A stretch of DNA of 64,000 bases, taken from IMG/VR virus record IMGVR_UViG_3300020596_000011, positions 83,887 to 147,886 of that record; one strand, 5' to 3'. The first letter of the stretch is position 1. The number at the start of each line of letters is the position of its first letter. Source of the stretch: a virus. Position numbers and translations under genes: made by a program. Of the stretch, positions 1 to 64,000 are shown in pieces. The notes beneath the pieces are model-generated. The model searched no databases, had not been told where the DNA came from, and saw only the letters and a list, made by a program, of their open reading frames with translations.

Positions 1-2008
1 TTGGGCGGGACCCGCAACAGGTGGACCGGCGGTGTCTGCGTTTCGTGCGCTTGTTTCAGGAGACATCCCTGTTCTGTCTTACGTCAGTTCAATCACAGCG
101 GGTACTGGACTTTCGGGCGGAGTAATTACAAGCTCGGGTACTATCAATATAGCCACTACGGGTGTGGCAGCAGCGGCCTACGGGTCAGCTTCCTCTGTAG
201 CCACTTTTACAGTGAACACCCAAGGGCAACTCACAACAGCAGCAACCACAGCCATTCAAATTGGTCAGTCGCAAGTTACAAGCCTTGTCTCAGACTTAAC
301 AGCAAAAGCTGCCACCACCCTTCTGCTAAACACGGGTACTGGGCTTACAGGTGGCGGGGACCTTTCGGCTAACCGCACTTTCTCCATAGCCAACACGTCC
401 GTAATAGCGGGCTCCTACGGGTCTGCGACTCAATCACCGACGTTTACAGTGAACGCGCAAGGGCAACTAACGATTGCGGGCAACACGACAATTGCACCTG
501 CTTTCTCTTCGCTCACAAGTACTCCCACTACCCTTGCGGGCTACGGGGTAACCGACGCTATCCAAAACGTCCTGGGTACTCCAAGTATCTCTTCTAACGC
601 AATTGCGAGCCGTCCCGTTTTTGGGACGGCGGGTCGTCTTTTTGTTTCGACCGACACAAAGCTGTTATTTCGCGACACGGGATCAGCATGGGAAGCCATT
701 GCGGGCTCTGTTACGTCGATCGCTACGGGGACCGGACTTACCGGTGGAACGATTACGGGGACAGGGACTATCGCCCTAGCTGATACTGCGGTAGTAGCTG
801 CCGCTTATGGGTCGGCTTCTGCGGTCGGTACTTTTACAGTAGACGCACAAGGTCGTTTAACAACAGCAGCAACCACAGCCATTCAAATCGGTCAGTCGCA
901 AGTTACAAGCCTTGTCTCAGACTTAGCAGCAAAAGCTGCCACAGCAACAACAATCACAGCGGGTACTGGGCTTACAGGTGGCGGGGACCTTTCGGCTAAC
1001 CGCACTTTCTCCATAACCAACACGGCAGTGACCCTTGGAGCCTACGGGTCTGCTACTCAAACACCTACGTTTACAGTCAACGCGCAAGGGCAACTTACAG
1101 CCGCTGCAAATGTGCTCATCGCTCCTCTTTTTTCCTCAGTGGCATCGAAACCAACTACCCTTGCGGGCTACGGGATCACTGACGGTATTCAAAACGTCCT
1201 AGGTACTCCGAGTATCAGCTCAGACCTTATTGCAAACCGCCCTACTTTTGGAACAGCAGGGAGGCTGTTTGTCGGAACGGACACGGCACTCATTTATAGA
1301 GACACGGGCGCTGCGTGGACTGTTCTAAGCCCTTCGTCAGGTGGAACAGTTACATCTGTGGCTTTAAGTCTACCTGCAATTTTTACAGTCAGTGGATCGC
1401 CCGTCACAACCACTGGCACACTGACAGGGACACTAGCGACACAAACGGCAAACATCATATTTGCGGGGCCTTCAACTGGCGGAGCTGCTGTTCCGACTTT
1501 TCGCTCGCTCGTTTCAGCGGATATCCCAACCTTAGACTTTGCGAAAATAACATCAGGTACGGTACCAGTAGGGCAGGGCGGGACAGGAATAACCACCACG
1601 CCGTCAAACGGGCAGATCCCGATAGGAGACGGAACCACTTACTCGGCGGCGGCTTTAACGGCGGGTATCGGGGTCGCTGTTACCAACGGTGCCGGTAGCA
1701 TTACTTTAGCTGCCACAGGAGCTATCCCTGCCACAGTTTCGACAAGTACCTCGTTAACCCTAACCGCAGCTAACTGCGTCGTCATTCTCACGGCAACTAC
1801 CGCGAGGTCGGTCACTCTTCCTACGGCGCCCGTAAACGGGTCTCAGATTATGCTTAAAGACGGAGCAGGTACTGCGGCTACTGCAAACATTTCGGTTGTA
1901 GCTGGTGGCGCGGACACCTTAGAAGCCCTCGGCACGCCGATAGACGCAGATGGAGCTGCGGTGTGCTACGTTTATTTAACAAGTACGACAAGGTGGTATG
2001 TAATCTAA
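1..2008 (+). CDS. Tail fibre / appendage protein, C-terminal part (5' end outside window)
   Basis: The reading frame is open from base 2 with no stop, and its first residues (AGPATGGPAVSAFRALVS) match an internal phrase found again near 1465-1530, so the gene begins upstream and the GTG at 32 is internal. The visible 668 or so residues are Gly/Thr/Ser/Ala-rich, with repeated GTGLTGGGDLSANRTFSI and AYGSATQ-PTFTVNAQGQL phrases typical of trimeric beta-rich fibre shafts. The last about 85 residues form a compact domain (LTLTAANCVVILTATTARSV through TTRWYVI) of the kind that caps many phage fibres. Expected role is host-receptor binding or a fibre shaft on the virion surface. It converges on a small minus gene, overlapping it by four bases. 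Exact place in the virion cannot be told. Confidence 0.85.
   Translation, partial: WAGPATGGPAVSAFRALVSGDIPVLSYVSSITAGTGLSGGVITSSGTINIATTGVAAAAYGSASSVATFTVNTQGQLTTAATTAIQIGQSQVTSLVSDLTAKAATTLLLNTGTGLTGGGDLSANRTFSIANTSVIAGSYGSATQSPTFTVNAQGQLTIAGNTTIAPAFSSLTSTPTTLAGYGVTDAIQNVLGTPSISSNAIASRPVFGTAGRLFVSTDTKLLFRDTGSAWEAIAGSVTSIATGTGLTGGTITGTGTIALADTAVVAAAYGSASAVGTFTVDAQGRLTTAATTAIQIGQSQVTSLVSDLAAKAATATTITAGTGLTGGGDLSANRTFSITNTAVTLGAYGSATQTPTFTVNAQGQLTAAANVLIAPLFSSVASKPTTLAGYGITDGIQNVLGTPSISSDLIANRPTFGTAGRLFVGTDTALIYRDTGAAWTVLSPSSGGTVTSVALSLPAIFTVSGSPVTTTGTLTGTLATQTANIIFAGPSTGGAAVPTFRSLVSADIPTLDFAKITSGTVPVGQGGTGITTTPSNGQIPIGDGTTYSAAALTAGIGVAVTNGAGSITLAATGAIPATVSTSTSLTLTAANCVVILTATTARSVTLPTAPVNGSQIMLKDGAGTAATANISVVAGGADTLEALGTPIDADGAAVCYVYLTSTTRWYVI
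88..1341 (+). repeat. 627-bp tandem duplication inside the fibre gene
   Basis: Two copies of about 209 residues lie head to tail (about 88-714 and 715-1341). Segments such as the IQIGQSQVTSLVSDL coding stretch are almost identical at DNA level (around 251 and 878, offset 627), while other parts have diverged. The copies show how the shaft was lengthened by duplication. Confidence 0.85.
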
Positions 2009-2157
2009 GGTTTTTTGGTCAGTTCTTCCATTAGACGCTTTACCTGTTCCGTGGAGTGTTTAAGCTGTTTGATACGTTCCTCTAAGGTCATGTGAGGAGG
2101 CGGTTCTTTGATTTCTTTGGTTTTTTTCCATGCGTCTAAACTAATCACTTTTGTCAT
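2005..2157 (-). CDS. Small helical protein with MTKVISL start, unknown function
   Basis: The ATG at 2157 is preferred over an upstream GTG at 2232 because the protein then starts MTKVISLDAWKKTK, a start shared with the gene at 3583-3867 (MTKIISLGTYRATG). The 50-residue product is highly charged and probably one long helix or coiled coil (EERIKQLKHSTEQVKRLMEEL). It ends convergently against the fibre gene. The ribosome-binding site is weak. No function is recognised. Confidence 0.6.
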   Translation of the reverse strand: MTKVISLDAWKKTKEIKEPPPHMTLEERIKQLKHSTEQVKRLMEELTKKP

Positions 2158-2242
2158 GCGGAACCCTAAGGTATTGGGACGGTTGAGTATTTTTGAAACC
2201 TGTAGTGGGATACGATTAACTTTACAATTCACTGACGCGTGC

Positions 2243-2250
2243 GGTAAAAT
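2243..2250 (+). promoter_or_regulatory. GTAAAAT-type promoter
   Basis: GGTAAAAT lies 31 bases before the ATG at 2281, with TTTACA 18 bases upstream of TAAAAT as a possible -35. The same GTAAAAT element recurs before other plus-strand genes in this window. Confidence 0.5.
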
Positions 2251-2280
2251 GTGAAAAGACTTTACAACTAGGAGACTATA

Positions 2281-2580
2281 ATGCCAATTACTTCAGATAC
2301 ACAACAAAGACTCGAAATCGCTCTTGCTAGCTCTACAGCCGCGGCTGACCTTCTCGCCTTAGCAAGTGCTGGTTCAGTTATTGCCCAGACTCCCCCTGCG
2401 GCAGCACCTACGTTTACCCCCGCATCTGCTCTCACAGGTGTTGACGGTACAGGAAGCAACGCAGCTCCTTTGGCTGGAACTAACACACGCCTCGGTGGTC
2501 ATGACACCCAAATCGTAGCTTTGACCTCTTTGGTCAACAGCTTGCGGACTAAGTTGATTGACGCTGGAATTCTCGTTTAA
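2281..2580 (+). CDS. Small Ala/Thr-rich protein, likely virion associated
   Basis: A 99-residue protein behind a good Shine-Dalgarno (AGGAG, 8 bases before ATG) and a GTAAAAT promoter. It has an amphipathic N-terminus (SDTQQRLEIALASSTAAADLLALASAG), a Pro/Ala/Thr linker, and a C-terminal helix. Its promoter type and position just after a fibre gene suggest late expression and a structural role, but there is no recognisable domain. It converges with the minus gene ending at 2581 with no spacer. Confidence 0.6.
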   Translation: MPITSDTQQRLEIALASSTAAADLLALASAGSVIAQTPPAAAPTFTPASALTGVDGTGSNAAPLAGTNTRLGGHDTQIVALTSLVNSLRTKLIDAGILV

Positions 2581-2919
2581 TCACTTGATCCTGTAGCTTC
2601 GCAAAACATTTTTATTATTTTTAGCGCGCGCGAGCTTCATGTGCTCTTGCGCTTCTTTGTTTTTTGCTATTGTGCCTTCGAGCGTGCTGGGTTGGTTGGC
2701 TTTGAGATGTCTTAGAGCTTGCTCAAAGCTCGCACATTCGACTACATCGTCAGCGCCCTGGTCAAACTGGTCATACGAACCCCAGCGTTTAGTCGACCGG
2801 TCGTACACATCTACGTTGTGTTGACCGTCTTCTCGGTACACCTTTGCATTGTCGGCATAGTAAGTGTAAGCGCCATGGTCGGCGGCTTCTTTATTAAAGA
2901 TATTTATCACGTCGGTCAT
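2581..2919 (-). CDS. Unknown protein, 112 aa
   Basis: Start ATG at 2919 has GGAAAG eight bases upstream and overlaps the stop of the 24-residue reading frame before it (TAATG), suggesting translational coupling. The product is hydrophilic and rich in Asp, Lys and Tyr, with an N-terminal MTDVINIFNKEA segment and a helical basic C-terminus. No motif recognised. Confidence 0.6.
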   Translation of the reverse strand: MTDVINIFNKEAADHGAYTYYADNAKVYREDGQHNVDVYDRSTKRWGSYDQFDQGADDVVECASFEQALRHLKANQPSTLEGTIAKNKEAQEHMKLARAKNNKNVLRSYRIK

Positions 2920-2993
2920 TATTCTTTCCAATCAAAAGCGAACCACAAGAAAAATAAAATCCCAAAAAGCAAATAAAAGGTCAAATGTTCCAC
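2919..2993 (-). CDS. 24-residue single-pass membrane micropeptide
   Basis: A GTG-started frame encodes MEHLTFYLLFGILFFLWFAFDWKE: a nearly uninterrupted hydrophobic helix with charged ends. Its TAA stop overlaps the ATG of the next gene as TAATG, and it fills the space after the gene ending at 3008 exactly. The ribosome-binding site is weak (GAAG). The hydrophobic stretch and coupled stop are the evidence; function is unknown. Confidence 0.4.
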   Translation of the reverse strand: MEHLTFYLLFGILFFLWFAFDWKE

Positions 2994-3007
2994 TGCGCGC
3001 TTCTTTC

Positions 3008-3244
3008 TTAGTACTCGGAGGGTTCGTGCCAGACTTTAGTTAGTTCTTCCGAGAACCGCCCGCTGGTAGCGTACTCGGGGTCTTGCAGTGTAATGTCGGG
3101 CGAGATGGTGCAGCCTAGCGCCCTCGCTTGATCAAGCGCATGGTTGACAGCAGAAGGCGCATAAGACATGCGACCGTCTGCGTACCTACGAGCCCAAAAA
3201 CCCAACTCTTCAACTAAACGTCTTAGTGCGTCTTCATGTGTCAT
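3008..3244 (-). CDS. Unknown protein, 78 aa
   Basis: Starts with ATG inside the end of the preceding gene (11-base overlap), as is usual in this operon. The soluble helical product (MTHEDALRRLVEELGFWARRYADG...) has no recognised motif. Confidence 0.6.
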   Translation of the reverse strand: MTHEDALRRLVEELGFWARRYADGRMSYAPSAVNHALDQARALGCTISPDITLQDPEYATSGRFSEELTKVWHEPSEY

Positions 3245-3554
3245 GTAGCACCTTTACTTGATGTTCTGCTTGTTTAATCAACTCGTCCATAGCATCCGTT
3301 TGCCAAGTCATGTAAAACCGGAGTGTCCCAAACTTCTCTTTTACTTGAGACGCTTTTGGGCGCGCACCCTCCTCGTCCGCTGGTTCATCTGCTATTAAGC
3401 ATTCAAGCTTTTCACTCAGTCGCCGAATGGCAGGTTCCCAAGCGTCCGGTACGTCAAAACCCCAACACATACAGGTGGATCTTGCACTTGCTTGGCGGTC
3501 TGCGTAAAGCAGCGGGAAGTCTCTACAGAGAGCGTCGTCTAGTTCAGCCTTCAT
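3234..3554 (-). CDS. Phage conserved hypothetical (QVKEKFGTLRFY type)
   Basis: The ATG at 3554 has GAGG upstream; an upstream GTG adds only four residues. The 106-residue product contains the phrase ASQVKEKFGTLRFYM preceded by WGFDVPDAWEPAIRRLSEKLECL, a layout seen in a widespread family of uncharacterised phage proteins (helix with W/I-L, then QVKEKFGxLRFY). The family has no established function. Belongs to the minus string that starts near 3867. Confidence 0.65.
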   Translation of the reverse strand: MKAELDDALCRDFPLLYADRQASARSTCMCWGFDVPDAWEPAIRRLSEKLECLIADEPADEEGARPKASQVKEKFGTLRFYMTWQTDAMDELIKQAEHQVKVLHDT

Positions 3555-3582
3555 GTCCGTCCTCACTGTTTGGGTAGTCTGT

Positions 3583-3867
3583 CTATGGGAGGTTGGCGGC
3601 TTTTAAATCCCGCCTTGCCTTGGCAATACGCTCTTTTAGCACTTTACGGGTTTCGTCAGATGGGTCCTCGTTTAGCCAACCTTCATTCTGTTCTTGAAAG
3701 CGCTTTAGCTCAGCTCGCTCTGTTTTGGTCAAAGCCATTCTCGAAGGTGCTTCTTGTGCTATTGCGAGAGCGCTCACACGAGAAGGTTTTTTTACCTTCT
3801 TAGGCTTCTCTACTTCTTCTATTATCCCAGTTGCTCTATAAGTACCTAAACTAATTATCTTTGTCAT
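3583..3867 (-). CDS. Small charged protein with MTKIISL start, unknown
   Basis: ATG at 3867 follows AGGAG by six bases. The 94-residue product starts MTKIISLGTYRATG, like the protein at 2005-2157, then has a Lys/Pro linker and a long charged helix (TKTERAELKRFQEQNEGWL). The two genes look like distant paralogues that keep only the N-terminal strand. A minus-strand promoter (3892-3928) lies immediately upstream. Function unknown. Confidence 0.6.
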   Translation of the reverse strand: MTKIISLGTYRATGIIEEVEKPKKVKKPSRVSALAIAQEAPSRMALTKTERAELKRFQEQNEGWLNEDPSDETRKVLKERIAKARRDLKAANLP

Positions 3868-3891
3868 GCAATCTCCTGCTTGTTTCAAACT

Positions 3892-3928
3892 CTACCTATG
3901 GTTTCGGACGTGTCCGTTCAGACTTTAG
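3892..3928 (-). promoter_or_regulatory. Minus-strand promoter, CTAAAGT...TAG family (site B)
   Basis: Read on the minus strand: CTAAAGT, then an inverted repeat CGGAC-AC-GTCCG, GAAAC, and a -10-like block ending TAG. It aligns at fixed spacing with four other upstream regions (5239-5274, 23887-23923, 25987-26023, 39690-39727). Confidence 0.5.
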
Positions 3929-3941
3929 CATTATTTTCAGT

Positions 3942-4280
3942 TTACTGAAAAAAAGCTAGCGGATGTGTCCATGAGTATTCCTGTGCCCATTCTCGTGGCG
4001 TTAACGGTCTAGTAGTCCAAGAGAGATTTGAAAACTGCGCACCAAGCAATTCTGGCAAGACTTGGGTGACCATCTGCGTGCGCTCGGTGCTGTGTTTGTG
4101 TGTGAATGCGGTGCTCACAATCGACAATTCGGCAAAGCCATCAGTCAGGCCGTTTGCGCTATGGATTACGATTTTTACAAGAGGGTCGCTCCAGTACGTA
4201 GACAACACCTTTCTAAGATGTTCTTCCAATTGACCTATTACCACTTCTGTTGCCGATACGTCGTTGAAAAGCTCAGTCAT
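3942..4280 (-). CDS. Unknown protein, 112 aa
   Basis: Starts with ATG eight bases inside the preceding gene. The product (MTELFNDVSATEVVIGQLEEHLRKVL...) is of mixed alpha/beta character with no motif that I can place. It is the last gene of the 5.2 to 3.9 kb transcription unit, just before the next promoter. Confidence 0.6.
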   Translation of the reverse strand: MTELFNDVSATEVVIGQLEEHLRKVLSTYWSDPLVKIVIHSANGLTDGFAELSIVSTAFTHKHSTERTQMVTQVLPELLGAQFSNLSWTTRPLTPREWAQEYSWTHPLAFFQ

Positions 4281-4485
4281 TCGACTCCCAGAGTTGTTCC
4301 ATGCGCTCGGTTAATCTTACGACTTCCCGCGCAGTGTCCGTTCTAAATTCTGTAGAAAACCAGTTAGTAGGGGCTTCGTTCAAGAAGCGAAGCAGAGCCG
4401 CACGCTGCCGCGCCGTGTGTAGGTATTCCGAGGGTATGTATTCCGTCAAGATGCCTGATAAACTCGACGGGTAGTGATGCGTCAT
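4273..4485 (-). CDS. Unknown protein, 70 aa
   Basis: ATG start overlaps the stop of the HExxH gene by four bases and the end of this frame overlaps the next gene by eight. The product is mostly helical (HTARQRAALLRFLNEAPTNWF, TAREVVRLTERMEQLW). No recognised domain. Confidence 0.6.
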   Translation of the reverse strand: MTHHYPSSLSGILTEYIPSEYLHTARQRAALLRFLNEAPTNWFSTEFRTDTAREVVRLTERMEQLWESND

Positions 4486-4883
4486 TCTTTCTCCTTCATT
4501 AGGTAGTCTAGATAATCTTCTTGCCCTGCCGCAATATACGCTAGCGTCTCATAAGGAATTGATGCGTAAGCCTGTTCGTGCGACATGCCCTTCATGCGGT
4601 TTTTAATATAGTACGAAAGATAGGAACTGTAAAACTTAAGCCAGCCAATTTCTCGCACCTGCAAGCAGTGAACATTTTCGTGGGCGCGCACCTTGGGGTC
4701 AATCTCTACCTCAAAGAAAAACACGATAGGGTAAAGTACGAACCCGCTCGGTATTTTCTTACTGCTAGTGGGTAGATGTACAAACACCGAGCACGCTTCT
4801 CCTTTTAGTGGAGGCAGAAATTTTAGCTCAACCATTGAAAGGTTAAGCCACAGTAACAACGCTATTAGTATCCACCGCTTCAT
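4482..4883 (-). CDS. Exported or membrane-anchored HExxH protein (putative zinc metallopeptidase)
   Basis: ATG at 4883 is preceded by GGAG; it yields 133 residues starting with a signal/anchor segment (MKRWILIALLLWLNLS). The motif HENVH at residues 68-72, with Gln three residues on, a following helical region and a later PYETLAYIA with a Glu, fits the minimal gluzincin pattern found in a family of small phage and plasmid proteins. Zinc-dependent hydrolysis outside the cytoplasm is inferred from the motif and the N-terminus only; the substrate is unknown. It sits in a string of small unknown genes. Confidence 0.6.
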   Translation of the reverse strand: MKRWILIALLLWLNLSMVELKFLPPLKGEACSVFVHLPTSSKKIPSGFVLYPIVFFFEVEIDPKVRAHENVHCLQVREIGWLKFYSSYLSYYIKNRMKGMSHEQAYASIPYETLAYIAAGQEDYLDYLMKEKE

Positions 4884-4897
4884 AGTACTCCAAGTCC

Positions 4898-5212
4898 TTA
4901 ACAATATTCCGTGGAATCGTCTTCGTCCGTAGGGGTGGGTGCAAGAGGTTCAAAGAATTTTGCTGGGTTTGCCGTGCCGTGTACCTGTTTTAAGTTGGTG
5001 ACGTCTAAGTTGATACCAAGCGGCACGCGGTCGCCTTTCATATTGCAGCACGCAATTCCCGTCACGTGTGCGCCCGAAGAAACCGATGTAGTTTTAAAAA
5101 TTTTAAAGACTAAACGGCTACGTCCCATTTCATGAGTGGCGTAGAACACCTGGGTAGTTTTAGGGTTTTGGAGCTGTATGCGGGCGTGTGTGAAACATTC
5201 TGTCAAGTTCAT
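4898..5212 (-). CDS. Unknown protein, 104 aa
   Basis: ATG at 5212 is preceded by AGGAG. First gene after the promoter at 5239-5274. The product is beta-rich in its middle (RSRLVFKIFKTTSVSSGAHVTGI) with an acidic tail (DEDDSTEYC). No motif recognised. Confidence 0.6.
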   Translation of the reverse strand: MNLTECFTHARIQLQNPKTTQVFYATHEMGRSRLVFKIFKTTSVSSGAHVTGIACCNMKGDRVPLGINLDVTNLKQVHGTANPAKFFEPLAPTPTDEDDSTEYC

Positions 5213-5238
5213 AAAAATCTCCTACGTGCGAACTAAGT

Positions 5239-5274
5239 CTACATTAGTTATCGGCAGGAATTTTCAAACTTGAG
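5239..5274 (-). promoter_or_regulatory. Minus-strand promoter, CTCAAGTTT...TAG family (site A)
   Basis: On the minus strand: CTCAAGTTTG, about 11 bases, CCGATAACT, then TAATGT followed by AG, 27 bases before the ATG at 5212. It matches the spacing (one base shorter) of the other members of the family. Confidence 0.55.
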
Positions 5275-5279
5275 GAAAA

Positions 5280-5438
5280 TTATTTCTTTTCTTCTTTATT
5301 TCTGTACTTGAGAAAAGTCTCGTTTTGTTTCGCCCAGATAGCGTGGAAGGCTGTAAGTTCTAGCTCTTTTACGCGCTTGTCGAGTTCTTTAATAATTTCA
5401 AGCAGGTCTTTAACGGTAGGCTTGGCGGGCAACTTCAC
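5280..5438 (-). CDS. 52-residue coiled-coil protein
   Basis: A GTG start with AAGGAG six bases upstream encodes a short protein beginning VKLPAKPTVKDLLEIIKELD. Heptad-like Leu/Ile spacing (DLLEIIKELDKRVKELEL) indicates a coiled coil, followed by a basic tail ending KEEKK. Its stop lies just before promoter site A, so it closes the thyX transcription unit. Function unknown. Confidence 0.65.
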   Translation of the reverse strand: MKLPAKPTVKDLLEIIKELDKRVKELELTAFHAIWAKQNETFLKYRNKEEKK

Positions 5439-5493
5439 GATAACTCCTTAAGAAGATCAAGATGGACCTATATTGGGAAAGACTGGTAGGGAG

Positions 5494-6144
5494 CTAAAGC
5501 CATTTTTTGGCTTGCCCGATAGCCGGAAACTGTTCACAAAAAACGTGTTGTATAGCCAAAGCGATATCTCTGTGTTCTTTTTGCGTTGAGACATCGGTCC
5601 TAAGGTCGAGGTAGTGTATCCAGTTGCGGAGGTTGTTTGTCATGTAAAGAGTTGTAGAGGTACCTAAAGGAAGGAGAAAACGCGCTTGCTCTTTAGCAAT
5701 GTTTTTATCTAACGCCTCTTGGTAAAGCCTAGTGCTTAAGCTCTGAACTTGAATTTGCGCGTCCAGAAACCACGCAAGGTCTTCTTCGGACATATCATCT
5801 AAGGAGTTCTGACGGTTTTTCTTATCTTGCCTGCGGGCAGGGTAAGTCTCAAATTCAGTAACCGCTGCGTAGCGCTGCGAAAACTCTTGAAACGTTGCAG
5901 ACCTATGCCGAAGAATTTGTGCAGCTATGGCGCGTGAAGTAGTGATCTCCACTGTCATGTAAGCGTGTTCAAAGACAGACCAGTGGCTGTGCTCTATGCA
6001 GTAGTTCAAAAGTTTAGAGGCTGTTTCGTTGTTCATCTGGTTCGAGGGGTTAGACACGCGCGCCACGTAAGCTGAAAGCTGCTCTGCTGACATATGCTCT
6101 AGGTCACCCACGCCCTTGGTCACCGATACTAGTTTCACTTTCAA
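5494..6144 (-). CDS. thyX: Flavin-dependent thymidylate synthase ThyX
   Basis: Makes dTMP from dUMP using methylene-tetrahydrofolate and FAD/NADPH. The ThyX signature is complete: RHR at residues 79-81 and Ser89 in RHRSATFQEFSQRY, followed by downstream LPLGTSTTLYMTNNLRNWIHYLDLR, where the conserved Arg/His and active-site Ser/Arg lie. Length (216 aa) is normal for phage ThyX. The start is a TTG with weak GAG upstream, or the GTG two codons later. It follows the ADP-ribosyltransferase gene by nine bases. Together with dCMP deaminase, dNMP kinase and ribonucleotide reductase elsewhere in the window it supplies dNTPs. Confidence 0.95.
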   Translation of the reverse strand: MKVKLVSVTKGVGDLEHMSAEQLSAYVARVSNPSNQMNNETASKLLNYCIEHSHWSVFEHAYMTVEITTSRAIAAQILRHRSATFQEFSQRYAAVTEFETYPARRQDKKNRQNSLDDMSEEDLAWFLDAQIQVQSLSTRLYQEALDKNIAKEQARFLLPLGTSTTLYMTNNLRNWIHYLDLRTDVSTQKEHRDIALAIQHVFCEQFPAIGQAKKWL

Positions 6145-6153
6145 AATATGATC

Positions 6154-7644
6154 TCATTTCTTGCTTTGTTTGGGGAGCGTGTCCGGCTTTTTAACGTCTT
6201 TCAATTCGTTTATTGTTTCATGGTCAGCGTTCTCTAGCGCATTGTTAAACTCGTCGGTCTCATTCTTCGGATCGTAGCTGTAGTGCCCGATTTTTGAAAT
6301 ATTTACACCGTGGTGATTATTTAAGTGATCGATCACATCATTTGCAGCAGCCCTGTGGGTGCCTGTGACAAGAGACCCATTCCCCATCTCACCATCGATC
6401 ATGAAAGGCGGGATTTTGTTTTCACCTTTTATTTGAGACACGACCATTTGATGCACGTGCGGCCAATCGTGCACGACGTGGATCGGGTTGAAGTTTTGCG
6501 GATAATAAGGTTTCTGTGAGAATTTAGCAATAGTCTGTTTTAAAGCATGCGGTAAGTTGTTTGATTTTATGAGAGGGTTCTTCGGCGGTTTTGGAATTGC
6601 AATCTTTTTGGGAGCTTCAAAATCTGTTCCCGAACTCGATTCATCACGGGGATGCCCAACTTCGATATCTTTGCTGCTCACTTTGAAGTGTGCCTCGGGG
6701 TGTGCGACGACGATTTCTTCTTCACTTGAATGGACTGGGTTGTGCCCTGGATAAAGTGAATGGCCGCCGGTGTGCAGCACGTCTCTTAAGGGGACGTCCT
6801 TTTTCATGATGAGGTGGTGAGGGTGATCTTCTGAATCGTGCTCCCCCCGCCCTGTAGCGAAACGCGTAGCCATGTCACGACTAAGAGACCAAGAGGACAT
6901 GTGAGCCGAAGGGATTGTTACGGTTTTGTGGCGGTCCACTTTTGAAGCCTTCCCTACAGTGTAGGGGGACATACCGCCTTCGAGGTATTTTTCCTCGTCA
7001 TGGTCTGTTACACCTAGTGAATCTTTCACCCGCTTTGCATAGCTTCCACCCACACCTCTATAGACCGTGATGTGCGGCTCGCCGTTAATCATTTTCTTGT
7101 TAATGTGGCTGTCGTTCATAATCGCTTTCTGTGAAGCAATCATGTGGTTAACGAGGTGAGGGGTTTGGTGCTTATGCTCGTCTGAGTGGCCCTTGTCACC
7201 TCTATGCGTTTCAATGTGTTCAGGCTCCCCCGTGTACATCGCTTTAATAGCCGCAAAATGGCTGGGCTCCACTTTTCTCTCGTATGAGTTCCAGAAGTCC
7301 CCAGATTGCTGCTCACCTTCCTCGGCGCCTCCACCTTGGTAGTTGGGGTGCGCTAAGATGGCTCCTGTGGAAAATTGCTCGTCAGGCGCGTGGCTCCATG
7401 CGTGTCTGAGTTGCTCTCTTGAGAGGTCCGGGTGTAGGTTGCCCGCTAAATTGTACAGTACATCCGATATTTGATCTTTGGGCGCGTGCTTCAGGTATTT
7501 TTCAACGTGACTTGGGGGAATAGGGTGTTCTTGTGCAGCAAGCATTTGAAAACCGCTGTGGTGTCTCAGTTTGTGTGCCACTGCGATGGCTTTGTCCCAG
7601 TCCTGTGTCTGGGCGTAATGGTCTAAAAGTTGGTAGTCGTTCAT
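6154..7644 (-). CDS. Mono-ADP-ribosyltransferase (R-S-E type) with ParB-like C-terminus
   Basis: 496 residues; ATG overlaps the stop of the upstream gene (ATGA). The R-S-E hallmarks are in order: VYRG with Arg196, MSSWSLS at 249-254 followed by ATRFA, and SEEEIVV with Glu308/Glu310 as the ExE pair. This is the layout of arginine-targeting toxins and of T4 Alt/ModA, which modify host RNA polymerase and other proteins. Residues about 40-105 (HPDLSREQL, LAHPN) resemble the 28-residue repeats of the protein at 60764-63904. After residue 330 a Pro/Lys linker leads to a domain with PPFMIDGEMGNGSLVTGTHRAAAND, reminiscent of the ParB/sulfiredoxin fold. The target is unknown; delivery with the virion is an inference from context. 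Confidence 0.75.
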   Translation of the reverse strand: MNDYQLLDHYAQTQDWDKAIAVAHKLRHHSGFQMLAAQEHPIPPSHVEKYLKHAPKDQISDVLYNLAGNLHPDLSREQLRHAWSHAPDEQFSTGAILAHPNYQGGGAEEGEQQSGDFWNSYERKVEPSHFAAIKAMYTGEPEHIETHRGDKGHSDEHKHQTPHLVNHMIASQKAIMNDSHINKKMINGEPHITVYRGVGGSYAKRVKDSLGVTDHDEEKYLEGGMSPYTVGKASKVDRHKTVTIPSAHMSSWSLSRDMATRFATGRGEHDSEDHPHHLIMKKDVPLRDVLHTGGHSLYPGHNPVHSSEEEIVVAHPEAHFKVSSKDIEVGHPRDESSSGTDFEAPKKIAIPKPPKNPLIKSNNLPHALKQTIAKFSQKPYYPQNFNPIHVVHDWPHVHQMVVSQIKGENKIPPFMIDGEMGNGSLVTGTHRAAANDVIDHLNNHHGVNISKIGHYSYDPKNETDEFNNALENADHETINELKDVKKPDTLPKQSKK

Positions 7645-10046
7645 TTGGCACCCCTGCGCCCAATCGCATGCGCAACTTCCCGAGCTTCATCCCAGTCCAC
7701 GGTCACTTCGTTGTCTGATTTTTTTAGAGAAGGCCCCTTTTGCCTAAACTGCCTAAACTTCCAGAGGTGTTCGGCATCGTGGCTCGTAGAACCTGCCTCT
7801 AATGGAACTCTGAAATGTTCCTCTGCATAGTCGTACATTGCCGACGCAACCCCTTTACGCTGGTGCTGAGGAAACACCTCTGTCTCGTAAGACATAATGT
7901 GGTCGGTGGGCTTTTTAGAAAAAATAGGCACGCCCTCTGCGTCTTCGTTATTGTCCCAATCATGGTAACCTATGCTTGCAAATCCCGCATGGTTTCCTTG
8001 CTTATCGTGGGCATTAACGTAGATGCCGCCGTGTGGGGAAGTTGTGTGAGAGAGCGTGTAACCCTCTTTTTGCCAATCCCCATTTTCACCTTTGCCCAAA
8101 GCAGCGACCCCCACTTGCCCAGCACTCTTTTTTATCTCTGGCTGCGGTTCTAGCAGCGCATTCTTTTCAGGAAGTTGTGTAGTTTGGTGTGCGGTTTTCA
8201 ACGAGCGTAGCACTGACGCGTATTTTGCAGCGGCATGCAAGACACTCGTCTCGTTTCCAAACTCTAGCTTAGCCATTGAGGAGTTTCTAGCAACACCTCC
8301 AACGCCCTTTTGCGAACTGTGGTCCGAGTGTCTGATTTTTGGATGGTCAAATGGGAAACGTATGTATCTTGAATTCGTTGTCTCTGCCTTTTCTTCCCCG
8401 TGAGGAATACCTGAATCTTTGAGTTGACTTAAAAAGGCGTCGCATTGCAGGCTGCGTGTCTTCTGAGACGCAATCGCAAAACCTTGTTTTTCAAATTCGT
8501 CAGGTTGGAGCCCTTGGATGTACGCATGAGCGGAAGGAAGATCAGGAAAGCTTTCGGTGACCCCCTTTTTATTAGAAACTTTCACGGGTTTGTTTACGTG
8601 CTCCTCGAGCCAAATACTACGGGAGACGCCCAAAGGACGGTCCGCCGGTGTGAGCGGAACGTGAGTAATATGCAAAGGCTTACCCAAAAGTGCGTCTTTT
8701 TTGTGCGGGTGGCTGTTCCTCACGGAATAGTAATTTGACATTGCGCGAAGTTTTTGCAAGCCCGTGCCTGCTTTGTTCAAATCTTTCGCCCAAACAATCG
8801 GAGGTTTTAGTGGGTCGCCCTGCACAACTTTTCGCGTTTTCCCGTCCATCGTAGGCTCTGGTAAATCTTTCGCATTTAATTTAGACCAAACCCGTTTCGC
8901 TGCGTTTGACGTTTTGCCGGTATCTGACGCAAGGCCGCCGTAATGATCTGCTAACTTTTGATAAACTTTTTGTCCTAGACCCTTACCCCTGTGAGGCTTG
9001 TCTATGAAGGAATGAGACATATGCATCCCATCGTGGCTTTTGTCGTGAAATTCCGAGTGGTCGACTAAAAATTTCCCAACCGTTTTGTTTTCGTGATGTA
9101 ATTCCCAGTAGTGTCTTTTGGAAGTCCCCCGCTCTCCTGGTTCAGTCCAGTTTCTGTGATGGAGTGTATACCCGTTCCCAATTTCATGCATCGTGAGCCC
9201 TTGAGCGTCTTCAGCTTTGTTGAGCTTCTCGCCGTTCATTTTGGGAAACATTTTCAGTATCAGATTGTGTTTTGCAGCGACGTGAAGGTTTTCTAGGATT
9301 TCTTTCGGTAAACGCGCATTCACACTAAACCACTTAAAGCCTAGAGCTTCCTTGTCAGGGTCGTTTTCGTTTGTTATTTTTTGCGGGACTTTCTCTAGTT
9401 CAACTAAAAACGCCTTGACCACTTTGCCGTTAGGTGTTTTGCACCTCAATTTAGCGTCTGTAATTTCAGCTAAGTCTTGTATGCCTGTCTCTTCCCTAAA
9501 TTCCCTTATTGCGCCTTTTTCAAAATCTTCGCCGTTTTCGACGTGTCCGCCAGGAAAGGTCCACTTTTTATTGTCGTTTCTTTTCATCATGAGAAGCTTA
9601 TTATCCGCTTTCACTGCAAGACACGCCACGCGGTTACTTTCCGATTTCCACAGGCGGGTAGACTTCTTGACAGGCTCCGTCGAGTAATCCTCAATTTCGC
9701 TTTGATGGACACGTTCAGGGTGACCGCCTAAAGTGTAGAAATTACCGCCGCCTTCTTGGAGACTTTTTCCATTGTCTACGATTTGAAGCACTGGATACCA
9801 CAAGCCCTTGTACTTCGCTGTGTGCCCTTTGGGAGCCTTGTTTGCATTTGCTTTAGCTCGTGCAATTGCGTCTGCAAGGCTTTTTGCAAGTGCCGGATAA
9901 GACTTTGTTAACTGCGTGGCAGTGCTCATTGCGCTTTTTGCGAGACGGCTATCGCCGAGCTTAAGAGCCTCCTCTGCAATTTTGAGGGCTTCGCTAAAAG
10001 CTTTTAAAGCGTTTTGTTGAATTTGGGTAAGTGGTTGTTTTTGCAT
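7641..10046 (-). CDS. Multidomain Nudix hydrolase plus two GNAT acetyltransferases
   Basis: The ATG at 10046 (GAGGGG upstream) gives 801 residues; the open frame further upstream lies in the promoter region. Residues 10-70 are an Ala/Lys helical segment. A Nudix box (GGHVENGEDFEKG, then REFREETGI, 166-189) has all catalytic Glu residues. A first GNAT-like domain carries KPHRGKGLGQKVYQKL and a second, near 660-770, has VFPQHQRKGVASAMYDYAEEHF; both match the acetyl-CoA-binding Q/RxxGxG/A motif. The region between is unassigned. Nudix enzymes cleave nucleoside diphosphates linked to another group; GNATs acetylate amines. Which substrates are used here is unknown. Frequent KKS/WKS dipeptides resemble those of the virion proteins at 53-64 kb. 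Confidence 0.75.
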   Translation of the reverse strand: MQKQPLTQIQQNALKAFSEALKIAEEALKLGDSRLAKSAMSTATQLTKSYPALAKSLADAIARAKANANKAPKGHTAKYKGLWYPVLQIVDNGKSLQEGGGNFYTLGGHPERVHQSEIEDYSTEPVKKSTRLWKSESNRVACLAVKADNKLLMMKRNDNKKWTFPGGHVENGEDFEKGAIREFREETGIQDLAEITDAKLRCKTPNGKVVKAFLVELEKVPQKITNENDPDKEALGFKWFSVNARLPKEILENLHVAAKHNLILKMFPKMNGEKLNKAEDAQGLTMHEIGNGYTLHHRNWTEPGERGTSKRHYWELHHENKTVGKFLVDHSEFHDKSHDGMHMSHSFIDKPHRGKGLGQKVYQKLADHYGGLASDTGKTSNAAKRVWSKLNAKDLPEPTMDGKTRKVVQGDPLKPPIVWAKDLNKAGTGLQKLRAMSNYYSVRNSHPHKKDALLGKPLHITHVPLTPADRPLGVSRSIWLEEHVNKPVKVSNKKGVTESFPDLPSAHAYIQGLQPDEFEKQGFAIASQKTRSLQCDAFLSQLKDSGIPHGEEKAETTNSRYIRFPFDHPKIRHSDHSSQKGVGGVARNSSMAKLEFGNETSVLHAAAKYASVLRSLKTAHQTTQLPEKNALLEPQPEIKKSAGQVGVAALGKGENGDWQKEGYTLSHTTSPHGGIYVNAHDKQGNHAGFASIGYHDWDNNEDAEGVPIFSKKPTDHIMSYETEVFPQHQRKGVASAMYDYAEEHFRVPLEAGSTSHDAEHLWKFRQFRQKGPSLKKSDNEVTVDWDEAREVAHAIGRRGAK

Positions 10047-10073
10047 AGGCCCCTCAAAAAGGTGTATAATCAA

Positions 10074-10082
10074 CATTTTATC
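10074..10082 (-). promoter_or_regulatory. Minus-strand GATAAAATG promoter of the Nudix/ART/thyX operon
   Basis: Read on the minus strand, GATAAAATG lies about 28 bases before the start at 10046. It mirrors the plus-strand CGTAAAAT 11 bases away, so the two form a divergent promoter pair. Confidence 0.45.
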
Positions 10083-10092
10083 GCAACAGGTC

Positions 10093-10099
10093 GTAAAAT
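10093..10099 (+). promoter_or_regulatory. GTAAAAT-type promoter of the second fibre gene
   Basis: GTAAAAT lies 34 bases before the ATG at 10133; TCAACA at 18 bases upstream is a weak -35 candidate. Confidence 0.5.
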
Positions 10100-10132
10100 A
10101 CAACTGACAAACTAAGCTTGAGGGGCAAAACA

Positions 10133-12511
10133 ATGGCCGGAACTATTAGTCACGCATCGCTCGCGTCACTTGGGTCTTTACATAACGCACGCGTCGATCT
10201 GGTCTCAGGTGCTCCCGCTGGGTCGCCTCTTTACATTGGCCAAACTGCGTGGGACCAAGTCAACTCCCGCTTTTACATAGCGGTCGGTACCAATCCCGGA
10301 GACTGGGTGACTACTTCTATACCCGACGCGGTCTCCGTAGCTGACACCGCAACGGTTAACCTAACCCTTTCGAGCGGTTTATTATCGGCGGACGTCATAG
10401 AGGCAGCACTTTCGCTGCTCTCGACGCAGATCAGCGACTTTACGGCTGCGGTTACCACTAACAGTGACGTCGCGCAGAACACCGCCAAGCGTCACGAGAG
10501 CTTGACCATTCCTGCGTCTCACACCCCGACTAGTATTGTCAACGGGTTAGAGCTTAATTTCATCAACCAAACTTTAAAGCTTTCTCAAAACCTTTCGACC
10601 GCAGGTTCTCCCATTTTTCAGGGCGCTACTCTCTCTACCCTGAGTACAGGTTTACTCCATGCAAACTCTTCGGGTGTTTTGTCCTCCTCTTTAGGAGTAA
10701 ATGCGGATATTTCAGCTTCCGCTGCAATTGCAGGGACTAAGATTGCGCCCAACTTTGGATCTCAGACCGTACAAACCTCGGGACCCATTTTAGGGCAGAA
10801 CTTTAACATCCAAGCGGGACAGACAGTCGTTACGCTTTTCCCAGACGCATTAGCCATTCAAATCGGTCAGTCAGCCACCCCCAAGGTTATTCAAATTGGT
10901 GGACCAAACGACATTGTGCAGATTCAGGGCAGCGCAATTATTAACCAAACCACAAACACATCGTCGAGAGACTCGACCGTGGTGATCAACCAGGGCGGCC
11001 TTGCGGGGTCAAGCGGGCAGGCAGGGCTTTACATTGAAGAAGCTGCGGTTGCTCTACTCCCAGCCACTACGAGCAATTGGCAGTCCGCCAATATTGTCAG
11101 AATGGCGATGGCTTCTACAGGAGCTATCACCGTAGGTAGCTTGGTAAATGTGCTAGGATTTAGCAACGCCCAAAACAACGGGACTTTTCCTGTGACGTCC
11201 GTCTCAGCAAACGTCTTCATTGAGATTGACAATGCTCTGAGAACCGACGCTGCTTTAGATGAAGCCAGTGCGTCTGCCACCGTGACCAACCCAGATTCAG
11301 CTAAAGGCTACGCCCGCATCTCGGCTGATAGAGCCTCTTGGGAATTCCAACCTTCTGGAGTTTCCGGACAGTTCATTTTTACCCCTGGCGCTTCTACTTT
11401 TACGTTTAACCAAGGCGTAAACTCCGCAGACGCCGTGTCTTTTTCTTCTCTGGCTCTCACAGGCGCGGGTACGGCTCTCTCTGTTACCAACAACTCGAGT
11501 CTGCTAGGCGACGTTGTGCTCGGGGTCGATAACACTAAAACGCTAGTCGTAAACTCGACAATTGCTTCCAATCTGTCTTTGGGCACGGGCTACAATATTA
11601 CGCTATCTAACACGGGTCGGCTCGACGCACCTTTGGATCTCAATCTAGGCACCGTGAACGCCACGGTCGTAAATTTAGGGAGCGCTGGTACGGCTGTCAC
11701 TCTGGCAAGTTTGACGGACGGTGTAGTGCTGTCTAGCAGCGGGGGTGTTCTTTCTTCTGGGCAAATCGTAAACACTAACGTATCTAACTTAGCAGCAATA
11801 GCTTACTCAAAGCTTGCTCTTTCTAACTCTCTAGTCAATGCAGATATTAATGCTTCAGCAGCTATCGCTTACTCTAAGCTTGCTCTTTCCAACTCTCTAG
11901 TCAATGCAGATATTAATGCTTCAGCAGCTATCGCTTACTCTAAGCTTGCTCTTTCCAACTCTCTAGTAAATGCGGACGTTGCTCCGAGTGCAGCTATTGC
12001 TTACTCCAAGCTTGCTTTAACAAACTCTCTAGTCAATGCGGATATTGATGCTTCAGCAGCAATAGCTTACTCAAAGCTTGCTCTTTCCAACTCTCTAGTC
12101 AATGCAGATATTAATGCTTCAGCGGCTATAGCCGGAACAAAGATTGCACCTGACTTTGGCGCACAAACGGTAACCACGACAGGTCTTACTCAAAGTGGCT
12201 CGTCGCGCATAACGGGCGCCGTGTACAGGTCCGTGGTTGCCACGCGGACGGCAAACTACTCTATCGCCGCAAACGACTACGTTGTGAAGACGGATAGTAC
12301 AAGCGGAACCTTTACGGTGACGCTGCCGAGTGCCGTCATAGAGGAAGGACGAGTTGTGTTTTTGAAGGACGTGTCAGATTCTTGGGGTGTCGCACCTATT
12401 TCGATTACAGCTACCGCGGGACTAGTCGGTGGACTTTCAACGTTTGTAGGAGACGCGGACAGGCAGTCGCTTCAGTTCATTAGTGACGGTGCGAATTGGC
12501 TTATTCTGTGA
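10133..12511 (+). CDS. Tail fibre / appendage protein with 22-residue repeats
   Basis: ATG at 10133 follows GAGGGG by eight bases (an in-frame TTG at 10118 is less likely). The 792-residue protein begins MAGTISHASLASLGSLHNARVDLVSG, has a beta-rich Ser/Thr/Ala shaft, five perfect-spaced 22-residue repeats (AAIAYSKLALSNSLVNADI) at about residues 554-663, and ends in a compact cap (VVKTDSTSGTFTVTLPSAVI ... GANWLIL) comparable to the cap of the fibre at 1-2008. The IQIGQS phrase is shared with that fibre, with a 20-base stretch identical in DNA. Expected role: trimeric fibre of the virion. It converges on a small minus gene with an 11-base overlap. Confidence 0.85.
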   Translation: MAGTISHASLASLGSLHNARVDLVSGAPAGSPLYIGQTAWDQVNSRFYIAVGTNPGDWVTTSIPDAVSVADTATVNLTLSSGLLSADVIEAALSLLSTQISDFTAAVTTNSDVAQNTAKRHESLTIPASHTPTSIVNGLELNFINQTLKLSQNLSTAGSPIFQGATLSTLSTGLLHANSSGVLSSSLGVNADISASAAIAGTKIAPNFGSQTVQTSGPILGQNFNIQAGQTVVTLFPDALAIQIGQSATPKVIQIGGPNDIVQIQGSAIINQTTNTSSRDSTVVINQGGLAGSSGQAGLYIEEAAVALLPATTSNWQSANIVRMAMASTGAITVGSLVNVLGFSNAQNNGTFPVTSVSANVFIEIDNALRTDAALDEASASATVTNPDSAKGYARISADRASWEFQPSGVSGQFIFTPGASTFTFNQGVNSADAVSFSSLALTGAGTALSVTNNSSLLGDVVLGVDNTKTLVVNSTIASNLSLGTGYNITLSNTGRLDAPLDLNLGTVNATVVNLGSAGTAVTLASLTDGVVLSSSGGVLSSGQIVNTNVSNLAAIAYSKLALSNSLVNADINASAAIAYSKLALSNSLVNADINASAAIAYSKLALSNSLVNADVAPSAAIAYSKLALTNSLVNADIDASAAIAYSKLALSNSLVNADINASAAIAGTKIAPDFGAQTVTTTGLTQSGSSRITGAVYRSVVATRTANYSIAANDYVVKTDSTSGTFTVTLPSAVIEEGRVVFLKDVSDSWGVAPISITATAGLVGGLSTFVGDADRQSLQFISDGANWLIL
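11792..12121 (+). repeat. Five tandem 66-bp repeats in the fibre gene
   Basis: Five in-frame copies of 66 bp encode AAIAYSKLALSNSLVNADI plus a variable end (NAS, APS, DAS). The first copies are nearly identical in DNA, indicating recent expansion; a degenerate unit (AAIAGTKIAP) follows, and a similar one occurs near 10720. Confidence 0.9.
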
Positions 12512-12665
12512 CGAGTGTAGCTTCGACTGGCTGAGCACTTACCAAGGCTTCAAGCACTTGCAAGGCTTCAATGATAATTTCATGATCCTTTCGCGTACCT
12601 GAAAAATTAGCTGTTGCTTGTCCTACTACTTTGAGGGCGTCTACTGCGGTCATTGCTACGGTCAT
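12501..12665 (-). CDS. Small acidic helical protein, 54 aa
   Basis: ATG at 12665 has TAGGAG six bases upstream. The product (MTVAMTAVDALKVVGQATAN...) ends EATLVTE. Its last 11 bases overlap the end of the convergent fibre gene. Function unknown; it shares the transcription unit of the zinc-ribbon gene before it. Confidence 0.6.
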   Translation of the reverse strand: MTVAMTAVDALKVVGQATANFSGTRKDHEIIIEALQVLEALVSAQPVEATLVTE

Positions 12666-12674
12666 GTAATTCTC

Positions 12675-12878
12675 CTAAAGAATTGGGTGGTTAGAAATCG
12701 TTTGTACCTTGGGGCTATTGCACTTTTTGCAGTAGAAATTACCAGCACTCTCAAAAGACCCTGAACATGTGTGACACTTTCGCACCTTAATCAAGATTAA
12801 GGGCAGTCCTACCATAGCACGCGCTTGGTTTTGCTGTTCAAGATGCTTTTTTTCACGCTGTAACATTACTTTAATCAT
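12675..12878 (-). CDS. Small zinc-ribbon protein
   Basis: ATG at 12878 with TAGGAG upstream. The 67-residue product has a basic N-terminal helix and two CxxC knuckles (CHTC and CKKC, 12 residues apart), a treble-clef/zinc-ribbon arrangement used for nucleic-acid or protein binding. A role is not evident from context; it lies between two fibre modules. Confidence 0.65.
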   Translation of the reverse strand: MIKVMLQREKKHLEQQNQARAMVGLPLILIKVRKCHTCSGSFESAGNFYCKKCNSPKVQTISNHPIL

Positions 12879-12941
12879 ACAAAAACTCCTAAATAAATAA
12901 TAAAGCAGAGAGAGGAATTTGGCAAGCCTTTCTCGTTTTAA

Positions 12942-12954
12942 CCTATCGGCTAGG
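12942..12954. repeat. Left arm of 13-bp inverted repeat around the fibre cassette
   Basis: CCTATCGGCTAGG here is the exact reverse complement of CCTAGCCGATAGG at 19955-19967. Each arm is itself partly palindromic (CCTA-N5-TAGG), as many recombinase sites are. It lies outside the cassette's promoter. Confidence 0.6.
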
Positions 12955-12970
12955 CGGTCACGGACTTGAG

Positions 12971-12977
12971 GTAAAAT
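12971..12977 (+). promoter_or_regulatory. GTAAAAT-type promoter of the fibre cassette
   Basis: GTAAAAT with a preceding GAG; the next gene begins 173 bases downstream, leaving a long leader. No clear -35 was seen. Confidence 0.45.
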
Positions 12978-12987
12978 TTAACTAGAA

Positions 12988-13088
12988 CCTGTCCTCCCTG
13001 CTTTTGCAGAGTCGCGCAGATTCTGAAAAGTACTTGCCCATAGAGCAGGGAAAAGTAGGAGCTATACGCTCTGAACAGTAGGGACGGG
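12988..13088 (+). ncRNA. Structured leader RNA, three-way junction
   Basis: Pairings visible by eye: P1 CCTGTCC (12988-12994) with GGACGGG (13082-13088), one G-U; P2 TCCCTGC (12995-13001) with GCAGGGA (13045-13051); P3 GGAGC (13058-13062) with GCTCT (13068-13072) around a five-base loop. P1 encloses P2 and P3, giving a compact three-way junction. It starts about 11 bases after the GTAAAAT box. No known riboswitch consensus was matched. It could be a cis-regulatory leader or a small RNA. Confidence 0.5.
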
Positions 13089-13114
13089 TTTACAAAAACC
13101 TAAACAGAATAACC

Positions 13115-13133
13115 GTTAAACTTTTAGTTTAAC
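13115..13133 (+). promoter_or_regulatory. Perfect hairpin ahead of the cassette's first start codon
   Basis: GTTAAAC (13115-13121) and GTTTAAC (13127-13133) form a 7-bp stem with a TTTTA loop, ending seven bases before the GAGGTG ribosome-binding site. There is no following T-run, so it is more likely to affect translation or RNA stability than to terminate. Confidence 0.45.
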
Positions 13134-13149
13134 AATATTGAGGTGTTAA

Positions 13150-14418
13150 TTGTCATATCAAGGACGGAAACCCGCGCTTCTCTCGTTACGTACAGGTGAG
13201 CTTGTGCTACCAAAAGCTGCGGATATCTCGCTGGCTACAGGTACGTCAAACAATTTAAATATCCCCGCGTCTACCAGTAACTCGTACATCCGGTTTACAC
13301 TCACTGGCGAATCCGTGCTCACCGGTGTCGTGGCTCCTACAGCGCCTTACGCAAGCGGTAAGCTGTACGTGTTTACCAACGCGGGCGTCGGTTTGACAAT
13401 CACTTTGAACAACGAAGATATCAACTCAAACGCTGGTAACCGCTTTATCACCGGGACAGGAAATGACCTCACTATTGCTGAAGGTGCTTCTGTCTTTGCA
13501 ATCTACGACGACGGCGCATCGCGCTGGCGTATCGTGGGCGGCTCCGGCTCCGGTTCTGGCTCAGGTACTTTCAAAAACTACTATTCTGTTTGGTTTGACT
13601 CGACCAAAAATATTCCGAGCACAAGCAACGGTACCGTGTCCGCTGCGGGTAACCGCACTGCAACTGACGTTCAGTGGGCTTCGACGAACACTTCGGACAT
13701 CAGCGTAATACGCTCAGCAATCACGCCGCTTCGGGGAAGGTACTCATACATCTTTCAGGGTACTACGGCAAACGCAGCGGGAACTACATTCGTTGAATCG
13801 CCTACCTTTACATTAGACAATGTAGACCGAGCGACCTCAACTCTCTTACAGCCGATGTACATATCGTTTGAGTACAATGGTGTTGGCGCTGATGGAGATA
13901 ACGATCTTATCTTAGTCAGATACAACTCCGCTGGTACGTTCGGATCTGTTCAAACTATTTTTACTGCCGCTGGGCAAAGTGCCACAGCAACGCCCGGCGC
14001 TCGAATCTTGTCAGCGGGTCCTCGGTTTTTTGGGTATGTTCCTGCGGGGATTACTGCAAACGTGGGCGATAAATTCGCTGTGCGGTTTAGAAACCTTGCG
14101 GCGGCTTCAGTCGGCTTAAGAATTACAGGCTTCTACACGGGGCCTAACGCCGACATCGGCTCTACTTCGCAACGGTTTGTCGGTGATAAAGAATTTGCCG
14201 ACCGGTTGGTTGCACGGGAAGGAACAACAGTTCCACAGCAACTCGATATCGGCTCTACGACCACAATACTCGCAGGAGAAACAAGAATCGTCGGGCGCTT
14301 GGACATAGCTTCTGGGACAACTATTAACCTTGCGGCGGCTGACAGCTATCTCGTAACTGCCGGACCGATTACAGGACCTGGGACTTTAAGCGGACCGGGC
14401 GTTATCATAAGCGTTTAA
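13150..14418 (+). CDS. Tail fibre / receptor-binding protein, first gene of cassette
   Basis: TTG start with GAGGTG five bases upstream; no ATG fits. 422 residues: an N-terminal beta domain (residues 1-135) ending in DDGASRWRIVGG, a Gly-Ser hinge (GSGSGSGTF), a central domain of about 190 residues (YSVWFDSTKNIPS to FYTGPN) and a short C-terminal beta repeat (TTILAGETRIVGRLDIASGT). The central domain is similar to residues about 195-375 of the 831-residue protein at 17455-19950, including LxxVRYNSxG and PxF/VPxxI phrases, so both may bind the same class of ligand. Expected on the virion surface. Confidence 0.75.
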   Translation: MSYQGRKPALLSLRTGELVLPKAADISLATGTSNNLNIPASTSNSYIRFTLTGESVLTGVVAPTAPYASGKLYVFTNAGVGLTITLNNEDINSNAGNRFITGTGNDLTIAEGASVFAIYDDGASRWRIVGGSGSGSGSGTFKNYYSVWFDSTKNIPSTSNGTVSAAGNRTATDVQWASTNTSDISVIRSAITPLRGRYSYIFQGTTANAAGTTFVESPTFTLDNVDRATSTLLQPMYISFEYNGVGADGDNDLILVRYNSAGTFGSVQTIFTAAGQSATATPGARILSAGPRFFGYVPAGITANVGDKFAVRFRNLAAASVGLRITGFYTGPNADIGSTSQRFVGDKEFADRLVAREGTTVPQQLDIGSTTTILAGETRIVGRLDIASGTTINLAAADSYLVTAGPITGPGTLSGPGVIISV

Positions 14419-14436
14419 CTTTTAAGGAGAAAATCT

Positions 14437-16209
14437 GTGTCTTTTATACCAAACTTAACAAGCTCCCCGTCCCTCGCGGTAGACGGACTTGCGGGTACTT
14501 CTGCAAGTGCTCCTGTAGCCTTCCCAGCCGGATTCACCGGCGTAGGAGCTATACCGTTTGCTGCCGCTGACGCAGCGCTGACCATGACTGTCGCAGTGCA
14601 TGGGTCTCTAGTGTCTATGACGCCCACAGCTACAAGAATTATTACTCTAGCTTCAACGGGAGTTGCTACAGGTTTTCCTGTAATGATCATCAATAATAGC
14701 GCAACGTTTAGTATCACGATCAATGCCTCGGGTGGTACGCAAATCACGGTATGCGGCCCTTCCACTAGTATCAGTCTTTATTCAAACACTGCTGCACCAA
14801 CGTTAAACACGCAGTGGAGCATTGCAAACGGCGGCGCGTTTCTGCTTTCAGGTAACAGTGTCGGCGCTGCGATTACGCTTGGAACTAATGACAACTTTGA
14901 TCTGAATCTCAGAACAAATGGAGTTGTCGGACTGACGTTAAGTACTGCGGGCGCTGTTACGATGGGATTCACCCCGTCAACAAACATAACGCACCGAGTA
15001 AACGGCAGGGAGCTTAGACTTATAGGCCCTACTGGCGACCCAGCCTTCTTTCAAACAGACCAAGCAACGAATAACGCAGGTAAAAGGTGGCGCTTCGGGC
15101 ATACTGGCGGAATCGCAGGTTTTAACAGTTTCGATTTACAGAACGAAACAGATAACATCATTGCATTTTCGGCTTCGAGCGCAGGCGCTGTTACGATGGG
15201 GGCTAGCGCAGCAGTGGGATTGAAGCACTCGCTGATTGGGAACAACGTGCTTGTCCTTGGAGATGGCGGCACCGTTGACTTTAAAAACAGGGCAGAGACA
15301 ACAACGTTTATGTCGATACAGACGACGACCGGCGCTGTTACGATTGGGCCACCGGTCAATCTGAATTACAACGGAACAGCACACAGTATTGCGGGCGGAT
15401 TGAGAGTTGCTACTCCGACTTCGCCGAGTACCGACCAAGCTTACTCGTTCAACCTGACAGCTAACTCGCTTGGTGATAATGCAACGCATACTCGCACCAA
15501 CACGGCAAACGGTGGTGTAAGATTCATTTTAAATCCCAGAACATCGGACAATGATTCCTGCTTTAATATACAGACAACACCTGCCGGAAGCTCGCTTGCG
15601 ACAAGTCCCGACAAAACGGTTTTTGCTGTAACCGCAGCAGGCTCTGTTACGCTGGGGCCTTCTGCTGGTCTCGCGGGCTTTCACCTTATCCGAAACACCT
15701 CGACAACGTCGTCAACTTTATACCTAAGTAACAGCAGCACTAGTACATCGTCAGATACGCACTACAGTCTGATATGTGAAAAAGGTTCAACAACTGTTTC
15801 GACTTCACAGAACTACATCTTGTTTCAAGCCAACGCTGGCGCAAGCCTAAACGGCAAAATCAACGGTAACGGCGCTAACAGTGCCGCCTTCGGCTCAACG
15901 TCTGATAGCAGAGTAAAAGAGAACGTAGCTGATATGGAACCAATGCTCGCAAACATGGTTGCACTGAGACCTGTTACGTTTGACTATATCCAAACTGCGT
16001 CAACAAGCGCCGGTGAAGGCGTCGGCTTTATTGCTCAAGAAATGGAAGTAATATTTCCAGACGCAGTGAGCGAAGACGGCAACGGCTTTAAGCAGATTAG
16101 CGGTTGGGACAAAACAACGGCTCGGCTTGTCAAAGCTCTGCAAGAACTATCAGCTAAAAATGACGCACTAGAAGCTAGACTAGCAACATTAGAAGGAATA
16201 ACCCTATGA
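14437..16209 (+). CDS. Tail fibre with C-terminal S74 intramolecular chaperone
   Basis: GTG start, with AAGGAG eight bases upstream. 590 residues. N-terminus MSFIPNLTSSPSLAVDGLAG is shared with the next two proteins. The beta-rich middle carries AGAVTMG repeats. The C-terminal about 100 residues are a peptidase S74 domain: SDSRVKENV (Ser489, Lys494), VTFDYI, GVGFIAQEMEVIFPDAV, and a terminal coiled coil (LVKALQELSAKNDALEARLATLE). S74 domains trimerise the fibre and then cleave themselves off before the Ser of the SDxR motif. Confidence 0.9.
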   Translation: MSFIPNLTSSPSLAVDGLAGTSASAPVAFPAGFTGVGAIPFAAADAALTMTVAVHGSLVSMTPTATRIITLASTGVATGFPVMIINNSATFSITINASGGTQITVCGPSTSISLYSNTAAPTLNTQWSIANGGAFLLSGNSVGAAITLGTNDNFDLNLRTNGVVGLTLSTAGAVTMGFTPSTNITHRVNGRELRLIGPTGDPAFFQTDQATNNAGKRWRFGHTGGIAGFNSFDLQNETDNIIAFSASSAGAVTMGASAAVGLKHSLIGNNVLVLGDGGTVDFKNRAETTTFMSIQTTTGAVTIGPPVNLNYNGTAHSIAGGLRVATPTSPSTDQAYSFNLTANSLGDNATHTRTNTANGGVRFILNPRTSDNDSCFNIQTTPAGSSLATSPDKTVFAVTAAGSVTLGPSAGLAGFHLIRNTSTTSSTLYLSNSSTSTSSDTHYSLICEKGSTTVSTSQNYILFQANAGASLNGKINGNGANSAAFGSTSDSRVKENVADMEPMLANMVALRPVTFDYIQTASTSAGEGVGFIAQEMEVIFPDAVSEDGNGFKQISGWDKTTARLVKALQELSAKNDALEARLATLEGITL

Positions 16210-17453
16210 GTTTTATCCCAGGCGCAAGCAGTACGCCTTCAACATTTCCCGACGGTTTTAGTCTATCTGCTGGTAGCGTAACTAACGCTACGCTGCGATG
16301 GTCCTCGCCGACAACTGGTCTGTACGAACCAGGAACTAACCAGATCGGCTTTACTAATGCGGGCGTGCAAACATTCTTAATGAGCGCTGCTGGAGCGGTT
16401 ACGATTGGGCCGAGCGCTTTTGTGGGGGCGCATGTAATTAATGGCGCTCATTTATCAATACGAAACAGCGGGTCCAACGGAGGTTACATCGAGGGCCAGC
16501 AGGCAGGTGTGCCACAGTGGTTTATCGGTAAACACCCGTATAATAATTTCACTGGTAACAACGTTGGTATTGGTTCGGTAGTCGCGGGAGTTGGGCTTGA
16601 ATTTGCGTCTGCAAATGTGTTGTGCGGAGCAGTAAGTGCAGCGGGCGCTTGGGCGTTTGGGCCTGCTCCTAGTGCGGGCGCTAACCTTGAGCATATCTTT
16701 CAATCGCAGGTACAAACACAACTTTCAATTAGGTCGTTAACCGGCAATTCGTCAATACTTAATTTTCAGCAGGGAAGTACAAACCGTCTTCAAATTAGGC
16801 ACAACCCAGGGGTGAACAGAGCAGAGCTGCTTGTAGGGAACCCTGCGACTCTTGTAGCTGCCGAGATCAGCCCAACAGGAGCTTGGACGCTGGGCGACGG
16901 AACCAACAACACCGCATCGCATGTGTTCAGGGCGAACACAACAAACGAATGGGTTGTCAGAGTTCAAAACTTGTCGAATAGTAACCCTTACGGTCAAGCG
17001 ATAACATTCACAGCGGCAGCGCCTAATGACACTACTCGACTGTTTTTTGAATGTGCGGACAATGTTGGGGTAAGGGCAACAATACGGTCGAATGGTGGTA
17101 TTGCGAACTTTTCAGCCAATAACGTAAACTTGTCAGATGCGCGGCTGAAAGAAGCTATCGAGCCTGCGCCTTCTTATCTCGCAAAGCTGTTACAAGTTGA
17201 AGTCGTTAACTACAAGTTTAAAGACCAGACCCATGATGATTTCAACTTAGGCGTTATTGCCCAGCAGCTTGACTCGGTTTGTCCTGAACTCGTTGACAAA
17301 GATGGCTTTGGTACAACGCCCGCAGACGGCATTCCTTTAATGTCTGTATACCAAACCGACCTCCAATACGCGCTCTTAAAAGCACTACAAGAACTATCAG
17401 CAAAAGTAGACGCACAGGCTGCTGAACTAGAAATATTAAAAGGATTAAACTAA
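16206..17453 (+). CDS. Tail fibre with C-terminal S74 intramolecular chaperone
   Basis: ATG overlaps the previous stop (ATGA). 415 residues starting MSFIPGASSTPSTFPDGFSL. The middle has short AGAxTxGPS repeats and RWSSPTTGLYEPGTNQIGFTNAGVQTF, a common phage fibre phrase. The S74 domain starts at LSDARLKEAIEP (Ser310), followed by NLGVIAQQLDSVCPELV and the terminal coiled coil LLKALQELSAKVDAQAAELE. Paralogous at both ends to the gene before it, with an unrelated middle, which is the usual pattern of fibre diversification by domain swapping. Confidence 0.9.
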   Translation: MSFIPGASSTPSTFPDGFSLSAGSVTNATLRWSSPTTGLYEPGTNQIGFTNAGVQTFLMSAAGAVTIGPSAFVGAHVINGAHLSIRNSGSNGGYIEGQQAGVPQWFIGKHPYNNFTGNNVGIGSVVAGVGLEFASANVLCGAVSAAGAWAFGPAPSAGANLEHIFQSQVQTQLSIRSLTGNSSILNFQQGSTNRLQIRHNPGVNRAELLVGNPATLVAAEISPTGAWTLGDGTNNTASHVFRANTTNEWVVRVQNLSNSNPYGQAITFTAAAPNDTTRLFFECADNVGVRATIRSNGGIANFSANNVNLSDARLKEAIEPAPSYLAKLLQVEVVNYKFKDQTHDDFNLGVIAQQLDSVCPELVDKDGFGTTPADGIPLMSVYQTDLQYALLKALQELSAKVDAQAAELEILKGLN

Positions 17454-17454
17454 A

Positions 17455-19950
17455 ATGGCATTCTTACCAGGAAATACAGCATCCCCGTCGACCGCGACGG
17501 ACGGCATTGTCGGCAAGGGTCAGCTCGGCAATAACGAAACAATATCTGCTACTCGTGTACTGACTAACGCGGATAGAAGAATTCAAGTACTGACGCCTTC
17601 AGGTGCAATAAGAATAGTTCAGCTTCCTACTACAGCCATTGTTGCTGGAGAAGCTTGGGCTATAACATGTGCTGCAAGCTCAGGCTTTGGATTAACTGTT
17701 CAAAGTTCAAATGGAACAACAATCGTCACGCTTAACCCCGGCGAAGCGATGACTTATTCGGCTAATATTGCTACTCCTGTAGCTGCTACAGATTGGAGTT
17801 TTTCTGGGGTTGCAGTAACTGCTACTCTTGCTCAAACTCTTTTAAACAAAGTAGTTTCATCAACCGCCGCAATCACAGGTGCTCTAACATTACCCTCCGG
17901 AACAGTGGCTAACCGCTCTGCTCTAGCTACGGTCGGGATGATTAGGCATAATACCGACGCAAACGAGTTCGAAGGATTTTCGAATGGGACTTGGGCAAGT
18001 GTGGGCGGTGGATTAAACGAGCAACCAGTTAAAAACTACCTTAAGACATTCTCTAATGCCTCTGTAGCTCCTGGGACAGTATCTAACCTTGCTTCAACAA
18101 CCGCTAACCTTGTTTCTTTAACTGCGTTTTACACGGGTACAGCGGCTAACGCTTCTGCTGTTACAAGTCCGGCGAATACTGAGCTGAGAGGCTCAACCAA
18201 CTACCTTACAGCGGCGCTGACATCTAACCCCACCGGTACATCGTTTGTGCAGTTCCCCGCCTTCGCTTTAGAAGGCGCAGACCTCGGCAAACCCGTCATG
18301 CTCAACTTTGATATCCTTGGCGTTACTGCTGATGGAAATTGGGATGTAGTCGTAGTCAGGTACAACTCATCGGGTGTTCACCAGAGCATTATATCAGTTG
18401 CTGGGAACGCATCCGCAGCAACTCCTGCAAGTGCTAAACTGCCAACGGGCACGTCAAGATTCAGCGGCTTTTGGGTGCCAGACAGCATTACCCCTTCTGA
18501 CCTCTACGCTGTGCGACCGAGAAGTTTGGCAGGCAGTGTTGCAGTGCGATTCGATACGCTTTTCTCAGGGCCGCAAGTGCTGATGCAGACGGGTGCTTTG
18601 ACCGACCCAATCATAACCACAGGCATCACTGTTTCAGGTTTTGGCGCAACTCCAACGGTCGCGAGTGTATATTCCAGAATTGGCCAAAACGCTCACATTC
18701 GGACGGTAGTAAAAGTAACAGCGGCATCAGGTTACGGTAATCATGTTTTCACACTTCCGGCAGAATTAACGCCAGACTTTACCAAGATACCAGGGCAGGA
18801 AGGCGGATTCGGCACGACCAATGCTTGGGTAGGTGAGGCTAGTATTGTCAATACCTCAACGGGTACACTTTGGAAAGGAAGGGTTCTTCTTAACACCTCA
18901 AGACAGATGACGCCATACGGGCCGAATGGTCAAGGCGACTGGAACGGAACGGTTCCCGTTGCGCTGTCAACTAACATGTCAATAACTCTTGATGTTATAA
19001 TCCCAATAGTCGGCTGGTCGAGTAACGTAACAGCGGGTGATAGGAGTGTCTCAGAGTACGCTAGTAACTCAGGTGTCGGCGGTGTAGCTGCGAATACAAT
19101 TTACACCACAGGAAGTGTACAAGGCGCTCTTGGTTCCCAATTTGTTTCAGTCAATAGTGTTACCTCAGGTGGTAATACAAAATACCGGCTTGATTGGGCG
19201 ACAGCAATTCAGGCAACGGACACATTTATAATACAGACGACACAAGACTTCGGAGTTACTTTTCAAAATGAAGGCGGCTCAATTTCGTACATCGGACGAG
19301 GGCGTCAAGGCGCGTCAGAATACGGGATGTGGACTGAGCCCATTAACGCAAGCCAAAATTACATAGTCTTCGGTAACCAAGGGCGCATGATATCGAATGC
19401 AGGCTACGCAGGCTCAGGCGCTGCATGGTCTGATATTGCAGGCAGTGCGCAGTACCTATTCAGAGTATTAAAAGTAAGCGGCGGCGCAGTAGTCGGGTTT
19501 CCGATTGGCTCACCGAATATTACTGGGCGCACCGATGGAATTGCGCAGCCTGCGGGGATTGTAGGAGAGGTTATTAATGGAACGAATCTTTCACCTGCGC
19601 TTGGCTCATCAGGGGTAGTGGTTAACCACTATTCGATAGCATTAACAGCGGGGAACTGGCGCATCGAAGGAACTACGGGCTTTAACATAGGTACCACGGC
19701 GGTTGTTGGCTCGGACAATTATATAGTCGTCTCAGTTTCTTCAACTTCCGCGTCAGAACAAAACCCTCTGGGAATCACAAGTCTGGCACCGGTCGGGTCG
19801 GGCGGCGGAAGGCAGACGGGGACATCTAGGTGCATTTCGATATCAGCATCCGCAACGTGGTTTCTCACGGCAAGGCACGGCATCACGACAGCAGGAAATG
19901 CATCGGTTGATTCAGGAACAGGATTTTTTAGGGCTGTCAGAATCTCATGA
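17455..19950 (+). CDS. Large tail fibre / receptor-binding protein, last gene of cassette
   Basis: ATG one base after the previous stop; GGATT upstream. 831 residues starting MAFLPGNTASPSTATDGIVG, so it shares the cassette's N-terminal peptide, but has no S74 domain. Residues about 30-130 form an ITCAASSGFGLTVQSSNGTTIV-type beta domain also seen at the start of the 13150 gene; residues about 195-375 match that gene's central domain; the rest is beta-rich and ends in a domain (NWRIEGTTGFNIGTTAVVGSDN to FFRAVRIS) that resembles phage jelly-roll tips. Probably a receptor-binding tip protein. Confidence 0.8.
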   Translation: MAFLPGNTASPSTATDGIVGKGQLGNNETISATRVLTNADRRIQVLTPSGAIRIVQLPTTAIVAGEAWAITCAASSGFGLTVQSSNGTTIVTLNPGEAMTYSANIATPVAATDWSFSGVAVTATLAQTLLNKVVSSTAAITGALTLPSGTVANRSALATVGMIRHNTDANEFEGFSNGTWASVGGGLNEQPVKNYLKTFSNASVAPGTVSNLASTTANLVSLTAFYTGTAANASAVTSPANTELRGSTNYLTAALTSNPTGTSFVQFPAFALEGADLGKPVMLNFDILGVTADGNWDVVVVRYNSSGVHQSIISVAGNASAATPASAKLPTGTSRFSGFWVPDSITPSDLYAVRPRSLAGSVAVRFDTLFSGPQVLMQTGALTDPIITTGITVSGFGATPTVASVYSRIGQNAHIRTVVKVTAASGYGNHVFTLPAELTPDFTKIPGQEGGFGTTNAWVGEASIVNTSTGTLWKGRVLLNTSRQMTPYGPNGQGDWNGTVPVALSTNMSITLDVIIPIVGWSSNVTAGDRSVSEYASNSGVGGVAANTIYTTGSVQGALGSQFVSVNSVTSGGNTKYRLDWATAIQATDTFIIQTTQDFGVTFQNEGGSISYIGRGRQGASEYGMWTEPINASQNYIVFGNQGRMISNAGYAGSGAAWSDIAGSAQYLFRVLKVSGGAVVGFPIGSPNITGRTDGIAQPAGIVGEVINGTNLSPALGSSGVVVNHYSIALTAGNWRIEGTTGFNIGTTAVVGSDNYIVVSVSSTSASEQNPLGITSLAPVGSGGGRQTGTSRCISISASATWFLTARHGITTAGNASVDSGTGFFRAVRIS

Positions 19951-19954
19951 AACA

Positions 19955-19967
19955 CCTAGCCGATAGG
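19955..19967. repeat. Right arm of 13-bp inverted repeat around the fibre cassette
   Basis: CCTAGCCGATAGG begins four bases after the last fibre gene's stop and is the exact reverse complement of 12942-12954. The two arms enclose 7.0 kb. Confidence 0.6.
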
Positions 19968-19971
19968 CGCA

Positions 19972-19989
19972 GAAAGCATAGCGGCTTTC
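19972..19989 (+). terminator. Weak hairpin after the fibre cassette
   Basis: GAAAGC (19972-19977) pairs with GCTTTC (19984-19989), but only AATTAGTTTA follows rather than a T-run, so termination is uncertain. Confidence 0.3.
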
Positions 19990-20021
19990 AATTAGTTTAG
20001 AACTTGCATGGTGCGAGAATA

Positions 20022-20267
20022 CTAGTTGAGGGCCAGTCTTTCAGACGCTGCTTCATTTCTAAGCTCAACAGCCAGTCTATAATAGTCGTCTGCATCCAGC
20101 GGTTCTTCGTCGTCGCTCAGACAGCTCGGGTATCCTTGAGATGCTGCGTATTCTTTTAATTGATCCGCAATTTGTTGCATCGGGGAATCCGGCGATAAGC
20201 CTAATTCTTTCATTGTGTTAAGAGCCGAAAGTGCACTTCCCGTGAGGTCTGCCCAATAATTCACCAT
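20022..20267 (-). CDS. Acidic helical protein, 81 aa, unknown
   Basis: ATG at 20267 with AAAGGAAAT upstream is chosen over a TTG at 20342. Product MVNYWADLTGSALSALNTMKELGL... has an acidic Asp/Glu stretch (LSDDEEPLDADDYYRLA) and a helical C-terminus. No function recognised. Confidence 0.6.
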   Translation of the reverse strand: MVNYWADLTGSALSALNTMKELGLSPDSPMQQIADQLKEYAASQGYPSCLSDDEEPLDADDYYRLAVELRNEAASERLALN

Positions 20268-20362
20268 TTTGATTTCCTTTGCAACTACTGAAACTTGTGA
20301 AACTTGTGACGGCTTAACCCTCACATCTCCTGTATCGGACAATCATCAGAACAAGTAAAGGC

Positions 20363-21139
20363 TTATTTCATATTTTTAAACGCCATCTCAGACCAGCGCA
20401 CATACACTGCCGAAGGGTAGATGTGTGCAAAATGCCCGCCTGAACTTGGCGGCCAGCCAGCAGCCTCTCCATACTTATTCAAAGTAAGCATTGAGTTGCG
20501 GTTGTCCGCAGCGGTGCCCGCAATACCCTCAACACGTTCCTTGGCACCCTTCAAATATAGAAACACAACATCGTTTTGATTTCTGACATTCTCAAGCGTC
20601 CTCATGGTTTCACGAGTCCAATAGTTGTCCACACCGTGCTTTCTAAAAAGCATCAGCGCGCAACAAACAAGGTTTAGCTGGTACGGCTCATAGACTGTAA
20701 CCGCTTCTACGAAAGCTATAAAACCGAGGAGTGGTTTAAAAATCTTCGCGAGAATAAAACCTTTTAGGCCCATGTGTGCAACAGTGGCATCTTTACCAAG
20801 CGCTAGTCCGAGTTGAGCCCAGCCCATGACGCCCACTCTGTTACGGTTGTCGCTTGCCGTTGGTGAGAGAAGGCCGTTGTTGGAAGCGAGATAGCGCGCG
20901 ATGCGTATCTTAGAGAGCTGAGAAGCGCCAAGCAGTGCGCCAATGAACATGTCGCGACTGTTAGAGTTGCGGTAATCCGTGTTTCTGTTCGCAGCTAGTA
21001 CGTTGCGCCAAATACGACCGTTGCTGTCAATACAAGCGTCGACGTAGCCTTGCTGCTCCGTGTCCCCGACCGCCACGAGCATACCTGCGTACAGTAGCGA
21101 ATCGCCAAAAACATCGGAATATAGTACTTCAGAATTCAT
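20363..21139 (-). CDS. Phage protein of unknown function (SRDMFIG motif), 258 aa
   Basis: ATG at 21139 is preceded by AAAGGAC. The frame stays open upstream to 21301 across the spacer, but most of that overlaps the previous gene. The product is helical with NSNSRDMFIGALLGASQLSKIRIARYLASN and DNRNRVGVMGWAQLG; similar S/TRDMxxG...DNR patterns occur in uncharacterised large-phage proteins, and the helical-hairpin layout would fit an alpha/alpha barrel. No catalytic residues can be assigned. Confidence 0.6.
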   Translation of the reverse strand: MNSEVLYSDVFGDSLLYAGMLVAVGDTEQQGYVDACIDSNGRIWRNVLAANRNTDYRNSNSRDMFIGALLGASQLSKIRIARYLASNNGLLSPTASDNRNRVGVMGWAQLGLALGKDATVAHMGLKGFILAKIFKPLLGFIAFVEAVTVYEPYQLNLVCCALMLFRKHGVDNYWTRETMRTLENVRNQNDVVFLYLKGAKERVEGIAGTAADNRNSMLTLNKYGEAAGWPPSSGGHFAHIYPSAVYVRWSEMAFKNMK

Positions 21140-21233
21140 TGTGTGTCCTTTTAATTGTTTAAACTGGTTAGGGTTTGCCGCTTTTAGTTCTGCTGTGAGT
21201 ACTGGGTCGTAAGATCCGCTACCAACGCTTGCT

Positions 21234-21884
21234 TCAGTCCTCCTCAACTTCGTATGTTCCAGAAACAAACACACACGCAATGCGTGGGGTTCGTCCTTCA
21301 ATCGAATCAGTGACTGCTTTTGCGGCGGCCTCCGATGGATAGACTTCGCTGGCCCATGTGGCGTATACGCTCACCCACCCCGAGAACGCTTTTGTTACCA
21401 TCATTTTTTTCTTGACTATCAAACCTGGAATAGTCACATACGGTAGAACGTCATAGAAGATATGGGTGCGGTTGTTCTGCGCCATGAGCGAGGTGCTGCC
21501 TGCATCTCTTGCTACAGTCCAGGTGAGCTTGTGATCGGTGACCTTAGTTCCCTCAGGCAATGATTCCACAAATTCAAGTACCGTGGGTTCTCTATACGGT
21601 GGCCCCATGACAAAGTCACGCGGGTCGTGTGTGTACGTTCCAGTGGCGAATGCGCTCGCGGGCGTCTCGAAGGATAAGATGTCCTGCGACTGAGATTCGT
21701 CGGCAGCACGGTAATGCCCGTTTGATGTGTAGTAGTGGCGCATACCATTACCTCCCTCGAAATAAATACCATACTTGCTTCTGCGGTAGTGTTCCAAAGT
21801 ACGAATAATGGTGACTGTCTGGGTCTGACCGTTTCGGAGAGTAACTACGTCTCCGACTCTTAAATCACTAAGGTCTACTGTCAT
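21234..21884 (-). CDS. Unknown protein; tandem paralogue of the next gene, with extra C-terminal domain
   Basis: Start chosen at the ATG after GGAG-CCGAAA (21884); an ATG four codons upstream merely carries the ribosome-binding site. The N-terminal about 75 residues (DLSDLRVGDVVTLRNGQTQTV ... DILSFETPAS) parallel the whole of the 78-residue neighbour (NDLRIGDIVTLRGGRTLSV ... DIVSFESPVK). A further about 130 residues (TVLEFVESLPEGTKVTDHKLTW...) are unique. The N-terminal part looks like a small beta barrel (KOW/hypothetical phage fold). Function unknown. Confidence 0.6.
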   Translation of the reverse strand: MTVDLSDLRVGDVVTLRNGQTQTVTIIRTLEHYRRSKYGIYFEGGNGMRHYYTSNGHYRAADESQSQDILSFETPASAFATGTYTHDPRDFVMGPPYREPTVLEFVESLPEGTKVTDHKLTWTVARDAGSTSLMAQNNRTHIFYDVLPYVTIPGLIVKKKMMVTKAFSGWVSVYATWASEVYPSEAAAKAVTDSIEGRTPRIACVFVSGTYEVEED

Positions 21885-21896
21885 TTTCGGCTCCAT

Positions 21897-22130
21897 TTAT
21901 TTCACCGGTGATTCAAAGGACACAATGTCCAGGTCACGGTCGTCTCCTTCTGCCCGGCCATCCACATCGAAGCTATAGGGCAAGCCCTGCTCGGTGAAAC
22001 TAATACTAAAACTACTGTACGCGTATCCATCTGCGCAGTGGACATCTTGGTCCCACGTCTCTTCAACGGACAGAGTTCGACCCCCGCGCAAAGTGACGAT
22101 ATCTCCAATTCGCAAGTCGTTCAGGTTCAT
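21897..22130 (-). CDS. Small beta-barrel-like protein, tandem paralogue
   Basis: 77 residues from ATG 22130 with the same GGAG-CCGAAA leader as its neighbour. Begins MNLNDLRIGDIVTLRGGRTLSV and ends DIVSFESPVK. The junction DNA (TATTTCACC and TTCAAAGGA flanks) is duplicated on both sides, indicating a tandem duplication. Function unknown. Confidence 0.6.
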   Translation of the reverse strand: MNLNDLRIGDIVTLRGGRTLSVEETWDQDVHCADGYAYSSFSISFTEQGLPYSFDVDGRAEGDDRDLDIVSFESPVK

Positions 22131-22142
22131 TTTCGGCTCCAT

Positions 22143-22166
22143 TTATTTCACCTGTAGTTCAAAGGA
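22143..22166 (-). pseudogene. Remnant C-terminus of a third tandem copy
   Basis: On the minus strand these bases read SFELQVK-stop immediately before ATGGAG, matching the SFESPVK-stop-ATGGAG junction 246 bases downstream. No full-length frame precedes it, so it looks like the scar of a duplication or deletion. Confidence 0.55.
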
Positions 22167-22176
22167 CGTTCAACGC

Positions 22177-22509
22177 TCATTCGTCTAGTGACGCTTTACA
22201 TTGCGTTATCAACACTTGACATTCTTCGAGCGTCTCGTAGGTATCACACGGCTTGCACGCAGCAACGGATTCGACTTCGCAACTTTTCTTGACGCCATCC
22301 GACGTGCTTGTACACGACCAGTCACCAAGACAGGCAAAATACTCGCAAGACAGGCACGTGGTCATAGCGCGAGCTACAGCCGCCGACTCCCTTAGCAACC
22401 TTTCTCTTTGGTTCAAATCGTCAGTTTGTGTGTACACAGGACCGAGGAAATAACCACAACTCACCGCCAGCAACCCCAGTGCGGCTACAAGCCCTATTCG
22501 TTTACGCAC
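22177..22509 (-). CDS. Cysteine-rich putative lipoprotein
   Basis: The most likely start is the GTG at 22509, giving VRKRIGLVAALGLLAVSC-GYF: a basic n-region, hydrophobic core and lipobox-like AVSC, then a mature part with about ten cysteines (CLSCEYFACLGDWSC, CEVESVAACKPCDTYETLEECQ). Export and lipid attachment are inferred. Its start overlaps the end of a two-segment membrane protein by 16 bases, which recalls the Rz/Rz1 arrangement, but the sizes do not fit classical spanins. Confidence 0.55.
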   Translation of the reverse strand: MRKRIGLVAALGLLAVSCGYFLGPVYTQTDDLNQRERLLRESAAVARAMTTCLSCEYFACLGDWSCTSTSDGVKKSCEVESVAACKPCDTYETLEECQVLITQCKASLDE

Positions 22510-22646
22510 GCGAGCCCCCAAAGTGCCAAAACAATTGCGAGCGTCAGCGCAACAATTGAGAGGTTGATGTAACGACCAACCAACAACCCCAAAGCGACGT
22601 AGCAGCAAAGACTGTACAAACTAAACAGGATATTATTCTTTGTCAT
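22494..22646 (-). CDS. 50-residue two-segment membrane protein
   Basis: ATG lies within the last codons of the preceding gene (out of frame) and the stop lies inside the next. Product MTKNNILFSLYSLCCYVALG... has two hydrophobic segments (residues 5-26 and 29-47) separated by RYINLS. Size and topology would suit a holin-like or accessory inner-membrane protein, without proof. Confidence 0.55.
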   Translation of the reverse strand: MTKNNILFSLYSLCCYVALGLLVGRYINLSIVALTLAIVLALWGLACVNE

Positions 22647-22803
22647 CAGGCTTGTCTTTCTTGAATATCTTCTCGTCGCAGTACAGATAGGCTAGCCGCA
22701 GTGCCTGCATGCGTATACCGATCAGCTCGGGGTTCATCTCTTTCGATTTCTTGATCTTCTTTAGCGTAAGACCCTTTTTTACTTTTACTTTGTCGTCACT
22801 CAT
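22633..22803 (-). CDS. Small Lys-rich protein, 56 aa
   Basis: ATG at 22803 overlaps the stop of the MoxR-type gene (ATGA) and has AAGGAAA upstream. Product MSDDKVKVKKGLTLKKIKKSKE... is strongly basic with a short helix (ELIGIRMQALRLAYLYC). Function unknown. Confidence 0.6.
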   Translation of the reverse strand: MSDDKVKVKKGLTLKKIKKSKEMNPELIGIRMQALRLAYLYCDEKIFKKDKPDDKE

Positions 22804-23864
22804 GAAGATTTCCTTGCAAGTCCGAGTTTTCCAATCCGTACAGCGATGTAGTCCCAAGCCCAGTTTTGAGGGTCCAAGTCGGCTACATGCGCTAGCCCCG
22901 TAGGCCAGTGCTTTAGAGTATGCCTGAATTCTCCGTAAGAAAACATCCCCCTACACGTCTCAGGAAGAGCAGTAGTTAGCAGATAGTGTGCAGCCATCTC
23001 ACTCTCCTGGCTCTGAAGATAGCCGATAGTCTCGTTCACAAGCCCTTTGGCTTCTAGCTGAGACACAGCTTCAAAATTTAACTGTGTGAGCGTCAGTGGA
23101 AACACAGTAGTCCTTTTGTCAACGATATCACAGTACTGTTGGAAACGTGCGTTCCCATGCTCTAGGCCCATTTTGCCTACGAACACATGGCGAGTTTCAT
23201 CTCGCGATAGCAGCCCTGTTTCCGCAATCTCAAGAGCTTGATCGAGTTGTCTTGGTGACTCGCTAAGTTTTACCCAAACTTCCTCTCCCGATCCCGGCTC
23301 TTTAAAAAGCTTTGGGTGTTTCTGTAGCATCTCTGTTGCCAACTTCGACCGCATGGTGCGAGCCACTGCGTGGACGCTTGGAGCATGCACCACGTGTGTC
23401 ACGCGTTTAATCACGGCATCCGGTAGGTCACGTACACCGATGTCCTCAGTCTCTAAGTTAGCAGCCGCAAGAATAAGGACGTTGTCGGATAGCTTGTACG
23501 TATTCATAAATGTGCGATCGAGTAGCATTTCGGTAAACATTCCAAACGTCTGGTCGCTCATAGGCCGATTAAACTCGTCCAAAAACAACACGGTTTTGGG
23601 GACGACGTAGCCTGTGGACGGGTCGTCGCAGAGGTCCTTCACCCATTTGTCAGGGTACGGGATAAGTACCTTGTTTACTTCGTCTTTGTGTGGGATGCAA
23701 AGATTCAGCGGGTCGATATTTAATACGCGCCTCTCAATGTAGTTAAACCCGTGGTTTTGGGCAAACGCTTTTACTAGCGCAGATTTACCAAACCCGCTCG
23801 AACCATGTATCAGGATTGTCTGTTTGGTCTGGAAGTGGGCTAGAAACATGTTGTCGGTAATCAT
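22800..23864 (-). CDS. MoxR-type AAA+ ATPase
   Basis: 354 residues. Walker A GSSGFGKS at 21-28, Walker B VLFLDEFNR at 92-100, sensor-1 LAAANLE, and a DLPDAVIKRV segment carrying the arginine-finger region. This is the MoxR/RavA-like architecture that works as a chaperone with a VWA-domain partner; the partner is the next gene upstream in the operon region (23948-25078). Ring assembly and metal-cofactor insertion or complex remodelling are the family's known roles; the phage target is unknown. The gene has its own promoter (23887-23923). Confidence 0.85.
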   Translation of the reverse strand: MITDNMFLAHFQTKQTILIHGSSGFGKSALVKAFAQNHGFNYIERRVLNIDPLNLCIPHKDEVNKVLIPYPDKWVKDLCDDPSTGYVVPKTVLFLDEFNRPMSDQTFGMFTEMLLDRTFMNTYKLSDNVLILAAANLETEDIGVRDLPDAVIKRVTHVVHAPSVHAVARTMRSKLATEMLQKHPKLFKEPGSGEEVWVKLSESPRQLDQALEIAETGLLSRDETRHVFVGKMGLEHGNARFQQYCDIVDKRTTVFPLTLTQLNFEAVSQLEAKGLVNETIGYLQSQESEMAAHYLLTTALPETCRGMFSYGEFRHTLKHWPTGLAHVADLDPQNWAWDYIAVRIGKLGLARKSS

Positions 23865-23886
23865 AAAAATCCTCTCGGTTTATTTC

Positions 23887-23923
23887 CTAGTGTAGTGTTC
23901 GGAGGGAGCGCGCAAAACTTGAG
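23887..23923 (-). promoter_or_regulatory. Minus-strand promoter, CTCAAGTTTTG...TAG family (site C)
   Basis: On the minus strand: CTCAAGTTTTG, 10 bases, CTCCGAACAC, then TACACT and AG, 23 bases before the MoxR start at 23864. It aligns without gaps with site E (39690-39727) over 30 bases. Confidence 0.6.
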
Positions 23924-23947
23924 AGGAATTCACATATTTTTTAGCAA

Positions 23948-25078
23948 TCATATTTTTATTAAATGAAACCTATGCTGCGTTCTCACCAAATCCCACGCAA
24001 TCTCTAAGTCGGATAGCACAACGACATCGAGGTTGTTTCCGTGGTCTTTATAAATTTTGTTCATCATGGCGTCCGAGATTACTGTTCCACCCCCGCCTAC
24101 AAACGCTTTAGCATCCAAACTAAATGGTCGGATATCCGCATCAAACGTGTAAGTCGCTAGAAGCTTACCGCTCGCTTCCATGTGCTTGCAGCCTGCGTAG
24201 AGTTGAGAGAGTGTCTCAGGATTACACATAGATCCCGACACGTCAAGTAGTAGGACCGCTTGCCTTGTCCTTCCAGGTACTCTCTTAACGCCTGGAAGAT
24301 ACCCGTAGGCGTGGTTAATTGCGCTGCACGTGTAATGCGACTGTGGGTTTTTGAGGCTTAGCCTTTTTGTTACAATCCGCACTTGCTCTAGCGCATCGCG
24401 GATTGTCTTCATAAGTTTCGCCCTAGGGTCAAACGTCAGGTCGCTGTCCATAGCTTGGTGACCAGCGGTAGTCCCCATTCTTTGCGCAACGTCTTTCGCT
24501 GTCATAAGCTTATGCCTAATTAAGTCACCCACACCGTCTTCAATTTCGTGCTCGTCAAAAGACGGGGGGAGTTCGTCCGCAATGTCTAAGATCCGGTTGT
24601 AATAGTACACCCAGTCTTGGTTTCGCTCCAAGACGACGTGGGTGACGTTTGAGTGCTCTTTTGCCTTCCGGTCTATGGTCTCCTGCAAAGATTCCACGGT
24701 AACCATACCACCCAGCACGTCCTTAGTGGCTTGGGCTTCCGTTGGAAATAACCTGATAAGGTCTTCATGCAACGCTGCGTCCATGGCCGCGTTCGCAATC
24801 CGCTTTTCAAACTTAGACATCTTTTGCATCTCTAGGTAAGTGGCTATCTGGTATATGTGGCGGATTTCGTGGCATAAGACAAACAAAAACGTATCTTTGC
24901 TTGAGCACACGGCGTCACCCAAGGTGATCGAGATCCCGCTTGGAGTAAACCGCACACTGGCAGACGGCGTCTCCGAATTGTGTGACACCGACACTTGCTG
25001 GAGTAGCGCGAGGGTGTGATACATCCGCATTCTTGCCAGGGTCGTTACCGCGTGTTCGCGCAAGTTACTAATGTCCAT
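23948..25078 (-). CDS. VWA-domain protein with N-terminal HExxH metallopeptidase-like domain
   Basis: 376 residues. HEIRH at 70-74 lies in an N-terminal domain of the type that precedes VWA modules in the VWA-like/DUF2201 families. The C-terminal VWA domain has a complete MIDAS start (LLLDVSGSM, near residue 275) and later VVLSDLEI. It pairs with the MoxR-type ATPase encoded just downstream, the standard MoxR-VWA couple. Whether the HExxH site cleaves anything is unknown. ATG at 25078 abuts the ligase stop. Confidence 0.8.
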   Translation of the reverse strand: MDISNLREHAVTTLARMRMYHTLALLQQVSVSHNSETPSASVRFTPSGISITLGDAVCSSKDTFLFVLCHEIRHIYQIATYLEMQKMSKFEKRIANAAMDAALHEDLIRLFPTEAQATKDVLGGMVTVESLQETIDRKAKEHSNVTHVVLERNQDWVYYYNRILDIADELPPSFDEHEIEDGVGDLIRHKLMTAKDVAQRMGTTAGHQAMDSDLTFDPRAKLMKTIRDALEQVRIVTKRLSLKNPQSHYTCSAINHAYGYLPGVKRVPGRTRQAVLLLDVSGSMCNPETLSQLYAGCKHMEASGKLLATYTFDADIRPFSLDAKAFVGGGGTVISDAMMNKIYKDHGNNLDVVVLSDLEIAWDLVRTQHRFHLIKI

Positions 25079-25968
25079 TACAAATCCCTTTCATCACGAA
25101 AGCCCAAAAACACAGGAAACCGCGGGCGACCTTCCGATCCCACACCCTGAAACTTAAACTTCACATGTCGACCTAGCAGCCGGTCTTTCTCCGACCAGTA
25201 AGACTTTCGAAGACCGTGGGTAAGCCCATCACCGGTGCCGAGCTTAAACTCCAAGCCCTTCCACGCCACGACTAACGCGCCGAGGGTATCTTTACCGACC
25301 ATGCCGTCTTGGTGAGACGATCGTTTCGTAGTCCCCAGCTCAGACACTTGTACAACGTTGGTATTCTGCATTTGTTCTTCATACCCGACGACCAGACCTT
25401 CATCGTCCTCGAAAAACTTAACTTTAAGCAAAATTTCTTCTTTTAAAGTAGAGCGTCCGAATTTGTAGCGTCCTTTTGGATCTCTTAGCATCGCGCCCTC
25501 GAGCCCAAGGTCGACCCAATGCTGTGCTTGAGCAAGCGCCTCTTCGGCACCGGTCACAGTGAAATAAGACAGAAAACATACATGCGGGGGTTCCTTCGCC
25601 GCAAGAATGCGTGCTAAGCCCATCGCCCGCTCTTCATAATGTGCTTCGCCTATCTGGTCAAAAACCCAATACGTAAAAAATGGAGTTCCGGCTACGCTCA
25701 TGACCGCTGATTGTGTTTGGTTGAAGTCACAACCGTTCACCATGATTTCACCGTCCATGCCGTCAAGCTCGGGCATCAAGTAGACAAGAGCTTCGAGTTG
25801 CTCGCGTATGTATGTGTTTGGGATAGGCTTCAGTTTGCGGGATACGGCTTTACCGTTCAACAGGATGCAACGTATACCATCCAGCTTTGTCGAGATAAGC
25901 TTTGGGTATTTGAGTTTTGAGAGGTCGTCGGCTTTTTCAGCGAGTAAAGGTTTAAACTGTTTCGTCAT
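25078..25968 (-). CDS. ATP-dependent DNA ligase
   Basis: ATG at 25968 has GGAG seven bases upstream and is preferred over the ATG at 25980. 296 residues. Nucleotidyltransferase motifs in order: KLDGIR with Lys28 as the adenylated residue, ELDGMDGEIM (motif III region), EGAMLRDPKGRYKFGRS (motif IV) and EEILLKVK (motif V), then an OB-type C-terminal domain ending RFPVFLGFRD. The length fits small phage ligases. It seals nicks in replication and recombination. First gene after promoter site D. Confidence 0.92.
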   Translation of the reverse strand: MTKQFKPLLAEKADDLSKLKYPKLISTKLDGIRCILLNGKAVSRKLKPIPNTYIREQLEALVYLMPELDGMDGEIMVNGCDFNQTQSAVMSVAGTPFFTYWVFDQIGEAHYEERAMGLARILAAKEPPHVCFLSYFTVTGAEEALAQAQHWVDLGLEGAMLRDPKGRYKFGRSTLKEEILLKVKFFEDDEGLVVGYEEQMQNTNVVQVSELGTTKRSSHQDGMVGKDTLGALVVAWKGLEFKLGTGDGLTHGLRKSYWSEKDRLLGRHVKFKFQGVGSEGRPRFPVFLGFRDERDL

Positions 25969-25986
25969 AACGCACTCCATTAAGGT

Positions 25987-26023
25987 CTATCAGAGGTATC
26001 GCCAGTCTGTGCCAAAACTTGAG
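25987..26023 (-). promoter_or_regulatory. Minus-strand promoter, CTCAAGTTTTG...TAG family (site D)
   Basis: On the minus strand: CTCAAGTTTTGG, then CGATACC, TCTGAT and AG, 19 bases before the ligase start. Same spacing as sites C and E. Confidence 0.55.
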
Positions 26024-26153
26024 AGAAAAGTTTTAAGGTTTTGATCATAGCTGAGGTTTTAGTCAAAAGTCCAGCAATTCTTCTCATTTTGCGCTCTTGC
26101 CTGACACTCAGCTCAAAGATGTTGTTTGGGCACCTAGTCAACTCTGGCCGGTT

Positions 26154-26161
26154 GGTAAAAT
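26154..26161 (+). promoter_or_regulatory. GTAAAAT-type promoter
   Basis: GGTAAAAT lies 26 bases before the GTG at 26187 and 9 bases before a strong AGAGGGGGG ribosome-binding site. Confidence 0.45.
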
Positions 26162-26186
26162 GCTAAATAATAAGAGGGGGGTCGGC

Positions 26187-26507
26187 GTGGACGTAATTGA
26201 TTGGATCTTTAAAAGCATTCAGGGCGGTAACACGGCACTCGCCATAGCTATAGTATCAGGTGCCGCGTTATACGGTATTTGGCAGCTCGCTATGCGCTTT
26301 TTAAGGTTTTTAACTACCCTTTTTAAAAACACGAATGCAGAACTATGCTCTATGAAAGAGATGTTTGTCGGCTTAACCAAAGAAGTCGAGAAGTTAAACC
26401 TCGTGTTAGAGAAAACCGTAGAACTCAGCTCTCAGCGCTTTGGTCACCTCGAGCACCGTGTCAGCCGCCTAGAGAATCGTGTCGACGTTTTACAAGATAA
26501 AGACTAA
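26187..26507 (+). CDS. Single-pass membrane protein with coiled coil
   Basis: The GTG at 26187 sits six bases after AGAGGGGGG; the upstream in-frame TTG/ATG lie before or inside the promoter. 106 residues: one membrane segment (NTALAIAIVSGAALYGIWQLAMRF) then a coiled coil (LTKEVEKLNLVLEKTVELSSQ ... RVSRLENRVDVLQDKD). The plan resembles phage inner-membrane accessory or i-spanin-like proteins. The next gene encodes an exported metallopeptidase-like protein, so a lysis or envelope role is possible. Confidence 0.6.
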   Translation: MDVIDWIFKSIQGGNTALAIAIVSGAALYGIWQLAMRFLRFLTTLFKNTNAELCSMKEMFVGLTKEVEKLNLVLEKTVELSSQRFGHLEHRVSRLENRVDVLQDKD

Positions 26508-26511
26508 CAAT

Positions 26512-27120
26512 ATGACTATCATCGGTATTTTTGTTGCCCTCTTTATCGGTTTAGGTGTGTCTTCTGTTGCTGGCAGGTCAGGGTACATTGACCCTATCAT
26601 GCTGACCGGCGACGGTATCAGCGACCCGTTGATTAAAGCCGAAGCTGCCGAGTTCATTCAAGCTTGTGAGCGAAGAGGGGTAATGGAGCCCTGTGAATTG
26701 GGCGTGGGATTTATCACGCGCGGCGAGTTTTGGCATGAAGACGCATTCAACACGCTACCAGGATCGGACGGCGCAGCGGGTATTACGTACAGTTCGTTTG
26801 TCACACCTTTCAAAAACATCTTTATTCAAGCGCACTTGCAGTATGCGTTGACGGATCGGGCCTTAAAAAACCTGATCTGGCACGAACTAGCGCATGCCGT
26901 GTTTCAGGCGGAGCACGACGACTTGTCCCCGCATCTCATGAATTCCGGTTTTGGGATCTACGAGCTAGAAAAAGAGCGGATGTCGTGGGATATCTTGGAA
27001 GAACACTTGTTTCGCAACTACGGGTTTCCCAACACTCAAAAATTAAAGTTTCATTGTAACTTAAACGACTTACGGGCTTTGGGTACCCTTCTCATTGCGG
27101 GCTACTGCACAAACCCCTAG
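26512..27120 (+). CDS. Exported metzincin-like metallopeptidase
   Basis: 202 residues beginning with a signal peptide (MTIIGIFVALFIGLGVSSVAG, likely cleavage after VAG). The zinc signature is HELAHAVFQAEHDD, an HExxH helix with the third ligand (Glu or His) at +11/+12, followed by PHLMNSG, which looks like the Met-turn of metzincins. Spacing is one residue off the classical HExxHxxGxxH, so the third ligand is uncertain. Four Cys could form disulfides. Cell-envelope or host surface protein cleavage is plausible; the substrate is unknown. The ribosome-binding site is weak. Confidence 0.6.
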   Translation: MTIIGIFVALFIGLGVSSVAGRSGYIDPIMLTGDGISDPLIKAEAAEFIQACERRGVMEPCELGVGFITRGEFWHEDAFNTLPGSDGAAGITYSSFVTPFKNIFIQAHLQYALTDRALKNLIWHELAHAVFQAEHDDLSPHLMNSGFGIYELEKERMSWDILEEHLFRNYGFPNTQKLKFHCNLNDLRALGTLLIAGYCTNP

Positions 27121-27123
27121 GCT

Positions 27124-27726
27124 TCATTTCACACGCTGTAGCTCAACTAGTAAAAACTTAACACAGTCTTCCACCCAGGCTTCCCACGTCTCTAGTGGAA
27201 GCCCTTGCTTTAAGTGTAACAGCGCAGCAAAAGCTCCGCTGCCGTAGTCCCACCAAGAACAGCACGACACGATAGCTTTTACAGGTGCCGAGGGGTCTGA
27301 GGTAAACATTGTGAACGTCTGTTTGTGCGATTGTTCCGCGAGTGCTTTTTGAAGCGCCATCAATGGCTCTGAGCAGAGAGAATCTTTTCCTACTACCCGT
27401 TTAAGCTCTTTGTAAAGCAATTCGGTAAAAAGACCCTGTACTTCTGAATAAGTACGTATTCTTTCAAAAATGAAAACACAGAGTTTTGCGGAAATTTCCT
27501 CTGGGAATAGCGTAGGGGTACGCAATATGAGGTCTAAGCGACCTAGGCACGTAAACTTGTAGGAAGAGAGCACATCCTCTATCGTCCCCGCCCAACTTGG
27601 AGAAAAGGGAAGGTTCAGCCCTGCTGGGTGGTAGCGAAACGACACAGCAGTTAGGGCGCGATCAAGCTTTGGTGGATTTTTTTGCACGTTTTGGGCTTTT
27701 TGGTGGAGGTGGGGGTAGATTTTCAA
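27124..27726 (-). CDS. Unknown protein, up to 200 aa
   Basis: The start is uncertain: a TTG at 27726 (GAAG upstream) overlaps the preceding gene by 65 bases; GTGs at 27687 and 27645 are alternatives. The convincing protein begins about VSFRYHPAGLNLPFSPSW and is helical with several Trp/Cys (CCSWWDYGSGAFAALLHL). No motif recognised. It converges with the metzincin-like gene. Confidence 0.5.
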   Translation of the reverse strand: MKIYPHLHQKAQNVQKNPPKLDRALTAVSFRYHPAGLNLPFSPSWAGTIEDVLSSYKFTCLGRLDLILRTPTLFPEEISAKLCVFIFERIRTYSEVQGLFTELLYKELKRVVGKDSLCSEPLMALQKALAEQSHKQTFTMFTSDPSAPVKAIVSCCSWWDYGSGAFAALLHLKQGLPLETWEAWVEDCVKFLLVELQRVK

Positions 27727-28030
27727 GCATTTCTTCGAGTTCTGTATCCGCTACACCGTCTTCTATACCATCGTCTGCACTGTCAGCGCCGTAGACGAGG
27801 TTAAAGGGTAGGCCGAGGGCAGGTGCTTTTGTGGGGAGTTGTATGAGTTCTTGGCATTCGGCCACCGCTTGGACGAGCTTGGCAATTTCTTTCGGGTCGC
27901 TGACGTAAGACATGTTACCGGCAATGTCGTATACGGCACGGTATCCCCGCCCTGTGTCTTTAATCAAAGAAACAAACTGGGGGTTAATATAAAGAGTCTT
28001 TTTCATGGAGTCTTGTATACTCAGTATCAT
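27662..28030 (-). CDS. Unknown protein with Pro/Lys tail, 122 aa
   Basis: ATG at 28030 overlaps the previous stop (ATGA) and has AAGGCG upstream. The N-terminus (MILSIQDSMKKTLYINPQFVSLIKD) and following RGYRAVYDIAGNMSYVSDPKEIAKLVQ suggest a small alpha/beta domain; the C-terminus is low complexity (LPPPPPKSPKRAKKSTKA). Function unknown. Confidence 0.6.
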   Translation of the reverse strand: MILSIQDSMKKTLYINPQFVSLIKDTGRGYRAVYDIAGNMSYVSDPKEIAKLVQAVAECQELIQLPTKAPALGLPFNLVYGADSADDGIEDGVADTELEEMLENLPPPPPKSPKRAKKSTKA

Positions 28031-28248
28031 TTTTTCGCCTTTTTCTTCTGGTCGACAACCGGAACCTTGTTGCGCTCTGTAAGCCTTGCACCGCCGTGGC
28101 ATAAGTTCCACTCTTTTCCTTTATGCATTTCGGTCATGGTAGCTATAAAATCTTCCCAGGTCTCATGCTCTTCTTTGAAATACTCCGTAATCACTATCAA
28201 ATTTCCGTCCGCTGTGGGTCCGTTGAGCTGATTTCGGTGTACTCGCAA
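28027..28248 (-). CDS. Small protein from TTG start, 73 aa
   Basis: A TTG at 28248 lies six bases after AAGGAG; the long open frame upstream is only a shadow of the divergent plus-strand gene. Product MRVHRNQLNGPTADGNLIVITEYFKEEHETWEDF... ends in a Lys-rich tail (QKKKAKK). Function unknown. Confidence 0.6.
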   Translation of the reverse strand: MRVHRNQLNGPTADGNLIVITEYFKEEHETWEDFIATMTEMHKGKEWNLCHGGARLTERNKVPVVDQKKKAKK

Positions 28249-28290
28249 TCGGTTCTCCTTTGTGTCTACAGCTATTTTAGGCTGTCGGGG

Positions 28291-28297
28291 GTAAAAT
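28291..28297 (+). promoter_or_regulatory. GTAAAAT-type promoter
   Basis: GTAAAATG lies only 18 bases before the ATG at 28316, with AAGGAGG between; a transcript would have a very short leader. No -35 was obvious. Confidence 0.4.
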
Positions 28298-28315
28298 GGC
28301 AAGGAGGAGAAAACT

Positions 28316-28891
28316 ATGAATATTACTTGGAAAATGGCATCATTGGGTGCTTTCGTTGCTATATCGTTGGGCTTTGTAGCCGGTCGTATGACCAACCAAG
28401 CGACTACCACTTCTGTTGTCGACACAAAAACGTCAGAAGTGAGGGAAGTTGAAAATAAACTTGTTGTCGATGTAGTAGCAGACAAGGTGGTGGTGGTCGA
28501 AAAAGGACCTACAAGAACCAGAACAAAAAAGAAAGTTACACGCCCTACAGGTGAAGTCGAAGAGTCAGAGACTGTGGTTGAAGAAGGACCTGTAAAAGTC
28601 GTCGAAACTGACAAAGGTACGTCTAAGCTGGTTGTAGACGAGAAGTCTAAGACAGCGATAAAAACCGAAACACGCACAGAGACGACGAGTACGCCACCGA
28701 GAAACTGGTTGGTTGGTGGGTCTGTATCTTACGGATTGACAGATGCGCTTCAGCAACAATGGCAAAAACCCGACGTGGAAATCCACGCGGGCTATCGAAT
28801 TTTTGGTGGGTCCTACTTCGTCGTACAGACTGGGTTTGATGTTTCAAACCAGAACGTGAAATTAGGCGTGGGTCTGAACGTCACGTTCTAG
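28316..28891 (+). CDS. Membrane-anchored envelope protein with C-terminal beta domain
   Basis: ATG with AAGGAGG upstream. 191 residues: one N-terminal membrane segment (WKMASLGAFVAISLGFVAGRM), a long charged Val/Lys/Glu/Thr stalk (residues 30-125), then a C-terminal domain with alternating hydrophobic strands (NWLVGGSVSYGLTDALQ ... NVKLGVGLNVTF) ending in Phe, as outer-membrane-type strands do. This N-in, stalk, distal-domain plan could span the periplasm. A spanin-like role is possible but unproven. Confidence 0.6.
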   Translation: MNITWKMASLGAFVAISLGFVAGRMTNQATTTSVVDTKTSEVREVENKLVVDVVADKVVVVEKGPTRTRTKKKVTRPTGEVEESETVVEEGPVKVVETDKGTSKLVVDEKSKTAIKTETRTETTSTPPRNWLVGGSVSYGLTDALQQQWQKPDVEIHAGYRIFGGSYFVVQTGFDVSNQNVKLGVGLNVTF

Positions 28892-28893
28892 TG

Positions 28894-29256
28894 TTAGCCG
28901 CGTTTCTTTTTTTCAATGAACAATGCACAGACGTCTAAAGTCGCTTTTAGCGGGTTAGTAACATTCTTCAAGGCCGCGTTAAAGTCTTTTACGATTTCTT
29001 TGGCGTCTTGAAATCCTTTGTTATTCTCCACTTGCTCGGTTTGCGCGTTAATCTCAATCCAAGACGCAGCAGCCATATTTTCAAGTTCGGCTACGGGCTT
29101 GTCGTCCAGTTCTTCAATGCTACCGAATTCGAAACTTTTGGCGATACGCTTAGCTTTCTTTTCGGAAATACCAAACAACCCGATGAGCTTGTCCGCCGTT
29201 GCGCGTACGTCTTCAGCGTGAATTTCTTTAGTAGGTGTAATCTCGTTAACAGACAT
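28894..29256 (-). CDS. Helix-hairpin-helix-like protein, 120 aa
   Basis: The segment LIGLFGISEKKAKRIAKSFEFGSIEELDDKPVAELENM (residues 23-60) resembles a tandem helix-hairpin-helix element used for non-specific DNA binding. The rest is helical. It is the last gene of the UvsX unit, so a recombination accessory role is plausible. Confidence 0.55.
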   Translation of the reverse strand: MSVNEITPTKEIHAEDVRATADKLIGLFGISEKKAKRIAKSFEFGSIEELDDKPVAELENMAAASWIEINAQTEQVENNKGFQDAKEIVKDFNAALKNVTNPLKATLDVCALFIEKKKRG

Positions 29257-29267
29257 TATCGTATCCT

Positions 29268-29789
29268 TTACAAATTAAGTGAGGGGCCAGAAAGAATTGA
29301 GTTTAAAATATCATTTGGAATTTCGCTAGAGCCCGAAGCGGCGTGTTGTCTTTGCTGCGGGCGCTGAGGTGCTTGCGAATTTTGGGCAACTTTACCCAAC
29401 GCGCCTTGCACAGTTTGTGTAAACATTAAAAGATGCTTGTGAGTGGCGTCATGCGTACTGGAGATAACAGATGCCATATGGTCTAGCATCTTGTTCAGTT
29501 CCCCGACGTCTTCGAAAGTTTGTTCGTTAGTTTGCAACGAGATGATTTCTTTTTCGACGGACGCTAAAAACAACTCCCACACGCGAGAACCGCTAGGCTT
29601 CGCTAGAACCAGACTTTTGATGTTGGCGTCACGGATAACTTGAACCATTTCAAAAGACCGTTCGACTCTTTCAATAGCAGATAGAGCTACGGACTTAGGA
29701 GGGGCTAGCTCGGGCAAAGCATTTTCTTGTTCTGTATTCGGACCTAGATTTTCCGAATCCAAAGCTTCTAGTTTTTTGCGTACCGCCAC
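29268..29789 (-). CDS. Unknown helical protein following the recombinase gene, 173 aa
   Basis: GTG at 29789 follows GGAGGGTAAG, which also contains the recombinase stop, so translation is coupled. The product has long helices (VALSAIERVERSFEMVQVIRDANIK; ELNKMLDHMASVISSTHDATHKHLLMFTQTVQGAL) and a Gln/Pro-rich tail (APQRPQQRQ). Function unknown. Confidence 0.6.
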   Translation of the reverse strand: MAVRKKLEALDSENLGPNTEQENALPELAPPKSVALSAIERVERSFEMVQVIRDANIKSLVLAKPSGSRVWELFLASVEKEIISLQTNEQTFEDVGELNKMLDHMASVISSTHDATHKHLLMFTQTVQGALGKVAQNSQAPQRPQQRQHAASGSSEIPNDILNSILSGPSLNL

Positions 29790-29790
29790 C

Positions 29791-30942
29791 TTACCCTCCC
29801 AATTCCATATCAATAATATCGTCGTCTGGAGTATACCCGTTTGGATTTGCCATGCAAGCGGCGACGACCGATCTGTACGCATTCTCGTCGTCACGTAGAG
29901 CTTTCAGGGTTTTCTCTTCACCGTGAAACTTGTGTTCTTTACCATCTACCTGAAACGCCCACCATTGCGGGTTAGATTTTCCCGTATCGGGATTTACAGG
30001 ATGATATACAATCCCGAGTTTTGTAGCGAGAGAAAAAAGGCTCTTGTCTTGCCGAATAATACGGCAGGTATCAAAGTCAGCCATGATCTCAGCGACCTTC
30101 CCCTCCATTGTCCCCCGCGACTTAACGATCTTGATGCGGACGGTCTTGCCCGTAGCGACTAAAGAGTCACGCTCTTTCGATTCAATGATATTACCCGTGT
30201 TATCGACCTGCGATTCCTTACGGTTTACCGTCTCTGTAAGGAGCATACACTCAGCCTGAAACCGTAGTTTCTGGCCGCCTGTGATGATCCACTTGTTACC
30301 CGTTTTCTGGAAATCCATATCTTCGATTGCGTGCTGGATCAGGAAAATAGTCACGTCGTATTTAGCGGCAAGGTCGTTTAAAAACTTAGACAGGGTACCA
30401 ACAACTTTTGCCATACCGCCGAACTTGTTCCCAGCGTCTTCGATGTTCCCTTCTGCGATCTTTTTGAGTGCGTGAGGGTCTTGTAGACCCCCTAAAGAAT
30501 CTACGATAATAGCTGCTATCTTACCTTCGCCCGCTTTTAGACTGTCTTCAATAGTCTGCAACGTGCCAAAAACTTCGTCCACCTTTGAAGACGAAAAAAT
30601 GGCAGTTCTTTCGAGGTCAATGCCGAATTTACGGAGACGCGATACACGCTCGGGCATGTTGTAATAGTGTTCAATGTCTTTGATAATAATGATGGAATCC
30701 GGTATTGCTCTCTGAAGCTTTGCGGCGGCAAGAGTGGCAAGAAACGACTTACCCGAGCCCGAAGGTCCGGCCAGTACGTTCAAACGGCCTCGGAAAAATC
30801 CACCCCCTAAAGCCCATTCTAAAAACGGCTCGTCGATCTTGACGAATGTAGGCGGGCGAGATGTGTCTTTTTCGATTGCGGCGGCGCTTGTCGCACCGTC
30901 CATTTTTTTAAGCAATGAACTCATAAACTTGGGTGTAGCCAT
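29791..30942 (-). CDS. uvsX: RecA/UvsX-type recombinase
   Basis: 383 residues. Walker A GPSGSGKS at 59-66, a catalytic-Glu-type segment DIEHYY, Walker B IAAIIVDSLGG, and a loop-2-like region ending GGQKLRFQAECML before a C-terminal domain. The N-terminal LEWALGGGFFRGRLNVLAG is the usual lead-in of UvsX/RecA. It forms filaments on ssDNA for strand exchange and recombination-dependent replication. ATG has AGGAG nine bases upstream. Upstream in the same string are a ClpP-like gene and a gp32-like candidate; it is separated from the former by a terminator. Confidence 0.88.
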   Translation of the reverse strand: MATPKFMSSLLKKMDGATSAAAIEKDTSRPPTFVKIDEPFLEWALGGGFFRGRLNVLAGPSGSGKSFLATLAAAKLQRAIPDSIIIIKDIEHYYNMPERVSRLRKFGIDLERTAIFSSSKVDEVFGTLQTIEDSLKAGEGKIAAIIVDSLGGLQDPHALKKIAEGNIEDAGNKFGGMAKVVGTLSKFLNDLAAKYDVTIFLIQHAIEDMDFQKTGNKWIITGGQKLRFQAECMLLTETVNRKESQVDNTGNIIESKERDSLVATGKTVRIKIVKSRGTMEGKVAEIMADFDTCRIIRQDKSLFSLATKLGIVYHPVNPDTGKSNPQWWAFQVDGKEHKFHGEEKTLKALRDDENAYRSVVAACMANPNGYTPDDDIIDMELGG

Positions 30943-30954
30943 TCACAAACTCCT

Positions 30955-30978
30955 AAAAAAGAAAGAGGCAAAGCCTCT
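30955..30978 (-). terminator. Rho-independent terminator after the ClpP-like gene
   Basis: On the minus strand AGAGGC-TTT-GCCTCT is followed by TTCTTTTTT. It lies between the ClpP-like stop and the recombinase ribosome-binding site. Confidence 0.75.
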
Positions 30979-31003
30979 AGTGTTACAAAAGTGCAAGCTG
31001 AAA

Positions 31004-31822
31004 CTATTTACGAATTCTCGCCTGAGTAGTCACGTTATCACGTATGTTCAAAGAGTCAACAAAGCTCTTAAACTGCATATCTGTACCTGAAAAGCGCTTA
31101 GCTTTTACGTCCAATGGGGCTGAGACTAGGGGACACGCAGACCAAGTCACTTGAAACTGGCCAAAAGGCGTATTCAGAATCTCCTCTAGGGTCTCTTTAA
31201 AAGCTTTCTTGGAGCAAGTAAGGTTAGCGTTACGGTCGGTCACACCTTCTTCAGCGAGGTCCGTACCAAACGACCACCAGTCACTTCGTGTTTTTGCTTT
31301 AAAAGCCGCGTACGAAATACCGATGCGCTTTGCTTGCGCAATATCCATCAGCTCTGCCATGCGTGTGAGAAATTTAACGAACGATTCTGCATTCGGTGCT
31401 TGCTGCTGGTTCAGCCCGTAGGACGTAACATGCTGCATCGAGATCGACGAGTAATTTGAAAGCCTTAAGTCGCACGCTTCAAGAATTACAAATGCCATGG
31501 AGATTGCGATGTCCGCAAAACATGTGATCTTCTTTTCTGACGCGCGAATATAGCTGATAGCTTTCATTCCGGCTAGAACTGATCCACCTGGAGAAGTGAT
31601 AACGACAAACACTTCGTCGCTAGGACTATTGGCGATGTCTTTTATTAACTTTGAGACGCTCTTGTCGTCTACTGGGCCTCTCAGGGTGACCGTGTTGCTA
31701 GGGTCAAGCTCGATGGTGTCTGGAGTTTTTGGAAGATTCTTTTTTTCCCTAAACTCAAACCCCAGGGCGGTACCGGAAAACAAACTCATTGCGACTAACG
31801 CCGAAACGCAAAACTTGAACAT
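31004..31822 (-). CDS. Secreted ClpP/SppA-like serine peptidase
   Basis: 272 residues with a clear signal peptide (MFKFCVSALVAMSLFSGTALG). The ClpP/crotonase fold is marked by SPGGSVLAG (78-85), the catalytic-Ser helix ADIAISMAFVIL (Ser108) and SISMQHV (His131); the family normally adds an acidic residue after a further helix, possibly in the MAELMDIAQAKRIG region. ClpP-fold peptidases of this layout cleave peptides; the signal peptide puts this one in the periplasm or envelope, unlike phage head proteases. Flanked on both sides by terminators and with its own promoter-like upstream region, so it is a single-gene unit among DNA-metabolism genes. Confidence 0.75.
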   Translation of the reverse strand: MFKFCVSALVAMSLFSGTALGFEFREKKNLPKTPDTIELDPSNTVTLRGPVDDKSVSKLIKDIANSPSDEVFVVITSPGGSVLAGMKAISYIRASEKKITCFADIAISMAFVILEACDLRLSNYSSISMQHVTSYGLNQQQAPNAESFVKFLTRMAELMDIAQAKRIGISYAAFKAKTRSDWWSFGTDLAEEGVTDRNANLTCSKKAFKETLEEILNTPFGQFQVTWSACPLVSAPLDVKAKRFSGTDMQFKSFVDSLNIRDNVTTQARIRK

Positions 31823-31852
31823 ACGTGTCCTTTCTAATGGAAGACTACTTAA

Positions 31853-31881
31853 ACATTACCATGTTTTTGTGAAATAATCAA
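31853..31881 (-). promoter_or_regulatory. Sigma70-like promoter of the ClpP-like gene
   Basis: On the minus strand TTGATT, 17 bases, TAATGT, 31 bases before the start at 31822. Confidence 0.45.
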
Positions 31882-31885
31882 AATT

Positions 31886-31915
31886 GGAAAACAGAGGGTG
31901 GGTGCGCCACCCTCT
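31886..31915 (-). terminator. Hairpin terminator after the 31919-32431 gene
   Basis: AGAGGGTGG (31893-31901) and CCACCCTCT (31907-31915) form a perfect 9-bp stem with a five-base loop right after the minus-strand stop; on the minus strand GTTTTCC follows. Confidence 0.65.
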
Positions 31916-31918
31916 TTG

Positions 31919-32431
31919 TTAAAACCCCTTGGAGCCGGATACACCGGAGGAGTCACGATAACCATAGGCGATAGAGCGGGTAGAACTGAGAGCCATGGTG
32001 ATCGCTAATTTAATAGAAGCGAGCTGTTCAACCAACGCTTGAAAGAACCCCTCCTGCAAAAAGAAGCCTTGTACTTCTTTATCCATTGCCACAAAAGCCG
32101 CTCGCATGTCTGCGGTACCCTTGTTCCCTGTAGTGTTACACCAGTCGGGAAACTTCTCTAGAGCGGCAATAGCTTCGGCGTTCTTACGAAAGACTTTCGT
32201 CTCATTTAGTTTAAAAAGCGCCGACGCATAGTAGGTGCCTGCAACCATAAGACCTTCTGAAAGAGTAGACAAAGCCACGGGCGCCGTGGACTCGGTCACA
32301 TTTGTAAGGTCCGAAGCTTGGACAACATATCGGGCTAGAGCTTCGTGTGCCTTGTCTAGCGTCAGGCTTGCCTGCTGCGGGTTGGGGTACACGTTGTTTA
32401 GGCTCAACGAGCCAAGCGTTGTTAAACTCAT
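31919..32431 (-). CDS. Unknown helical protein, 170 aa
   Basis: ATG overlaps the stop of the gp32-like gene by one base. The product has long amphipathic helices (QASLTLDKAHEALARYVVQASDL; EGFFQALVEQLASIKLAITMAL). Position between a gp32-like gene and the recombinase unit would suit a recombination mediator, but no UvsY signature is visible. Confidence 0.55.
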   Translation of the reverse strand: MSLTTLGSLSLNNVYPNPQQASLTLDKAHEALARYVVQASDLTNVTESTAPVALSTLSEGLMVAGTYYASALFKLNETKVFRKNAEAIAALEKFPDWCNTTGNKGTADMRAAFVAMDKEVQGFFLQEGFFQALVEQLASIKLAITMALSSTRSIAYGYRDSSGVSGSKGF

Positions 32432-33696
32432 TACCCACCTGCTTTAGGAGGTAGGTTGGCTGCCATAAACTGCGCCAAGTTAGGCACGGCAGACGGTGCC
32501 ACTGGAGGAGGTGTAAAAGCGGGAGCCTGCGCAGCGACGTGTTGCGCAACAGGTACTGCATAGGTCGGCTGAGGCGCAGGTACTGCATAGGTCGGCTGAG
32601 GCACAGGTTGTACGTATTGTGGCTGTGCCGCTTGCACATGTTGTACGGCTTCTACCTGCAACACATGCTGTACATGTGGTACATGTGGTACGGCTTCTAC
32701 CTGCAACACATGTTGTACATATTGTGGCTGTGCTGCTTGCACGTCGTCTACCTGCAACACAGGTGCGGTAAAGCCAGCGGGTGTAGGAGGAGGCGTTGGT
32801 CCGGTAGCTGCGACAGCACCTTCTGTTTTCAAGTACTTCGCTATGCGCTCAGAAATGGATCGCGGTAGCGTCTTAAAGCCGTTCTGTGCGTATTCGTTTA
32901 CTTCGTCGACAGACCACGGGAAATTATTGACGTGCGCCACTGGGTCGGGAAGAGTAGCGGTATCTAATTGGAGGATCGCAGGATGGACTGGCGCGTCAAT
33001 TATCATTGGTATGCTCATGGTCTGACCTGTTGCCGCATCGGTAATAGTGCGTAGCTCTTTTGCTGGCTCTGCGTGATAGCGCGTGTCCATGAAGGTAGAG
33101 CCAGTACGCCACAGCTTTGCCCAACCTTTGGTTGCATTTAGGTTGAAAAGATCGCCTTCATTGTTTTTGCGCATAGAATCTGTAAGAGATTCAACCGCCG
33201 CAGCAGTCCCCCAAGCTGGCTTGCCAAACAACTGATCCGTGATGGTTCGGCTCGTTGTGAGGACGTGCACTTTCGGGTCGTTTGGGCAGATAACCAAGAT
33301 AGCTACTTTAGTCTGCGGTTTAATAGCTTTATGTTCGTTTTTCATTTGGTTGTATTGGTGAGCATATTCGGGAAGCTTGTCGAAGCCGCCCTTTTCCCAC
33401 TCTTTAATCGTCTTCTGGAGCGAGTCAGCATACTCTTTTTGCGGGTCTTTGAATCCGCTTAGCTCGAGGGAGGGACGTGTCCAGTTTTCTGCCTTACCGT
33501 TGCGGACGATTGTGTAGGGCATTTGGTCGTACTTAAGATACTTCAGGAAGTTTCCCTGTGCATCTTTCTTAGAAAGGATCGGAACTACCTTGATGTAGAT
33601 AGGATTGTCTTTAATTGTCTTCGTCTCAAGGCGGGTCGAAGAAGACTGTGTGCCGGAAACTTCTGAAGCGTTGTATGCAGTACCGAGAGTAGTCAT
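32431..33696 (-). CDS. gp32-like single-stranded DNA-binding protein candidate with repetitive tail
   Basis: 421 residues. The first about 260 residues have the layout of phage gp32-type proteins: KDNPIYIKVVPILSKK, a central helical part, KVAILVICPNDPKVHVLTTSRTITDQLFG, then GDLFNLNATKGW and MDTRYHAEP. No CxxC zinc site is seen. Residues about 300-400 are low complexity, with repeats of QPQYVQHVLQVEAVPHV and QPTYAVP, in place of an acidic tail; the very end is PNLAQFMAANLPPKAGG. The assignment is by pattern and by neighbourhood to the recombinase and replication genes; other ssDNA-binding or replication functions are possible. Confidence 0.45.
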   Translation of the reverse strand: MTTLGTAYNASEVSGTQSSSTRLETKTIKDNPIYIKVVPILSKKDAQGNFLKYLKYDQMPYTIVRNGKAENWTRPSLELSGFKDPQKEYADSLQKTIKEWEKGGFDKLPEYAHQYNQMKNEHKAIKPQTKVAILVICPNDPKVHVLTTSRTITDQLFGKPAWGTAAAVESLTDSMRKNNEGDLFNLNATKGWAKLWRTGSTFMDTRYHAEPAKELRTITDAATGQTMSIPMIIDAPVHPAILQLDTATLPDPVAHVNNFPWSVDEVNEYAQNGFKTLPRSISERIAKYLKTEGAVAATGPTPPPTPAGFTAPVLQVDDVQAAQPQYVQHVLQVEAVPHVPHVQHVLQVEAVQHVQAAQPQYVQPVPQPTYAVPAPQPTYAVPVAQHVAAQAPAFTPPPVAPSAVPNLAQFMAANLPPKAGG

Positions 33697-33738
33697 TGTA
33701 TTTCCTTATGCCTATACGGCTGGTGTGAGTATGGATGT

Positions 33739-34290
33739 CTATTGTTTTGACTTCCGTGGTCGTTTATCGGAAGTCTTTTTTGGGACTTTAGCTTTTTCTT
33801 TTACCTCCTTTCTAACAACACCTTCTTGGTTAGTTTTTAATAGGTGGCAAGGTCCGCAGAGTAACTGTAGCCGATGCTTAATTGAGTTGTAAAGCGCAAG
33901 ACGAGAATTTATTTTTGGGTCCCATACTTCTACGTCTACAAATTCTCTAGCTATCCAGGTGTTGAAATCGACGTACCCCGTTTGCGGGTTTATGACAGGC
34001 TCGACGTGGTCTACCTGTACCTGTGTAATTTTATTAATTTTTTCAGGAAACCACTGCTTGCAGTGATTGCACTGGTACTCGACTCTTCGTGCCTTTGACG
34101 GAGACCCGTCTTGTTTAGTAACCAGACGCTCGCGTTTATTAAACTCTTTTACAACGGAAAAAAGAGGACTTCGAACAAAGACTTTTTTCAAAGCTGAAAT
34201 CACGCTAGCGCGTAAAACAAACTTGTACTCTTTTTTCTTCTTTTTGACGCCGGTATCTGGGTCAGTTTTCTTTTTCACATGCGCCGCCAC
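33739..34290 (-). CDS. HNH-type endonuclease-like protein
   Basis: 183 residues from a GTG that overlaps the primase end by 16 bases. Lys-rich N-terminus, then CNHC (CxxC), VQVDHVEPV with the His of the HNH motif, and LQLLCGPCHLLKT with the second CxxC, the classic zinc-bound HNH arrangement. Such proteins act as nicking or homing endonucleases or in DNA processing. It is placed inside the replication operon; a C-terminal Lys-rich tail (PKKTSDKRPRKSKQ) would bind DNA. Confidence 0.75.
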   Translation of the reverse strand: MAAHVKKKTDPDTGVKKKKKEYKFVLRASVISALKKVFVRSPLFSVVKEFNKRERLVTKQDGSPSKARRVEYQCNHCKQWFPEKINKITQVQVDHVEPVINPQTGYVDFNTWIAREFVDVEVWDPKINSRLALYNSIKHRLQLLCGPCHLLKTNQEGVVRKEVKEKAKVPKKTSDKRPRKSKQ

Positions 34291-35297
34291 ATTCTGTTCG
34301 CAATACCTAAAGGCATACCTCCAAATTGTTTTGCTACATCTACTTCTACAAATTTCGAGTATCCAACTTCTTCACGCCACTCTTTAGCGATGATACTCAA
34401 CGCCTCTCGGCTATGCATTGCGTCCTCAGTCCAGCATTTAGCAATGTAGTCGTCACCCCAGATACGGAAGTTGTCGCCGTGGTTGTCACGCCCTTGTGCC
34501 CTACATGCGGGACACGGAAGGTCGACACCCGATGGCTTGTACTCGACACTGTTCTCCTCACAATACCAATCGAGCATAGCTATGATGTCTGTACGGTCTT
34601 CTTCTTTTTTAGGCGCGCCCCAATTGTGCGAAAAAGGGTCAACCGCAAGCTCTTCTTTGGTGCGAATGACTGTGCTGTTCTCTTGTGGGAGGTCGGACAA
34701 CGGTACCGCGCGCCGCACTTCTAGCACTGTCTGCTCAACGTCCCCTCGCCAACATCCAGGAAAGCGAGACCACCGCGCAGGGTCGTTACAGCCTTGGTCA
34801 TTCATTCGATTAAGGCGTTTTGACAAAAAGAAAAAGATTTTCTTAAAAGTCTTTTCGTCGATCGGCTTTTGCGCTCCACCAAGAGTAAAGATACGGATCA
34901 GGTAGTGGTAGCTTTTTCCACCCGAAAACGTTTTAGTAGTCCACGGTATACCGGAGGCTTCCATAATTTTTTCTTGTTCGTCTAGCGGAATTGGTTGACC
35001 CTCTAGGGGATGGTGCTTTGGATATTTGTCAAACTCGATTAGGAACGTGCGCGAAAGAGCGGCGGAGTTAGCTCGAACTTGCGTCGATCCAGTAGACGGA
35101 TTACCGCAGAGGAAAACGCCCTGCGGTCCTTTGTGACCGATCCATCGCCTAGCTTCGTGTAGAGGGATAGAAATACACGCTCTGTTCAATTCGTCGGTGA
35201 CCCAAACAAAATCGTCGGGATCAAATAGAACGTCTAAGGCTTGTTGTGCAAGGTCATTCGCTAACATGCTGGGTTTCTTGAGGGATGTAGTCGACAT
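34275..35297 (-). CDS. AEP-superfamily primase
   Basis: Start uncertain among TTG 35306, ATG 35297 and ATG 35267; AGGAG lies upstream of the first two. About 340 residues. Markers of archaeo-eukaryotic-type primases: FLIEFDK (acidic catalytic strand), KTFSGGKSYHYLIRI (SGxGxH-like), and DPARWSRFPGCWR (RxPG). Residues about 255-285 carry CPACRAQGRDNHGDNF...CW, a zinc-binding module. It should lay primers for the polymerase and helicase encoded next to it. Overlaps the deaminase gene. Confidence 0.7.
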   Translation of the reverse strand: MSTTSLKKPSMLANDLAQQALDVLFDPDDFVWVTDELNRACISIPLHEARRWIGHKGPQGVFLCGNPSTGSTQVRANSAALSRTFLIEFDKYPKHHPLEGQPIPLDEQEKIMEASGIPWTTKTFSGGKSYHYLIRIFTLGGAQKPIDEKTFKKIFFFLSKRLNRMNDQGCNDPARWSRFPGCWRGDVEQTVLEVRRAVPLSDLPQENSTVIRTKEELAVDPFSHNWGAPKKEEDRTDIIAMLDWYCEENSVEYKPSGVDLPCPACRAQGRDNHGDNFRIWGDDYIAKCWTEDAMHSREALSIIAKEWREEVGYSKFVEVDVAKQFGGMPLGIANRMWRRM

Positions 35298-35727
35298 AGA
35301 TACCAAACTCTCCTAGTAAATCTAGACCAAGACCTTTGAATTTTCTAAAAACTACGCGCTTGATACCCACGAAAGCGATGTGCTTGGCGCAATCAGGGCA
35401 GGGCGAGTGCGTTACGTAGAGTGTAGCACCTCGAGCGTCGTCTATGTTCGTACAGGAAAAAAAAGCACGCATCTCTGCATGTACAATTCGAGGATGCTTG
35501 TAGTCCGACTGCATGTCAATCGGCCAGTAGTTAAACAATGGCGGAAAAGAGTTGTAGCCTTCCGCGACTACGTAACCTTCTGTATACGCATATGGAGCAG
35601 GGGGGACACGGTAAATAATTGCACCTACCTGCGTCTTAGTGTCGTGGCTGCATTCTGCGGCAGCTTCCGCTAAGTCTAGCATTTTGTTGTCGAAATCCGT
35701 GTCGTAGGTAGGTTTATTTTCGGCCAT
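35254..35727 (-). CDS. dCMP deaminase
   Basis: 157 residues. Zinc site: HAE at 83-85 and SPCPDC (Cys110, Cys113). N-terminus DNKMLDLAEAAAECS and the RGATLYVTHSPC strand are typical. Converts dCMP to dUMP, the substrate of the ThyX encoded at 5494-6144. Its end overlaps the primase start and its start overlaps the helicase end. Confidence 0.9.
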   Translation of the reverse strand: MAENKPTYDTDFDNKMLDLAEAAAECSHDTKTQVGAIIYRVPPAPYAYTEGYVVAEGYNSFPPLFNYWPIDMQSDYKHPRIVHAEMRAFFSCTNIDDARGATLYVTHSPCPDCAKHIAFVGIKRVVFRKFKGLGLDLLGEFGIYVDYIPQETQHVSE

Positions 35728-36733
35728 TTTTTTTCTCCTTCTTGTCTGCTTCCACGTCTAGTTCTTCTTGCTTCTTGCCGAATTTAGACCAATCATCCGG
35801 TACCTCCTCGTTCTCAAACCGCTCTCTGCTCGATTCGTACTTAAAGGCGCTCACCGCAGTATAAGGAATACCTGGATAGCGGAACTTATCACACTTGATA
35901 ATTGTGTAGTTGTCTACACGCCCGATGATCAGTACGTGCGTGGCATCCTCAATTGCACCTTTACCATTTCGCGCTACGGAGTATGCGTCCCATGTTCGGG
36001 GGTGCTTCTTTACATCTGGGCTGTACCCTTGCTGAAACGTCACGATGGGCGCGAGCTTTAGGCGCTGGTTGCAGAGAATCTGAAATCGCGTGGTAATAAA
36101 TTTTATCTGCTTGAAAGGGTCTTTTATGTTGAGCGTTTTAGAGTTTTCGGGGTTGTACGTGTTACCCGTGTTACTGAGTTGGTCAAAAAGAGTAAGTTCA
36201 GCGCCGAAGTGCTGCGATTGCTCGACGACGTAGTCGGCTACCGAATCCCAACAAGTTGTAACACTCATAGACGTCGTAGTGTCGTAGATACGGACGTACT
36301 TTACAGCGTCTTCAGCGACTTTACGTAAGTCAGCAATCCCTTTGATTCTGCCGATAATCGTCGAGATCGCGTACAGGTACGAGTATATGTCTAGCTCGTT
36401 ACTAAAAACCGCAACCATACGCTTCTGCATAATCATCTTAGCTGCCACATGGTTAGCAAACGTGGACTTCCCATGCCCTGAACGTGCAAACACAACTGTT
36501 AAGCTGTCGAGGTGCACGGGGACGTTAAAGTCGTCATGAAATATTTTGAACGCAGAGGCTTTCCGCTCTTCTACGTAAGTAAACCCCTTGTCGATCTCTT
36601 CTGCGGTCTGGTTGCGAATCTCGTTTACACTAAAAGGAGAGACTTTAGGCGCTTCGACGACGTAGCCGCCCGCAGGCGACCACAGCGAGTCGATCTCGGA
36701 TTCGGTAGGTACACCGGTGTACATTTCAGCCAT
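35714..36733 (-). CDS. DnaB-like replicative helicase (RecA-fold domain)
   Basis: ATG at 36733 lies two bases after the polymerase stop. 339 residues with Walker A ARSGHGKST (83-91), a SNELDIYSY segment (catalytic Glu region), LTLFDQL (Walker B) and VTFQQG (H4-like). It lacks a distinct N-terminal DnaB domain, so it is a short phage form. Expected to unwind DNA at the fork with the adjacent primase and polymerase. The C-terminus is Lys/Glu-rich. Confidence 0.8.
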   Translation of the reverse strand: MAEMYTGVPTESEIDSLWSPAGGYVVEAPKVSPFSVNEIRNQTAEEIDKGFTYVEERKASAFKIFHDDFNVPVHLDSLTVVFARSGHGKSTFANHVAAKMIMQKRMVAVFSNELDIYSYLYAISTIIGRIKGIADLRKVAEDAVKYVRIYDTTTSMSVTTCWDSVADYVVEQSQHFGAELTLFDQLSNTGNTYNPENSKTLNIKDPFKQIKFITTRFQILCNQRLKLAPIVTFQQGYSPDVKKHPRTWDAYSVARNGKGAIEDATHVLIIGRVDNYTIIKCDKFRYPGIPYTAVSAFKYESSRERFENEEVPDDWSKFGKKQEELDVEADKKEKKNGRK

Positions 36734-36734
36734 G

Positions 36735-38942
36735 TTATTTCGCTTCATAGAAATTGTTACCGACAGCAAATCCAAATCTCATGTTTAAGCTCCATTTAAG
36801 CCAAGCGTTGACACGGTCTTGCGCAACTTCTTTGGCCTTTCGGCAATCCTCTAGGTCGACTTTAGGGCATTCTATAATTACTTCATCGTGGATGATGGTC
36901 ACGAACTTAGCATACGGTGCTTCTTCTAGCAAGAATCTGGTAAAGTTCTGAATAATTGGGTTCACAGAAGACTGTATCATCCAGTTGAATGCTTTTCTAG
37001 GTTCGGGGGTACCTCTGTATCCTAGAGGGTTTACAAGAAACTCCTGACGTTCGACGATCTGTTTTTGTTTGTCGGCGTATGCTTTAATGCCCGAGAACAC
37101 GTCCCAGTAGCGATACCAAAATTTCTGCACGTCTTCAAACCGAACATCAAAGCCTGACTCGGTAACTGACTTATGAATCTTTGCAGCGCCCGCTCCATAC
37201 GCAATCGCCAACGCGCATGTCTTGTGGATGTTTCTGATCTTTTTCAATTTTGTTTTGATCACTTCATCGTCAGCCAACCACTGTTGTGCAAACGTCTTAC
37301 CCGACCAGTCCGCCGCGAAAGCTTCGCGAAGAACTGCGGCACCGAATGGCGAAAACGACATGGACATTAGGTACAGATCGCTAATCAGCATGACGTCTTT
37401 TTCGTAGTAAGGTTCTTTACCAATCCCCGTCAAAGAAGCGTGTGTGTACAGCCGGTCTCCCGTGTACACACTGGTAATTGTGGGTTCACAGCCTAGGGCG
37501 TCTGCACTGATCAAAATATTATCTGCACTTGAAGGGAGCAATGCAGACATTAAGCCGGAATCCCTGCGCCCTAGAGCTTGAATATTTGCGCCGCCGCCAC
37601 CTGCGTACCTCCCCGTGACAGTCCCACACAAGCGCAATGTGTGGTGCCAGCGGTCGTCTTGCGTAGATAAGAGTGCAAGTTTAGCGGCTTGTGTTTTAAT
37701 CAAGAGGCGCTTTCCTCTGTTCTGGACAATTTCGCCAGGACGACCCCACTGATGCATGTGAGCGCTTCTAAATGACGGAGAGTTCTTAGGCGTGACCAGA
37801 AGCTCTGCGCCATGTACACGACCTTGTTCAGTTTGAATTATCTTAAACCATTTCAGTTCCGTTGCGTCTTTAACTTTCATGAGTACCTTCCGAGCAAGGT
37901 CAAGTTGATTGACGCACAAGGCTTCCATATGTGTTTTAGACGTGATGTTAAACTCAGGAAGGATCTCTACAATCTTTTTCTTAAACTTAGACTGCTCTTT
38001 GATCTTAAGCGCTTGCCGCACTGCCATAATAGGATCAGCGAATTCTTGAAAAAAGACTTGGTCAATATCTGCTACTTCTTTGTTTACGTCTTTGACGTAT
38101 TGCAATAAAGCCGCGCGATCGACGTTAATCCCAGTTATTTGTGCGTCTACAATTAAATGCGCCATGCTCATAAATAGCTCGTGGTCGGTTTCCCAGTCGT
38201 ACTTCTGTGCAGCGAAACTGTTCGCTATAAACCGCGCAAGCTTAAGCGTGCAGTCAGTGTCACCAACGTTGTACTCCTCAAGCGCCGTATCGTCAGCGAG
38301 ATAGATGTACTTCATAAGATTCTTTTTAGTCATTTTGATTTCCTTGGTGACAAATTTTGTCTCCCAGGTACCGCTAAAAAAAATAGCGTCGTCGTGCTCC
38401 ACGCCGTCGTCGAGCCAGACACGTTCACCATCGTCGTCGATAATTGCTAGGCGTTGGTCTTTTCCATTGTCGTCGGGGGTCCAAGTTTTTTCTGTAAGGG
38501 ATTTGTTAGTCTGGGCAAGAGCTACCTGTTGTTTCAGGTGCTCATAAAATTTTTGCTTGTGCCCGACGAGGTGCGGGAGGATGCGGGCTAGCGAGTCGTC
38601 TAGACCGAAGCCCTCACCCATTTCGTTTGCGTGACCAAAAAGCTGCGAAAGGCGCATGCTGTCGTATTTAAGATTTAAGTTTAGCTCGGGAAATCGGCAC
38701 TTAATAACGAGTAGCTCAAAGCCCACGTTGTGGGCTACAAGTGGAATTTGTGCGTCCGAGAGCATTTTCAAGAAAGCGCGAACTTGATCTTCACCTTTGG
38801 CAAAGTATGTCTGCGTAATATCGTCGTCGGGATCGCCGACAAGCCAGCTTGCTGCTACGGAGAGTACGCGAAAATCGGGCTCCCACGCGTTTAGTCCAGT
38901 CGTTTCGAAGTCTATGCATATTAAATTTGAAAAATTTATCAT
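36735..38942 (-). CDS. Family A DNA polymerase with 3'-5' exonuclease (T7 type)
   Basis: 735 residues. Exonuclease motifs: ICIDFETTG (Asp11, Glu13), VAHNVGFELL and YNVGDTDCTLKL. Polymerase motifs: RYAGGGGANIQALGR, motif A SADALGCEP (Asp with Glu five residues on, like T7 DASGLE), motif B KTCALAIAYGAGAAKI (T7-like YGAG..KI), motif C TIIHDEVIIE. All catalytic acids are present. The replicative polymerase of this phage. It sits in one operon with helicase, deaminase and primase. Confidence 0.93.
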   Translation of the reverse strand: MINFSNLICIDFETTGLNAWEPDFRVLSVAASWLVGDPDDDITQTYFAKGEDQVRAFLKMLSDAQIPLVAHNVGFELLVIKCRFPELNLNLKYDSMRLSQLFGHANEMGEGFGLDDSLARILPHLVGHKQKFYEHLKQQVALAQTNKSLTEKTWTPDDNGKDQRLAIIDDDGERVWLDDGVEHDDAIFFSGTWETKFVTKEIKMTKKNLMKYIYLADDTALEEYNVGDTDCTLKLARFIANSFAAQKYDWETDHELFMSMAHLIVDAQITGINVDRAALLQYVKDVNKEVADIDQVFFQEFADPIMAVRQALKIKEQSKFKKKIVEILPEFNITSKTHMEALCVNQLDLARKVLMKVKDATELKWFKIIQTEQGRVHGAELLVTPKNSPSFRSAHMHQWGRPGEIVQNRGKRLLIKTQAAKLALLSTQDDRWHHTLRLCGTVTGRYAGGGGANIQALGRRDSGLMSALLPSSADNILISADALGCEPTITSVYTGDRLYTHASLTGIGKEPYYEKDVMLISDLYLMSMSFSPFGAAVLREAFAADWSGKTFAQQWLADDEVIKTKLKKIRNIHKTCALAIAYGAGAAKIHKSVTESGFDVRFEDVQKFWYRYWDVFSGIKAYADKQKQIVERQEFLVNPLGYRGTPEPRKAFNWMIQSSVNPIIQNFTRFLLEEAPYAKFVTIIHDEVIIECPKVDLEDCRKAKEVAQDRVNAWLKWSLNMRFGFAVGNNFYEAK

Positions 38943-38954
38943 AGAGACCCGCTT

Positions 38955-39677
38955 TCATTTATTTAACATCTCTAAAAGATAAGTATGTTTCGCCACGTAA
39001 TTCGCGGTTTCCGTGTTAATTGCCGTAAGGGCTTCTAAAGATTTTAGAGATTTGGAGTACAGACCTGCGTTGTACGCAACAAGCGTTAAGGCAACAGATC
39101 CATTTACTCTTTCATTGATCAGGTTAAACAAGCACGCAGAAATATTTAAATTCACGACAGGCTCGTTTAGATCGTGTGCATCGAGTTTTTCTTGAAACCC
39201 GCAGCGCAGCGAGAAATCAGATGCCGTAGGTGGAGTAACTTGCCCGACGCCTCTAGCGCCTGCGGAAGATTTAGCGTCTGGTGAGAAGGCACTCTCGATA
39301 GCGAGTGTAGCAATCCAAGCATTCCTAAGTTCAATGCTAGGTAGGCGCTTTACAGCGGTCTGTGCAATTAAAGCAGCCATTGATGTCCTCTGATACGTCG
39401 ACAAGGGCGATCTAGATATTTCCATTGCGTTTAGCGTAAGACTAATAATACGCAGAAATTCTAGGTCTGCAAGACGCGCCGTCTCTTCTTTTTTCTCGAA
39501 CTCGACCACCTTGGACTGCAACGCTTGAACTTTCTCGTCTACGCTAGAAAGAGCTAAAGTTTCGGCGGAGAACCTTAAAGAATTATAGCCGAGCACTATA
39601 AACACGCCTAAGATAAGAACAGCAACACCAACTCGAAAAAACCGTCGCAAAAAAGATCTAACTTGAATATATAGCAT
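38955..39677 (-). CDS. Membrane-anchored SLT-type lytic transglycosylase
   Basis: ATG follows AGGAGG by eight bases. 240 residues: N-terminal membrane segment (FRVGVAVLILGVFIVLGYNSL), coiled coil (residues 46-66), then a soluble lytic transglycosylase domain with catalytic Glu128 in LAIESAFSPDAKSSAGARGVGQVTPPTASDF and the later TLVAYNAG. Cleaves peptidoglycan glycan strands. It is transcribed with the polymerase operon from promoter site E, so it may be an early lysis-inhibition or DNA-entry enzyme rather than the main endolysin. Confidence 0.85.
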   Translation of the reverse strand: MLYIQVRSFLRRFFRVGVAVLILGVFIVLGYNSLRFSAETLALSSVDEKVQALQSKVVEFEKKEETARLADLEFLRIISLTLNAMEISRSPLSTYQRTSMAALIAQTAVKRLPSIELRNAWIATLAIESAFSPDAKSSAGARGVGQVTPPTASDFSLRCGFQEKLDAHDLNEPVVNLNISACLFNLINERVNGSVALTLVAYNAGLYSKSLKSLEALTAINTETANYVAKHTYLLEMLNK

Positions 39678-39689
39678 ACTTGATGCCTC

Positions 39690-39727
39690 CTAAATACAGT
39701 GTTCGGACGGGATGTCCGAAACTTTAG
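39690..39727 (-). promoter_or_regulatory. Minus-strand promoter, CTAAAGTTT...TAG family (site E)
   Basis: On the minus strand CTAAAGTTT, an inverted repeat CGGAC-ATCCC-GTCCG, AACAC, TGTATT and TAGG, 13 bases before the transglycosylase start. The upstream gp46-like gene ends inside it. Confidence 0.6.
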
Positions 39728-41856
39728 CAAAAAATGACGTCGTCAAATGACGAGTCGTTAACTCCATGTTCTACAAGTAATATTAATTTTGACTGCCCTA
39801 CCACACGCAGATGGTCTAAGATATCATCTCGTAGTTCTGTGTGGCTTCCAGTGAGTGCTTCGTCGAGACAGAGAATAGGGGATGCGAACATGTCAGAAAT
39901 AGCTAACTGCGCGGCTAACAAGCACCTATTTTCGGCGCCACCTGAAAAATCTTCAATAGCCATCTCCAAGCCTTTATGAATAATCTTGAGCCCCATCTTA
40001 GCTCTGCGCTCGTCTTTTTTCGTAAAACTCTCATTTGTAATGAATATGTGTGTACCAGCATCGGGGAAAAAGAGGTCGATATAGTGTTTTAAATTTGTGT
40101 TTATGGCATTCACAATTGCGCTAACAGAAGACATCGTAGACTCGTCGCTGAGTTTTTTGAGTTTCGTAGCCGTTGTCACACTCTTCAGCAGAGAGTTCTC
40201 GCCCTCTACGACTTTGTTTAGGGATTCCTCTAGCAAAAGGTGCGCCTTGAGGGCAGCGCTAAAAGCTTGGTCTAGTGTAATGGCACGCTCTCGCGTTGCT
40301 TTACGAGCCAACCCCTCGGCTTGCTTCTGCTCTAGGTCTTTTAAAAAAGACCTGTGGTCGGCTGAGCGGATGTTCAACGCATGCAAACTCTCTCTTATTA
40401 GGGTTTCATCTGGGAGATCTTGAACCCACTGCGCTGACAGGGTGCGCAGTTGATTGCGCTTAGACGCTAGGTTTTGTTCCAAAAAATGCAGATTGTTAAT
40501 TTCTTGAACAACTACGGTCATTTCGGCATGTACATCTTGCTGTTTTTTAGTCGTGAGTTGTACGAGTTCTGTAAAGTCTGTGTCAGACACGGGGTGCGCT
40601 TTCGCTAAGAGCCCAGTACTCTCCTCAAACATCTGCCTTTGGACGACGCTTGCGGCCCTGTAGCGTTCCCAGTCGAGTACAAAACTAGCAGCCTGTTTCT
40701 CTTCTAGCTCTAAGGTATTTAGTGTCGCCACGAGTGCAGACTTAGCCGTGCCATCGTGTGAATGATGTAGTGTATTCGACGCTAACGTCAGGGGTGCTTG
40801 GCATGCAGGGCACTCATAGATAGACGTCATTGCATGAAGTGTTTGCGCTTTTTCAGCGGCTAACGTGGCAATACGTTGGCGAATCGCAGCAAGGTTAGCG
40901 TCTGCGGAAACAATCCCTTCCCTAGCTTGTTCGAGAGTTGTCGAGAGACCTGATTGAAGGGCTATCTGTAGCTTGTCGCGGGCTTGCTTCTTTAGCTCCT
41001 GCCTGTTGATTTGGTCAGATGCGTCCGCTAAAACGGCAGCCGCCTGTTGAATCTCAGTGGAGAGGCTAAATTTGCGGGCGTCGAGGGCACTTCTTGTAGG
41101 TAGTGTATTCTCTAATGCCGCAATCTCAACTTGCAGGTTGTGAATAAGGGGAGCCAGCGTGCGGCTAGGGTGGTTTAGAAGGGCGGTTTGAGCCTGTATT
41201 GCGGAATCTACTTCGCGTATCTGTTGTCTAGCGTACTCAAACGTGTCACTAGACCACTGGTCGGTGTCCGCAGGTGGAACCGGAGGGTGATCGAGTGTCT
41301 CTAAGTGCGCTTTGCTGCGGGTTACGTTTTCTTGCGCCTGTGCTCGCAAGGACGTCTTGATGGTAAGATTCTGGGTGTACGACGTTAATTTGTCCTGTAT
41401 AACTTTTTTATATTTCTCAGGGTCGTGGGCACCGAAAGCGAGCGTCTGGATAAAGCGGACTTGATCCGCCGCACCTAGCGTAAGGAGTGACCCTCTAAGC
41501 TTCTGCTTGACGTAAGAGGAAGCAGAAAACTGCTCATGGCTCATACCAAGCACCCGCTGTATCTCAGCTTGTCCCACGTCGTTCTCAAGGTGGTCATTCA
41601 CAATTAACCGACCCGGACCTTTAAAACGAGCTATGGAAGCAAGACCAGAAAAACCTGTAAGAATAACAGAGGCTTTAGTTTCACCCAACGGGGCGACCGC
41701 ACGTATGGCTTCATCGCCGTAGAGCGCCCAGTTGATGGCTTGCAGTATTGTGCTCTTACCGGCCTCACTATTCCCTGCGATTCTTACTAACCCAGTCTGG
41801 GGTAATTCTATAGTTTTGTCTTTAAGTCCCTTAAATGCTTTAATCTCTAGTCTCAA
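39724..41856 (-). CDS. SbcC/Rad50-like nuclease subunit (gp46 type)
   Basis: 710 residues. Walker A GNSEAGKS at 28-35, long coiled coils, a zinc hook CPAC near the middle (IYECPACQAPLTL), an ABC signature-like region (DFSGGAENRCLLAAQLAI), Walker B ILCLDEAL and a final LVEHG His switch. Works with the Mre11-like partner encoded immediately upstream in processing DNA ends for recombination. Confidence 0.9.
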   Translation of the reverse strand: MRLEIKAFKGLKDKTIELPQTGLVRIAGNSEAGKSTILQAINWALYGDEAIRAVAPLGETKASVILTGFSGLASIARFKGPGRLIVNDHLENDVGQAEIQRVLGMSHEQFSASSYVKQKLRGSLLTLGAADQVRFIQTLAFGAHDPEKYKKVIQDKLTSYTQNLTIKTSLRAQAQENVTRSKAHLETLDHPPVPPADTDQWSSDTFEYARQQIREVDSAIQAQTALLNHPSRTLAPLIHNLQVEIAALENTLPTRSALDARKFSLSTEIQQAAAVLADASDQINRQELKKQARDKLQIALQSGLSTTLEQAREGIVSADANLAAIRQRIATLAAEKAQTLHAMTSIYECPACQAPLTLASNTLHHSHDGTAKSALVATLNTLELEEKQAASFVLDWERYRAASVVQRQMFEESTGLLAKAHPVSDTDFTELVQLTTKKQQDVHAEMTVVVQEINNLHFLEQNLASKRNQLRTLSAQWVQDLPDETLIRESLHALNIRSADHRSFLKDLEQKQAEGLARKATRERAITLDQAFSAALKAHLLLEESLNKVVEGENSLLKSVTTATKLKKLSDESTMSSVSAIVNAINTNLKHYIDLFFPDAGTHIFITNESFTKKDERRAKMGLKIIHKGLEMAIEDFSGGAENRCLLAAQLAISDMFASPILCLDEALTGSHTELRDDILDHLRVVGQSKLILLVEHGVNDSSFDDVIFC

Positions 41857-41858
41857 AA

Positions 41859-42860
41859 TTACACTCCTACTGCTGTTACGACCTCTTGAAAAAGGAAGTT
41901 TACGTCATTATCGGCGAGTTCGTCCACCATATGAGACAAAACATCTAAATAAGTTTTACGGTCTGTGGAACTAGAGGAGAACACGACGTCGTCCGCCGCA
42001 AGTATTATTTTTACACCTAGCGCGTTAAATTCTTTGTAAGCATCGCTTTTCTTAAACTTTGAGAGTTCTAAGAAGGAGCCTGACAGCTTGAGACGAAAAG
42101 AGTCACCTGTGTTAAACAGCTCTACACGCGGTAGATTTTCTACCTTGCACTCGTAGGTCAATTTTCGAGGAAGACCGAGCGAGATTAAATTTTCAGTGTA
42201 CGTCCCTGCGCTGAAGTTAAATAGAGATATCGTCTTTTCCGCTACTTCGCCAAACGAGTGGTGAAAAGGTGTACCTACGTATATGACGTTTGAGTGAGGC
42301 TTTTGTCTATCGTGAAAGTGTCCCGCAATAAGAAGGGGCCAATTAGCGTCCCACCTGTCACCTTTTGCGCAGACGACTTTAGGCGCCATAAACGAGCCCT
42401 CGATTTCGGGGTGCGCAAACACCGCTGAAGATGTGCGCCAGTCGGGTAGCAAATCTAGAGCTTCTACAAGTCGTCCTGGCGGGGTGTACGGTGTGAAGGA
42501 AAATGATAAGCCACCTATAGTGGCTTGAGTAGGGTGGTCAACTATAGTGATATTGCGTAGGTTTTTTAGAACTTTAAACGGATGGTCTGATTCAAGAAAC
42601 CGTGAAGGCGCTACCATATCGTGATTACCGATAAGGAGGTAGACGGGTACATGTTCAGCTAGGCTCTTAATCCAATCGTATGCAGTGTTTAAAAGCGTAC
42701 TGTGACAAACTGCGTGGGTGTGGTTAAGGTCGCCCGTGATCACTACAGCGTCGGGTTTGGTTTGCTTTACGACTTCTAACGTAGTCTCTGCCATCTTAAG
42801 AAAAACGGGTAGAGTACTCATTTGACAATGAGGGTCACCTATCACGAGAACATTAGACAT
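41859..42860 (-). CDS. SbcD/Mre11-like nuclease subunit (gp47 type)
   Basis: 333 residues. Calcineurin-like metallophosphoesterase motifs in order: IGDPHC (Asp9, His11), ITGDLNH, IGNHDM, FAHPE and AGHFHDRQ. The C-terminal third would bind the Rad50-like partner. Ends two bases before the gp46-like start codon, as in T4-type 47/46 pairs. It makes ssDNA ends at breaks for the recombinase. Confidence 0.9.
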   Translation of the reverse strand: MSNVLVIGDPHCQMSTLPVFLKMAETTLEVVKQTKPDAVVITGDLNHTHAVCHSTLLNTAYDWIKSLAEHVPVYLLIGNHDMVAPSRFLESDHPFKVLKNLRNITIVDHPTQATIGGLSFSFTPYTPPGRLVEALDLLPDWRTSSAVFAHPEIEGSFMAPKVVCAKGDRWDANWPLLIAGHFHDRQKPHSNVIYVGTPFHHSFGEVAEKTISLFNFSAGTYTENLISLGLPRKLTYECKVENLPRVELFNTGDSFRLKLSGSFLELSKFKKSDAYKEFNALGVKIILAADDVVFSSSSTDRKTYLDVLSHMVDELADNDVNFLFQEVVTAVGV

Positions 42861-42881
42861 AAAATTTCCTTCGGTGCAAAT

Positions 42882-44315
42882 TTATTCGGCGCGCCATTTT
42901 GTATCGATAAGCATAACTAGTTGGCGTTGCTTACCCGTGTAAAGGATACCATTGCAATGCATCCAAGTCGATGCACCCTTATCGTTGTACCCGAGTTTGA
43001 GAAAAGTTGAGGTTCCTACTTGCCAGCAGCCACCCGGATGGATACCGGGACTATGCGAGTGACCCACAAAACAATCTCCGACCGCTTTAGATAATCCCGC
43101 TAGTCCGCCTTTAGAGCCGTTAAGTCCAAGGTGCCCATGTTGTGAAAACTCTACTCCTTCTACTTTAAATGATGCTGCGGCGGACAGCCAATTCCAACTT
43201 CCATCTGGGTCGGTAGCGTATGATAGTGGGTTGTGTCCTTGGCGAAGTTTTACTGCCAGTTCTAGCGCGATTTCGATGTTTTGTACATCGTTCACAAATC
43301 GCATTTCGTTCAGGTAGCGGCTTAAAAAGTAGTCGTGGTTACTCTCTTTAACGTAGCATTCTGTGTGTGCGGGTAGAAAAGATTTAATCGTATTCAGTAG
43401 TTCGCCGCAGACCTCAAGTTCCGCGTCCAAAGTGGCGATATGTGTATGTACGAGGGAACGGTCAATCTTTTTAGTTTCAATGTGATGATTCACAGAAGCG
43501 CCAGAAAATACGTCTTGAACAAACACTTTTTTAGGAAGGACTACAGATGCTAAGTCTTGTAAAAACGCTAGAGCCACAGGATCAGTTTCCCCAGCATGTA
43601 AGTCGCCGACTTCGATTGCCTCTGCTTGCTCTTTCCAAGTTGAGCCGTCAGCAAAGTAGCGTGTACCAAGGTCGATTATGGAGTTATTCTCAGCATGCGC
43701 CTGAAGTTGACGAAGATGAAAAATATCGTCGTCTATCTCTATTACCAGTGCGCCGTAAACGTGCCGCTGTTCCGCCAATTTGCCTGGACGAGTTGGTTGA
43801 TAGTTGGGTTGCGTCACGACACCAGTTGAGTGCACGATACGTGGCAAAGACCCGATCTTACCGGGCAGCATGCGCATGGATTGTACGGGTGCCGCAACAA
43901 TAAGGCTGATTCGTTCACCATTGTCTAGCGACAGCTCGCTTAGACCCCGTAGAGGGTCTACGAGTTGCGGAACGTTTTGAATGTCAAAAGCAACAAGGTT
44001 TGAATTAAATCGGTAGCTCGTTACTAATTGACCACTTTTGAAATACTTTGTAAGAGGTGAATCGTAAAACTCGTCTTGTTTTTCTAAGGCGCGTTGATGC
44101 GGGCGCATCCCTAGAATGATAAGGGTGGCATTATTCTGATGGCAGTAGGCTTCAAGGCTTTTTAAAAAGTCTTTGTTCACGTACGCGTTCTGCACTGCGG
44201 CAGTAACGACAAAGCGCCCTTGTGTGTGGTCAGCCGTAATGTTCTGAGCTTCGAGGGAGTCTCGGGTAATTGCGTTGGGTTTTTTCTCTTTTTTAATCTT
44301 TGTCGTATCGGTCAT
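42882..44315 (-). CDS. Metallophosphoesterase-like protein (possibly T5 A1 related)
   Basis: ATG has TAGGAG upstream. 477 residues. Metallophosphoesterase-like signatures: VGDLHAGETD, a HDVF-like QDVFSGASVNHH, ESNHDYF, SQHGHLGLNG and GHSHSPGIHPGG. A preceding 200-residue part (FVVTAAVQNAYVNKDFLKSLEAYC) is distinct. The order of motifs recalls the T5 A1 protein and relatives, which act in DNA transfer and host DNA breakdown. Position next to the Mre11/Rad50 pair supports a nuclease or DNA-processing role. Confidence 0.6.
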   Translation of the reverse strand: MTDTTKIKKEKKPNAITRDSLEAQNITADHTQGRFVVTAAVQNAYVNKDFLKSLEAYCHQNNATLIILGMRPHQRALEKQDEFYDSPLTKYFKSGQLVTSYRFNSNLVAFDIQNVPQLVDPLRGLSELSLDNGERISLIVAAPVQSMRMLPGKIGSLPRIVHSTGVVTQPNYQPTRPGKLAEQRHVYGALVIEIDDDIFHLRQLQAHAENNSIIDLGTRYFADGSTWKEQAEAIEVGDLHAGETDPVALAFLQDLASVVLPKKVFVQDVFSGASVNHHIETKKIDRSLVHTHIATLDAELEVCGELLNTIKSFLPAHTECYVKESNHDYFLSRYLNEMRFVNDVQNIEIALELAVKLRQGHNPLSYATDPDGSWNWLSAAASFKVEGVEFSQHGHLGLNGSKGGLAGLSKAVGDCFVGHSHSPGIHPGGCWQVGTSTFLKLGYNDKGASTWMHCNGILYTGKQRQLVMLIDTKWRAE

Positions 44316-44322
44316 AAAACTC

Positions 44323-44622
44323 CTAGAGTCGTTGAAATGTGGACTTTTGAAAGCGGTTCAAGTTGTCTTCTTGGTCTTTTTTTCGAGCGTGTTCGTCTGA
44401 CACTTTCTTTGATAAATGTGCTGAATCGTAAATGGGATACATATGCCGGTATCCAATGCTCGTACCGACGGTGGTGATAGTTTTCGGGCTTTCTTTTAAC
44501 CAAAGACACTCGCTGTCCGAACCATCCCGTTTACGAAACCCGTCCTCTAAGGGCTCTACTTCGTCGTCGAATAAGTCGAGTGTGCGATCGCAGTGCACAC
44601 AGTGGAATTTGTACATCGGCAT
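44323..44622 (-). CDS. FmdB-like zinc-ribbon protein
   Basis: 99 residues; ATG with GAGG six bases upstream, right after the exonuclease stop. The N-terminus MPMYKFHCVHCDRTLDLFDD is an FmdB-type single zinc ribbon (CxxC near the start), then a DGSDSECLW segment and a charged tail (DEHARKKDQEDNLNRFQK). Function unknown. Confidence 0.65.
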   Translation of the reverse strand: MPMYKFHCVHCDRTLDLFDDEVEPLEDGFRKRDGSDSECLWLKESPKTITTVGTSIGYRHMYPIYDSAHLSKKVSDEHARKKDQEDNLNRFQKSTFQRL

Positions 44623-44623
44623 T

Positions 44624-45301
44624 TCATGCCTCGACTATAGCGAAATGTTTGTTTTGCCAATTTTTAATTTCGTCAGTGGAAAGTTTCTTGAGCCAATTTT
44701 TAGAAGCGTTGTCAAAAAAGAACCCTTCAGCTTTTGCGAAGTCTTTTTGATGAAACGAAACCAAGGCTTTAACCGTCTTTTTTGGCTGTAGAGCATCCTG
44801 TATAACACTGTCGAGGTTCGGTAGAGCGCATAAGATTTGAATCAACAAGCGCACGTCGGCTGCTGCCCTATGGAGTTTTAAAACAGGCAATCCAAGGTCA
44901 ACGGCAATGTGCGAGAGTTTGCTGGCCTTCGTGCCCGTGATTCGAATGTCTTCGCGTGTGCAAAGAAAAGGGCGGTCGATCGGCAAGCCTAGCATCTGTA
45001 GGCGAGGAGCATCAAACTTTACGTTATGGGCGACAAGGGCGTCTGCTTGAGAAGCGTAGTAAGACAGTATACAAAGACCAACGTTGAGCCATTCAGGGCT
45101 AGAGGGGATTTCTTGAAGGGCTGCGTCAGGTATACCGTTGACGTGAAAGGTCGCGTTGAGTTTGTCAGTCTTCACCAAAAAACTAAACTCAGCCAGTACT
45201 TCTTTTGTCGTCGTAGACAAAAGAGCCCCTGCCACTTCAATAACAGGGTCGTCGGCGAGGTCGAGCCCTGTAGTTTCAGTATCTAGTACAAGTAGTTTCA
45301 C
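44624..45301 (-). CDS. DnaQ-like DEDDh 3'-5' exonuclease
   Basis: GTG start overlaps the chaperonin stop (GTGA). 225 residues: LVLDTETTGLD (Asp7, Glu9), VAHNVKFD, and LHRAAADVRLL with the His and last Asp. After residue 170 there is a separate VKALVSFHQKDFAKAEGFFFDNASKNWLKKL domain, known from several exonuclease proteins and of unknown use. Could proofread or trim RNA/DNA; the polymerase already has its own exonuclease. Confidence 0.85.
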   Translation of the reverse strand: MKLLVLDTETTGLDLADDPVIEVAGALLSTTTKEVLAEFSFLVKTDKLNATFHVNGIPDAALQEIPSSPEWLNVGLCILSYYASQADALVAHNVKFDAPRLQMLGLPIDRPFLCTREDIRITGTKASKLSHIAVDLGLPVLKLHRAAADVRLLIQILCALPNLDSVIQDALQPKKTVKALVSFHQKDFAKAEGFFFDNASKNWLKKLSTDEIKNWQNKHFAIVEA

Positions 45302-47928
45302 CCACCACCCCCATGCCGAGCTTGCTCTTGAAAGAGCATCCGAGCTTCATTGATTTTCCCAAGGTCCGCAGTTACGGCTATACATCCGGTAGTGGCGCAC
45401 AAAATCCCAAGTTCCACACCGTTGCGAATTACAGACGTGACCGTCACGGACGAATCTGCTACACCGAGGTCCCGGAAGTCCCCGATAACAACCCCACTTT
45501 CTTCAAAGCGGACAGTTGTCGTACCCGTATCGGCTAGTGCTAGATCAAAAGTTAGCGCAGTTCCGTAATTTTCACATAATTGTAAAAGAACGGATTTAAA
45601 AGCTTCGCTCAAACCAGCCGACATGCCCGATGCCCTTGCAGCGTAGATGTAAGACATGCCTGCGCCAGGGACGACGCCGTTGCGGGAAGCTGCTTGAACG
45701 GCTTGAATAGCATCGTCAACTCGGTCGGCTCTTTCTTGAATGCTTGCAGAGTGCCCGCCACCGACAGAAATTGTAACCAGACCGCCCGTGAGTTCGGCGT
45801 TGCGTGCCGAAATAACATCGGCACCTTGGCGTGTGGGCGCAAAGCTAACAGCTTTTTCGTTCTGCGCAGCTCGCTCGGGAATCGTGTGCTTTGCCGCACG
45901 ACCTGTGAGGATAGTCTTAAAGGGCTGCACCTCAATAGAGGTACAAGTACCTAGGTCGTCGTAGGTGGACGTTCGGTAACTAGCGCCATCTTGCAGGGTG
46001 GCGCACGTGATAGCGGAAATGTCCAAGAGTCTCTGATACTCGACGTTCATTTCCGGGCTTAAAGCGAGTTTCGATAAAAAGATGCGTCCTGTGTGCTTTC
46101 CGTGAGCGAGGTTGCGGTTCTGCACCATTACCTCGTTGGCAAGACCTTCACCGATATCTTTTGCGAAACAGACCAAGTGTTGCTTGAATTGCCCATTGCT
46201 CTGGGCAGCAATACTGTTAACAGCTTGTGTGATCTGCTCCATGCTCTCAAGGTTCCCATTGTAGATAAAGACTGCGGGACCTTGAAGAACAAAAGAGTCG
46301 TTCTCGGCAGATTTTTCTGACACTGAAATAGCTAAGCTCTTGTGGTACTCGTACCCACGACCTGCACAGTAACCGTTTTGGCGTACAATTTTGTAGAGTT
46401 CATTCTGCAAAGCATCTTTTGCGATAGTGACCGTCCCATAGGCACCTACGTTGTCTAGGGCTTCTAGCGCAGCGGTGGCGATGTCGGAATCGCCATTAGA
46501 AGAAGTCATAGCTACGTGGTGTAAAAGGCTCGCATCTCGGATAGCAAGTTCCTCTACCTTGAGAATGGCTGCTTCTGCTTCTCGTTTAAATTGACGGGCG
46601 AGAGCTTGAGGATTTTTAGAAGAACTGTTGAGTATAGCGCTGGATACTGCCGCCGCAAGCACGAGAGTGGACGTCGTGTTGTGGGTGACAATGAAATTGT
46701 CTGTGATGTAAAGATTGTCAGGGTTACTGACTTTTATACACATCATAGGGGTTGTAACCCCTGTGGCTGTAATTTTGTCTAGCCTATTTCCGTACTTAAA
46801 GTTTTCTAAATGTGTGACGCTCCAGATCGGCGGCGGGAAGTAGAGGTTACCTTCTTCGTGTTTCTGTAGCGACATCTTTACAGGTTTACCTAAACTGAGG
46901 CAAAGGTCGGTAAAGTCTTGAGCCAGCTCTTTACTGACGCTGCTAAACGCAACCACGCTGCTGTTAGTCGTGTAAGCGTCAGCGTCTGTTAAACCTTGAA
47001 ATAATTTTTCACGATGATTCGCAGTTGTGTAGAGGTATGATTTAGGGATAAATTGTGCGCCTAGCAATCCTATAGACGCAAGAATTTGTTGCATGGTCTT
47101 ACCGTCGGTCGAACGTCCCTGTATGCTTACGCGAAATGAAGAATCACTTACTACGTAGGTAGAAGAGAGGTTAAACCCTTCGGGAAGAACCAACTTAGCG
47201 ATAATGTGCTCTTTTGGCTTACTCAAAGAAATTTCAACAGATCCCGTACCACGAAGTGAGACATCGCCAAGTAAGACACCCACGAGGTATGGGTCGAGAG
47301 GCATCTCTGCCTCATTGTTGCAGAATTGGACGTGAGTGAGAGGCGAGTAGTATCGTTTTTGGGTCTCTCCTTCGTTGTTAGCAATTATATAATCTTTGGC
47401 TAAATCACCCGTTGTTTTTGTTTCTAATCGAGGGCCGGTAGTACCCGCGTTTGTAACAGTCCAGAGGTGGTCGGCGCAGCATTCCACCTCGCGGTTGTCA
47501 CTGAACAGCAGTTTGTAAATCTCTCGCTCGCCTTTAGGGAACACCCCTAAGACGGTTTGAATGGTTCCGTTTGTCCCACAGATTCCCATGCCTACTGTGA
47601 CGTCCCGCATCTCAATGAAGCCTTTAGGTGTCAGCACTTTAGAGTACAGAGGCTGAGGGCCGTCGCCTGCATCTAATACTGTCTTGGCAGAAGACTGGTT
47701 GCAGAAGTAATGAATGGCGTGCTCTATCGGGTCGTTGAATTCTAATGCCTTTAAGACAGTAATACCGTCCTTGGTGTAAGTGGCACAAAAATCACCGAGC
47801 GGGTCACGCTTTTCAATAATTGCGGGTTTGCCGGAAGGTCCGAGGGTGGACCCCACCGCTTGAGCGATCTTCGAGAGAGCTTCTACGGCTTTGCGTGAAG
47901 CGTCCTGTATTTCTAAAGTTTTTGTCAT
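45298..47928 (-). CDS. groEL: GroEL-type chaperonin interrupted by an intein
   Basis: ATG at 47928 with GAGG upstream (the frame is open 20 codons further). 876 residues, of which 327 are an intein, leaving 549 for the chaperonin, the normal GroEL length. Extein residues include STLGPSGKPAIIE, TYTKDGITVLKALE and DAGDG, then after the intein TTSTLVLAAA, restoring DAGDGTTT, the ATP/Mg-binding motif. Later landmarks: apical and equatorial segments, GVVPGAGMSYIYAA. It ends HGGGG instead of the usual GGM tail. No GroES gene is visible, as for other phage chaperonins that work alone. Folds phage or host proteins. Confidence 0.93.
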   Translation of the reverse strand: MTKTLEIQDASRKAVEALSKIAQAVGSTLGPSGKPAIIEKRDPLGDFCATYTKDGITVLKALEFNDPIEHAIHYFCNQSSAKTVLDAGDGPQPLYSKVLTPKGFIEMRDVTVGMGICGTNGTIQTVLGVFPKGEREIYKLLFSDNREVECCADHLWTVTNAGTTGPRLETKTTGDLAKDYIIANNEGETQKRYYSPLTHVQFCNNEAEMPLDPYLVGVLLGDVSLRGTGSVEISLSKPKEHIIAKLVLPEGFNLSSTYVVSDSSFRVSIQGRSTDGKTMQQILASIGLLGAQFIPKSYLYTTANHREKLFQGLTDADAYTTNSSVVAFSSVSKELAQDFTDLCLSLGKPVKMSLQKHEEGNLYFPPPIWSVTHLENFKYGNRLDKITATGVTTPMMCIKVSNPDNLYITDNFIVTHNTTSTLVLAAAVSSAILNSSSKNPQALARQFKREAEAAILKVEELAIRDASLLHHVAMTSSNGDSDIATAALEALDNVGAYGTVTIAKDALQNELYKIVRQNGYCAGRGYEYHKSLAISVSEKSAENDSFVLQGPAVFIYNGNLESMEQITQAVNSIAAQSNGQFKQHLVCFAKDIGEGLANEVMVQNRNLAHGKHTGRIFLSKLALSPEMNVEYQRLLDISAITCATLQDGASYRTSTYDDLGTCTSIEVQPFKTILTGRAAKHTIPERAAQNEKAVSFAPTRQGADVISARNAELTGGLVTISVGGGHSASIQERADRVDDAIQAVQAASRNGVVPGAGMSYIYAARASGMSAGLSEAFKSVLLQLCENYGTALTFDLALADTGTTTVRFEESGVVIGDFRDLGVADSSVTVTSVIRNGVELGILCATTGCIAVTADLGKINEARMLFQEQARHGGGG
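46678..47658 (-). other. Class 3 intein with LAGLIDADG endonuclease in the chaperonin
   Basis: 327 residues between DAGDG and TTSTL. It begins with Pro (PQPLYSKVLTPKGFIEM), so it lacks the usual Cys/Ser nucleophile. Block B reads CCADHLWTVT with Trp66 two residues after the His; block F reads MMCIKVSNPDNLYI with Cys307; the end is VTHN and the first extein residue is Thr. These are the Trp-Cys-Thr triplet of class 3 inteins. Endonuclease motifs: YLVGVLLGDVSL (124-135) and LFQGLTDADAY (219-229). Splicing would be needed for chaperonin activity, since the ATP site is split. Confidence 0.9.
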
Positions 47929-48593
47929 GGCAAATCCTCGTATTTTTTGAGTAGTGTAGCGGCTTCGTCCATGCTCTTGGCGAAACACTCTACCTGTACT
48001 TTAAATGTTTTGGCAAAAGATAACAGGTTGACGTCAGGTGGGTTACCCCAGACTAATTTACGGTGGCGTAACGGATGCACAAGGCAGAGCGTTAAAAGCC
48101 CGAGGTCCCAAGCAAACTGCCCATAGGAAGTTTTGGCAACAGGTTCTTTCACGTCGTGAGAATACGGTGTTAGATCCCATACGTTCCCTGCGTTGGTTGA
48201 GTCTTCTCGGTACCATGAGGTTTGGTCCCAGGTCGGAGGCGTCGTGCCTTTGGAAAGAATGACTGCGGCCTCGCCTAGTTTGGATAGTGTGCCTCTTTTC
48301 GAGGTCGTCTGGTAGTGCATAAACACGACGTCACCAAACGTAAGCTGCGGGTACGCCGAAAGGTCTGCGGTATGCGACATCGCTTTTACAAGGTCCATCT
48401 TGCTATGTCTAAAGGTCAGTAAGGTGACACTATCACTAGAGGTGCCTTGGTTCAAACGAGTGAGGAGGGTTTTTGCTTCTTCTTGTTTGACGGGCATGTT
48501 GAACACGTAGACGTCGGCACTCGGCATAGGGGCTTCCCACACACTGTCAGTGCTGACGACTTGAATTGAGATAAGATTGTCTTCAGACTTCAT
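47925..48593 (-). CDS. Unknown protein, weakly like a degenerate DNA methyltransferase
   Basis: ATG at 48593 lies just inside the ssb end; its stop overlaps the chaperonin start (ATGA). 222 residues. The order YVFNMPV, TFGDVVFMHYQ, LGEAAVILSKG, NAGNVWDLTP and a C-terminal LVWGNPPDVNLLSFAKTF is reminiscent of beta-class N4/N6 methyltransferases (GxVWDxP), but the (D/N/S)PPY and FxGxG motifs are absent or displaced. Without them activity is doubtful. Treat as hypothetical. Confidence 0.5.
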   Translation of the reverse strand: MKSEDNLISIQVVSTDSVWEAPMPSADVYVFNMPVKQEEAKTLLTRLNQGTSSDSVTLLTFRHSKMDLVKAMSHTADLSAYPQLTFGDVVFMHYQTTSKRGTLSKLGEAAVILSKGTTPPTWDQTSWYREDSTNAGNVWDLTPYSHDVKEPVAKTSYGQFAWDLGLLTLCLVHPLRHRKLVWGNPPDVNLLSFAKTFKVQVECFAKSMDEAATLLKKYEDLP

Positions 48594-48957
48594 CATCGGG
48601 GGTAGCCTCTTTTGCAAACTTAGAGAAGCCTGCTTGGTCGTGTCGGTTAAATGCAACGATGTCCGTAAGGACAACTTCTTGAATTAAGTCTTCTGTTATA
48701 GTTTTGTCGGCTTCTTCAAACTCTACGTAGAAACTGCTCATAAAACCGTGAGCGATTACTACAGAGCCGCGCTTGACATGCTGTAAAGCATGACGAGCTA
48801 CATCGTCTTTCGCAACTACCGTGTGGGGGAAGGATTCACCTCGGCTGTTTACGATACCGATATCAAATTTAACTAGGGAGCCGCCGTTTCGGCGGGTTTT
48901 TACGTTAAGGTCAGAAGTTACAACCCCCATCAACTCACACCTGAAGTACGAAAACAT
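48583..48957 (-). CDS. ssb: SSB-like OB-fold protein
   Basis: 124 residues. MFSYFRCELMGVVTSDLNVKTRRNGGSLVKFDIGIVNSRGE and later RHALQHVKRGSVVIAHGFMSSFYVEF fit a bacterial-type SSB OB fold (first strand, G-x-V, central KRG-VVIxG). The acidic end is ATPDDEV rather than the bacterial DDDIPF. It is led by a clear promoter (48993-49021) and AAGGATT. It would protect ssDNA; a gp32-like candidate exists as well. Confidence 0.7.
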   Translation of the reverse strand: MFSYFRCELMGVVTSDLNVKTRRNGGSLVKFDIGIVNSRGESFPHTVVAKDDVARHALQHVKRGSVVIAHGFMSSFYVEFEEADKTITEDLIQEVVLTDIVAFNRHDQAGFSKFAKEATPDDEV

Positions 48958-48992
48958 TTTTAAATCCTTTTTAAAATTTCTAGCACTTCTGT

Positions 48993-49021
48993 AGTGTAAC
49001 GGGCGCTAAGAAAAAAATCAA
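48993..49021 (-). promoter_or_regulatory. Sigma70-like promoter of the ssb/chaperonin/exonuclease unit
   Basis: On the minus strand TTGATT, exactly 17 bases, TACACT, 36 bases before the ssb ATG. It overlaps the end of the upstream gene. Confidence 0.6.
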
Positions 49022-50829
49022 GCGAGGCTGTTCCAGTCTAGGTGCTGGGCGGTCGAGAGAGGGTTGTCGCAAGTAGGAGCACCCGTGAGGCTCCTCTTAC
49101 CTTCGCGTGCTTTGTTTGACGCAGCGGTGTAATGCCCTAGATACACGTCTTTGTAAATGACCGTTTGAACTTCTTTCGATAGCTTAAAAGGTATATTAAA
49201 GGTATCCGTAAATTCCTTTACCGCAGGTTTAAACGATTCCAGTCTGCCACCCAGTCTTTGCTGTATAACAACGAATACAGCGTCGATCAGTTGGTTTATC
49301 AAACTCACCATATGACTTTCAACCATAAAAGAAGGCGTAAGGTATTGAGACGTCCCCAGTTCTATACGGCACAAGCAGTGCAACATAGCGGCTCTAGGGT
49401 TGCTAAAGCGCTCAGGGTACTGTTGAAATTCAGCTCGCACAAGCTGAGGTAGCAGACCAAAGTAAAACGCGTTAAAGTCGGGCGGTAACCTTGGGCCGTG
49501 TGTGTTTAACGGGTCGTAGGGGTTAATAAACGAACATCTTTCCCAGCCTAGCGAAGCAGCGTCCAGATCCTTTGTGTGCTCGTTAAAGTCAAAAAATTGC
49601 TGAGTATACGGGGGAAGCTCGCGCATAGGCGGAAACCCCTCAAGCGTGCGATCCGCTTTTGCTCGGTCGACATCTAGTTTGCCGTGGCGTGTGTAAGTAA
49701 GCCAACAGAAAGGCCGATGTTGATAAATGACAGCTACTTTACGGTAGTTCTCAAGCACTAGCTCATGGTACTTGGCAAGCTGCTCCGTAGAGGAGAAGAG
49801 CCACTGATCTGGCGCCTCGCCGCAATCCACACGCCTGAAGTACTCTACCCACCACGTGTAACGCGCCATCTCGGTAATGTTTTCACGGTAAGGGATGAAC
49901 ATGGGCGCTACGCTCTCGTTCATGTCGAGTTCGCCCGTGTAGTAGTGGTCGGTACGAAAGTCTAAAAACACTTTTAATTGTGCATGGAGTTTATACTTTT
50001 CGTCTCGTTCAGGCAAACCCCCGGATGCACGTTGCAGCACTAAGCCTCGGAGGGTTTTCTCAATTGCTTCGGTGTATTGGATGGACGAAGAAAAATCGTT
50101 GTTCCGTGCTTTGACAGCAGCGAAGTAAAAATAATCTTTTGGCTTTTCTACGTAGGTGGTTATCCACTTTAAAAACGTAGTGAAATACTCGGGGCGCAGT
50201 CGCGGGTGAATATCAAAGGGGGTCATGTAGATATGCGCTATTTTCTCTGCGGGCTCTTCGGGCTCAAGTTGTACGGCTATGTGCCCGAAGCGCATAGGTA
50301 AGGCTAGGCGCGTCATGAGGCAGCTACGTCTCTCTATACCGTCCCAGAATTCTAACCCACCAAACAGAAAAGTCAGGATTTTCGAAAACAGAAACTGGAT
50401 ATCGTCGCTGTCTTCAGGGTTTTGCCACGCTGCGGGACTGACGCAACCAATACGCTCGTCTAGTATCTCTAAAAGCTCGCGATGCGTAGCGACGGGCATC
50501 GGGATAACATCCATCTTGGTCGGGTTACAAGTGAAATACTCGTAAAACACGTTACCGGAGACGTCAGGGCTAGGGAAGTAGGGGTCAATGAGAGGACGGA
50601 AGTTAACCATGTCCGTTTTTGAATTTTCATGAAACTCAATAAAAGAGGGGTCGTATACAACGCGCCCGTTGAAGGAGCCGTTGAATGCGGGGTTTACGGT
50701 AGGGCGCTTCCCTGCGGCGTAGAGAGCTTTAATCTTCTCTAGAGTAGGGTCACGTACCACGACGTCGTCGTGAAGAGTAGTAGATCTAAGCGCCGTGACA
50801 TTTGCAATAGCTCGTTTTTTCTTAATCAC
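49018..50829 (-). CDS. Large unknown protein, 603 aa
   Basis: ATG with AGGAT upstream, 13 bases after the winged-helix gene. The basic start (MIKKKRAIANVTALRS) is followed by an aromatic-rich soluble protein (FYEYFTCNPTKMDVIPMP; YTEAIEKTLRGLVLQR; TWWVEYFRRVDCGEAPDQW). No nucleotide-binding, metal-binding or membrane motif is seen. Being between the initiator-like gene and ssb suggests a replication or early takeover role, which is inference only. Confidence 0.65.
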   Translation of the reverse strand: MIKKKRAIANVTALRSTTLHDDVVVRDPTLEKIKALYAAGKRPTVNPAFNGSFNGRVVYDPSFIEFHENSKTDMVNFRPLIDPYFPSPDVSGNVFYEYFTCNPTKMDVIPMPVATHRELLEILDERIGCVSPAAWQNPEDSDDIQFLFSKILTFLFGGLEFWDGIERRSCLMTRLALPMRFGHIAVQLEPEEPAEKIAHIYMTPFDIHPRLRPEYFTTFLKWITTYVEKPKDYFYFAAVKARNNDFSSSIQYTEAIEKTLRGLVLQRASGGLPERDEKYKLHAQLKVFLDFRTDHYYTGELDMNESVAPMFIPYRENITEMARYTWWVEYFRRVDCGEAPDQWLFSSTEQLAKYHELVLENYRKVAVIYQHRPFCWLTYTRHGKLDVDRAKADRTLEGFPPMRELPPYTQQFFDFNEHTKDLDAASLGWERCSFINPYDPLNTHGPRLPPDFNAFYFGLLPQLVRAEFQQYPERFSNPRAAMLHCLCRIELGTSQYLTPSFMVESHMVSLINQLIDAVFVVIQQRLGGRLESFKPAVKEFTDTFNIPFKLSKEVQTVIYKDVYLGHYTAASNKAREGKRSLTGAPTCDNPLSTAQHLDWNSLA

Positions 50830-50842
50830 TGGTTTGTAAATC

Positions 50843-51832
50843 CTATTTAGAACGTGTGTGGGTATTTAAGCGTTGCGTTAATGAAAGAGATTCGGTAAAA
50901 TCTGTAGCCGCTTCGTGAAGAGCGTGTTCCGCAGCGGCATGAACTTCGGGCGTAGTTGCATCGTGTAGGAGAGCTACGCGGAATTCTTCTTCTACTAGTA
51001 ACCCCGAGTTCACAGGGAGGTTAAACCGTTCAACGGCACTCAGTAAATGGCTCAGCTCCGTTCTGTAGGGTACCACGAGAGTATTGGCTGTGTTTGTATT
51101 AGCGAAGAGCAAAAACGGGCACAAGGAGAGTTTTCGATAGTCGAAGCAGTCAATCATCGGTGGAATCCCTGTAGTGTACTGCTTATGTACCAGAGCACGG
51201 GCGGTCTCTATTTCAAAAGCCGAGGATGCGCAGTATTCAAAAACAGATTCAAGGTACTCGTTCCCTAGGGCTTTGTATATAGCTGCACGGCTAGGGCGAA
51301 GCTGGCGTGCCAAATTAAGCGCTGTCAGGTCGGACGCTAGCAAACCAACAATATCGTAGCTCTCTGTAAAGATGCGAAGACCTCGTTTAAGTAGTTCGGC
51401 CCTTATTATTACGGTATTGCGATTCAAACTAGACTTGTAGCTAAAGAAAAAGGAACCGGGTAACCGTGTACCTTGGCGTAGAGATGTTCTGCTTTTGGTG
51501 GATTCACCTACCGGAGAGGTAAGCCAGTTACTCATAGGCTTGAGTGTGTACTGGGGATGGTTACCGGCGGTATGCGTAATATCAAGTACACCCCGAGACG
51601 TTAAATGTCTAAGTGCGGCAGCAACAGCGGTCTTTCCCATCCCTGTTGCGTCAGTGAGATTCTGGCGAGACGGCATGAAGGCGTCCGAGTGAAACAATAG
51701 ATGCATCAGGATAACAAACCCCCCCGAATCGAGCCTTAAATCCAAAAGCTCCCGCCGCAGCGTAAGGTACTTAGTTGTTTTAGCTTTTACCGCTTGATAC
51801 GTACTCTCAACATACTCTGATTTCCCTAACAT
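50843..51832 (-). CDS. Winged-helix DNA-binding protein, replication-initiator-like
   Basis: 329 residues; first minus-strand gene beside the repeat-rich region. Residues about 30-110 form a helix-turn-helix/winged-helix unit (GFVILMHLLFHSDAFMPSRQNLTDATGMGKTAVAAALRHLTSRGVLDITH), with the recognition helix at MGKTAVAAALRHL. The rest is helical. Plasmid and phage Rep proteins use such domains to bind iterons, and this gene sits next to 28-bp direct repeats. It could equally be a transcription regulator of the divergent region. Its upstream sequence lacks a clear ribosome-binding site. Confidence 0.6.
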   Translation of the reverse strand: MLGKSEYVESTYQAVKAKTTKYLTLRRELLDLRLDSGGFVILMHLLFHSDAFMPSRQNLTDATGMGKTAVAAALRHLTSRGVLDITHTAGNHPQYTLKPMSNWLTSPVGESTKSRTSLRQGTRLPGSFFFSYKSSLNRNTVIIRAELLKRGLRIFTESYDIVGLLASDLTALNLARQLRPSRAAIYKALGNEYLESVFEYCASSAFEIETARALVHKQYTTGIPPMIDCFDYRKLSLCPFLLFANTNTANTLVVPYRTELSHLLSAVERFNLPVNSGLLVEEEFRVALLHDATTPEVHAAAEHALHEAATDFTESLSLTQRLNTHTRSK

Positions 51833-51929
51833 AAACCCTCTCAGTAAATTGCGATCAATACTACTTTCAACCGTATCGGCAGACCCAAACGAAAGTCAAG
51901 CTCTATTTCTACCTGACCTAGAATTCAAC

Positions 51930-52161
51930 CCAAGGGGTACCCTGGTATCAAAACCGGACAGGGGGTACCCTGGTATCAAAACCAGCCAAGGGGTACCCTG
52001 TCCGGTTTGAAGGATAGCTTGTCCGGTTTTAATTTCCAAACAGGTACCCAACTAGTGCTTGTTAAGGTACCCACCCCGGTCATGTAAAGCAAAATTCTAA
52101 GTTTGTAATCAACCTGGGGTAGGCTGGTTTTAGGTACCCCCCCTGCCCGTGCGACGGGCAG
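51930..52161. repeat. Origin-like repeats: 28-bp direct repeats around GGTACC, and a hairpin
   Basis: GGTACC occurs six times in 203 bp (51936, 51964, 51992, 52043, 52066, 52133), the first three exactly 28 bp apart within GGGGTACCCTGGTATCAAAAC-type units. AAACCGGACA (51951-51960) recurs inverted as TGTCCGGTTT at about 51999-52008 and 52020-52029. CTGCCCGT/ACGGGCAG (52143-52161) forms a perfect 8-bp hairpin with a three-base loop. This is the layout of an iteron-type origin or a multi-site operator between divergent transcription units. Confidence 0.6.
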
Positions 52162-52218
52162 CTATTAATAATAACTAATAAAAACTTATTAATAAAAAAA
52201 AAAACTAACAATAAAACC
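52162..52218. other. AT-rich tract, possible DNA-unwinding element
   Basis: About 57 bp containing almost only A and T (TATTAATAATAACTAATAA and a run of eleven A) directly after the hairpin. In an iteron origin this would be the melting site. Confidence 0.5.
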
Positions 52219-52497
52219 AATGCGCGAGGCGCAAATTGCTGCGCGCTCCGCTTGCACACTTCGGAATCCGGAAGGCGGTGGATCATTCTTACCTCCAGCA
52301 ATGAAGCCAACTCCCTCCTGAAGGCATTTCCTCTCTGAAGCCTACTTTTAGCCCTCCTGTGATGCCCTAGACCTCTGACCCTTGTCAGTGTAGCCATTGA
52401 GCTTTAGAACGTCACCTTGAGGCTGAAAACAACTTTCCCCTGTAGCCCTGTGCCCATGTAGCCAAAAGTAGCACCATTGCAAAACTAGAACATCCAA
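52219..52497. other. Non-coding remainder of the divergent region
   Basis: No convincing gene on either strand. It contains a GC-rich block (GCGCGAGGCGC..GCTGCGCGC, about 52223-52246), an imperfect palindrome CTTCGGAATCCGGAAG and four copies of TGTAGC (near 52389, 52441, 52457, 52508). Its use is unknown; it may include more protein-binding sites or a leader. Confidence 0.4.
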
Positions 52498-52505
52498 GGT
52501 AAAAT
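52477..52505 (+). promoter_or_regulatory. Sigma70-like GTAAAAT promoter of the virion gene operon
   Basis: TTGCAA (52477-52482), 17 bases, TAAAAT (52500-52505), 27 bases before the ATG at 52533. The best -35/-10 pair among the plus-strand GTAAAAT elements. Confidence 0.6.
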
Positions 52506-52532
52506 CATGTAGCAACTCATGAAGGATTTGAA

Positions 52533-53369
52533 ATGATTAATAAAACTAGCATTTCTGATGTGAATACTACCCCTGGACTGACTGGAATTGGGAACCTACT
52601 GGGTAAAAGCCCTGTAGCCTCCTTCAATCTCGACGGCATAGAAAATCTTATCAACACCAAAGGGTTTTTGGGGTTTCATATCAAATCGGCGATAAATCCC
52701 GACAGAAACACGGTCACTGCTGGCTTAAATCCTAACGATAACGGCTACTCACGTATTTTCTACTCTGTTCATCCTGTACGTCTGGTGCCAACAAACATGA
52801 GCCTGACGGATACCCTTACGCGTGTCGGGTTAGCGATTCAAGGCAGTTCTGTACTCAACCTTTCTGGATCCTACTTAGACAACCCAAACGCAAGAGTTCA
52901 CGCAAAAACCGGCGACCTTATTGTAATGAACCCGAGTTTCACCGAGGTCTACGATCAGATCGTCGACTACGACGGAGAAGCGGTACTAAAACTTCACTAC
53001 CCTGCCCGTGAGGTGGACTACCTAGCGTCCTCGAAACAAGCCTTCGAGTTTGGCGTAGACTTCCTACTTACCCCGGACGGCTCAATTCAGTGGCTGAGAG
53101 GTGCACTCAGTCCTTCCAAGGGGGACGTGCTTAGCATCGTGTACACAGCCTCACCCATCTACGTAGTAAACCGCGTAGAGCATAGTTTGCGAATTCTGCC
53201 TAGTAACACCACGGGCAACGGTAGTAGCCCAAGACAAGCGCGCTACGCGCCTCAACTGCTTTTAGCCAATCTCTCAAACGTTCGATCCGAGGGACCTTCC
53301 TTTGACCCATTCTCACTTCCTGTCGTCCAAGACTGGCAAAAATATTTACTCGCTCACGAAAAATACTAA
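52533..53369 (+). CDS. Virion structural protein, neck/connector-like
   Basis: ATG with GAAGGA upstream. 278 residues. The central part (REVDYLASSKQAFEFGVDFLLTPDGSIQWLRGALSPSKGDVLSIVYTASPIYVVNRVEHSLR) is a beta domain common in phage neck and tail-tube-associated proteins. First gene of a plus-strand operon whose next members resemble tail-completion proteins. The exact role is not settled. Confidence 0.6.
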   Translation: MINKTSISDVNTTPGLTGIGNLLGKSPVASFNLDGIENLINTKGFLGFHIKSAINPDRNTVTAGLNPNDNGYSRIFYSVHPVRLVPTNMSLTDTLTRVGLAIQGSSVLNLSGSYLDNPNARVHAKTGDLIVMNPSFTEVYDQIVDYDGEAVLKLHYPAREVDYLASSKQAFEFGVDFLLTPDGSIQWLRGALSPSKGDVLSIVYTASPIYVVNRVEHSLRILPSNTTGNGSSPRQARYAPQLLLANLSNVRSEGPSFDPFSLPVVQDWQKYLLAHEKY

Positions 53370-53382
53370 AGGAACCAGCAGC

Positions 53383-54231
53383 ATGCAAGACTTAGACAAA
53401 AAGAACGACCCTCTCAATGCGGAACAACCACCGAAAGACGTGAAGAAGCTCGTAGCGGCATTCCAAACTGTATTTGAACACCAAAACGGGCGCATGCCTG
53501 ACGAAGGCGAAGTAGGTGAATTTCTACAAGCTGCTGGCCTAGAGGAAGAAGTAGACAAGAGTGAAGGCGATGAACCCGATGTGCTACATACCCAGGTCAT
53601 TGAAAGTAAGAACGGTGACCCTTTGTTTTACCTTCTACCAAACGACCGCTGCTTTGACGTAGAGCAAGGCGCGTGGCTTTCCAATGTTCCCAGTTTTGTC
53701 GCAGAGCTTCAAGCAAGACCTATGAACCGAGAAGATTTAGTTCCTATGATCATTCATGGTCTTGTAGACCCTCAAAGTTTCGCGGCGCTTAAGGAAAGAA
53801 AGCTCGTGAGCAATGTAGTAGTTCGGTTGTACGACCAAATGAACCAGCAGCAAGAGTTAGTTAAATCGGTTGATTCGGTTGATTCTGACGAAGGTTACGA
53901 CTTGTTCAATGACGGTGATTTTGACGACAGCGACTTGAACGAATTCGGCACAAACGAAAGCAATGGCGTCGAATTTGCGCCGTTGGTTGAAGCTCAGGTT
54001 GGTCCCAACCAAGTCGACGAGCTGTTTCGCCTAGCTCAAATCTACACGCTCGATAAGCGTCTTGAGGAAGCGATTCGCAAAATAGTACGCGACGAAATTG
54101 GCGTAACGTCAGTTGAGCCACTTGAGCAATCGTTGGACCTCGCAGCGGCAGACCGCATGCATCAAGCCGATGCAGCGGCTAATGAAACCAGTAACGCTGG
54201 GGTCGTCCCTGGTAACTACTCACCGGTGTAA
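53383..54231 (+). CDS. Acidic virion-operon protein, 282 aa
   Basis: ATG at 53383 with AAGGA upstream is preferred over an ATG at 53302 inside the previous gene. It is strongly acidic (DLFNDGDFDDSDLNEFG) with helical ends (KKLVAAFQTVFEHQNGRMPDEGEVGEFLQAAGL; EAIRKIVRDEIG). The acidic, helical nature is typical of scaffolding or head-assembly proteins. Unproven. Confidence 0.55.
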   Translation: MQDLDKKNDPLNAEQPPKDVKKLVAAFQTVFEHQNGRMPDEGEVGEFLQAAGLEEEVDKSEGDEPDVLHTQVIESKNGDPLFYLLPNDRCFDVEQGAWLSNVPSFVAELQARPMNREDLVPMIIHGLVDPQSFAALKERKLVSNVVVRLYDQMNQQQELVKSVDSVDSDEGYDLFNDGDFDDSDLNEFGTNESNGVEFAPLVEAQVGPNQVDELFRLAQIYTLDKRLEEAIRKIVRDEIGVTSVEPLEQSLDLAAADRMHQADAAANETSNAGVVPGNYSPV

Positions 54232-54233
54232 TC

Positions 54234-55007
54234 ATGGCAGACGAGAAGAGCCCTTTTGATGAAGCGCTCGAGTTCTTTGGTCGTGTGGCTAAAGGATTAG
54301 AGATCGGTATTATCAAAGCTATGACAGCTTCTCCTTTGCTTATAAAGCAAGAATTTGCATCGCAAGCAAAGCGCAAGCTCAACACATCCAGAGACACTTA
54401 CCTAGCCGCCATAGATATCGACATTAAAGGTGGCGTTATTATAGTAGAACTTGACCCTAAAAACTGGTTGGCGCAGGCTGTAGAAGATGGTGCCAGTGCA
54501 TTTGACCTTCATAAAATGCTACAGACGTCTCAAAAAGTGAGAATAAGCCGTGAAGGCTTTCGCTGGCTAACGATACCGATGGAGAAAACAAAGAGCAGTA
54601 CACTCAATCCCGGAACAAGTGTAGGGCAGCAACTTGACCAAAAGATTCGAAACGCCTTGAACGGTAAACCTCGCTGGACAATCCCCTACACAAGCCAACG
54701 ACCCGATGGCACAGTGACGTCAGCCGAAACTCTAATCACTAAAGACCCCGAGCTTATAGGGCTCTCAAGAATCCGTCGGTACTCTAGCCCTGAAGACCCA
54801 CCGCGAGGGAAGCGCCCTATTTCAAGTCAATTTGTTTTGTTTCGTAGGATGTCTGAAAATCCTCGCAGTAAATCGTATGGCCGGTGGCAGCATCCTGGAA
54901 TTACAGAAAGAAGTCTGTTTCCTGCTGTAGAGACTTGGGCGAACACGACGTTAATTAAGATTATTGAAAAAATTATGACCAATTCGGTAGACAAGGAATT
55001 GAAATGA
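54234..55007 (+). CDS. Tail-completion/neck-like protein
   Basis: ATG two bases after the previous stop. 257 residues. Residues 60-105 (DIDIKGGVIIVELDPKNWLAQAVEDGASAFDLHKML) and the C-terminus (GRWQHPGITERSLFPAVETWANTTLIKIIEKIM) resemble the gp10/gp14-like head-tail joining proteins, where HPG precedes a helical end. Probably part of the neck. Confidence 0.6.
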   Translation: MADEKSPFDEALEFFGRVAKGLEIGIIKAMTASPLLIKQEFASQAKRKLNTSRDTYLAAIDIDIKGGVIIVELDPKNWLAQAVEDGASAFDLHKMLQTSQKVRISREGFRWLTIPMEKTKSSTLNPGTSVGQQLDQKIRNALNGKPRWTIPYTSQRPDGTVTSAETLITKDPELIGLSRIRRYSSPEDPPRGKRPISSQFVLFRRMSENPRSKSYGRWQHPGITERSLFPAVETWANTTLIKIIEKIMTNSVDKELK

Positions 55008-55939
55008 GTTTTTACGCACCACATATTTCGTTAGCCGCTGTTCTTAAGGATAAGGTAGCTAATCTCGAAAACTACGCACCCGACCTGTTCTTAGTCTTCG
55101 AAGAATTTATTTGCATTCCCGATTCCGCCGCCCTTGTGGGCGGCTACAAGTACGTCAAGCAAATCATGGAGTCGCTCGTAGGCCCTAACAAGAAACCCAT
55201 TGATGTGCAGCTCTACAACACCCCGACACCGCCCGGAAACTATGCCTTGTTTGTTGAGTTCCTTGGAAGCTCGGGCGAGGAGCAATTCTTAGGTGAGCAC
55301 GCAGGCTACTCCTACACGCCTAACGTCACGAAGAAGATCTTTACTTCTTTTACACCACGCAATCTGCTTGCTTCCTGCCCAAAGACATTGATATTAAACC
55401 CTGCGGAAATTAATGAATGTGCTCTTTGGCCTCTTCAAGAAGCTGCGGTTTCAACATCAGCTGACTGCGAAGAAACATTTATTCTAAAGTCGGTTATTCT
55501 TTTAAACGGGCTTTTAAATCTTGAGTTTGACCGCGCAATCGACAAAAGTTTATTAGGCCGAAGTTGGGTTACTAGGGCTCCGTCGTTCGGCACGGTTAAC
55601 GCTTACTCTGGTACCATCGACGATGTGCGCTTGCGGGTTATTCTTAGAACCGTAGGCGAAATCGAAATACACTTACTCATGGCTATGTTGACACGTTGGC
55701 TTATTAAGCTAGCACGTACCGATTTGAGGTTTACAGCCGACAATCTTCAAGCGTCTCGGGTCACGCAAGGCGCTCCTTCGTTAGAGTCCGAAAGCCCAGA
55801 TGTCTTTGTGACCGCCTTTGACTTTTCCTGCCGTTCAGGCGATACTTGGATCTCAAACCGTACTCCAACATCTAGTCATATGGGTCTGGCTGTTGGAGCC
55901 GAGAGTACCGACGAAAGCGAGACCATCCTATATGTCTAA
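55004..55939 (+). CDS. Virion protein, 311 aa, probably neck or tail terminator
   Basis: ATG overlaps the previous stop (ATGA). Contains no catalytic motif; segments GNYALFVEFLGSSGEEQFLGEHAGY and DVFVTAFDFSCRSGDTWISNR look like beta-sheet virion proteins. The operon place after a tail-completion-like gene suggests a tail terminator or connector. Confidence 0.55.
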   Translation: MSFYAPHISLAAVLKDKVANLENYAPDLFLVFEEFICIPDSAALVGGYKYVKQIMESLVGPNKKPIDVQLYNTPTPPGNYALFVEFLGSSGEEQFLGEHAGYSYTPNVTKKIFTSFTPRNLLASCPKTLILNPAEINECALWPLQEAAVSTSADCEETFILKSVILLNGLLNLEFDRAIDKSLLGRSWVTRAPSFGTVNAYSGTIDDVRLRVILRTVGEIEIHLLMAMLTRWLIKLARTDLRFTADNLQASRVTQGAPSLESESPDVFVTAFDFSCRSGDTWISNRTPTSSHMGLAVGAESTDESETILYV

Positions 55940-56273
55940 GAAACCGCAATCAAAAACAAGTGCGCCAAAAAAGCCACACGTTACCGAAGAAGTTTCCGAG
56001 CTTCTACCGACCACCGACAACACTGATACAAAGACGGAAGAAATTCCTCAAGTCGTAGAAGTGCTCGCCGATACCCCCGAAAGAACAATGCACTCTGAGC
56101 ACGGTGCCCTTTACGAGCTGGACGAAGCTGCGCAAACTTTGATTGCACATTTCAACCCGAGTTGGTTACCGAGCATTCGCGCTTATGCCAAGTCTCATGG
56201 GCTTTCTCCACAGTGCCCTCTCGCTCTGTGGTCGTGGTTATTTAAATCTTGGGGTGCCGTTCTTAAAACTTAA
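55932..56273 (+). CDS. Small protein with disordered N-terminus, 113 aa
   Basis: ATG at 55932 overlaps the end of the previous gene by eight bases. Residues 1-50 are Lys/Pro/Thr/Glu-rich and probably disordered; the C-terminal 60 form a compact helical domain (TLIAHFNPSWLPSIRAYAKSHGLSPQCPLALWSWLFKSWG). Reminiscent of a peptide-tethered binding module. Function unknown. Confidence 0.55.
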   Translation: MSKKPQSKTSAPKKPHVTEEVSELLPTTDNTDTKTEEIPQVVEVLADTPERTMHSEHGALYELDEAAQTLIAHFNPSWLPSIRAYAKSHGLSPQCPLALWSWLFKSWGAVLKT

Positions 56274-56291
56274 TTTTTTGAGAGGATTTTT

Positions 56292-56819
56292 GTGAAACTC
56301 GCATTTGGTTCGAAGGCCCGCAGTGGAAAAGACACCGCAGCCGAGTATCTGACCTCTCTATACGGAGGTACAAGCTTTAAGTTCGCCTCCGCCATCTACG
56401 ACATCTCCCGTTATGCCTACACGCGTGCAGGTCTACCCTTTGAAAAAAACGCTAAGCTGCTTCAGTTTTTAGGGACAGACTTTGGGAGGTCGATCGATAA
56501 AGACATTTGGGTGAAGTCTTGCCTAGCCGACATTCAGCGGTTCGAGGACGTTAATTCTGTAGAGAACATTTTTGTTACAGACTGTCGCTTCGAGAACGAA
56601 GCTGACGCATTAAAACAAAGCGGTTTTGTCCTTGTACAGATTGACCGATCTGCCGACCTTCGTGGTGATATTGGTCGCGACCCTAACCACCCCTCCGAGA
56701 TTGCATTAGACCATTATACTCGGTGGGATTACACGATCGGCAACAACGGGACGCTCGAAGAATTTCATAATAAAATTCACACCTTATATTTACAGCTTCT
56801 CGACTCTTCCCCGCAGTAA
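56292..56819 (+). CDS. Deoxynucleoside monophosphate kinase
   Basis: GTG start with GAGGA upstream. 175 residues. P-loop GSKARSGKDTA (6-16), TDCRFENEADALKQSG and DPNHPSEIALDHYTRWD are signatures of the T4 gp1-like dNMP kinase family. Phosphorylates dNMPs to dNDPs, feeding the DNA polymerase. Immediately upstream of ribonucleotide reductase, so the two enzymes are probably co-expressed. Confidence 0.85.
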   Translation: MKLAFGSKARSGKDTAAEYLTSLYGGTSFKFASAIYDISRYAYTRAGLPFEKNAKLLQFLGTDFGRSIDKDIWVKSCLADIQRFEDVNSVENIFVTDCRFENEADALKQSGFVLVQIDRSADLRGDIGRDPNHPSEIALDHYTRWDYTIGNNGTLEEFHNKIHTLYLQLLDSSPQ

Positions 56820-56843
56820 AATGGAATTTCCACTTCTCTAAAC

Positions 56844-58709
56844 ATGTCCACCGAGGTTGTCGCTGTGTCCTTTCCAAATCTTCTTGCCGAGATTGCTTTT
56901 TACCGTACTTACTCCGCAGTCAAGCCTAATGGCTATAAAGAATCCTGGGACGATGTCGTCCTTAGATATCAGAATTGCCTGATCAAACGCTATTCACACC
57001 TAGAGCAAGATATTAAGGACGCTTGCGAATTTGTTAAACTGTCCAAGATTCTTCCCTCGATGCGAATGCTCCAGTTTGCCGGAACTGGGATTGAGCGAGA
57101 AAATGCTAGGGCTTTTAACTGCTCAGCTACCAACATTACTAGTTTTCGTACTATTGCTGAGAACATGTACGTTCTACTCTGCGGCGCGGGTAATGGATTT
57201 AGCGTCCAACAAGAACACATTTCGCACTTACCCGTTATTTCTGAAGGCTACGCCCAAACTTTTGTTATCACGGACGACAAAGCAGGCTGGTGTGACTCTG
57301 TTATTGCTCTTCTTGAGAACCCTCAAGTCACGTTCAATTACGACCTCGTGCGCCCCTCAGGAGCACGAATTAGCACTGGAGGTACCGCAAGCGGTCCTGA
57401 GCCCTTGCGCACTGCGCATGAGGCGGTACGAGCGATTCTTCAAAACGCCACAAACCGGCAGCTCTTTGATATAGAAGTAGCAGACGTAGAGTGCTTGTTC
57501 AGCGACGCTGTAATCGTCGGTGGCGTGCGCCGTAGCGCCCGCATCTGTATTTTCGATAACGAATCTAAAGCAATGTGCGAATATAAATCCGGTACTTGGT
57601 GGCAAAACCACCCTTACAGGGCGCGCACTAACATTTCGGCAATGCTAAAACGAGACGAAGTAACCCAAGACCAGTTCAACGAAGTCCTCGACGCTTGCTT
57701 TAATAGTATGTCTGGTGAACCCGGAGTTTTTTGGTCAAACAACAAATCAATGATCACCAATCCGTGTGTCGAGATTGCGTTAAACAACAAACAGTTTTGC
57801 AATCTTACGACCGTCAACATAGCTTCCTGCAAAGATTCTTCAGACTTTTACGAGCGGGCTCTGAAGGCCACTTTCTTGGGGACCCTCCAAGCAGGATTTA
57901 CCGATTTTGCGTACCTTTCCCCCGAATGGAAAGAAATTACAGACGCTGAGGCTCTCTTAGGCGTCAGTATGACAGGTATCTGTGACAACTGGCCGCTTAT
58001 CGTAAGTTTAGCAGAATCAGGGTTTATGAGTAAGACTGTAGCAGCTATGCGGGTAACTAACGCACGTGTAGCCGCACTAATCGGTATCCGACCCGCAGCA
58101 CGTATCACGTGTGTTAAACCCGAAGGTACCACCTCGTCGGTCTTAGGTACTTCAAGTGGAGCCAACGCAACATTTAGCCCCTATTTCATTCGAACTGTAA
58201 GAGTTGATAAAGCCAACCCCGTAGGTGCGCATTTAGCTCGTGTCCTTAGTGGGACCCCCTTTATCGAAGAAGACGTTACAAAATCCTCGATGTGGGTTGT
58301 AAGCGTCCCGATGAAAAGTCCCGCCGTCATTACTGAACAGAATCAAAAAGCCTTAGACGCTCTTGAACGCGTCAAGCTGCTTCACACCTTTTGGATACGC
58401 CCAGGTCATGTCTACGGGGACAATACGCATAACGTGTCTTGTACAATTAACTACAGGGACCACGAAAAAGAAGAGGTTAAAGCGTGGATGTGGGAGAACC
58501 GTGAGTCTTACGCAGGGATCGCACTCTTTCCTCTGTATGATTCAACGTACGCCCAAGCGCCGTATCAGTTGAGTACAGAAGACAAGTACAACGAGCTTAT
58601 CAAGTGCTTGCCTCCGATAGACCTCGCCTCGGTGTTCTACGGACTAGACGCCGAAGACACTCGCAAAGAGATTCTGGCTTGCGCCGGTGGAAGTTGCGAA
58701 ATCACCTAA
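56844..58709 (+). CDS. nrdJ: Adenosylcobalamin-dependent (class II) ribonucleotide reductase
   Basis: 621 residues, close to the monomeric ribonucleoside-triphosphate reductase type. Landmarks: FNCSATNI and NPCVEIALNNKQFCNLTTVN (active-site Cys pair region), CVKPEGTTSSVLGTSSG (phosphate/substrate loop), HNVSCTINYRDHE, and the C-terminal CAGGSC redox pair. Class II needs no oxygen and uses a B12 radical. No Shine-Dalgarno is visible before ATG 56844; GTAAAATG overlaps the previous stop. Makes dNTPs for phage replication. Confidence 0.9.
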   Translation: MSTEVVAVSFPNLLAEIAFYRTYSAVKPNGYKESWDDVVLRYQNCLIKRYSHLEQDIKDACEFVKLSKILPSMRMLQFAGTGIERENARAFNCSATNITSFRTIAENMYVLLCGAGNGFSVQQEHISHLPVISEGYAQTFVITDDKAGWCDSVIALLENPQVTFNYDLVRPSGARISTGGTASGPEPLRTAHEAVRAILQNATNRQLFDIEVADVECLFSDAVIVGGVRRSARICIFDNESKAMCEYKSGTWWQNHPYRARTNISAMLKRDEVTQDQFNEVLDACFNSMSGEPGVFWSNNKSMITNPCVEIALNNKQFCNLTTVNIASCKDSSDFYERALKATFLGTLQAGFTDFAYLSPEWKEITDAEALLGVSMTGICDNWPLIVSLAESGFMSKTVAAMRVTNARVAALIGIRPAARITCVKPEGTTSSVLGTSSGANATFSPYFIRTVRVDKANPVGAHLARVLSGTPFIEEDVTKSSMWVVSVPMKSPAVITEQNQKALDALERVKLLHTFWIRPGHVYGDNTHNVSCTINYRDHEKEEVKAWMWENRESYAGIALFPLYDSTYAQAPYQLSTEDKYNELIKCLPPIDLASVFYGLDAEDTRKEILACAGGSCEIT

Positions 58710-58712
58710 CCA

Positions 58713-58740
58713 TTGCTTTTAACTCCAGAACGTGTAAAAT
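58713..58740 (+). promoter_or_regulatory. Sigma70-like GTAAAAT promoter
   Basis: TTGCTT (58713-58718), 16 bases, TAAAAT (58735-58740), 64 bases before the ATG at 58804. The CCATTGC context matches the promoter at 52477. Confidence 0.55.
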
Positions 58741-58803
58741 GGCTATAGAGTTATCTAGAGTGATAATTTTAAAAACCGTAACATGTTAATATTGGAGACT
58801 TAA

Positions 58804-59301
58804 ATGTCAGGACAAATCGCATCATTGAGGTTGCTCGAACAACTAGTTGAGACTCAGCTCAAAAATTTCGGATTCAAGGCTCCTGTAGTCCTTGAAGCTA
58901 AACTCGTTGACGGAAAACCGTCACTATACGTCAACTACTCCGACGCCACCCTCAGCGCTACTGACGCAGCTGTTCAGATTCGTCTAGTATTCGCTAACGC
59001 AGCTTTTGCTGACATTGCTCAACAGAGCATCAATGGTTCGGCTATTGTCGCTGGACCGGTTTCAGCTCTAGTTGTTGCTTTTGCCGCTGCTTCAGACGGT
59101 TCAACTCCACAGTTGGGCAAGCTAGTAATTCAAACAGTTCAAGCGCTTAACCGCAATAACATTCCGACAAGCCTCTGCCTTGCCGATCCCGCTGGCCCAG
59201 TACCTGCACTTAAAGGTCTCAACGGCGCTACTGCCGACGCAAACATTCCTGCGGCTTTGGGTATTTTCCAAGAAGCTCCTCTTTCTTCAACCGGTGGATA
59301 A
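58804..59301 (+). CDS. Small virion-type protein, 165 aa
   Basis: ATG with TTGGAGAC upstream. Composition rich in Ala, Val and Ser, with no charged clusters (SATDAAVQIRLVFANAAFADIAQQ; GPVSALVVAFAAASDGSTPQLGKL). Own promoter and late-type composition suggest an abundant structural protein such as a head decoration protein. No direct homology recognised. Confidence 0.55.
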   Translation: MSGQIASLRLLEQLVETQLKNFGFKAPVVLEAKLVDGKPSLYVNYSDATLSATDAAVQIRLVFANAAFADIAQQSINGSAIVAGPVSALVVAFAAASDGSTPQLGKLVIQTVQALNRNNIPTSLCLADPAGPVPALKGLNGATADANIPAALGIFQEAPLSSTGG

Positions 59302-59325
59302 CCCTAAAAGAAAGGAGCACACCAC

Positions 59326-60174
59326 ATGTCTAGATATACTACACACGCTAAGGCTATGGCTGACGCGCTGACTCCCGAACAGGTTGTCGCCCAGCTTAAC
59401 ACCTTGGCTACACAACTAGAAACGCTACAGAAATCAACCCCGATGTACAAAGCCGACGAAGACCAAGCACCTCTGGACGGCGAAATGCCTCCGATGGAAG
59501 GCGAGCAACCCCCTATGGAAGGCGAGCAACCCCCTATGGACCCAATGGCTCCCGAAGGCGAGATGCCTCCTATGGACCCAATGGCTCCTGAAGGCGACCC
59601 CGCTTTAGACGCAGATCCAGACGCAGCTCCTGCTGAAGGCGCTGAACAAGAAGTAGAGCAAGCAATTGAAGGCGGCGACGAAGCTGAACTTCGAGAAGTG
59701 TTCGGCGACATGGAAGGCGAAGAACTCAGCCAACTGGTTGAATTTCTTGTTAAACTCCAAGAAGAAAAGTCGGCGCAGGTTGACAAATCGTCGGCTGGTA
59801 TGGACCCACTTGCTATGAGCGAGTGCTTTACGGATATGAAAAAGAGCCAAAACGCCTTGCAAGCTCAAGTGGCAGCTCTTACAAAGAGCATCACTACTTT
59901 GACTGCACAAGTCAAAAAGCCCGCTCCCCGCCCCGCAAGCCGCCCTGCCATGATGAACAGCGAATCACTCTCTAAGAGCGACCGCTTTCCTGAGATGCTG
60001 AAAAAGAGCGAAGTTGTTGAATTTCTTGGCACTCAGATTCGCCGAGCTGGTAAGCCAGACGCCGACCTTTTGAGCCTTTGGCAAGACGCTTCCGCTACTG
60101 GGGAAGACCCATCAGCTCTTCGTAGTCTCTACAGCCGTGCCGAACGCATTGGCGTAAAGATTCCCCACAAGTAA
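59326..60174 (+). CDS. Acidic Pro/Met-repeat protein, scaffold-like
   Basis: ATG with AAAGGAG upstream. 282 residues: helical N-terminus, a low-complexity tract of EGEQPPMEGEQPPMDPMAP type (residues about 45-90), an acidic middle, coiled coil (AQVAALTKSITTLTAQVKK) and a helical C-terminus. Several KS dipeptides (LSKSDRF, LKKSEVV, DKSSAG) resemble those in other virion-type proteins here. The composition suits a prohead core or scaffold. Terminated by a strong hairpin. Confidence 0.6.
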   Translation: MSRYTTHAKAMADALTPEQVVAQLNTLATQLETLQKSTPMYKADEDQAPLDGEMPPMEGEQPPMEGEQPPMDPMAPEGEMPPMDPMAPEGDPALDADPDAAPAEGAEQEVEQAIEGGDEAELREVFGDMEGEELSQLVEFLVKLQEEKSAQVDKSSAGMDPLAMSECFTDMKKSQNALQAQVAALTKSITTLTAQVKKPAPRPASRPAMMNSESLSKSDRFPEMLKKSEVVEFLGTQIRRAGKPDADLLSLWQDASATGEDPSALRSLYSRAERIGVKIPHK

Positions 60175-60192
60175 TCGCGCAGCCCAATCGCT

Positions 60193-60198
60193 TAAAAT
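60193..60198 (+). promoter_or_regulatory. TAAAAT element nested in front of a terminator
   Basis: CTTAAAATAG lies directly before the terminator stem. If used as a -10, transcription would begin within the left arm of the stem, so these transcripts would not form the terminator. Confidence 0.35.
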
Positions 60199-60199
60199 A

Positions 60200-60235
60200 G
60201 CCTTAGAGCCCTAGTTCTCTAAGGCTTTTTCTTTT
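60200..60235 (+). terminator. Strong rho-independent terminator
   Basis: GCCTTAGAG (60200-60208) pairs with CTCTAAGGC (60217-60225), loop CCCTAGTT, followed by TTTTTCTTTT. Confidence 0.9.
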
Positions 60236-60244
60236 GGAGATCAT

Positions 60245-60433
60245 ATGAAACGAATCTGGACTTGTAGGCGAACGTTCCTCGCCGTCTTGGGAATAGCCTG
60301 CCTTACTTTTTTAGGTTACAGGATGGGTAGCACCGACGTGGCTCTAAGCATAGCTGGAATAGTAGCGTCAATTGCGGGTTCAAACGCTTTTGAGGCGGGT
60401 AAAAAGCAACTACCAAAGGCGGATGCTTCATGA
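60245..60433 (+). CDS. Small membrane protein, 62 aa
   Basis: ATG with GGAG six bases upstream, just after the terminator. Two hydrophobic segments (TFLAVLGIACLTFLGYRM; VALSIAGIVASIAGSNAF) flank a short GSTD turn. Similar small proteins with a SIAGIVASIAGSNAFE end are common in phages and of unknown use; holin-like activity is possible. Confidence 0.6.
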   Translation: MKRIWTCRRTFLAVLGIACLTFLGYRMGSTDVALSIAGIVASIAGSNAFEAGKKQLPKADAS

Positions 60434-60588
60434 ACCCACGTGACACCTCCTCTGTTTCTTTCACAAGCCAAGACCAATTGGCAGCCCTCTGTCGAAAAGC
60501 ACAAAAGGGTGCTACGATAGGGAAATACATTGTGAGCGGGGTGGTGCTCTTAGCCCTTCTCGCTCTTCTGCTTCAAATCAACAACTAA
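60430..60588 (+). CDS. Tail-anchored membrane protein, 52 aa
   Basis: ATG overlaps the previous stop (ATGA). Soluble N-terminus (MNPRDTSSVSFTSQDQLAAL) and one C-terminal membrane helix (YIVSGVVLLALLALLLQ). Coupled to the preceding membrane gene; the pair may act together. Confidence 0.6.
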   Translation: MNPRDTSSVSFTSQDQLAALCRKAQKGATIGKYIVSGVVLLALLALLLQINN

Positions 60589-60600
60589 AAGGATTTCACA

Positions 60601-60753
60601 ATGCTCGGCAAAAAGATCAAAGACAAAATGAATACATGTTGGGGTGGCTCTATGGAAAAAGCGGATGGCTGCGAGAAAGCGCCCAAGCTGGAAAAGTCCA
60701 AAGAAGAAAAAGCCCTCTTGCTAAAGTCTGTCGTTAAAAAATTAAAACTCTAA
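60601..60753 (+). CDS. Small Lys-rich protein, 50 aa
   Basis: ATG with AAAGGAT upstream. Product MLGKKIKDKMNTCWGGSMEK... has a C-terminal amphipathic helix (EEKALLLKSVVKKLKL). Highly basic; its last codons and stop are two bases from the ribosome-binding site of the next gene. Function unknown. Confidence 0.6.
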   Translation: MLGKKIKDKMNTCWGGSMEKADGCEKAPKLEKSKEEKALLLKSVVKKLKL

Positions 60754-60763
60754 GGTGACCGTT

Positions 60764-63700
60764 GTGCAACCCACTCGCTTGTCTTCGCTGGTCCGTAAAT
60801 TAAAAAATAAAGTGGTAGCGCGCAGGGAAAATACTTTACATCCTGACGTTCATGCACAACTCTGGTCGGAACCAGAGGCCGAAACGATGCAAAAGTCAGA
60901 CAAGCTCCCACACTACCAAAAGTTTATGGGCACTCACCCTAAAGCTCAAGAAACAGCAAGCTGGGTGGATGATAATATAAGCCACCGAGGGTTGGCTGAA
61001 TTTGGCATGAGGCAAGCCAAGACAAGACCAGAAGGGTTAGGCAACGAAGAAAAGTCTCAACTAAAGCACTTTAACGATTCCCTACACATGCCGGAAGTGA
61101 AAAAGGGCGCAGGAGAGTTGACGAAAGATCACACTTGGGAAAGTGGGATTGAAAAGTTAAACGCACATGAAGCGGCGTACACTGAAAAACATAAAAAAAT
61201 AGCACCCTCGCTTGTGCCTTCGGAAGGCGAAAAACTCCTTGACTTAGGCGAAGGCGTCGGCCTTTATAATCTACCTCTTGATGGTGCGCGCAAGAACAAA
61301 CATGAAGCAGTGGGCATGGGTCACTGCGCTACTGCACTTGAGGGTGGTGATCTTTGGTCGATCCGCAAAGACCATGGCAACGGGATGGTGGAACCTATGG
61401 TTACCCTTTCTCACGCGGATGGGTACGTAGGTGAAGTGAAGGGAAAACACAACTGGAAGCCTTCAGAAAAACACCACTCAGCTATTTTGAAAGTTTTGGC
61501 AAGTGACTTAGTAAAGGGTTTTGTTGGTGGCGGTTATGCGCCAGAAAGCAATTTTAGCTTAAATGACGTAAAACCTGAATGGAAACAGAAGCTCACATCC
61601 GTTAAGCCTACGCTCATGCAAAAACCTTACATAGAAACGTTACCGCTACCATTTGCGGACGGGTATAACCACGAGCCCGACGTCCCGACAATTGCAAAAA
61701 TCAAAGACCCTGCAAAAATGCTTCGCCTCGCCCAAGCAAGCGAGCCCAAATCCGCTGTTCACAATTACTCAGCCAAAAACCCCAACATTTCTCCCGAAGT
61801 TGCACAGCACTTAGCGCAAACAAACAACCCAGGCTCTAGGGTTCACGAAAACTTAGCCAAAAACCCCAACCTCTCTCCAGAAGTTGCACATCATTTAGTC
61901 CAAACAAACAAGCCCAGATCCGGCGTTCACGTTCTCTTAGCCGAAAACCCCAACCTTTCTCCAGAAGCTGTGAAGCACTTAGCCCAAACAAACGAGCCCG
62001 ATTCGCCCGTTCACGGAATCTTAGCCGAAAACCCCAACCTTTCTCCCGAACTTGCGCAGCACTTAGCCCAAACAAACGAGCCCGATTACCCCATTCACAA
62101 CAGCTTAGCCAAAAACCCCAACCTCTCTCCAGAAGTTGCACATCATTTAGCCCAAACAAACAAGCCCGATTCCGACGTTCACAAATACTTAGCCAAAAAC
62201 CCCAACCTCCCACCAGAAGTTGCACAACATTTAGCCCAAACAAACAAGCCAGGGGCCTTCGTTCACGTACTCTTAGCCAAAAACCCCAACCTCTCTCCAG
62301 AACTCGCACATCATTTAGCCCAAACAGACAAGCCAGGGGCCTTCGTTCACAACAGCTTAGCTCAAAACCCCAACCTCTCTCCAGAACTCGCACATCATTT
62401 AGCCCAAACAAACAAGCCCGATTCCTCCGTTCACCTTGCCTTAGCCAAAAACCCCAACCTTTCTCCCGAACTTGCACATCATTTAGCCCAAGCAAGCGGA
62501 CCCGCATCCGGCGTTCACCTTGCCTTAGCCAAAAACCCCAACCTTTCTCCAGAACTCGCACATCATTTAGCCCAAGCAAACGAGCCCGTATCCTCCGTTC
62601 ACCTTCTCTTAGCCAAAAACCCCAACCTTTCTCCAGAAGCTGCGCAGCATTTAGCCCAAACAAACAAGCCCGATTCCTCCATTCACGCATACTTAGCTGA
62701 AAACCCCAACCTTTCTCCAGAAGCTGCGCAGCATTTAGCCCAAACAAACAAGCCCGATTCCGACGTTCACAACAGCTTAGCCCAAAACCCCAAATACGCA
62801 CATCTTGCGTTATCCGCACCACGCCCTCAACAAGCTACGCACATCCAAAAACTTATCGGCATTCTCAACGACGAAAACGCTGATAGAGGTCTTCAACGTC
62901 AAGCCGCACAAGAAATTAAAACAAGAAGAGAAGAAGAACTGCAACACCGACTGTCTGACAAAGGCGATATGCAAGACCTCTTAAATTTAGCGGAATCTTC
63001 AGACGACGACGTGTCTGAAAAAGCCACTAAAGAAATTCAGAGAAGAAACCTACAAAAATCAATGCGTAAGTCCGAGAGCAAGGCCAAAACAAGTGTAGTA
63101 GCTAAGTTAAAAGCCAAAATAACTACAAAACCAAAAGACGCTCCGGTTCCTCCCCACGAGGTCATTGATTCAGGCATTTTGACGCCTTTCCATCAAACGT
63201 TAATTATGCACGGATCAAAAGTCTCATTAAAAGAAGCACGCGTCGGGCATTCAGAAGTAAACCCTAGCAGTAATAAGGAGCGGGCGGTGAATAAGGATCT
63301 TAAAAAGGGCGATATCGTTGGTGGAAACCCTGAAGCAAAAGAAAAACTAGCACTCACGAACGAAAACAGGGTGTCTTCGAGCCCCGCCGCGATTGGTGCA
63401 TATAAAAAACCATTTCAATTTACACAGCGCGACGGGGCTAGTGGACGGCGCGTTAACGTACAAACCAGCAGTGGTAAAAATATCATGTCACATTTTGACC
63501 ATGCGGCGCATCAAGACTTCAGCTCTGCGGATCACAAAGAAGCCGCCGTTGCCCACCAGAGACACCTTATTGAGTTAAAGGAGGGTCGACCGCACCCAGA
63601 CCTTCTAAAGTTTCATCAAGACCAGTACAAAAACCATTGGCAGCAACACCAAGATCTAAAGAACCGGAGTAACACGATGTTAGGTAAGTCCTTAAAGGCA

Positions 63701-63904
63701 AAGTTTCTCAAAAAGGCTTCTCTTGACAAATCACAGACTTTAAGCCATTCTTCAGCGCCTAAGCTTTCCAAGTCCTCCACGCTGGGACAGAGAATCAAGG
63801 CTGCTCTGGCAAGTCCTGAGATGCCGACCTTTCCACGGAACCACCACTCCGAAGTGCCTCACCATGACCCCCGAGACGTAAAATATTTTGATATCGAGGA
63901 ATAA
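60764..63904 (+). CDS. Giant PcfJ-like protein with twelve 28-residue LRV-like repeats
   Basis: The GTG at 60764 has AAGGTG six bases upstream. 1046 residues. Residues about 150-260 hold MGHCATALEGGDLWSIRKDHGNGMVEPMVTLSHADGYVGEVKGKHNWKP, which follows the PcfJ-like pattern (MGHC, YSLR-like strand, EVxGxxN). Residues about 339-675 are twelve perfect 28-residue repeats of NPNLSPEVAHHLAQTNKP type, like leucine-rich variant repeats, forming a right-handed helical solenoid. The C-terminal third has KS-rich linkers and a domain (ESKAKTS to YFDIEE) of unknown type. Likely a virion or delivered protein; function unknown. Confidence 0.65.
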   Translation: MQPTRLSSLVRKLKNKVVARRENTLHPDVHAQLWSEPEAETMQKSDKLPHYQKFMGTHPKAQETASWVDDNISHRGLAEFGMRQAKTRPEGLGNEEKSQLKHFNDSLHMPEVKKGAGELTKDHTWESGIEKLNAHEAAYTEKHKKIAPSLVPSEGEKLLDLGEGVGLYNLPLDGARKNKHEAVGMGHCATALEGGDLWSIRKDHGNGMVEPMVTLSHADGYVGEVKGKHNWKPSEKHHSAILKVLASDLVKGFVGGGYAPESNFSLNDVKPEWKQKLTSVKPTLMQKPYIETLPLPFADGYNHEPDVPTIAKIKDPAKMLRLAQASEPKSAVHNYSAKNPNISPEVAQHLAQTNNPGSRVHENLAKNPNLSPEVAHHLVQTNKPRSGVHVLLAENPNLSPEAVKHLAQTNEPDSPVHGILAENPNLSPELAQHLAQTNEPDYPIHNSLAKNPNLSPEVAHHLAQTNKPDSDVHKYLAKNPNLPPEVAQHLAQTNKPGAFVHVLLAKNPNLSPELAHHLAQTDKPGAFVHNSLAQNPNLSPELAHHLAQTNKPDSSVHLALAKNPNLSPELAHHLAQASGPASGVHLALAKNPNLSPELAHHLAQANEPVSSVHLLLAKNPNLSPEAAQHLAQTNKPDSSIHAYLAENPNLSPEAAQHLAQTNKPDSDVHNSLAQNPKYAHLALSAPRPQQATHIQKLIGILNDENADRGLQRQAAQEIKTRREEELQHRLSDKGDMQDLLNLAESSDDDVSEKATKEIQRRNLQKSMRKSESKAKTSVVAKLKAKITTKPKDAPVPPHEVIDSGILTPFHQTLIMHGSKVSLKEARVGHSEVNPSSNKERAVNKDLKKGDIVGGNPEAKEKLALTNENRVSSSPAAIGAYKKPFQFTQRDGASGRRVNVQTSSGKNIMSHFDHAAHQDFSSADHKEAAVAHQRHLIELKEGRPHPDLLKFHQDQYKNHWQQHQDLKNRSNTMLGKSLKAKFLKKASLDKSQTLSHSSAPKLSKSSTLGQRIKAALASPEMPTFPRNHHSEVPHHDPRDVKYFDIEE
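61778..62785 (+). repeat. Twelve tandem 84-bp repeats
   Basis: Twelve in-frame 84-bp units encode the 28-residue repeats; a thirteenth is truncated (NPKYAHLAL). Units are very similar in DNA and vary mainly at two residues before and two after VH. Copy number could vary by slippage or recombination. Confidence 0.9.
63878..63884 (+). promoter_or_regulatory. GTAAAAT-type promoter
   Basis: GTAAAAT lies 23 bases before the GTG at 63907, inside the end of the repeat-protein gene. Confidence 0.4.
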
Positions 63905-63906
63905 AA

Positions 63907-64000
63907 GTGGAAAAGTTAGCAAAAGCTGGGTTTACACAACTGAAACAGATGTTTGCGGAAACCAACGATCACGACCACGTCGTAAAATGGGCTGCTGACA
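63907..64000 (+). CDS. Start of next gene, cut by window end
   Basis: GTG with GAGGA eight bases upstream; open to the window end. The visible residues are VEKLAKAGFTQLKQMFAETN, then DHDHVVKWAAD. Too short to assign. Confidence 0.5.
   Translation, partial: MEKLAKAGFTQLKQMFAETNDHDHVVKWAAD

Follow-up and report, generated by a model that had tools for sequence, protein, structure and literature searches.

A phage GroEL-type gene in this 64,000-nucleotide stretch of viral DNA (IMG/VR record IMGVR_UViG_3300020596_000011; here called the window) appears to carry an in-frame class 3 intein with a LAGLIDADG homing endonuclease, to be spliced to a 549-amino-acid chaperonin, and to represent a mobile allele. 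We place the probability of this reading at about 93%. In window coordinates, the precursor is laid out as follows.

45298..47928, minus strand: chaperonin-intein precursor gene, 876 amino acids plus stop; Pfam PF00118, NCBIfam GroEL
47659..47928, minus strand: N-extein, 90 amino acids, ending in ...TVLDAGDG, with TLGP.G, TKDG and GDG invariant in a 16-precursor alignment
46678..47658, minus strand: predicted class 3 intein, 327 amino acids, PQPLYSK...IVTHN, assigned by sequence, profile and fold comparisons
45301..46677, minus strand: C-extein, 459 amino acids, beginning TTSTLVLAAAV and holding D739 (GroEL D398) and D825 (GroEL D495)
Intein-free DNA at the insertion site: GCAGGCGACGGC followed directly by ACGACGTCC, with the insertion point between them

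The reading frame at 45298-47988 on the minus strand is open throughout its 896 codons, with a mechanical start at GTG 47988. The ATG at 47928, which lies 20 codons inside this frame with GAGG ahead of it, is the likely precursor start and was preferred because the 20 codons upstream overlap the preceding gene. Direct reading of the border DNA gave GCA GGC GAC GGC followed by CCT CAG CCT at the N-terminal junction and ACC CAC AAC followed by ACG ACG TCC at the C-terminal junction, and the insert therefore occupies exactly 47658..46678. When the flanks are joined they form AGDG-TTSTLVLA, the GroEL phosphate-binding loop, in which the intein splits GDG from TTS; the E. coli counterpart is AGDGTTTATVLA. 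An earlier sequence-only reading had placed a 327-residue insertion at 46678-47658 of a phage GroEL, and the border DNA and the GroEL matches of the flanks bear this out, as does the predicted ligated product, whose 90 + 459 residues counted from ATG 47928 give the 549 it had proposed. No second intein was found in the window's virus record.

The published class 3 signature consists of Trp at B:12, Cys at F:4 and Thr at G:5 (PMC3196547); PMC7891396, which catalogues 1,701 class 3 inteins, gives the same signature. The class 3 catalytic triad comprises the Cys, a block B His and the G:5 Thr (PMC7664689). The corresponding window residues are listed with their invariance among 30 nonredundant chaperonin-site inteins.

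47656..47658, minus strand: Pro1 (A:1), a non-nucleophile; Pro in 29/30, Cys in locus L101
47467..47469, minus strand: His64, catalytic (block B:10); invariant 30/30
47461..47463, minus strand: Trp66 (block B:12), W of WCT, in the motif HLW; invariant 30/30, in register with the Trp of 6rix and 6riz
46738..46740, minus strand: Cys307 (block F:4), C of WCT, in MMCIKV, predicted first nucleophile; invariant 30/30, in register with the Cys of 6rix and 6riz
46684..46686, minus strand: Thr325 (block G:5), T of WCT as defined in PMC3196547; invariant 30/30
46678..46683, minus strand: His326-Asn327 (block G:6-7), C-terminal cleavage pair; invariant 30/30
46675..46677, minus strand: +1 Thr of the C-extein (G:8), second acceptor nucleophile and also first Thr of the GDGTT loop

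Pro as first residue, the HLW Trp and the MMCIKV Cys had been recognized from the sequence, and all three (P1, W66 and C307) are present, with the Trp and Cys at class 3 positions in the block B/F alignment. The proposed Trp-Cys-Thr triplet exists as W66, C307 and T325, but its Thr had been assigned to the +1 residue, a choice excluded by the published definition (Thr G:5); both residues are Thr here. Four residues before the catalytic His lies a further Cys, Cys60 (47479-47481), which is invariant in the 30 chaperonin inteins, has an equivalent in gp41-1, and is a possible redox partner of Cys307.

Comparisons with known structures gave the same class. In a phmmer search of the PDB, gp41-1 was the best match (1e-8), followed by the class 3 inteins of mycobacterial DnaB, whose Trp and Cys align in register, and a profile built from 53 family members returned the same matches plus PI-SceI and other intein endonucleases. 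An AlphaFold2 model of the insert (pLDDT 92.9, pTM 0.90) matched PI-SceI across the full length in Foldseek (1.9e-14), along with archaeal intein endonucleases. The nuclease part of the model matched I-DmoI, and the class 3 DnaB inteins 6rix and 6bs8 matched with target TM values of 0.76 to 0.80, indicating a HINT fold. The Pfam Intein_splicing profile left the window copy unmatched and matched only 2 of 14 relatives, and Hint_2 or Hom_end_hint matched some relatives. Signature, sequence and profile matches, and modeled fold thus agree with the class first proposed, and by every feature that can be checked from sequence and predicted fold the insert is a class 3 intein. The sequence and fold matches, along with recurrence at this site in 44 other loci, put the assignment well outside what chance would give.

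The precursor flanks matched Pfam Cpn60_TCP1 (1.2e-16) and NCBIfam GroEL (9.7e-42), the latter under the strict NCBIfam cut-offs because the window chaperonin is divergent. The ATP-site residues TKDG, GDG, D739 and D825 were invariant across 16 aligned precursors, including the Asp two residues ahead of the intein.

47662..47664, minus strand: Asp89 of GDG in the chaperonin, invariant in 16 precursors, the equivalent of E. coli GroEL D87

Since the insert breaks the loop that holds this Asp and the next Thr, the anatomy suggests that the unspliced precursor could not use ATP and would be without normal ATPase function. A fold model of the precursor matched GroEL (target TM 0.77) with modest confidence (pLDDT 75), and junction geometry was not read from it because the junction residues have pLDDT <50. 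Searches for Cpn10/GroES gave no match in the full 147,886-base record, none in the 160-kb record that represents this virus too, and none in 13 of the 15 records searched. Since GroES was not found in the record, we infer, rather than observe, chaperonin function for the window GroEL. Elsewhere in the window, PHROGs matches identified DNA polymerase (36735-38942), ribonucleotide reductase (56844-58709) and SbcC-like (39724-41856) genes; there are no tRNA genes in the window, and the gene set is that of a large phage.

Class 3 splicing begins when Cys F:4 attacks at the N-terminal junction; the chain is then handed to the +1 residue, Asn cyclizes, and the exteins are joined (PMC5222942). Both the chemistry and the occurrence of splicing are taken here from known class 3 inteins. 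On this model, the gene would be translated as a single 876-amino-acid precursor, the intein would fold, and Cys307, aided by His64 and Thr325, would attack the Gly90-Pro91 bond to form a branched thioester at block F. The chain would then be transferred to the +1 Thr, Asn327 would cyclize, and the 549-amino-acid chaperonin would be released with an intact GDGTTS ATP loop. By analogy with these inteins, splicing of the window intein is very likely.

Two scans of IMG/VR and one scan of 84,980 genomes provided the 139 loci analyzed; the query was the chaperonin intein, and other insertion sites are therefore partly sampled. Beyond the window, 44 of the 139 loci had the intein at GDG/T of a chaperonin (a slash marks the insertion point), nearly all of them on uncultivated viral contigs, which excludes the insert as a one-off. 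One of these loci (L002) comes from a different assembly of the same virus as the window, and distinct chaperonin-site sequences, window included, number 33. Walker A motifs of helicases, AAA proteins and other P-loop proteins, cut at GK/T or GK/S, accounted for 80 loci, and other sites, including PhoH-like LPG/T, for the remaining 15. In trees restricted to the chaperonin group plus its closest relatives, the chaperonin inteins formed a single group (SH-aLRT 100 in the 85-intein tree; 100/99 with bootstrap in the 38-intein tree). Related WCT inteins outside Walker A (L021-L023, L024 and L027) were found at terminase-like E/S and PhoH-like LPG/T sites, and those at the PhoH site carry Pro1, as the chaperonin group does.

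The sole hit at the chaperonin site in the 84,980 genomes was L031, a short contig of a metagenome-assembled genome (MAG), with a GroES-like gene and open reading frames resembling terminase subunits by eye as neighbors. This was the only candidate for a cellular GroEL host, and because of the terminase-like neighbors the contig most likely belongs to a phage and was binned into the MAG; within these genomes, a cellular host was rejected. On these data, the chaperonin insertion site is confined to uncultivated phages. A comparison with 50,697 catalogued phage records gave no intein match above ~32% identity, and the hosts in annotated records of the 60 best matches were helicases, terminases, DarB-like proteins and PhoH, with no chaperonin among them. 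Full-text searches of open-access papers turned up no report of a GroEL or thermosome intein, although prior notice is possible. Both searches favor the initial impression that a chaperonin host is unusual. What is new is the host protein and the allele family; the splicing chemistry was already known.

Empty sites were sought with an alignment of one chaperonin clade, which worked as a search query where an alignment of all C-exteins was too diverged; single-protein extein scans with the window and with L110 each matched only themselves. The GDGTT loop was intact and empty in 79 of 80 related viral chaperonin loci, and the presence and absence of the intein on the chaperonin tree needs at least 5 changes. 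For example, the DNA of L011, which has the intein, and L147, which lacks it, is colinear, 87.6% identical upstream and 91.7% identical downstream, and differs at the site by exactly 1,017 bp, at GAT GGT/ACA. No co-conversion tract was evident in this pair. The chaperonin-site intein is a mobile allele family. Copies with decayed nucleases and retained splicing residues, described below, fit the expected homing cycle, in which an element invades, its nuclease decays and splicing is kept.

In the simplest view, the intein lineage would have entered the GDG/T site of viral chaperonins once, and many phage lineages would since have acquired it by spread, lost it or inherited it, with spread probably occurring by homing into intein-free alleles during coinfection. 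Flanking DNA is partly alike at chaperonin sites (GG.GAtGG./AC.AC) and Walker A sites (GG.AAa/AC), and the chaperonin insertion may plausibly have arisen when the nuclease jumped there from a P-loop gene.

Median identity was 49% for inteins versus 29% for chaperonins, and the window and L081 share 60% versus 24%; the chaperonin nearest to the window's is that of L110 (about 40%). Extein identity below intein identity was not accepted as proof of horizontal transfer, because exteins may evolve faster and AU tests allow co-descent in the window's clade; faster extein evolution explains part of the gap. Intein and chaperonin identities were positively correlated (rho 0.29, Mantel p 0.004), and the extein clade of the window, L110 and L081 was not rejected (p-AU 0.44). 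Intein and chaperonin of the window, L110 and L081 may share one line of descent, and because co-descent was not rejected, horizontal homing into the window lineage is not demonstrated. The L003/L087 grouping was incongruent on the extein side (p-AU 3e-17), and the extein grouping of L082 and L087 was not rejected on the intein side (p 0.10).

Placement of the insert in the ATP loop of a chaperone allows for a conditional intein, in which redox- or stress-gated splicing through Cys307 and the invariant Cys60 (30/30) would time the assembly of an ATP-competent phage chaperonin. Oxidation of the block F Cys is known to inhibit the class 3 intein Msm DnaBi1 reversibly (PMC6195587), which would suit such gating. 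However, Cys60 has equivalents in gp41-1 and in Walker A relatives and so is not special to chaperonins, and the sporadic presence of an insert that most relatives lack fits a selfish element, leaving conditional splicing very improbable. The original proposal that splicing switches the chaperonin on holds in the trivial sense that the insert lies in the ATP loop, but finds no support as regulation.

Another alternative to a splicing mobile intein starts from the nuclease, for which both LAGLIDADG motifs proposed from the sequence were found with their acids.

47260..47286, minus strand: first LAGLIDADG motif, LVGVLLGDV, acid D132 present, the usual G133 replaced by Val
46975..47004, minus strand: second LAGLIDADG motif, LFQGLTDADA, acid D227 present, the usual G228 replaced by Ala

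Pfam LAGLIDADG_3 fell on the second motif region at 5.2e-4, just under the cut-off. The window nuclease departs from the family consensus at conserved places (G133V, K202Q, G228A and a 4-amino-acid gap) and may therefore be failing; with the acids kept and adjacent conserved residues altered, its activity is uncertain. Relatives show further decay. A nuclease acid has been lost in L014, L087 and L101; L110 (positions 4001-4741 of that locus) is a 247-amino-acid mini-intein at the same site with much of the nuclease deleted; and in L104 and L105 (about 4001-4225) the chaperonin-intein frame is broken ~74 amino acids into the intein, by decay or assembly error. Such changes, a very divergent window chaperonin, and a GroES partner not found in the record could point to a decaying intein that cleaves only or does not splice, in a phage that relies on host GroEL. 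Yet every splicing residue is intact in the window copy, the extein retains its ATPase residues, and L014, L087 and L101 keep W, C, T, H and N. L110, which has the nearest chaperonin, lost its nuclease and kept all splicing residues, as expected if splicing is needed, and we regard a decayed, nonsplicing insert as very improbable. In the L005/L006 pair, dN/dS was 0.04 in splicing and nuclease parts alike, a rough value with dS near saturation, and in this one pair the intein is under purifying selection.

A Hint domain with a non-splicing role (bacterial intein-like or hedgehog-type autoprocessing) or an ordinary domain insertion would accord with the Hint_2 or Hom_end_hint matches in some relatives but is scarcely credible beside a C-terminal THN, +1 Thr and WCT set that are those of cis-splicing class 3 inteins, a nuclease within the insert, and a precise insertion, with exact empty alleles, between two residues of the most conserved loop.

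The insert resembles the class 3 inteins of mycobacterial DnaB (Msm DnaBi1, 6bs8; Mch DnaB-1, 6rix/6riy) in its WCT residues in register, THN end, HINT fold, absence of an N-terminal nucleophile, and position in an ATP phosphate-binding loop directly before a hydroxyl residue. Those are mini-inteins in a P-loop helicase (GK/S), whereas the window intein has a LAGLIDADG nuclease, Pro1, and a chaperonin GDG/T loop, a non-P-loop ATP site. The class 3-type inteins in Walker A motifs of phage TerL, helicases and other P-loop NTPases (PMC5050341) share the architecture and a +1 Thr or Ser, with ~28-33% identity over the full length, including those of Vibrio, Pseudomonas and Serratia phage helicases; they differ in host protein and stand apart from the chaperonin inteins, a group in which Pro1 is nearly invariant. 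The classic P-loop insertion point lies between Lys and Thr (PMC5050341), and the GDG/T site is its functional analogue in an unrelated fold. The class 1 split intein gp41-1 and its engineered WCT variant (6qaz, 6riz) have the same THN end and a class 3-type block B, and gp41-1 is the best sequence match for the N-terminal half of the window intein; gp41-1 differs in using Cys1, in being split and in lacking a nuclease. Phage-encoded chaperonins, such as that of phage EL (6tmt series) and the GroEL/GroES of Flavobacterium immuto phage, share the chaperonin family and ATP residues, and neither of these two has an intein. The immuto phage GroEL, ~26% identical to the window extein where aligned, carries the same loop, GDGTT, without a break.

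Most known inteins sit in enzymes of replication, packaging or metabolism, and those of class 3 occur mostly in P-loop NTPases. The chaperonin GDG/T allele family extends this range of hosts to a protein-folding machine whose ATP site is unrelated. Its full, nuclease-decayed and mini forms, together with empty alleles, make up a natural set for study, and the Pro1 class 3 scaffold could serve in protein engineering. Blocking splicing should block the chaperonin and would therefore provide a handle on phage chaperonin function; if splicing were conditional, the intein would act after translation to time the phage's folding machine. The family also suggests that this intein lineage thrives in nucleotide phosphate-binding loops generally, before a hydroxyl residue, beyond Walker A.
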